IMG/VR virus record: IMGVR_UViG_3300025098_000350
Location: 1 to 20,752 of that record
Length of the DNA: 20,752 nt
Direction: 5' to 3' (one strand)
From: a virus
A program made the position numbers and the translations under genes. Shown here piece by piece: positions 1 through 20,752 of the stretch. The stretch's first letter is position 1; every line of letters begins with the position of its first letter. Under the pieces are notes generated by a model, which saw nothing but the letters and a program-made list of their open reading frames with translations, did no database searches and was not told the origin of the DNA.

Positions 1-93
1 CAAAAGTATAAAAGTGGCGAAATAGAACTGGACGAGACAAGGAGACAGGTAAATGACCGAGCCGGTGGCATCAACCCTCCAACCTGGCAGTAA
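1..93 (+). CDS. possible C-terminal end of an upstream phage gene (partial)
   Basis: Reading frame 1 is open from the first base to a TAA at 91-93 and gives about 30 residues rich in charged amino acids (GEIELDETRRQVNDRAGG in the middle). The other two plus frames close within 25 bases, so this is the only frame that could carry an incoming gene. It would overlap the next gene by 41 bases. I do not recognise a family. An open frame this short can occur by chance, so this is only a possibility; the sequence left of the window would decide it. Confidence 0.3.
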   Translation, partial: QKYKSGEIELDETRRQVNDRAGGINPPTWQ

Positions 94-238
94 CGATGAA
101 ACGCTTGCTCTTATGGAAGCATTCGAAATGCCAATGACGCGAGAAACATATCTTGAGTTAGCCTTTATGGGCGAGGCTCCAGACGAACTGTCGGCAGAGC
201 AAGAAGCCGATTTGCCGGAGCAATTTAGGAAAGACTGA
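53..238 (+). CDS. small acidic hypothetical protein
   Basis: This 61-residue acidic protein has no recognisable domain, no membrane segment and no cysteine. The ATG follows a good ribosome binding site (AAGGAG, 8 bases upstream). The stop lies just before the ATG of the large virion-type protein, so the two are probably co-transcribed and translationally linked. In podoviruses small head-tail or scaffold-type proteins often sit here, but nothing in the sequence assigns a role. That the gene is real is supported by the binding site and tight packing; its function is unknown. Confidence 0.65.
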   Translation: MTEPVASTLQPGSNDETLALMEAFEMPMTRETYLELAFMGEAPDELSAEQEADLPEQFRKD

Positions 239-240
239 AC

Positions 241-3200
241 ATGAGTGTGCTTGGTGACGAAACCATAGGCCCAGAGCCACAACAACCAATGGTGGCCCCC
301 GCTGTTGTTGAGGAAATGACGCCCCCAGTCGAGCCGGAGCAAGAAGGTGTTGAGGTTGCTGGCCCCGGTCGGCTTGGTGCCGCCGCCGGTCGTTTTATTC
401 AGCGCAACACACCAGGCATTGGCGAGTTCGCAGACGTTACCACCCGCCCCGGAAATGATGGCGTATCAGACGCCGCTGCCGGTCGAGCCGCGCAAACCCT
501 ACAATCTACCGGGACAATGCCACTAGCGGTCGTTGACAAGGGCGATATCATTACGCGACCGGCTACCGCTGAAGAGATGGCCGAGTTGACCAAGTACCGT
601 GAGGAAGGCGTTGACCTTCCCGGCATTGATGTCATCCTGCCCAACCTGTCGAAGATTGGCATCGGTCACAACAATGCCCCACCAGACCAAACACTTTCAG
701 CAAGTGACCTTTCACCAGAAGAACTGGACTTGCGCCGTCTTATCACGGCCACCTTTGATGCCTACAAGGATACGGTCGCGTCTAGTGGTCAGCGCATTCT
801 AAGAAAAGGTGACCGTGGGTTTGCGGACATCATAGCAGATGCTGACCAGATTGGTTCTGTTGATATCTTCCTAGACCTAATGAACCGCAAGCCTGGGGAC
901 CGGCCATTCACAGATAGCGAGTTACTTGCGGCACGGCGCACCACCGCTGCCCTGCAAATGGAGACATTGCGTTTAATCCGAAAAGCTAAAGAAACTGGTG
1001 ACCCAATTGACAAGGCCCGCGCAGCCCAAGCATTTGCCCTAGAGGGTTATGCCAGTATTCAGCTAGTTGGAGTGCAAGAAGACATTGGGCGTATACAGGT
1101 GTCCAATAAGATTATTAGTTCTCCAAGCAGAGAACGTACTGATGCTATGCGGACTGTGCTAGAAAACCGAGGCGTGAACCCTGGAGCCACGGCGCTAATT
1201 GATGCTACCAATGTTGACCAGTTCTTAGAGGCCAATGGCGGCGAGGCTGCAATTGACTTCATGCTCCAAGTTTATGAGGACTTGCCGACCGACATGTCTC
1301 GGCACGAGTTTGCACGGCGCGGTATATTCCGGCGCGGTGCGGATATGCTGATAGAAATTTACCAATCGGCATTGCTGTCCAACCCTCTCACGCATTCGTA
1401 CAATGCGGCAAGTACAATGGTGATGCTTGAGACATTAATGGTTGAGCGCATGTTAGAGGGTCGGCCTAAAGAGGCATTCGCCATGCTAACCGCTCAAGCC
1501 AAGTATCTTCCCCAGGCATTCCGCGCCGGGTGGTCAGCATTAAAAAATGAAGGCGTAGTGTCTGGCACCCAGACTAAAATGGACGTTAACATGCGGGCTA
1601 TCTCTCGGCAGGGCGCTGGCTTGAGAAATGCGGCTGAAGGCGGTAGCGGTTTTGAAAGCACGGCAGCTAGTTTCTTTGATGGTTTTGGCATTATGATGCG
1701 CTTGCTAGGCTTTCGGCCAATGCTGGCAATGGACGAGACATTTAAGGCGATGGCGCGTGGCATGCAAGTTGAGGCGCTTGCTGTGCGGGCGCAAACTGAA
1801 CGCTACCGAGCCGGAATTGATGCGGGTGAAACTCCAGAAGTGGCGCATAATGAAGCCGCCGCCGCACATCTTCGCACCCTGCATTCTCGCAGCGCTTTTG
1901 ACGAGGGCGAGAACTTTGCTCAGATGGCCACGTTCCAAGATGACCTTAGTGGTGTTATGGCTCAAGCACAGGGATTGTTCTCTCATCCTATTATTAAGAT
2001 TTGGGTGCCATTCTACAAAACGCCTACGCAAGTTATGCGCCGGATTATGGAGCGCACACCGATGGGCCTTGCTATGCCTAGCGTCATGCGGGACAAATTA
2101 ATAAACGGCACCAACGCCGACCGCCGGGAAGCCTTGGCGCGTATATCAACCGGGTCCGCTATCTTCGGCACCTTAATGTATACCGGCACAGGTGGCGTTA
2201 GTGATGACTTCACCATGACCGGGTATGGGCCAACCGATGCCAAACAACGCCGGACTTGGCTGCAAAACCACGAACCTTATTCAGTCGGTATACGCAAGAA
2301 AGACGGTTCCTGGGATTGGATAAGCTACGCCCGGTATGACCCGTTCTCAGGCATCTTGGCTGCATCAATGGATACCGCCGAGGTGTTGCAGTATTCTGAT
2401 GACACAGACACCGCCGACAATCTGATGCTGAACGGTGCAATTGCAGTCACCCGGTATGTAGGCACCGCTCTTCCAATGTTGCAATTCGTTGGCGAACTGG
2501 TGGACGTTGCCGGGTCACCGTATGAAGAGCATAATAGCAAGGTGGCGCGGATCCGGCAGCTTATGACTAAGCAAGTAACATCAGCGGCTCTCATCACTTC
2601 TCAGCAAGTCGCGACAGCCGGTCTAGGCTCCCAGGGCATGTTGGCCACCTTTGAGCGTTACATTGACCCTACAGCGCGTGACAGCCGCCCAGAGAACCAA
2701 TACGACCGAGTGCCGGGGTTTGGCCTACAGCCAGAGATACGGGGCATGTACGAGGCTATGCAATACGTGCGGTCTAGAACCCCAGGTCTATCGCAAGACT
2801 TGCCGCCAAAGCGGAACCGTTGGTTTGAGATACAGATGCAAGGCCCACAAGATGGTGGAGCCTGGCGCATGGTCACGCCAATGCGGGTCTTAAACAAGCC
2901 CGGCGCTAACACAATCAACGCAGAACTGAACCGGCTTAAGCTGGGGTTTAAGAACTTGCCCAACTCAATGGGCGAAAGCATGTTGCGCCTTAACGGTGAG
3001 CAATACGAGCGGTATATTGAACTGTACAATTACCCGGCTAATTCAAAATACGCCAACGAACTATTCGGCCCTGACAAAAACGTATGGCCACCAAACGTCT
3101 TGGGAGCAATGCTGGAGTTCATCAGCCCTCGCGGAGAACAGCATGACGTTTATAAAGACCTAGTGCCGGGCAAGCAGATAGAGATACTGAACGGCGTCAA

Positions 3201-3411
3201 TGGCACATACATGGGTATCGCCAAGCAGCTTATGCTTTTAGAATTCGATGACCTACGCGCCCAAGTGGACAAGGTGAAGAACTACAAGGACTATCGCGGT
3301 CGCAATCCCAGAAGCATTGGCCCAGCTACAGACGCCCAGATGAGAGCCGCCGACCGTAAGAACCAGAACTTGGTCAACTCAACCACAATGGATGAGTTAC
3401 TAGAACAATGA
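241..3411 (+). CDS. very large virion-associated protein, probable internal or ejected virion protein
   Basis: This 1056-residue protein is the largest in the window and lies directly upstream of the tail fibre gene, the place podoviruses reserve for internal virion proteins ejected with the DNA. The first 120 residues are low in complexity and rich in Pro, Glu, Ala and Gly. A short motif IGIGHNNAPPDQ lies near residue 139. The middle is mainly helical, with a hydrophobic SNPLTHSYNAASTMVMLE stretch near residue 380. A segment near residue 586, IKIWVPFYKTPTQVM, resembles a conserved stretch I associate with large phage proteins of this kind. I see no lysozyme, transglycosylase or polymerase motif. 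The start ATG follows the previous stop by two bases. The role as an ejected protein is inferred from size and position; the family assignment is from memory and uncertain. Confidence 0.6.
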   Translation: MSVLGDETIGPEPQQPMVAPAVVEEMTPPVEPEQEGVEVAGPGRLGAAAGRFIQRNTPGIGEFADVTTRPGNDGVSDAAAGRAAQTLQSTGTMPLAVVDKGDIITRPATAEEMAELTKYREEGVDLPGIDVILPNLSKIGIGHNNAPPDQTLSASDLSPEELDLRRLITATFDAYKDTVASSGQRILRKGDRGFADIIADADQIGSVDIFLDLMNRKPGDRPFTDSELLAARRTTAALQMETLRLIRKAKETGDPIDKARAAQAFALEGYASIQLVGVQEDIGRIQVSNKIISSPSRERTDAMRTVLENRGVNPGATALIDATNVDQFLEANGGEAAIDFMLQVYEDLPTDMSRHEFARRGIFRRGADMLIEIYQSALLSNPLTHSYNAASTMVMLETLMVERMLEGRPKEAFAMLTAQAKYLPQAFRAGWSALKNEGVVSGTQTKMDVNMRAISRQGAGLRNAAEGGSGFESTAASFFDGFGIMMRLLGFRPMLAMDETFKAMARGMQVEALAVRAQTERYRAGIDAGETPEVAHNEAAAAHLRTLHSRSAFDEGENFAQMATFQDDLSGVMAQAQGLFSHPIIKIWVPFYKTPTQVMRRIMERTPMGLAMPSVMRDKLINGTNADRREALARISTGSAIFGTLMYTGTGGVSDDFTMTGYGPTDAKQRRTWLQNHEPYSVGIRKKDGSWDWISYARYDPFSGILAASMDTAEVLQYSDDTDTADNLMLNGAIAVTRYVGTALPMLQFVGELVDVAGSPYEEHNSKVARIRQLMTKQVTSAALITSQQVATAGLGSQGMLATFERYIDPTARDSRPENQYDRVPGFGLQPEIRGMYEAMQYVRSRTPGLSQDLPPKRNRWFEIQMQGPQDGGAWRMVTPMRVLNKPGANTINAELNRLKLGFKNLPNSMGESMLRLNGEQYERYIELYNYPANSKYANELFGPDKNVWPPNVLGAMLEFISPRGEQHDVYKDLVPGKQIEILNGVNGTYMGIAKQLMLLEFDDLRAQVDKVKNYKDYRGRNPRSIGPATDAQMRAADRKNQNLVNSTTMDELLEQ

Positions 3412-3436
3412 CAAATCACCCAAAACAGTGTACAAT
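3408..3436 (+). promoter_or_regulatory. candidate sigma-70 type promoter before the tail fibre gene
   Basis: ATGACA at 3408-3413 and TACAAT at 3431-3436 each match the -35 and -10 consensus at five of six positions and are separated by exactly 17 bases. The -35 box overlaps the end of the large virion gene. The expected start of transcription is about 3443, leaving a leader of about 15 bases that still contains the AGGAAGG ribosome binding site at 3444-3450. It would drive the tail fibre and lysis genes. This is sequence matching only, and the very short leader is a point against it. Confidence 0.4.
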
Positions 3437-3457
3437 CATTAATAGGAAGGATTGGTA

Positions 3458-5371
3458 ATGGCCACTTTTGCAATCAGCGCAGTCACGCGCAAAGCCCAGG
3501 CCACGGCCAATGGCTCAACCACTGAGTTCTCGTTTAGCTTCTCTGTAAACACTGAGGCTGATGTAGCGGTGTTTGTCGGCACTACGCTTAAGACAATCAG
3601 CACACACTACACGGTCAGCATAACTTCCAGCACCGGCGCGGGGTCTATCACCTTCACGTCAGGCAATACGCCAACGAACGGCCAGATAGTCACAATAATG
3701 TCCAAGACTGCACTGGCCCGGTCAAGTGTGTACACATCCGGCGGCACGATAAATGCCACCAGCCTAGAGACAGACTTCGACACAAACATGATGCTGTTCC
3801 AGCAACAAGACGAGCGCCTAGACCGCACCTTGATTGCCCCGGTTGATGACGCCACCAGCATCGATATGACCCTGCCAAACAAGGACGCCCGCAAGGGCAA
3901 GGTCTTGGGGTTTGACAGTTCAACCGGCAACCCAGAAGCCACCCAGCAGGTTACCGGGGCGGCGGTCAATGTGTCCACCGTATCGGCTGGAGGTTCAGCA
4001 ACGGCATCTGTTTCTGTTAGCGGCGGCACGGCTACGTTTGCTTTAGGCATTCCGACCGGCGCAACAGGTGCCACTGGTGCCACAGGCGCAGCGGGCGGCG
4101 GCATGGCTGAACTCAGTTCGGACAGTTCGCCCCAGCTTGGCGGGGCACTTGATGTTGTGACACATGACATTGTTACAACAAGTAACCGCGACATAGAGCT
4201 TGCACCGAACGGAACTGGCAAAACTGTTCTTAAAGGCAACGATAACCCCGGCACTTTAGTATTTAACTGTGAAAACAACAGCCACGGCCAAACGGTAATA
4301 GCACAACCGCATTCCGCAAGTGTAACTAACACACTGACATTGCCAGCGGGCGGCAACCAGACATTAGTTGGCACGGCGGGCGCAACTTTTACAGGTGATG
4401 TGACTGTGCCAGATGGTGACCTCATTTTGGGTAGTACTGCTATAACAGCTACAGCAGCAGAAATTAATCTTATAGATGGAGGTACTGCCAGAGGAACTAC
4501 AGCCGTAGCTGATGGGGATGGTTTTCTCACCAATGATGGTGGGACTATGAGAATGACTAAAGTAGATACTTTAGCTACTTATATAAATACCAAAGTTGGC
4601 GCAACAGCTGTTGTTTTTCCCTCAAACTGGGCATCACCAACAAACACTTATACTTCGTCAGGTACATGGAGCAAAGGGTCTTTGTCTGACGATGATTATG
4701 TTTGGGTTTACTTGTTAGGCTCTGGTGGCGGGGGCGGCTGTTACGATGGAGCCGATACTAATGGTGGAGATGGGGGGTCTGCGACGCTTCTCTACGGTAA
4801 AGCTAGCTTATTTAATGGTGGAGCGTATGTTATTGGGGCCGCGAAAGCCGGTAATGCTGGCGGCACTAACGCTTATAGCGGTACTACTCCAAATGCTTCA
4901 ACATTTACTCTTTCCTCAGCAAATGGAAGTTTAGTATTTTCAACTGCAGGGGATTCAAACACTACCTCGGATAGAGTTATAGAAATAACTTCGGGTTCTT
5001 TAGACGTTATTAGTAACACTGGTGATGATTTTACGTTAGTTTCACAAACGCAGTCGGGGAGTATTTTTAGTAGCTCCTCCGTTTTGCCAACTGGGGTTGC
5101 TTATGTATACCGTGCGGCGGGAAAAACGTACCATGGAAGTAATCGTGGTGTTGAGCATAGTTTGTTTGGGGGAGGTAATGGAGGTGCTTACAAAAACGGC
5201 GGCACTCTTACGTCATTGCCGGGAACCAGTGAGTTCTCTGGGGCAGGAGGTGCAGCAGCAACAACAGGAACAGACGGGTCTTCGCCGGGAGGTGGCGGTG
5301 GTGGGTCAAAAAACTCCAGCAATGCTGGTGGCACAGGTGCAGCAGGAAACATGAGGGTTTATCATGTCTAA
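3458..5371 (+). CDS. tail fibre protein with T7-type N-terminal domain and glycine-rich C-terminus
   Basis: The protein has 637 residues. Residues 1 to about 150 fit the T7 gp17 N-terminal tail-fibre domain, which anchors the fibre to the tail of podoviruses (starting MATFAISAVTRKAQ and ending in a helical FQQQDERLDRTL segment). A short collagen-like GATGATGATG run lies near residue 204. Near residue 328 is a TATAAEINLIDGG segment of a type repeated in many marine phage tail proteins. From about residue 420 there are glycine-rich runs separated by beta-type sequence, ending in GGGGGG and a short tail. The ATG at 3458 is chosen over the TTG two codons earlier because AGGAAGG lies seven bases before it and relatives start with MATF. 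GC content falls from about 55% (3961-4020) to 37-40% (4441-4500, 4921-4980), which suggests a distal half acquired separately. The distal part should bind the host receptor. Confidence 0.88.
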   Translation: MATFAISAVTRKAQATANGSTTEFSFSFSVNTEADVAVFVGTTLKTISTHYTVSITSSTGAGSITFTSGNTPTNGQIVTIMSKTALARSSVYTSGGTINATSLETDFDTNMMLFQQQDERLDRTLIAPVDDATSIDMTLPNKDARKGKVLGFDSSTGNPEATQQVTGAAVNVSTVSAGGSATASVSVSGGTATFALGIPTGATGATGATGAAGGGMAELSSDSSPQLGGALDVVTHDIVTTSNRDIELAPNGTGKTVLKGNDNPGTLVFNCENNSHGQTVIAQPHSASVTNTLTLPAGGNQTLVGTAGATFTGDVTVPDGDLILGSTAITATAAEINLIDGGTARGTTAVADGDGFLTNDGGTMRMTKVDTLATYINTKVGATAVVFPSNWASPTNTYTSSGTWSKGSLSDDDYVWVYLLGSGGGGGCYDGADTNGGDGGSATLLYGKASLFNGGAYVIGAAKAGNAGGTNAYSGTTPNASTFTLSSANGSLVFSTAGDSNTTSDRVIEITSGSLDVISNTGDDFTLVSQTQSGSIFSSSSVLPTGVAYVYRAAGKTYHGSNRGVEHSLFGGGNGGAYKNGGTLTSLPGTSEFSGAGGAAATTGTDGSSPGGGGGGSKNSSNAGGTGAAGNMRVYHV

Positions 5372-5636
5372 AACTTGGTACAATAAAACAACAGGTGATG
5401 GCGCAGTCTTTGATGACGCAGAGGATATGGCTAATTGGCCTGACTTTCAAGCAGACCCAGTGACTGCAACTGCAACCCAAGTACGAGCGCAGCGTGACGA
5501 ACTGTTAGAGGCGTCTGACAAAATGGCACTAGCTGACAGGATTACAGACGAGTGGCGCACGTATCGACAAGCCTTGCGTGATTTGCCAGCGCAGTCGGGC
5601 TTTCCTGATGTAACCTTTCCGGTGGCACCGAGCTGA
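5364..5636 (+). CDS. phage tail fibre assembly chaperone-like protein
   Basis: This 90-residue protein ends with the pattern RDELLEASDKMALADRIT followed by EWRTYRQALRDLPAQSGFP, which is characteristic of the phage tail assembly chaperone family (Phage_tail_APC, Pfam PF16778 from memory) that often follows tail fibre genes. The N-terminal part contains YNKTTGDGAVFDDAEDMANW. The start overlaps the end of the tail fibre gene by eight bases, so expression is probably coupled to it. The position directly after a fibre gene agrees with a role in folding or assembling the fibre, although proteins with this domain are also found as C-terminal parts of fibres. I am confident of the family and less sure of the exact function. 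Confidence 0.78.
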   Translation: MSKTWYNKTTGDGAVFDDAEDMANWPDFQADPVTATATQVRAQRDELLEASDKMALADRITDEWRTYRQALRDLPAQSGFPDVTFPVAPS

Positions 5637-5824
5637 TGGATAAAAGAACTGTAGCCAGCGCACATGAGCGTATCGATGGAATAGACAACAGGCTCGTTGC
5701 ACTTGAGGTGCGGCTTGAAGAAAGATGGCTGGAGCAACTGCACAGAATGCGTAGGCTAGAACATATTATTTTAGGGTCAGCCGCCGCCACAATCGCCCTG
5801 CTTCTCAGCCTAATAATGGAGTAA
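5636..5824 (+). CDS. XhlA-like small membrane protein with coiled coil
   Basis: Residues 1 to about 40 of this 62-residue protein form a charged heptad-like helix (HERIDGIDNRLVALEVRLEE). A single transmembrane helix near the C-terminus follows (residues 44-60, IILGSAAATIALLLSLI). This layout matches XhlA-type lysis-associated membrane proteins, which work with holins. The ATG overlaps the stop of the chaperone gene by one base (TGATG). It opens a run of small membrane-related genes that ends in the holin and endolysin, which supports a role at the inner membrane during lysis. The topology is clear; the XhlA relationship is inferred from layout rather than from strong identity. Confidence 0.6.
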   Translation: MDKRTVASAHERIDGIDNRLVALEVRLEERWLEQLHRMRRLEHIILGSAAATIALLLSLIME

Positions 5825-5828
5825 AGAC

Positions 5829-5951
5829 ATGGTAACTATCGTGGACCTTAACCCTCATCTTCGTACAATTAACAAACGTACCGATGATGTTGAACAGCCA
5901 AAGCCTGAGAAGCGGAAGCGCGGACGGCCCAAGAAAACTGACAAGAAGTAA
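5829..5951 (+). CDS. 40-residue protein with an AT-hook
   Basis: An ATG at 5829, preceded by GGAG seven bases upstream, opens a 40-codon frame ending in TAA at 5949-5951. The N-terminal half is neutral (MVTIVDLNPHLRTINKR). The C-terminal half is strongly basic and contains KRKRGRPKK at residues 28-36, whose GRP core is the classic AT-hook that inserts into the minor groove of AT-rich DNA. It exactly fills the space between the XhlA-like gene and the next gene, which argues that it is a true gene despite its size. A role in DNA condensation or regulation is inferred from the motif alone. Confidence 0.6.
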   Translation: MVTIVDLNPHLRTINKRTDDVEQPKPEKRKRGRPKKTDKK

Positions 5952-5956
5952 ATGAC

Positions 5957-6463
5957 ATGCCCATTGCGGAGATTTTAGTCGGCATCAGCCTGGTCAAGGC
6001 ATCAGCCTCGGCCATTAAGGAAGGTTGTTCAGCCGCTAAGTCTCTCAGCGATATGGCCAGTTCTGTTGATGCTCTATTCGAGGGCACCAAACAGGTTCAG
6101 AAGGCACGGGCCAATCACTCCGGCATGTCCATCAAGGACCAGCTTGGTGCAGGGTCAGCGGCTCAAGAAGTCATAGATGCCCGCTTGGCTAAGGAGCTAT
6201 TGCATGAGGCCCGCATGGCTATCTCAATGAGATTTGGACCGGCAGCATGGACCGAAATTGTTCAGCTTCAGCAAGCTAGGGACAAGGAAGCAAAGCGTCT
6301 GGCGGCGGTTGAGGCGCAAGCTCGGTTAGAAAAGCGCGAGGCAATACAAGGCGTGTTCATTGTGATTGCCAGCGTGGTCATAGGCATCACCATCATTGCC
6401 GTCATCGGTGCGGTAATCTGGGCAAGCCAGCAAGTGCCACCGCCAGCGGAGGGGGTGCGATGA
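5957..6463 (+). CDS. hypothetical phage protein with C-terminal membrane anchor
   Basis: This 168-residue protein begins with a hydrophobic, alanine-rich segment (residues 1-30). A middle part contains SIKDQLGAGSAAQEVIDARLAKELLHEA and RFGPAAWTEI, then a long charged helix (residues 100-130, rich in Lys, Glu, Ala and Arg). One strong transmembrane segment follows (residues 133-155, FIVIASVVIGITIIAVIG). The pattern matches a family I recall from marine podoviruses of alphaproteobacteria, where it also sits between tail and lysis genes and has no known function. It is probably anchored in the inner membrane with a long coiled-coil arm. The last four bases overlap the next start codon. Confidence 0.68.
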   Translation: MPIAEILVGISLVKASASAIKEGCSAAKSLSDMASSVDALFEGTKQVQKARANHSGMSIKDQLGAGSAAQEVIDARLAKELLHEARMAISMRFGPAAWTEIVQLQQARDKEAKRLAAVEAQARLEKREAIQGVFIVIASVVIGITIIAVIGAVIWASQQVPPPAEGVR

Positions 6464-6726
6464 TGATACCCGTACTGGTTTTATCTGTGACTATGGCCGG
6501 GCTGTTAGACCCGCCGACCGTGGTTTGCCATCTGTGGAAACGCCTTGAAATAAACGAGGTCAAGCAGTGTATTTATCGGGGGCCAAACAAGACGTTCTAC
6601 ACGCACTTCGTCACAAACAGTTACCGCGAATGTGTCCCCACTTTTAACTGTCCATACAACCGCAAAGACAAGACCCCGTCAGTGCAAGACATCTTGCGGG
6701 GCATAAATGAAGGGTTCTCCAAATGA
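6460..6726 (+). CDS. small, probably exported, cysteine-containing protein
   Basis: The first 17 residues of this 88-residue protein are hydrophobic (MMIPVLVLSVTMAGLL) and look like a short signal sequence or anchor. Four cysteines follow at residues 23, 37, 58 and 64, which could form two disulfides in the periplasm. The motif CIYRGPNKTFYTHFVTN lies in the middle. There is no lipobox cysteine close to the hydrophobic segment, so it is unlikely to be an outer-membrane spanin of the lipoprotein type. The start ATGATGA overlaps the previous stop, and its own stop overlaps the next ATG. I do not know its function; the lysis-region position hints at an envelope role. Confidence 0.62.
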   Translation: MMIPVLVLSVTMAGLLDPPTVVCHLWKRLEINEVKQCIYRGPNKTFYTHFVTNSYRECVPTFNCPYNRKDKTPSVQDILRGINEGFSK

Positions 6727-6941
6727 CACTAGAAGAAAAGCACCACCTTAACTATGAAATATACCAACGCAACCGGCGGCACATGTGCTGGGGTGCAATG
6801 GTAATGATGCTGATATGCACCGCTGCAACGGTCTATGACCCGGCGCGTATGGAAGCCGCCGAGAGTATCCTGATGGCGCAGTACCTAGCGCTGTCCGCAT
6901 TGGTTGGAGCCTACTTCGCTGTCGGGCACAAAGAAGCATGA
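6723..6941 (+). CDS. two-helix membrane protein, candidate holin accessory
   Basis: The 72-residue protein has two predicted membrane helices, about residues 21-38 (MCWGAMVMMLICTAATVY) and 49-68 (ILMAQYLALSALVGAYFAVG). They are joined by a short acidic loop and preceded by a charged N-terminus (NYEIYQRNRRH). It overlaps the preceding gene by four bases and the holin gene by four. Size, topology and position next to the holin would suit an antiholin or second holin, but no sequence signature decides this. Similar proteins occur, as far as I recall, in marine podoviruses. Confidence 0.62.
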   Translation: MTLEEKHHLNYEIYQRNRRHMCWGAMVMMLICTAATVYDPARMEAAESILMAQYLALSALVGAYFAVGHKEA

Positions 6942-7345
6942 GCATTGTAAGCGCACTCATAGCCCCGCTTACCGGCGTTCTAGACAAGGTTGTTCCTGAC
7001 GCTACAGAGCGGGCACGGTTGGCCCATGAGATAGCCACCATGTCAGACCAACACGCGCAACAAGCACTGTTGGCCCAGCTAGAAATCAACAAGGCCGAGG
7101 CGGCGTCAGGCTCCACATTTAAAGGCGGGTGGCGTCCGGCAGTAGGTTGGGTCTGCGCGGCGTCCTTTGCGTACAATTTCCTAGTGTACCCTATAGCGGG
7201 TGCATTGTACGGCATCTATGGCTTTTACGAGTGGGCCGAGGTTGCCCCGGTCCTAGACATGGGGCCGATGATGACCGTTCTAGGCGGCATGCTTGGGATT
7301 GGTGGGTTGCGTACCTACGAGAAGCAGAAGGGACTGACCAAGTGA
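6938..7345 (+). CDS. holin with three transmembrane segments (GTA_holin_3TM type)
   Basis: This 135-residue protein fits the family of three-helix holins also used by alphaproteobacterial gene transfer agents. After an N-terminal amphipathic part (SALIAPLTGVLDKVVPDATE) comes a long charged helix and the typical KGGWRPAVGWVCAASFAYNF segment, whose Gly-Trp-Arg-Pro stretch leads into the first strong membrane helix. Further hydrophobic segments follow (near residues 88-98 and 109-124). It ends with the usual short RTYEKQKG tail. It would make the inner-membrane lesions that let the endolysin, two genes downstream, reach the peptidoglycan. The start overlaps the previous gene by four bases (ATGA). 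Confidence 0.85.
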   Translation: MSIVSALIAPLTGVLDKVVPDATERARLAHEIATMSDQHAQQALLAQLEINKAEAASGSTFKGGWRPAVGWVCAASFAYNFLVYPIAGALYGIYGFYEWAEVAPVLDMGPMMTVLGGMLGIGGLRTYEKQKGLTK

Positions 7346-7467
7346 CAACAGACAAGGTCATACCGATGCCCAAGCGGTCGGACCTGGATGAGCAGTTCAT
7401 AATTTTGGAAGCCCAACGGCGTGAGGTTGAGCGCCAGAAGAAGCTAATTGAGGAGATGTACAAATGA
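7342..7467 (+). CDS. 41-residue coiled-coil protein between holin and endolysin
   Basis: A GTG at 7342 overlaps the holin stop (GTGA) and opens a 41-codon frame whose stop overlaps the endolysin ATG in the same way (ATGA). The product is highly charged, and its second half is a probable helix (LEAQRREVERQKKLIEEMYK). No membrane segment is present. The frame is open further upstream, but that would overlap the holin extensively. The coupled GTGA start makes the short form far more likely. It may be a small partner of the lysis proteins, but nothing proves that. Confidence 0.6.
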   Translation: MTTDKVIPMPKRSDLDEQFIILEAQRREVERQKKLIEEMYK

Positions 7468-7934
7468 CATACAAACTAGGCAAGGGCTCACTAGCCAAGC
7501 TGGTCGGCGTGGACGAGAGGCTGCAAGACATTGTTCACCGCGCCATCAAGGTAACCTCTCAGGACTTCAGCGTCATCTGTGGTTGCAGAACTATAGCCGA
7601 GCAAGAGGCACTGGTGGCAAAGGGTGCCAGCCAAACTATGAAGAGCAAGCATCTGTTGGGCTTGGCTGTTGACCTGATGGCCTATGTGAACGGTGGCCGG
7701 TGGGAACTGAACCTCTACGACGAGATAGCAGACGCCATGATTAAGGGGGTCCGCGAACACAACCGAGAGCGAGACACCAAGGTCAAGCTGCGTTGGGGTG
7801 CGGCTTGGACCGTGGACAGCATTGGCAATTGGGAGGGCAGTGCTGAGAATGCAATGAACTCTTACATTGACATACGCCGGTCGCAATCAAGACGGCCCTT
7901 CATCGATGCCCCACACTTTGAGTTAAGACTGTAA
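7464..7934 (+). CDS. endolysin, peptidase M15 family (cell wall endopeptidase)
   Basis: The 156-residue protein carries the zinc-peptidase signature of M15 D-Ala-D-Ala or L-Ala-D-Glu peptidases. SKHLLGLAVDL supplies zinc ligands His63 and Asp70, and PHFEL supplies His151 near the end. Between them is a WGAAW segment and the usual CRTIAEQEAL arginine-containing stretch near residue 41. The length is typical for a single-domain M15 phage endolysin with no cell-wall binding domain. It should cut the peptide stems of peptidoglycan at the end of infection. It lacks a signal peptide, in keeping with dependence on the upstream holin. The start overlaps the 41-residue gene by four bases. Confidence 0.9.
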   Translation: MTYKLGKGSLAKLVGVDERLQDIVHRAIKVTSQDFSVICGCRTIAEQEALVAKGASQTMKSKHLLGLAVDLMAYVNGGRWELNLYDEIADAMIKGVREHNRERDTKVKLRWGAAWTVDSIGNWEGSAENAMNSYIDIRRSQSRRPFIDAPHFELRL

Positions 7935-8134
7935 TGGGACGCCCAGAACGTACCGGGGATGGCCCGCGAAGAGCCGCTTTTTTGCAGCGCATGGGAAAAA
8001 TGCGCGGTCCAGAACGGCGCAACGGTAAGCCTACGCCATTGCTTAAAAGCCTGATGGATTGGGGTGCCAGTTCTAAGGCCGATGCCGTGGCCAAGGGCCG
8101 ACGAATTTCAAAACGCAACCAAAGTAAAGGATAA
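7934..8134 (+). CDS. small, strongly basic hypothetical protein
   Basis: This 66-residue protein is very rich in Arg and Lys, with no acidic region, no cysteine and no membrane segment. The N-terminus reads MGRPERTGDGPRRAAFLQRM, and a hydrophobic patch LLKSLMDWG lies in the centre. Its ATG overlaps the endolysin stop by one base (TAATG). The high charge suggests binding to nucleic acid or to another acidic partner, perhaps packaged in the virion, but this is a guess. It lies in the run of tiny genes after the lysis cassette. Confidence 0.6.
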   Translation: MGRPERTGDGPRRAAFLQRMGKMRGPERRNGKPTPLLKSLMDWGASSKADAVAKGRRISKRNQSKG

Positions 8135-8137
8135 CAA

Positions 8138-8290
8138 ATGGCTAAGAAACCTGGCTTGTACGCCAACATCAACGCAAAGAAAAAACGTATCGCCGCCGGT
8201 AGTGGCGAGAAGATGCGGAAGCCTGGCAGCAAAGGTGCGCCCACGGCTAAAGCATTCAAGCAGTCGGCCAAGACAGCAAAGAAAAGGTAG
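8138..8290 (+). CDS. 50-residue basic protein of a type common in marine phages
   Basis: An ATG at 8138 opens a 50-codon frame ending in TAG at 8288-8290. The product is Lys-rich and contains KPGLYANINAKKKRIAAGSG and the distinctive EKMRKPGSKGAPTAKAF, a pattern I recall from small proteins of cyanophages and other marine phages (perhaps DUF6321; the family number is from memory). No role is established. It sits three bases after the preceding gene, and its stop overlaps the next GTG start. The conserved pattern makes me confident that this very short frame is a real gene. Confidence 0.75.
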   Translation: MAKKPGLYANINAKKKRIAAGSGEKMRKPGSKGAPTAKAFKQSAKTAKKR

Positions 8291-8475
8291 TGCACCTCTT
8301 CGTCCTGTTTGTATTTATTGGGCTGGGTAAGGACCGTGAGCTTGTGTCAAACACTCTCGCGTATCAGTCAATATATGCTTGTAATGAAATGGCCCGGCAA
8401 GTGGTGAAGCGTTACGGTTTTGCGAACTCGCCGGACGATTTTGTTGTGGCATACTGTTTGCCGAAAAAATTTTAG
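8290..8475 (+). CDS. small protein with hydrophobic N-terminus, last gene of the lysis operon
   Basis: This 61-residue frame starts with GTG at 8290, overlapping the previous stop (TAGTG). Residues 1-13 are hydrophobic (MHLFVLFVFIGLG), like a short signal or membrane anchor. Two cysteines (residues 31 and 56) lie in the remainder. I recall similar short exported proteins with a cysteine pair and a C-terminal YCLPK-type motif near the end of lysis regions in marine phages. Its stop overlaps the stop end of the convergent minus-strand gene by four bases, so two operons meet here without any gap. Confidence 0.6.
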   Translation: MHLFVLFVFIGLGKDRELVSNTLAYQSIYACNEMARQVVKRYGFANSPDDFVVAYCLPKKF

Positions 8476-8714
8476 AGGAACTTGATGGCCCGCGACTTAC
8501 CGGGCAGTCGTTCTATCCAACCCCGCTCCTCAAGGCATCCTATTGTTCTGGCAATCTGACCGGGGTGCCGCATGACAGTGGCCTTCTCACCGGCCACATA
8601 ACCAGCGCCCATTTCGCGCCAGGTCGGTGCAACGCCATGCACTTTGACGAACCGTTTAAGGAAGTCGTAGAACTCCCGCTGTTCAACGGTCAATGTCACT
8701 TTACCATCAGTCAT
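8472..8714 (-). CDS. LexA-type winged-helix DNA-binding protein without a peptidase domain
   Basis: The 80-residue protein resembles the N-terminal DNA-binding domain of LexA. An LTVEQREFYDFLKRFVKVHG helix is followed by VAPTWREMGAGY in the position of the recognition helix-turn-helix, and GCLEERGWIERLPGKSRAIK matches the wing and end of that domain. The C-terminal self-cleavage domain of LexA is absent, so it cannot be inactivated in the usual RecA-dependent way. It is the last gene of the recombination operon and overlaps recT by eight bases. It may regulate the phage operon or bind host SOS operators; both are inferences. Confidence 0.7.
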   Translation of the reverse strand: MTDGKVTLTVEQREFYDFLKRFVKVHGVAPTWREMGAGYVAGEKATVMRHPGQIARTIGCLEERGWIERLPGKSRAIKFL

Positions 8715-9639
8715 TGGGGGCCTCTTTTTCTTCAGCGCCTAACCCGGCATTGTACTGCAACCGCTTGTCATGCAGTTCTTTGGCAAGGTCTTCATCAAGC
8801 ATAGAAAACGTGTCAGCGTTGGCCTCTTCAAGCGCCTTCATTTTTGTCCGGCGTTCAGCTTCCGGCAGTGACCGAGCGCGGCGAACCTTCAACAGCAAAT
8901 CATTGTACGCATCGGCAAAGTCCATTTGCACAGAGAACGATTGCGTAGGCTTGCCGGGGATGCGAAGGGCGAACCCCTCCACCGGCTCTGGTGGAGCTTG
9001 TGGAGCTTCCACAGCCTCTTGTGGCGGCTCAATTGCAGCCATTGCCCTCTCGGCTATGGTCGGCCCTGACGGCGCTGGTTGGGGCTGTACGGGCACGGTC
9101 TTCATAGGCGGCATGTCTTGGGCTTCTTCTGCCGTGATGATGCCAGCGACAGCATCAGCAAAAGCATCACGCAAAGCAAAGCCTCTGGCACGTAATTGCA
9201 TCATGCGCTCTGGGTATTGCTTCCATGTTTGCCGTGTCAGAAGTCCTGCCCGCTGGGCTTTCGCGTAGGAGTAAATTTGTATTGTTTCGTTTATGTCTCC
9301 ATTCTTGTTTTCACGTTTAACGACACAAGTGGCTTTGTAATCTTGGCCCTCACCTTCGCTTGTCTCTTCAATGCCAAGATATTGAGGGTGGTTCTGGCAT
9401 ATTGCCAACAGACCATCCCCCCATATTGCTGGCCTACCATTCACGAGGCTTATATATTTTAACGCACTAAGCGGCGATATGCCCACCTCTAACCCCCAAT
9501 TTATTGCGACGAGGACGTTCGCGGGCTTGCCTTGGTAGTCTGCCGGTATCATGCCAGACCTTGAATAAAACTCAGCAAACTTAATTGCTTCATCTAGATT
9601 TTGTGGCAACAGGGCGCGGGATACTAATGCGTTACTCAT
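8707..9639 (-). CDS. recT: RecT-family single-strand annealing protein
   Basis: The 310-residue protein shows the RecT core in residues 1 to about 175. This includes NVLVAINWGLEVGISPL (residues 41-57), LVNGRPAIWGDGLLAI (65-80), YSYAKAQRAGLL and WKQYPERMMQLRARGFALRD (139-158). The C-terminal part is a Pro/Gln/Ala-rich linker followed by a charged helix and an acidic end, a variable extension in this family. RecT anneals complementary single strands made by a partner exonuclease, here the YqaJ protein encoded just upstream. AAGGAG eight bases before the ATG lies inside the last codons of that gene, and start and stop overlap by one base. It should serve recombination-dependent replication or repair of phage ends. 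Confidence 0.9.
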   Translation of the reverse strand: MSNALVSRALLPQNLDEAIKFAEFYSRSGMIPADYQGKPANVLVAINWGLEVGISPLSALKYISLVNGRPAIWGDGLLAICQNHPQYLGIEETSEGEGQDYKATCVVKRENKNGDINETIQIYSYAKAQRAGLLTRQTWKQYPERMMQLRARGFALRDAFADAVAGIITAEEAQDMPPMKTVPVQPQPAPSGPTIAERAMAAIEPPQEAVEAPQAPPEPVEGFALRIPGKPTQSFSVQMDFADAYNDLLLKVRRARSLPEAERRTKMKALEEANADTFSMLDEDLAKELHDKRLQYNAGLGAEEKEAPND

Positions 9640-10574
9640 TAATTTAACTCCTTAACAGAAAATTTTAGGGTCTCGGTGACCTCATCGGTCTCAACCATTT
9701 TGCGTTTGGGCTTGCTGATATACTCCGAGTGAATGCGGTAGCCGTCAGCATCAACGTGCGTGATGTTTGACAGGTACATGACATCGACCAGCGCGTTCTT
9801 GTACTCGTCGCGCTCTTTCTCCAACTCGCGCAGCTTGGCACGGGCAAGGGTTACCTCTGCGTTCGCCTCAACATAGCCTTGGGCGGCACCTGAGATGTCG
9901 GCGTTCGTTTCCCAGCCATCAGGATAAGACACGGCAACAACGTCAGCGTCAGGGTCAGGGTCCGGCGGGTAGTGACTGTCAGTATCAACTAGGTTCCAGA
10001 ACTCATCGTATGCCTCAAGCATAATTCCAATGAGATTGGCCGACCGCTCAACCGGGTACAAATGCAAATTAAAGTTCTGGTCAAAACAACCAATCATTCC
10101 CCAGTTGATGTCACTACAGTGCATTTGATGAAGCACTTGAAATATCCACTCAGGTTTTGGCTTGTCGTGATGGTATCGGTCGGTCTTAATCTCAACCACC
10201 CCGGTGCCGCTCATAACAATATCTTTGCCCTCAAGATTTTTCAGCGTTAGTGGGTCAGCCAGCTTGACAATTCGGTCAATAGAACTCGCCGCCCTAGCCT
10301 TCTGGTACGGCTCAGTTGGTTCCCACATTTGACACGGTTTGACGCACAGTTCGTTAATCCAAAACTCAACCATGTTAGCCACCGCTGGCTCTAAAAAAAT
10401 GCCGCGAATAAGTGCCCAACTTTTTAAGTCAGGCTCAATAGTCTCGACCCCAGCCTTGGCCAGTTTGTGCTTTTCCAAAATGTCATGCCGGTTCTGGAAT
10501 GCGGTTTTGCCTAGAACGATTGCCCCTGCCTCGGAGGAACCAATCTCAAATCCTGTTTTGGTTAGCTTTGGCAT
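9639..10574 (-). CDS. YqaJ-type phage exonuclease
   Basis: This 311-residue protein has the nuclease motifs of the YqaJ viral recombinase family, related to lambda exonuclease: SSEAGAIVLG near residue 13, GIFLEP with Glu62, SSIDRIV with Asp100, GVVEIKTD with Glu128 and Lys130, and EWIFQVLHQMH with Gln146. The C-terminal third contains a charged helix (LRELEKERDEYKNALVD) often seen in these proteins. It should degrade one strand of linear DNA from the end and hand single strands to RecT. No frameshift is visible and the catalytic residues are intact. The upstream 81-residue gene ends on its start codon (TGATG), so translation is likely coupled; no strong ribosome binding site is present. Confidence 0.9.
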   Translation of the reverse strand: MPKLTKTGFEIGSSEAGAIVLGKTAFQNRHDILEKHKLAKAGVETIEPDLKSWALIRGIFLEPAVANMVEFWINELCVKPCQMWEPTEPYQKARAASSIDRIVKLADPLTLKNLEGKDIVMSGTGVVEIKTDRYHHDKPKPEWIFQVLHQMHCSDINWGMIGCFDQNFNLHLYPVERSANLIGIMLEAYDEFWNLVDTDSHYPPDPDPDADVVAVSYPDGWETNADISGAAQGYVEANAEVTLARAKLRELEKERDEYKNALVDVMYLSNITHVDADGYRIHSEYISKPKRKMVETDEVTETLKFSVKELN

Positions 10575-10819
10575 CAGAACGGCCCCCCGTTGGCAGCGGT
10601 GCAGACATCAGACAGCGCACAGCCAATCCAAGACGAGGCCATCAGGCCCACGCAGAACAGCGTGAAGCTGACACCGTCTAATATCAGGGATAAGTTGGAA
10701 CTTGCTCGACTAACCTCTTGACCCTGCACGACAGGGTCAGTTGGAACTTGTGAAGATAAACTACTGTTATCATTACACTCAGGCAGTCTCGTACGGGCTG
10801 CCACTTTACAATTACTCAT
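10574..10819 (-). CDS. 81-residue protein with one membrane segment
   Basis: The ATG at 10819 is preceded by AAAGGA seven bases upstream, so this start is preferred to a much longer frame that would run into the integrase gene. The first 45 residues are polar, and a hydrophobic segment follows (residues 49-68, GVSFTLFCVGLMASSWIGCA). Four cysteines are present. It is the first gene of the exonuclease-recombinase set and overlaps the exonuclease start by one base. Its coding sequence contains two copies of an 11-base repeat and a hairpin, so this stretch may carry DNA signals as well as a protein. Function is unknown. Confidence 0.6.
   Translation of the reverse strand: MSNCKVAARTRLPECNDNSSLSSQVPTDPVVQGQEVSRASSNLSLILDGVSFTLFCVGLMASSWIGCALSDVCTAANGGPF
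10694..10750. repeat. direct repeats flanking a perfect inverted repeat; possible attachment or control region
   Basis: GTTGGAACTTG occurs at 10694-10704 and again at 10740-10750. Between them is a perfect 8-base inverted repeat, TGACCCTG (10719-10726) and CAGGGTCA (10732-10739), with a 5-base loop. The two direct repeats fall in different codon phases of the 81-residue gene (read as Ser-Ser-Asn in one and Gln-Val-Pro-Thr in the other), so the protein does not explain them. The place, beyond the 3' end of int, matches that of attP in lambda. Arm-type integrase sites or an operator are the likely meanings. Confidence 0.45.
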
Positions 10820-10880
10820 TAGATAGTCCTTTGTTGTAATTTTAGTTATTGGCGCAACATGCGCGTTACTTGGAAGTTTC

Positions 10881-11966
10881 TTAATTAGAGTTGGAAGTTC
10901 CAACCCCTGTATGCTCACTATTTGATATTGATAACGCCCTCCTTTTGTCAAACATTTTAATATAGCGACTCGCCTCAACCAGCGTTGAGTGACCCAACCA
11001 GGACATAATGGCTGTGGCTGACCCGTTGTTGGCAGCAATCTCCATGTCTCGGCTTTTTCTCAGGCCGTGCGCTGTCTTGCTTACACCCGCCGCCGCTGCC
11101 TGTCGGCTAAACCATGACGATGCAGCTTTGACCGACCGGCTTTTTATTTGCCCGCGATTGTTGACCCCGCCGGTGACAATGTAGGTCATGTGCTTGTCGG
11201 GTTGCGCCTCAATTGCTTTGTGCAATAGGTCGAGGTCGCGCTTAAACGATTGTGCAAAGTGTGGCAGTTCTCGGTCGAACGGTATCTCAACCAAGGTGCC
11301 TGTCTTTGACCGGCGGTATGACAGCCAGCCACCGGGGCGTATGCAGCCTGGGCCAAGCCTTACGGCGTCCACCATGCTTGCGCCGGTCCAGTACAACAAC
11401 TCAAACGCCATGCGTGGGTGCGTGTTCAGCGCATGATGATTGCGGAACATCTCAACGTCATTGTGGTCCCACGGTATGTGTCCATCAGACTTTACAACAG
11501 GCGCACGGACCATGTCCTTGCTGGGGTCTATCTTCAGCGCATCGATGTGCATGAGATATTTGCAGAACCCGCGCCACATTTTAAGCTGAGTGTGCTGCGC
11601 GTGGCCGTGATAGTTTTTTAAATCAGCGCGGATGACGTCCGGCGTCAGTGCTTTCTCAGAACCAGCGGTCTCTCTAATACGTTCTAGGGCACGGCGTCTA
11701 ACGCCTTGGGTCAGCGGGGCCATAGTGGTAAAGTGCGAACTGGCGATATACTTACTGACGGCACTGGCCAAGCTGCCCTTGATGATTGGCCGTACAGGCT
11801 CGACGCCCGCCGCCTCGGTATATGCTTTAAGGAACTCAACAGACCCCATAGTAGCGTCAGGCATCGGGATGCCCTTCTGCCCTACAGGCCTGTAATACCA
11901 GCGCGGGTTACCTGACTTGTATTCGCCACTGCGATTTAAATGTTTAAGATGTACTCGCTTTTGCAC
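10881..11966 (-). CDS. int: phage integrase, tyrosine recombinase
   Basis: The 361-residue protein has an N-terminal arm-binding and core-binding region followed by a tyrosine recombinase catalytic domain. Visible catalytic residues are Lys221 (YRRSKTG), His300 and Arg303 (HGLR), His326 (LGHS) and the nucleophile Tyr335 (ASRYIK). The first catalytic arginine, normally in a TGxR motif, is not there: the matching stretch is WTGASMVDAVRLG with Ser197 in its place. The N-terminus, with RSGEYKSGNPRWYYRPVGQKG, resembles alphaproteobacterial prophage integrases. The start is a GTG overlapping the excisionase gene by 31 bases. The enzyme should integrate the genome at a bacterial att site and, with Xis, excise it. 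Confidence 0.9.
   Translation of the reverse strand: MQKRVHLKHLNRSGEYKSGNPRWYYRPVGQKGIPMPDATMGSVEFLKAYTEAAGVEPVRPIIKGSLASAVSKYIASSHFTTMAPLTQGVRRRALERIRETAGSEKALTPDVIRADLKNYHGHAQHTQLKMWRGFCKYLMHIDALKIDPSKDMVRAPVVKSDGHIPWDHNDVEMFRNHHALNTHPRMAFELLYWTGASMVDAVRLGPGCIRPGGWLSYRRSKTGTLVEIPFDRELPHFAQSFKRDLDLLHKAIEAQPDKHMTYIVTGGVNNRGQIKSRSVKAASSWFSRQAAAAGVSKTAHGLRKSRDMEIAANNGSATAIMSWLGHSTLVEASRYIKMFDKRRALSISNSEHTGVGTSNSN
10890..10904. repeat. perfect palindrome in the end of the integrase gene, related to the nearby repeats
   Basis: GTTGGAAGTTCCAAC is a perfect palindrome with 7-base arms around one central base, seven bases before the integrase stop on the minus strand. Each arm shares the TTGGAA core with the direct repeats at 10694 and 10740, and with a further TTGGAACTT at 12481-12489 at the end of the serine recombinase gene. 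An imperfect copy, CTTGGAAGTTTC, lies at 10870-10881. It is a candidate binding site for Int, Xis or a dimeric regulator. Confidence 0.45.
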
Positions 11967-12178
11967 TGCACTGAACCCCGCTGGTCTTGCTCAAGTTCGA
12001 GCAAAGCATACTCAAGTTCACTTCTAAGCCATATCTTAACGCCCGCCGCGATACGTGGCGAAGGCATGAGGCCATCGATTACTAGCTTGTCAAAGTGAGC
12101 GGCAGAAATGCCAACGTGGGTTGCGGCTTGCGCTCTTCGCATACCCTCTGGAATTATAAATTGATTATCTAAAGGCAT
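11936..12178 (-). CDS. xis: excisionase-like helix-turn-helix protein (recombination directionality factor)
   Basis: The 80-residue protein carries a MerR/AlpA-type winged helix: MRRAQAATHVGISAAHFDKL as the first helices and recognition helix, then VIDGLMPSPRIAAGVKIWLR as the wing and second basic strand. That arrangement is typical of phage excisionases and AlpA-type regulators. AGGAG about ten bases before the ATG supports the start. It overlaps the integrase gene by 31 bases and the upstream gene by 14, so Int and Xis would be made from one mRNA. It should bend DNA at the attachment site and favour excision. Confidence 0.8.
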   Translation of the reverse strand: MPLDNQFIIPEGMRRAQAATHVGISAAHFDKLVIDGLMPSPRIAAGVKIWLRSELEYALLELEQDQRGSVQCKSEYILNI

Positions 12179-12365
12179 TGTGTATTTGCTCCTTTGCTCT
12201 CGGCGGTGCTACTAATTCAATTGCATTCCTATTCTGTTCGCGCCGTGCTTCGCTTGGCGTTTCGTACATTGCGCGTTCGCTGGCTGGCATAACAATGTTG
12301 GCGGTTGTCCAACTTGGGACAATGTGGCTCCAAACCATGCCGGTTTTATTTAACTGACGTTTCAT
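12165..12365 (-). CDS. 66-residue hypothetical protein, first gene of the integration operon
   Basis: The start is supported by a very good ribosome binding site (GGAGG, nine bases before the ATG). The product is basic at the start (MKRQLNKTG) and contains VWSHIVPSWTTANIVMP and a helix-forming MYETPSEARREQNRNAIEL. No known domain is recognised and there is no membrane segment. Its end overlaps the excisionase gene by 14 bases. An inverted repeat, TTGTCC at 12305-12310 and GGACAA at 12317-12322, lies inside its coding sequence. It could be a small regulator or a recombination accessory, but the sequence does not say which. Confidence 0.6.
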   Translation of the reverse strand: MKRQLNKTGMVWSHIVPSWTTANIVMPASERAMYETPSEARREQNRNAIELVAPPRAKEQIHNAFR

Positions 12366-12473
12366 GTGTAATTTCCTCCAAGGTCTAACCCAACTGTCGT
12401 TAGGGTTCTCCGATTAATTGCAGATTGATATGTGATAACGTACACAAAATTATCTTTATTAATTAGTCAACGA
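12366..12473. promoter_or_regulatory. AT-rich gap that should hold the promoter of the integration operon
   Basis: This 108-base gap separates the serine recombinase from the operon that begins with the 66-residue gene; both read on the minus strand. It is AT-rich between about 12410 and 12473 and contains TTGACT on the minus strand (12461-12466) as a possible -35 box. No convincing -10 hexamer stands 16-18 bases further on, so I do not place a promoter. Several ATTAAT-type stretches might bind IHF or a regulator. No hairpin with a T-run is seen after the recombinase stop. Confidence 0.35.
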
Positions 12474-13268
12474 TTACTTATTGGAACTTATGACCCCAGC
12501 TTTGATGAGGCGTTTGACATAGTTGCGGGTGCTGCTTGCGTGCCATTGCGGGTTCTCTAGCATGTCAGGGTCAGCCGCTTTACGTGGCGTCAAGATACCT
12601 ATTTTGTTGAGTTCTGCGGCCATCTCGCGGTAGGACATGCCCTGCTTTACGAATGCGATAAACAGGTTCTCAAGCTGCGTTGCATAGACCAAGGCTTTCT
12701 TGGCATTGGCGGCGTTACCGGCCAGCGATGCTTCTGTTGTATCGGTCGCGCCCAGCTTGGATATTGTGCGGCCAGCCTTGGTGACATAGCTACCCTTCTC
12801 GGCAATCTCGGCTTGGATGCGGGCCAGTGACATTTTGGTACGTGCCTTGATGTCGGTACGTTCCATGTCAGCAACAGCGGCCAACAAGCCGACCGTCTTG
12901 TGGTCTAGCAATGGATTATCGACAGCAACAAACTGCACCTTGCCGGTGCTGACTTGCTGGTCAAGGAAGCGTAAGCCTTCCCATGTCTTACGTGACAAGC
13001 GGCTAACAGAGTACACCACCATAGTCGCACCGTGCTTGCGGGCGTAGTTGATGCAGTCCTGCAAGCCTTTGCGGTTATGCCACGGCGTACCGGCAGAGCA
13101 TTCGTCCTCAAACCATTCGACCGTGAAGTCACCGCCATTGAGGTAAGCCTTGATTGCGGCCCGCTGGTTCTCATTGTCCTGCTTGTCAGTAGACACACGC
13201 ACATAGGCCGCGAACTTGCCAGTGTGCATGGCACCGTGGTCAGGTCTGGTTTGGATAAGGCCGGTCAT
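12474..13268 (-). CDS. serine recombinase of the resolvase/invertase family
   Basis: The 264-residue protein starts its catalytic domain with AAYVRVSTDKQDNENQ, which supplies the nucleophile Ser26 and Arg24. SVSRLSRKTWEGLRFLD supplies the paired arginines at residues 90 and 93. The E-helix follows with a LLAAVADMERTDIKARTK pattern. The C-terminal part contains a helix-turn-helix (MSYREMAAELNKIGILTPRK) and ends in a basic helix. The length suits a small resolvase or invertase rather than a large serine integrase. GGGAGAG lies four bases before the ATG. A temperate phage that already has a tyrosine integrase would not need it for integration; dimer resolution, DNA inversion or a past insertion are possible roles. 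Confidence 0.88.
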   Translation of the reverse strand: MTGLIQTRPDHGAMHTGKFAAYVRVSTDKQDNENQRAAIKAYLNGGDFTVEWFEDECSAGTPWHNRKGLQDCINYARKHGATMVVYSVSRLSRKTWEGLRFLDQQVSTGKVQFVAVDNPLLDHKTVGLLAAVADMERTDIKARTKMSLARIQAEIAEKGSYVTKAGRTISKLGATDTTEASLAGNAANAKKALVYATQLENLFIAFVKQGMSYREMAAELNKIGILTPRKAADPDMLENPQWHASSTRNYVKRLIKAGVISSNK

Positions 13269-13342
13269 CTGTCTCTCCCGAAATTAATTTGAGCACTCAC
13301 GTTTTGCTCACCTTTACAACTCATATAGCAACCTGATAGCTA

Positions 13343-13366
13343 TTGTACAAGTATTAAATGGTACAA
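13343..13366. promoter_or_regulatory. inverted repeat in the divergent control region, candidate operator
   Basis: TTGTAC at 13343-13348 and GTACAA at 13361-13366 form a perfect 6-base inverted repeat with 12 bases between. It lies 18 bases before the ribbon-helix-helix gene, in the 115-base space (13269-13383) between that gene and the divergent serine recombinase. On the minus strand the left arm could serve as a weak -35 for the recombinase (TATATG follows after 17 bases), so a protein bound here might affect both directions. The natural candidate ligand is the ribbon-helix-helix protein itself. Evidence is symmetry and place only. Confidence 0.45.
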
Positions 13367-13383
13367 ATGTTGAGGACACAGAA

Positions 13384-13578
13384 ATGACAGATAAAGCAGT
13401 CATACATTTAAGGGTCAGCAAGGAACTCCGCGACGAGTTAGAAATGACCGCCACCCTACAGCGCCGGTCTATGACCTTCGTAGCAAACGACCTGTTACGT
13501 GCTGGACTAGACCGGCTAAACAAGGACGTTGATGCCGACATGCTGAACCTGGTCAAGATGGCCCGCAACATTGCCTAG
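13384..13578 (+). CDS. ribbon-helix-helix (Arc/CopG-type) DNA-binding protein
   Basis: The 64-residue protein has the plan of ribbon-helix-helix regulators: a short strand AVIHLRVSKELRDELEMTAT leading into helix A, then RRSMTFVANDLLRAGLDRL as the turn and helix B. Dimers of such proteins insert paired strands into the major groove of operators. It is the first gene of the rightward early operon and follows an inverted repeat, which suits autoregulation. GAGG eight bases before the ATG supports the start. No toxin gene follows, so an antitoxin role is not supported. Its stop lies five bases after the next gene's TTG start. Confidence 0.78.
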   Translation: MTDKAVIHLRVSKELRDELEMTATLQRRSMTFVANDLLRAGLDRLNKDVDADMLNLVKMARNIA

Positions 13579-13954
13579 TAAATTTGGCAATAAGAAAGTT
13601 GAGTTCGGCGGCTACAAGTTCGACAGCCTTGCTGAAGCCAAGCACTATTGGTGGACGCTGAAGCCACGCCTTGATGCGGGTGAAATCACGCACCTAGAAA
13701 TGCAAACATCCTTCCAGATTGAAATCAAGGGTAAGAAGATATGCAAATACAAGGCAGACTTTCAGTACTTTGACCGTACAGCCACTGGCCCAGACGGTCA
13801 ACGCGGTGCGCTGGTGGTTGAGGATGTCAAAGGTGTACGCACCGCAATCTATCGCCTCAAAAAGAAGCTGGTCGAGGCACAGTTTACCGGGACCAAAATC
13901 ATAGAGGTGCCCGCTGCAAAGTACCGCTCAGTCAAGTTTGCACTGCCCAAATGA
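13571..13954 (+). CDS. DUF1064 family phage protein, PD-(D/E)XK nuclease-like
   Basis: The 127-residue protein matches DUF1064: MPSKFGNKKVEFGGYKFDSL at the start, AEAKHYWW, a KYKADFQYFD strand and a VVEDVKGVRTAIYRLKKKL end. Those segments carry the residues expected of a PD-(D/E)XK nuclease fold: Glu22, Asp63 and Asp85 with Lys87. The start is TTG at 13571, overlapping the previous gene by eight bases. It is chosen because relatives begin with MPSK-like sequence and the next internal Met would delete the first conserved block. It probably acts on branched or replicating phage DNA; an activity has not been fixed for the family as far as I know. Confidence 0.82.
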   Translation: MPSKFGNKKVEFGGYKFDSLAEAKHYWWTLKPRLDAGEITHLEMQTSFQIEIKGKKICKYKADFQYFDRTATGPDGQRGALVVEDVKGVRTAIYRLKKKLVEAQFTGTKIIEVPAAKYRSVKFALPK

Positions 13955-13955
13955 T

Positions 13956-14216
13956 ATGGAGTATTGGACCGAGATGACAGCGAGACATAGGCGTGAGCGT
14001 CTTGAACTGGTTCAATCACTGGCCCCCTCATACTGCATTAAAGACGCCGCCAAGATACTAGACGTTCCAGAGCCAAACCTTAGACGATACGCCCACTACT
14101 ACGGCGTTACGTTTCAAAAAAAAGAGTACGAAAGGGAGACACATGACCTTAAACCCGTTTGCAGGAGCGCCAAGACCGGGCGAGAACGAAGAACAATTTG
14201 GCCAGAGAATGCTTGA
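13956..14216 (+). CDS. helix-turn-helix protein with long overlap into the next gene
   Basis: From the ATG at 13956 the frame encodes 86 residues. MTARHRRERLELVQSLAPSY is a charged helix, followed by a helix-turn-helix CIKDAAKILDVPEPNLRRYA and a short YYGVTF wing. This resembles small phage DNA-binding proteins of the Fis or homeodomain-like type. The last 74 bases overlap the next gene in another frame. An A8 run at 14116-14123 lies just past the helix-turn-helix, and in the +1 frame the sequence runs open into the next gene. The C-terminal 25 residues may therefore be incidental, or the two could be joined by slippage. A frame also opens at TTG 13938 but has no support. Confidence 0.6.
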   Translation: MEYWTEMTARHRRERLELVQSLAPSYCIKDAAKILDVPEPNLRRYAHYYGVTFQKKEYERETHDLKPVCRSAKTGRERRTIWPENA

Positions 14217-14577
14217 GCATGAGCGCCGGGACGCCAAGACAACAACGCCACGCGGCACGTTCTATCCTGACATGATGACAAAGCGCATCACCTTGCGTGA
14301 ACCACTGCCATGTGATGCCCGCACTCACCTCAAGAAACTAAGCGCCCAGCAAAAAGAGATTGTTAGCTTCCTCACGAACAAAGGACCGGCAACAGTCACA
14401 GCCGTAAGCCAGGGCACCGGCATGAACGCCAACTCAGTAGCCGCGAACATGTCAGCCCTAGCCAACGTCAACATGATTGTAAAGCTCCACACCATCCGCA
14501 AAAACGGTAAGAACGTGGCCGCTGGGCGCCGAGATTGTTGGGTGTACGGCGCAGTATCAGCGCAAAAAGGGGTCTAG
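14143..14577 (+). CDS. winged-helix (MarR-like) transcription regulator
   Basis: The 144-residue protein has a polar N-terminal part (residues 1-60) followed by a winged-helix segment. SAQQKEIVSFLTNKG (residues 67-81) is the first helix, ATVTAVSQGTGMNANSVAANM contains the recognition helix, and VNMIVKLHTIRKNGKNVAAG forms the wing. It ends with a CWVYGAV strand. AAAGGGAGA just before the ATG at 14143 is a strong ribosome binding site, so the start inside the previous gene is credible. Its place in the early operon suggests control of phage transcription or of replication. I cannot name a closer family. Confidence 0.68.
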   Translation: MTLNPFAGAPRPGENEEQFGQRMLEHERRDAKTTTPRGTFYPDMMTKRITLREPLPCDARTHLKKLSAQQKEIVSFLTNKGPATVTAVSQGTGMNANSVAANMSALANVNMIVKLHTIRKNGKNVAAGRRDCWVYGAVSAQKGV

Positions 14578-14579
14578 GC

Positions 14580-15077
14580 ATGGCACCAACGTACAATTAC
14601 CAAGCGTTACATTTGCAATCATTCCAACACGCACGAAAGGCGGGCGAAGAGTTCGAACAGAAGGTCATCAAGTTGCTGAAGAAAGCTGGGCATGAGGCGT
14701 GGAAGTCTAAAGACAGAAGCTACGACCTTGATGTCGCGCTCGACGTTCCACTGTACGGTGCCCACCGCATTACAGCCGAATGCAAGATGGACTTCATGGC
14801 CAGCACGTCAGGCAATATAGCCTTAGAGGTTCTGAGCGGCGGCAAGCCAAGCGGCATACACCCGCACGGTCCAAACCCAGACCTATGGTGCCACGGCATT
14901 GACGATGAAGTTTGGCTGATGAAGACCCGCGCCATCCAAGACCTATGCGTTATGCACCGAATGACATGGGGCAATAAGTACGTGCCGGTCGGTGATAAGT
15001 TTATGAAGGCCCAAGCCATTCTGATGCCCATCACAGTGGCCAGAAAAGCTGTAGGCGGGGCATGGGTCAAGCTATGA
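14580..15077 (+). CDS. PD-(D/E)XK nuclease-like protein (restriction endonuclease fold)
   Basis: From the ATG at 14580 (AGGGG upstream) the product has 165 residues. The pattern of a restriction endonuclease-like fold is visible: a first helix EEFEQKVIKLLKKAGHEAW with Glu25, a strand SYDLDVALDV with Asp49 or Asp51, and ITAECKMDF with Glu67 and Lys69. These are followed by TSGNIALEV, GGKPSGIHP and DLWCHG, of a type seen in phage-encoded nucleases that process branched DNA or ends. The frame is open further upstream, but that extension overlaps the preceding gene and lacks the fold. It is the second such nuclease in this operon. Substrate is unknown. Confidence 0.72.
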   Translation: MAPTYNYQALHLQSFQHARKAGEEFEQKVIKLLKKAGHEAWKSKDRSYDLDVALDVPLYGAHRITAECKMDFMASTSGNIALEVLSGGKPSGIHPHGPNPDLWCHGIDDEVWLMKTRAIQDLCVMHRMTWGNKYVPVGDKFMKAQAILMPITVARKAVGGAWVKL

Positions 15078-15271
15078 GCAACGCCACCAACGAAGCCATG
15101 AAGATATGCCAAGAATGCGGGGGCACCGGGACCATTCTCATAGAACTGTATCATCGGCAGTGTTTTGACGTTGATAGCGGATACATAGAGGAGCGGGTCG
15201 AGACCTGTACAGATTGCCTGGGAAGTGGTGAGCGCCTGACAGATGATGAGGATGACGAGGACGATGCGTAA
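15074..15271 (+). CDS. DnaJ-type zinc-finger small protein
   Basis: The 65-residue protein contains two CxxCxGxG motifs, CQECGGTG (Cys12, Cys15) and CTDCLGSG (Cys45, Cys48), exactly as in one zinc-binding unit of the DnaJ cysteine-rich domain. It ends in a run of Asp and Glu (DDEDDEDD). There is no J domain, so it is not a full co-chaperone. The ATG at 15074 overlaps the nuclease stop (ATGA), which is why I prefer it to the upstream ATG at 15062. Small proteins with this finger sit next to replication genes in some phages; a role in protein-protein contact at the replisome is possible. Confidence 0.8.
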   Translation: MSNATNEAMKICQECGGTGTILIELYHRQCFDVDSGYIEERVETCTDCLGSGERLTDDEDDEDDA

Positions 15272-16277
15272 GTCAGCACTGTCACCAGACCCAATAAGGG
15301 ATGCGCCAGATGGCCACGGTGAGTACCAAGCACCCGGTCCATTCTGTCTCATACCGCCCAGAGCAACAGTGGATACACGCCTACACAAGTACGCCTCAAC
15401 ATTCGGTGTACTCGCCTTCGTCTGCTCCTACGCCAAAGCACACACCGGAGTGTTCTTCATGAACCAACTAACCGTAGCTGAAGCCATCGGCATCTCTCAG
15501 CAAGCAGTACACAAACACATGAAGAAACTGGTCGAGTACGGCTACATTCAGAAGATACGCAAAGAAGATAACAGAAGAGCATGGGGCAAAAGAGGCGCAG
15601 TCTGGAGGGTAATCTATGACCCCAGAATGTCACTGCAAGAGGTGCTGAACACCACACCAAAGACCGAGGAAGAACTCACACGAGAGGCACAAGATACAAT
15701 GGCAGTGGCGAACCGAGGAGCTAAAGGACAGCTTACAAAGCAGCGTTCTAAGCCTGTGGATAAGTACGATAGTCAACAACCTGCAGGTTGTAATAGTGAT
15801 GAAGGCTATGTACGAAAAAACAACCTGCAGGTTGTACGAAAAAACAACCCGGAGGTTGTTAGTAGCAACAATATAGAACTAGAAGATAAGAATAGTATAA
15901 ATGGTTTTGTTGAAAAAAGAAAGAAAAGCAAGTCACACATGCCCACGCGCGCGCAAGGCAGTCATCAGCCTGAACGTGCATGTCGTGCCATATGTGCAGC
16001 TTATGGTGTAGTGTTCCAAGAGGCCACCGGGATACGCTGGCAGTACGATGACCGGCAGGTATCAATAGCAGCGGCAGTGCTGAACATGGGATACACCGAG
16101 GACACGTTCATTGAGGATGCTACGAAGACAGCCGCATGGTTCATCAGCCAGGACAAGAAGCCACCTGTATCGCTTGCATGGTTCACTCGTAAGGCTGAGA
16201 ACAAGTCAGGGCACGCGACACCAGGGCCTGACATCAACGCCATTCTAGGCAAGGTCACAGGTGCTGCAAGATGGTAG
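15264..16277 (+). CDS. phage replication initiator-like protein with winged helix (lambda O-like role)
   Basis: The product from the ATG at 15264 has 337 residues and overlaps the zinc-finger gene by eight bases. Residues about 40-110 form a winged helix-turn-helix: RLHKYASTFGVLAFVCSYAK, then QLTVAEAIGISQQAVHKHM and KKLVEYGYIQKIRKE. This is the layout of phage O-type initiators. A low-complexity, charged linker (residues 140-230) contains VRKNNLQV and VRKNNPEV in tandem. A C-terminal domain (residues 240-330) is helical, with WFISQDKKPPVSLAWFTR near the end. The linker codons carry palindromic repeats and AT-rich DNA, as in lambda where the origin lies inside O. The initiator call rests on domain plan, place at the end of the early operon and the nested repeats. 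Confidence 0.68.
   Translation: MRKSALSPDPIRDAPDGHGEYQAPGPFCLIPPRATVDTRLHKYASTFGVLAFVCSYAKAHTGVFFMNQLTVAEAIGISQQAVHKHMKKLVEYGYIQKIRKEDNRRAWGKRGAVWRVIYDPRMSLQEVLNTTPKTEEELTREAQDTMAVANRGAKGQLTKQRSKPVDKYDSQQPAGCNSDEGYVRKNNLQVVRKNNPEVVSSNNIELEDKNSINGFVEKRKKSKSHMPTRAQGSHQPERACRAICAAYGVVFQEATGIRWQYDDRQVSIAAAVLNMGYTEDTFIEDATKTAAWFISQDKKPPVSLAWFTRKAENKSGHATPGPDINAILGKVTGAARW
15776..15859. repeat. iteron-like palindromes inside the initiator gene, candidate replication origin
   Basis: ACAACCTGCAGGTTGT, a perfect 16-base palindrome, occurs at 15776-15791 and 15820-15835. A third copy with altered centre, ACAACCCGGAGGTTGT, is at 15844-15859. Copies two and three belong to a 24-base tandem repeat that begins TACGAAAAAACAACC. 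Directly after them, 15860-15935 is AT-rich and purine-rich, as expected for a DNA unwinding element. The order of iterons then AT-rich DNA, inside the initiator's own gene, is that of the lambda origin. The tandem also makes an 8-residue peptide repeat, so selection on protein cannot be excluded. Confidence 0.6.
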
Positions 16278-16313
16278 TGTACAAACACCAGTCGTTCCAT
16301 TGGTGCCTGTACA
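16278..16313. promoter_or_regulatory. two-part inverted repeat just after the initiator gene
   Basis: TGTACA at 16278-16283 and 16308-16313 flank a second pair, CACCA (16286-16290) and TGGTG (16301-16305), around a 10-base centre. The result is a symmetric hairpin or dimer site of 36 bases with one 2-base mismatch (AA/CC). No T-run follows, so it is not a typical intrinsic terminator. It shares the TGTAC half-site with the repeat upstream of the ribbon-helix-helix gene. It may be an operator or a structure in the mRNA. Confidence 0.4.
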
Positions 16314-16382
16314 GGTCCACATTCCTGCGGTTTCTGGGGGTTAATAACGCCACGTTTGCCGCTGGTCCTGACCCACCGTTTT

Positions 16383-16470
16383 ATACGGCGCGTGTGCGAG
16401 TGCGGGCCACGCCAAAAATCGGGCCTTGGGGGGGGGTGCCCCCCACGCACGTATAGGGGGGGTCCTCCCG
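16383..16470. other. G-run structured gap between the early and late operons, candidate packaging or terminus site
   Basis: The gap 16278-16507 carries no supported gene. In its right half a run of nine G (16428-16436) is followed after TG by six C (16439-16444), then a second run of seven G (16456-16462) and TCCTCCC. TATACG at 16383-16388 and CGTATA at 16450-16455 add an outer inverted arm, with TGCG and CGCA inside. Strand composition flips from C/A-rich genes to G/T-rich genes across this gap. A cos or pac site, an origin or terminus, or a transcription boundary are the main options; it lies 1.5 kb before the terminase small subunit gene. Confidence 0.4.
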
Positions 16471-16507
16471 AAATATTTTCCCATTTTCCACTGAAAGGAA
16501 GTCTTGC

Positions 16508-16972
16508 ATGTTTCGTTACCGTTTTTCTTTGTTGTACATTTTGTCGGTTGTGTTGGTGAACATTGGTTTTGTGTATGTGCCTTTGGTCCCGGTTGGCGGC
16601 GAGATGTTTCCCCCGATGAGTTTGGTTGTTGGTGTTGTATTTATTTTGCGGGATTATTCTCAGCAAGAGATTGGGCATCATGTATTGGCTGCTATGAGCA
16701 TTGGTGCGGCGTTGAGTTATTTGATGGCTGACCCGTATGTTGCTTTGGCTAGTTTGGTTGCTTTTTTAATTTCAGAGCTGGTGGATTGGTATGTTTATAC
16801 GTTCACTGGTCGGCCATTGGGTCAGCGCATTTTGCTTTCGTCGGCGATTAGCACACCGATAGACAGCGCGGTATTCCTTGAGATGATTAATCATTTTAGT
16901 TGGTTTGGCTTTGCGTTGATGACCGCGGCAAAGATGTTGGCGGCGGGTGCGATTTGGTGGAGGTTGCGGTGA
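16508..16972 (+). CDS. VUT family transporter (YhhQ-like), probable 7-deazaguanine precursor uptake
   Basis: The 154-residue protein is almost wholly hydrophobic, with about five membrane helices. It shows the signature of the VUT/YhhQ family: VVGVVFILRDYSQQEIGHHV, then AALSYLMADPYVALASLVAF and ISELVDWYVYTFTGRPLGQR, then ILLSSAISTPIDSAVF. YhhQ imports queuosine precursors such as preQ0 and preQ1 across the inner membrane. The protein is shorter than the E. coli one (about 220 residues), as I recall for phage versions. AAGGAAG six bases before the ATG supports the start. Its stop overlaps the GTG of the DpdA-like gene (GTGA), so the two should be made together. Transport of a 7-deazaguanine base for DNA modification is inferred from that pairing. 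Confidence 0.85.
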   Translation: MFRYRFSLLYILSVVLVNIGFVYVPLVPVGGEMFPPMSLVVGVVFILRDYSQQEIGHHVLAAMSIGAALSYLMADPYVALASLVAFLISELVDWYVYTFTGRPLGQRILLSSAISTPIDSAVFLEMINHFSWFGFALMTAAKMLAAGAIWWRLR

Positions 16973-17673
16973 TACATTATCATGGCACTCCTATTACTCC
17001 GGTTGCTGAGTTGTTGACGATGGCGGGTTGTCATTTCTGCGTATCTCATATGCGCCCTGACGATGTTCGGAGGTGCCATTCGATTGGCCAGAGTGTGATG
17101 TTGGACAATGGTGCTTTTAGCGCGTGGCGCAGTGGCAAGTCTGTTGATTGGTCTGGTTACTATGATTGGTGTGATGAGTGGTTTGCTTATCCAACGACCT
17201 GGGCGGTTGTGCCTGATGTGATTGATGAGGGCAGTCAGGCCCAAGATGCTTTATTGCGAGATTGGCCTCACGGTCATCGTGGCGCTCCGGTATGGCATAT
17301 GGACGAGCCTCTTAGCCGTTTGTTGGGATTGTGTGAGGATTGGCCGCGTGTCTGTGTGGGCAGCACGGCTGAGTATGCGACTGTATTATCTCCGGCTTGG
17401 TGTGGTCGCATTGATGAGATGTTTGACCAGCTTGCTGTGACGTTTGGCCGGATGCCTTGGCTGCACATGTTGCGGGGTATGCAATTGAGCGGGCGGGGTT
17501 GGCCTTTTGCGAGTGTGGATAGCACTGACGTTGCCCAGAACCATCATTTGAAACATCGGTCGGCGAGGAAGATGGCTGACCGCTGGGACGCTATGCAAGT
17601 GCCTGGTCATTGGCGTGTGCGTAGCAACGAGCAATATAATTTTAATCAGATGCTAGAAAGGAAAATAGCATGA
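16969..17673 (+). CDS. dpdA: DpdA-like DNA guanine transglycosylase (7-deazaguanine insertion into DNA)
   Basis: From the GTG at 16969 the product has 234 residues. GGAGG five bases upstream and the GTGA overlap with the transporter fix this start. The sequence resembles phage DpdA proteins, DNA relatives of tRNA-guanine transglycosylase: SVMLDNGAFSAWRSGK with Asp46 near the base-binding site, WAVVPDVIDEG with Asp83, APVWHMDEPLSRLL, RVCVGSTAEY, PWLHMLRGM, and FASVDSTDVAQNH with Asp184. By analogy with TGT, Asp46 and Asp184 are the likely base and nucleophile; this is inferred. DpdA enzymes exchange guanine in DNA for preQ0 or a derivative, which protects against restriction. No preQ0 synthesis gene is in this window, so the base may come from outside or from the host. 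The gene symbol names the family. Confidence 0.8.
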   Translation: MIHYHGTPITPVAELLTMAGCHFCVSHMRPDDVRRCHSIGQSVMLDNGAFSAWRSGKSVDWSGYYDWCDEWFAYPTTWAVVPDVIDEGSQAQDALLRDWPHGHRGAPVWHMDEPLSRLLGLCEDWPRVCVGSTAEYATVLSPAWCGRIDEMFDQLAVTFGRMPWLHMLRGMQLSGRGWPFASVDSTDVAQNHHLKHRSARKMADRWDAMQVPGHWRVRSNEQYNFNQMLERKIA

Positions 17674-17966
17674 GTAAGCGATACCGAGTTGTGCAGGGCA
17701 AGGAAATCCCCGGTCGAGACAAGCCGTTGTGGCTGAGGTTGGGCACTGCGTTTGAGAAAGACGGCAAGCCTCTGAGCATAAAGTTGGATGTGTTGCCATT
17801 GCCAAACAAGGACGGCGATGTGTGGTTGCGTTTGTTTGAGGACGATGGTCAGGGCGCTGGAGCGGCTGCGAATGCGGGTGGTGGAGCCACTGGTGCGTTT
17901 TCTGCGCCGATTGGTGAGGCTGCTGCTGCGCCACGCGACGATTTAAACGACTCCATACCGTTCTGA
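17670..17966 (+). CDS. small protein with SSB-like C-terminal tip
   Basis: Residues 1-58 of this 98-residue protein are a compact beta-rich part (YRVVQGKEIPGRDKPLWLRL, then GTAFEKDGKPLSIKLDVLPL). A linker rich in Gly and Ala follows, and then the end DDLNDSIPF. The linker and acidic tip with final Ile-Pro-Phe closely resemble those of single-stranded DNA-binding protein, whose tip recruits host repair and replication proteins. The N-terminal part is too short for a typical SSB OB-fold, so it may be a reduced or unrelated domain. AAAGGAAA lies before the ATG, which overlaps the DpdA stop (ATGA). It may connect phage DNA to host enzymes. Confidence 0.62.
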   Translation: MSKRYRVVQGKEIPGRDKPLWLRLGTAFEKDGKPLSIKLDVLPLPNKDGDVWLRLFEDDGQGAGAAANAGGGATGAFSAPIGEAAAAPRDDLNDSIPF

Positions 17967-18400
17967 TGGCTGAGAAACCGAAGAGGCGGGGGCGCACTGG
18001 TCCTCGCCCGCCGAAGATGGCGATGGGGCCGATTGTGAAGCGGTTGCGTGGGTCGAGCATTATCTATGACCACCGTGATGAGTTGGCCCTAGAACTGCTT
18101 GGCCTAGCTTCTGCGAAATTGACTGATGTTGTGAGCTGGGATGAGGACGGCAAGGCGCGGATACGTGCGTTCAAGGATGTTCCTGAGCATGTGAAGGCGG
18201 CGATTAAGAAGGTGAAGATAACGCCGACTGCACACGGTGACATCATGGAGTTTGAGATGGTGGACAAGGTGCGGGTTATGCAGATGTTGGCCAAGAGTGC
18301 TGGTTTGTTGGACAGCGAGAAGGTCGTTGATAAGCCGTCTGTGATTTCGATTGATATGATTATGCCGGAGGAGCCGGGGAAGGATAAGGAAGATGAGTGA
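17966..18400 (+). CDS. terS: terminase small subunit
   Basis: The 144-residue protein has a basic N-terminus (AEKPKRRGRTGPRPPK). The core shows the pattern of phage small terminases: DELALELLGLASAKLTDVVS, ARIRAFKDVPEHVKAAIKKV and a strand-rich TAHGDIMEFEMVDKVRVMQM segment, then LAKSAGLLDSEKVVDK. An acidic C-terminus follows, of the kind that contacts the large subunit. The clear N-terminal helix-turn-helix seen in many relatives is missing or short. It should recognise the packaging site and hand DNA to the large subunit. Its start overlaps the previous stop by one base (TGATG) and its stop overlaps the next gene by eight bases. Confidence 0.8.
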   Translation: MAEKPKRRGRTGPRPPKMAMGPIVKRLRGSSIIYDHRDELALELLGLASAKLTDVVSWDEDGKARIRAFKDVPEHVKAAIKKVKITPTAHGDIMEFEMVDKVRVMQMLAKSAGLLDSEKVVDKPSVISIDMIMPEEPGKDKEDE

Positions 18401-19013
18401 CTTTAATTTAAAAGTGACGGTTCGCAACGCCCGTTTGTTAGATGCCATACGGGAGGTTTATGGGAGTGCTGCTGAACTAAGCCGCCAAATGGGTGAGTCG
18501 CAAAGCGCGGTTGGTAATTTAGTAACAATGAGAACTAAGCCTTACAACGCTAAAGGCTGGACGCGATTGGCTCAAGATGTTTCTGCAATGCTTTCGAAGC
18601 GTCCTGAAGACTTGTGGCCTGAGCATTTGCGTGAAGTTCAATTGCAGAAGTCATCTGCTGAAATGGTCCTTAATTTGGATGCGATGCGGAATCTTTCGGT
18701 TGAAACGTCTGATGAGGTTCGTCTTTCGCAGGTTAAAGTTTTAAGCCAATTTACAAGCGAGTTAACGCCCAAACAGCAGTATATAATAACCTCAAGGTAT
18801 TTTGCTAATGCAACTCACCGCGAAATAGCAACGCATTTAGATATTTCTGGGGCGCGAGTAATGCAGCTTGAAAGAATAGCTTTAAAGAAAATGCGGAAGG
18901 TGGCTGTTGATAGTGGCTATCTTCGCCGGTCTACAGCGCCTGAACATTGGCATAGTTTTTACCACGAAGGCTACGGTTTAAAAGAGCAAGCTTTTGAAAT
19001 TTTGAGCAAATGA
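18393..19013 (+). CDS. Cro-type HTH plus sigma region 4-like regulator
   Basis: The 206-residue protein has two DNA-binding parts. Residues about 12-70 look like a Cro/C1-type helix-turn-helix (GSAAELSRQMGESQSAVGNL and WTRLAQDVSAML). After a LWPEHL segment and a charged linker, residues 122-170 match sigma-70 region 4: LTPKQQYIITSRYFANATHR, then EIATHLDISGARVMQLERIA. There is no region 2, so it cannot act as a complete sigma factor. It may bind both a -35-like element and RNA polymerase, as phage late activators do. GC content is about 37% at 18781-18840 against 65% in the terminase gene before it. AAGGAAG lies just before the ATG. Confidence 0.75.
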   Translation: MSDFNLKVTVRNARLLDAIREVYGSAAELSRQMGESQSAVGNLVTMRTKPYNAKGWTRLAQDVSAMLSKRPEDLWPEHLREVQLQKSSAEMVLNLDAMRNLSVETSDEVRLSQVKVLSQFTSELTPKQQYIITSRYFANATHREIATHLDISGARVMQLERIALKKMRKVAVDSGYLRRSTAPEHWHSFYHEGYGLKEQAFEILSK

Positions 19014-19020
19014 GGTTGCT

Positions 19021-19272
19021 ATGACCCAATACAAAAGCAGACGAGCGGCCCGCAAGGCTTGGGAAAAGGCTATTAAAAAAGAAACTGGAGGCAAGAAAGA
19101 ACTTTTTCATGTTGAGATAAGCCACAACGAATATTGTGGAGTGTTCAAACAGGCAGAATGCAACTGCAACCCTCATAGGCGTTTGTTCAATGCAAGCGGA
19201 AAATTGATTATTGAGGTGAGAGGCGTTGGATTTTATGACCCCTTTGAAGTTACGGGGGTGAGCAATGGTTAA
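19021..19272 (+). CDS. 83-residue hypothetical protein, AT-richer insert
   Basis: The N-terminus of this protein is basic and helical (MTQYKSRRAARKAWEKAIKK). The middle contains three cysteines in a short span (YCGVFKQAECNCNPH, Cys39, Cys46 and Cys48), and the end is strand-like (LIIEVRGVGFYDPFEV). No family is recognised, although the cysteine and His cluster could bind a metal. GC content is about 37% at 19081-19140, like the gene before it and unlike the terminase genes around it. It overlaps the large terminase start by eight bases, so it is locked into the operon. Function unknown. Confidence 0.6.
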   Translation: MTQYKSRRAARKAWEKAIKKETGGKKELFHVEISHNEYCGVFKQAECNCNPHRRLFNASGKLIIEVRGVGFYDPFEVTGVSNG

Positions 19273-20752
19273 GCCAGTTGCCGGATTAAAACTAAACTTT
19301 AGTTCCTCGCCCACTGTGGCGAGGTTCTTTAAGTCTGATGCGTTTGTCAGGGGCATCATGGGGCCGGTTGGAAGTGGCAAGTCGTATGCTTGCTGCGCTG
19401 AGATATTCCGGCGGGCTGTTGCTCAGAAGGCTAGTCCCAGGGATGGCATCAAGTACAGCCGCTGGGCGATTGTCCGCAATACGCATCCGATGTTAAAGAC
19501 TACGACCTTAAAGACTTGGTTGGAGTTGTTGCCGGAGGATACTTTTGGGCCGGTTAAGCACTCGCCGCCCATCACGCATCACATCAAGTTGCCGTCTAGG
19601 GAGGGTGCCGCCGGGATTGATATGGAGGTTATCTTTTTGGCGCTGGATGACCCGAAAGACGTTCGTAAACTTCTCAGCCTAGAACTTACTGGGGCGTGGG
19701 TCAACGAGTGCCGTGAACTGCCGAAATCGATTGTGGATGGCCTGACGCATAGGGTCGGCAGATACCCAACAAAGGCTGATGGCGGTGCGACCTGGCGTGG
19801 CGTTATCTTGGATACGAACCCTATGGACAGCGACCATTGGTATTATCATCTAGGCGAAAAGGAAAAGCCTGGGGGCAAGTTTCGCTGGGATTTTTTTAAG
19901 CAGCCGGGTGGCGTGTTTGAGGTGCCCTTGGAGGAATTGCCTGACGATATGCCGGAAGCCAAGGGGTTCATGTTTCAAGCTGGCAAGTGGTGGCAAACCA
20001 ATCCCAAGGCTGAGAACTTGGGCAACTTGCCTGACGGGTACTATGAGCAATTGCTGGGCGGCAAGCGGTTGGATTGGATACAGTGCTATGCTGAGGGCAA
20101 GTATACGTTTGTGCAGGAAGGGCGGGCCGTTTGGCCTGAGTTCAATGATAACCTGATGACCGCTGATTTGGAGCCTGACCCGTCCCTGCCGATACACGTT
20201 GGCTTGGACTTTGGTTTAACTCCAGCGGCGGTGTTTGCTCAGAGATTGAAGAATGGCCGGTGGCATATTTTGCATGAACTGGTCACGTTTGAGATGGGCT
20301 TGGAACGGTTTTGCTCAAGCCTCAAGGCTGACTTGTCTTCGCGGTTTCCTGGCTACAGCACTTTGGTGTGGGGCGACCCTGCCGGTATGCAAAGGGACCA
20401 AATCTTTGAGACCACCAGCTTTGACCATCTCAAGACGCACGGCATCTTGGCCCAGCCTACGGCAACCAATGATTTCAAGACAAGGCGCGAGGCGTTGGCC
20501 ATGCCGATGGGCAGGTTGATTGATGGCAAGCCGGGGTTGCTGGTTGATAGAAAGTGCATCAGAGTTCGCAAGAGCCTGGGCGGCGGGTATCACTTCCGGC
20601 GGGTGAGCATTGGCGCGGGGCAAGAGCGGTTTCGGGACGCTCCAAACAAAAATGAGCATTCACACGTTGGCGATGCGGCGGGCTATTGTCTCTTAGGTTC
20701 TGAGCATAAAATCATGACGAAACGCCCGATGCCTACCGGCGGGTCTTTCAAG
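19265..20752 (+). CDS. terL: terminase large subunit (partial, runs off the window)
   Basis: The frame opens at ATG 19265 and stays open for 496 codons to the last base, so the C-terminus is missing. Residues 33-40 are the Walker A motif GPVGSGKS. LTGAWVNECREL holds the Walker B acidic pair position (Glu148), and ILDTNP (181-186) is the coupling motif. The nuclease domain follows, with Asp315 in VGLDFG, Asp371 in WGDPAG and Asp470 in HVGDAA, the usual three acidic residues. The protein is the packaging motor: it translocates DNA into the prohead with ATP and cuts the concatemer. All motifs are intact. It overlaps the preceding small gene by eight bases. Confidence 0.93.
   Translation, partial: MVKPVAGLKLNFSSSPTVARFFKSDAFVRGIMGPVGSGKSYACCAEIFRRAVAQKASPRDGIKYSRWAIVRNTHPMLKTTTLKTWLELLPEDTFGPVKHSPPITHHIKLPSREGAAGIDMEVIFLALDDPKDVRKLLSLELTGAWVNECRELPKSIVDGLTHRVGRYPTKADGGATWRGVILDTNPMDSDHWYYHLGEKEKPGGKFRWDFFKQPGGVFEVPLEELPDDMPEAKGFMFQAGKWWQTNPKAENLGNLPDGYYEQLLGGKRLDWIQCYAEGKYTFVQEGRAVWPEFNDNLMTADLEPDPSLPIHVGLDFGLTPAAVFAQRLKNGRWHILHELVTFEMGLERFCSSLKADLSSRFPGYSTLVWGDPAGMQRDQIFETTSFDHLKTHGILAQPTATNDFKTRREALAMPMGRLIDGKPGLLVDRKCIRVRKSLGGGYHFRRVSIGAGQERFRDAPNKNEHSHVGDAAGYCLLGSEHKIMTKRPMPTGGSFK

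Follow-up and report, generated by a model that had tools for sequence, protein, structure and literature searches.

A recurrent VUT–DpdA gene pair in phages, predicted to salvage a 7-deazaguanine base and insert it into DNA

Among the closest described counterparts of the locus reported here are phage systems built around the transglycosylase DpdA. DNA of the Escherichia phage CAjan contains dPreQ0, for which the CAjan DpdA is required (PMC6884629), and in EC151 and its relatives a preQ0 transporter accompanies the complete synthesis pathway (PMC8310023). DNA of the Pantoea phage MED16 contains dADG, with about 0.13% of G modified, and is still cut by most of the enzymes tested (PMC8306585), a low modification with little restriction resistance; the dpdA-only phage Orion had none (PMC8306585, PMC6884629). 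In the study by Hutinet et al. (2019), the largest group of DpdA phages, which have no synthesis genes, was left without a predicted modification or base source; uptake was suggested as one possible source of the base for DpdA singletons, and phage homologs of YhhQ were noted, with no correlation with any phage group (PMC6884629).

The window analyzed here is a 20.7-kb virus fragment (20,752 nt), the right end of which lies inside a terminase gene. RecT- and YqaJ-type recombination genes are present, together with a tyrosine integrase (10881–11966, minus strand) and a serine recombinase (12474–13268, minus strand), which fit a temperate phage. The minus-strand integrase and recombinase thus lie close together in one phage (10881–13268). 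On the plus strand, a VUT/YhhQ-family membrane protein of 154 aa is encoded from an ATG start at 16508–16972, followed at 16969–17673 by a compact DpdA/TGT-like transglycosylase of 234 aa with a GTG start. The two genes are coupled by a GTGA stop-start overlap (16969–16972, plus strand), the TGA stop of the VUT ORF sitting within the GTGA that opens the dpdA ORF, and a GGAGG Shine-Dalgarno-type site (16959–16963, plus strand) is located 5 nt ahead of the dpdA start. The preliminary description of this DNA had reported the overlap and the GGAGG, and was correct in every detail checked; its statement that the window contains no preQ0 synthesis gene was likewise borne out, no homologs of QueC, QueD, QueE or FolE being found within the 20.7 kb. 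Nothing in the window was matched by Rfam or by a tRNA scan.

The 154-aa protein passes the Vut_1 family threshold (PF02592; 32.5 bits, cut-off 27.2) and matches phrog_4899 (E 2.9e-33), in agreement with the VUT/YhhQ-type transporter originally proposed. It misses the equivalog cut-off of the queuosine precursor transporter model TIGR00697 (29.1 against 50.95 bits), and is therefore assigned to the PF02592 family, with no claim to the equivalog. The protein is shorter than YhhQ (154 vs 221 aa), and a simple hydropathy scan gives no clear count of its TM segments, six being the number expected for QPTR/YhhQ (COG1738). In a VUT tree, it groups with the VUT proteins of CAjan, RHEph06 and Erebus (support 100/100). 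It is probably an importer whose predicted substrate is preQ0 or a related 7-deazaguanine.

The 234-aa protein matches phrog_887, annotated as ‘queuine tRNA-ribosyltransferase’ (E 9.2e-45). Pfam and NCBIfam scans of the protein gave no family match, Pfam scans of 48 homologs gave no convincing family, and the matches returned by PDB sequence searches were discarded as spurious. An AF2 model computed from an alignment of 47 homologs (pLDDT 94.1) is a TGT-family barrel, and not an unrelated fold, which the preliminary description had named as a refuting outcome. In a Foldseek comparison with the PDB, the sole matches under E 0.001 were chains of Cap10, a TGT-family enzyme (PMC11996544), and the named matches in BFVD were queuine tRNA-ribosyltransferases (best named E 1.2e-8). 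Comparison by hhalign of the window DpdA profile with the DpdA of CAjan, 9g and relatives gave a probability of 95.5% and a score of 62.3, against at most 7.5% and 27.2 in 100 column shuffles; the comparison with the single E. coli TGT sequence (0.15%) is uninformative. The DpdA alignment pairs Asp46 (codon 17104–17106, plus strand), in LDNGAFSAW, with the DpdA motif DSGAFSA, and Asp184 (codon 17518–17520, plus strand), in SVDSTD, with the CDSSS motif of CAjan DpdA. Both residues are invariant in 48 homologs, Asp46 being the counterpart of the Asp in the DpdA/TGT motif DSGAFS/DSGGFQ, and Asp184 a candidate nucleophile. Over about 190 residues, the enzyme shares 40% identity and the two Asp motifs with the DpdA of MED16, the nearest relative with studied DNA chemistry. 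Unlike E. coli TGT, the 234-aa protein lacks the CxCxxC zinc motif found in the C-terminal region of tRNA TGT. The DpdA/TGT-like identity first put forward is thus upheld by the TGT-family model, the profile match to a verified DpdA and the catalytic-type Asp motifs, and “compact phage DpdA” is the most fitting name for the protein, its activity on DNA being predicted.

The pairing of VUT with DpdA recurs across viruses. In the 80 viral DpdA loci closest to the window, the partner adjoining DpdA is VUT in 47, a QueD-like gene in 13 and neither in 18, the remaining 2 being cut off; in none of the 80 do VUT and a QueD-like gene both lie beside DpdA. When loci were instead seeded with VUT, DpdA lay immediately downstream, or was separated from VUT by one small gene, in all 16 with enough DNA, two of these DpdA genes being broken. 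A DpdA tree of 99 representatives, obtained by a short search and weak at many of its forks, requires at least 16 gains or losses of VUT and at least 7 switches of gene order among the VUT carriers. Two VUT lineages are paired with DpdA, with the VUT gene on either side. The CAjan-lineage VUT lies upstream of DpdA in the window and in the loci most closely related to it (L007, L015 and L090, the VUT of the last being 83% identical to that of the window); in the DpdA sisters L003, L012, L016 and L017, VUT lies downstream, and for the three of these included in the VUT tree (L003, L012 and L016) it belongs to the other VUT lineage. Unless VUT and DpdA share a function, it is difficult to account for such a non-orthologous replacement on the other side of DpdA, and chance adjacency is ruled out by the VUT-seeded loci and the repeated changes in the tree: the pairing is selected. 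Structure and profile comparison, together with the recurring adjacency and the host data given below, support the functional link between the two proteins suggested in the preliminary description. Seeding with the CAjan DpdA yielded only 3 viral loci, and VUT is present in only 5 of 80 loci seeded with the MED16 DpdA. At two loci (L106:3644–3932 and L107:6372–6660), the DpdA gene that follows VUT consists of two short open frames and is apparently broken. One viral contig (L038) contains two DpdA-like genes in tandem (8550–9239 and 9980–10678).

The records of relatives were searched for QueC, PTPS and FolE, the absence of QueC being taken as sufficient, with CAjan as a positive control that was positive each time. 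None of the three was found above cut-off in 20 virus records containing VUT and DpdA, among which are Pam5 and RHph_N3_2, both complete phages. A host comparison built on DpdA homologs in bacterial genomes covered 6 hosts with VUT and 25 without. Full-length QueC is absent from 4 of the 6 VUT+ hosts (L114, L116, L124 and L126) and from 1 of the 25 VUT− hosts (L123; p 0.0022), and QueF is absent from 5 of 6 and 1 of 25 (L123), respectively (p 0.0002), these being one-sided Fisher tests on a small sample that includes MAGs, with relatedness ignored. Within Rhizobiales alone, the absence holds for 3 of 4 VUT+ and 0 of 7 VUT− hosts (p 0.024). None of the five genomes in the genus of L114 has a full-length QueC, and the L114 case is thus not an assembly gap. 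QueC is present in the other two VUT+ hosts, and some VUT+ hosts contain a further VUT gene; the L124 and L126 hosts have one VUT match each, which is probably the phage copy. Among 385 genomes searched within a single class, the seed genome alone contained DpdA. Among the few hosts checked, the VUT–DpdA pair tends to occur in those unable to make the base.

Some loci contain further genes adjoining DpdA. A protein of about 80 aa (phrog_37496, function not annotated) is encoded next to DpdA in L090–L095, L098, L100, L102–L105 and others, and sits between VUT and DpdA in L090 and most of the VUT-seeded loci; examples are found at L090:4157–4402, L104:6473–6727, L032:9771–10001 and about 20 other loci. 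Its invariant residues are C12, P13, Y21, E34, E47 and H67, including a conserved CP motif, and its profile matches QueF at 66.8%, against at most 3.4% in shuffles. The model (pLDDT 93.8) has the fold of QueF-Like (archaeosine synthase), all 13 PDB matches under E 0.001 being QueF-Like chains, including the covalent thioimide form. QueF-L acts on the nitrile of preQ0, and the base used by the cassette is hence most likely preQ0; judging from the model, the small protein may be a minimal nitrile-converting partner. The gene is absent from the window, for which the predicted product in DNA is therefore dPreQ0 or, as in phage MED16, dADG. At other loci lacking VUT (L042, L046, L049, L050, L057–L061, L064, L073, L075, L079 and L085), DpdA has a compact QueD-like (PTPS) gene for a neighbor, most copies being without the usual catalytic Cys before HGH, with the His residues kept. 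The QueD-like and QueF-L-like partners point to preQ0 chemistry. Nucleoside 2-deoxyribosyltransferase-like proteins (PF05014) overlap or adjoin DpdA at L044:10630–11061, L051:10624–11058, L070:3259–3711 and L216:3621–4004.

In the window, dpdA is followed by a gene for a 98-aa protein (17670–17966, plus strand), which overlaps it by ATGA and encodes an SSB-like C-terminal tip (DDLNDSIPF). Homologs likewise terminate in [ILV]P[FI], the tip being acidic in almost every one, and the family is related to phrog_18187 and has no Pfam family. They occur at varied phage genome positions (in L002, L016, L017, L034, L044, L060, L100 and L101). The proposal that this protein links the enzyme to replicating DNA found no support, and a role as a dedicated DpdA partner was rejected, since just 5 of the 42 representative loci with VUT and DpdA have it nearby; it may be replication-associated.

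The computed enzyme family and fold, the transporter family, the gene overlap, the repeated independent pairing, the absence of preQ0 synthesis genes from relatives and the enrichment in hosts lacking QueC or QueF are best accommodated by a minimal salvage-and-insert cassette, which we consider a likely reading. VUT would take up preQ0, or a closely related 7-deazaguanine, from the surroundings of the cell. The compact DpdA, judging from its fold and catalytic motifs, would then put the imported base in place of guanine in DNA (probably that of the phage as it replicates), through a TGT-type covalent mechanism involving Asp46 and Asp184. From transport to base identity, DNA target and benefit, the steps of this scheme are ones that we infer, the presumed benefit being protection of the phage DNA. 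The preliminary description went further and proposed escape from restriction, which appears too optimistic: given the low level of modification in MED16 and the cutting of its DNA by most enzymes (PMC8306585), strong restriction escape by this phage is doubtful.

Action on tRNA would be an alternative use of the same two proteins, in which a queuosine precursor is imported and host or phage tRNA is modified for better translation by what would be a cut-down TGT. The TGT family fold is compatible with such a role, YhhQ normally serves queuosine in tRNA (PMC5372724), and several VUT+ hosts are unable to make preQ0, so that a phage could supply them with queuosine. However, the profile similarity of the enzyme is to DNA-acting DpdA rather than to E. 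coli TGT (the latter as a single sequence), the zinc motif of tRNA TGT is missing, and the related phage MED16 has modified DNA (PMC8306585), making a tRNA target unlikely. A Cap10-like activity against deazaguanine-based immunity, binding or removing 7-deazaguanine on a host defense protein while the transporter alters the free-base pool, is suggested by the solved structure that matches best, Cap10 of type IV CBASS. Yet a profile search of PDB sequences with the window DpdA did not return Cap10 (9ntn), the sequence and profile similarity being to DpdA; no DpdA was seen among the PDB matches, and Cap10 may therefore rank first for want of a closer structure. With dADG present in the DNA of MED16, whose DpdA is 40% identical, we regard an anti-immunity function as very improbable.

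A different objection concerns the transporter, which might be an unrelated passenger or import another substrate (queuine or a vitamin), with DpdA using host-made preQ0 and the adjacency having no function. VUT substrate specificity differs among subfamilies (PMC5372724, PMC11130926), many DpdA phages have no VUT, and Hutinet et al. found phage YhhQ to be uncorrelated with any phage group (PMC6884629). Repeated independent adjacency, reversal of gene order and the use of a second VUT lineage argue against a passenger, as does the association of VUT with hosts lacking preQ0 synthesis, and this reading too has little likelihood. Salvage of the base by VUT and its insertion into DNA by DpdA thus remains the preferred account.

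A broader generalization, which we offer tentatively as possible rather than probable, is that compact-DpdA phages complete the host 7-deazaguanine pathway with a swappable plug-in: VUT where the host lacks preQ0, and otherwise the QueD-like or the ~80-aa QueF-Like protein. If so, a phage could modify its DNA whatever the metabolism of its host, and the plug-in gene would report the gap in the host and the final base. For part of the DpdA singletons, the VUT–DpdA pair, the QueC-lacking hosts and the QueF-L-like third gene offer a testable answer, namely salvage of the base, in which case a virus would encode the importer that supplies its DNA-modifying enzyme. The phages RHph_N3_2 and Pam5, which carry the VUT–DpdA pair, are worth mass spectrometry.

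Phage DpdA singletons and phage YhhQ homologs are already known. In the literature searched, no paper reported VUT and DpdA as a recurrent two-gene unit, the association of that unit with hosts, or its compact QueF-L partner; other papers could contain such reports. The singletons (the third group of Hutinet et al. 2019) resemble the window in having DpdA without synthesis genes, but a VUT–DpdA unit was not described for them (PMC6884629). CAjan and other Seuratvirus/EC151 clusters have the same VUT lineage plus a DpdA (PMC6884629, PMC8310023); unlike the window, they encode full FolE-QueD-QueE-QueC synthesis, and their 306-aa DpdA is beside a polymerase clamp gene, with VUT not adjacent. MED16 (DpdA/TGT_1 cluster; PMC8306585) shares the compact DpdA family and the lack of preQ0 genes, but has no VUT gene. 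Cap10 (PDB 9ntn) resembles the window enzyme in its TGT family structure, but is remodeled to bind a deazaguanylated protein N-terminus (PMC11996544) and has no sequence match to it. Bacterial dpd islands combine dpdA with a preQ0 transporter (YhhQ) in about 9% of cases, as found by GATOR-GC (PMC11888242); in contrast to the two-gene phage unit, they contain dpdB, often dpdC and usually restriction genes (PMC11888242). Against this background, what looks new is the recurring salvage cassette, along with the exchangeable partner genes.
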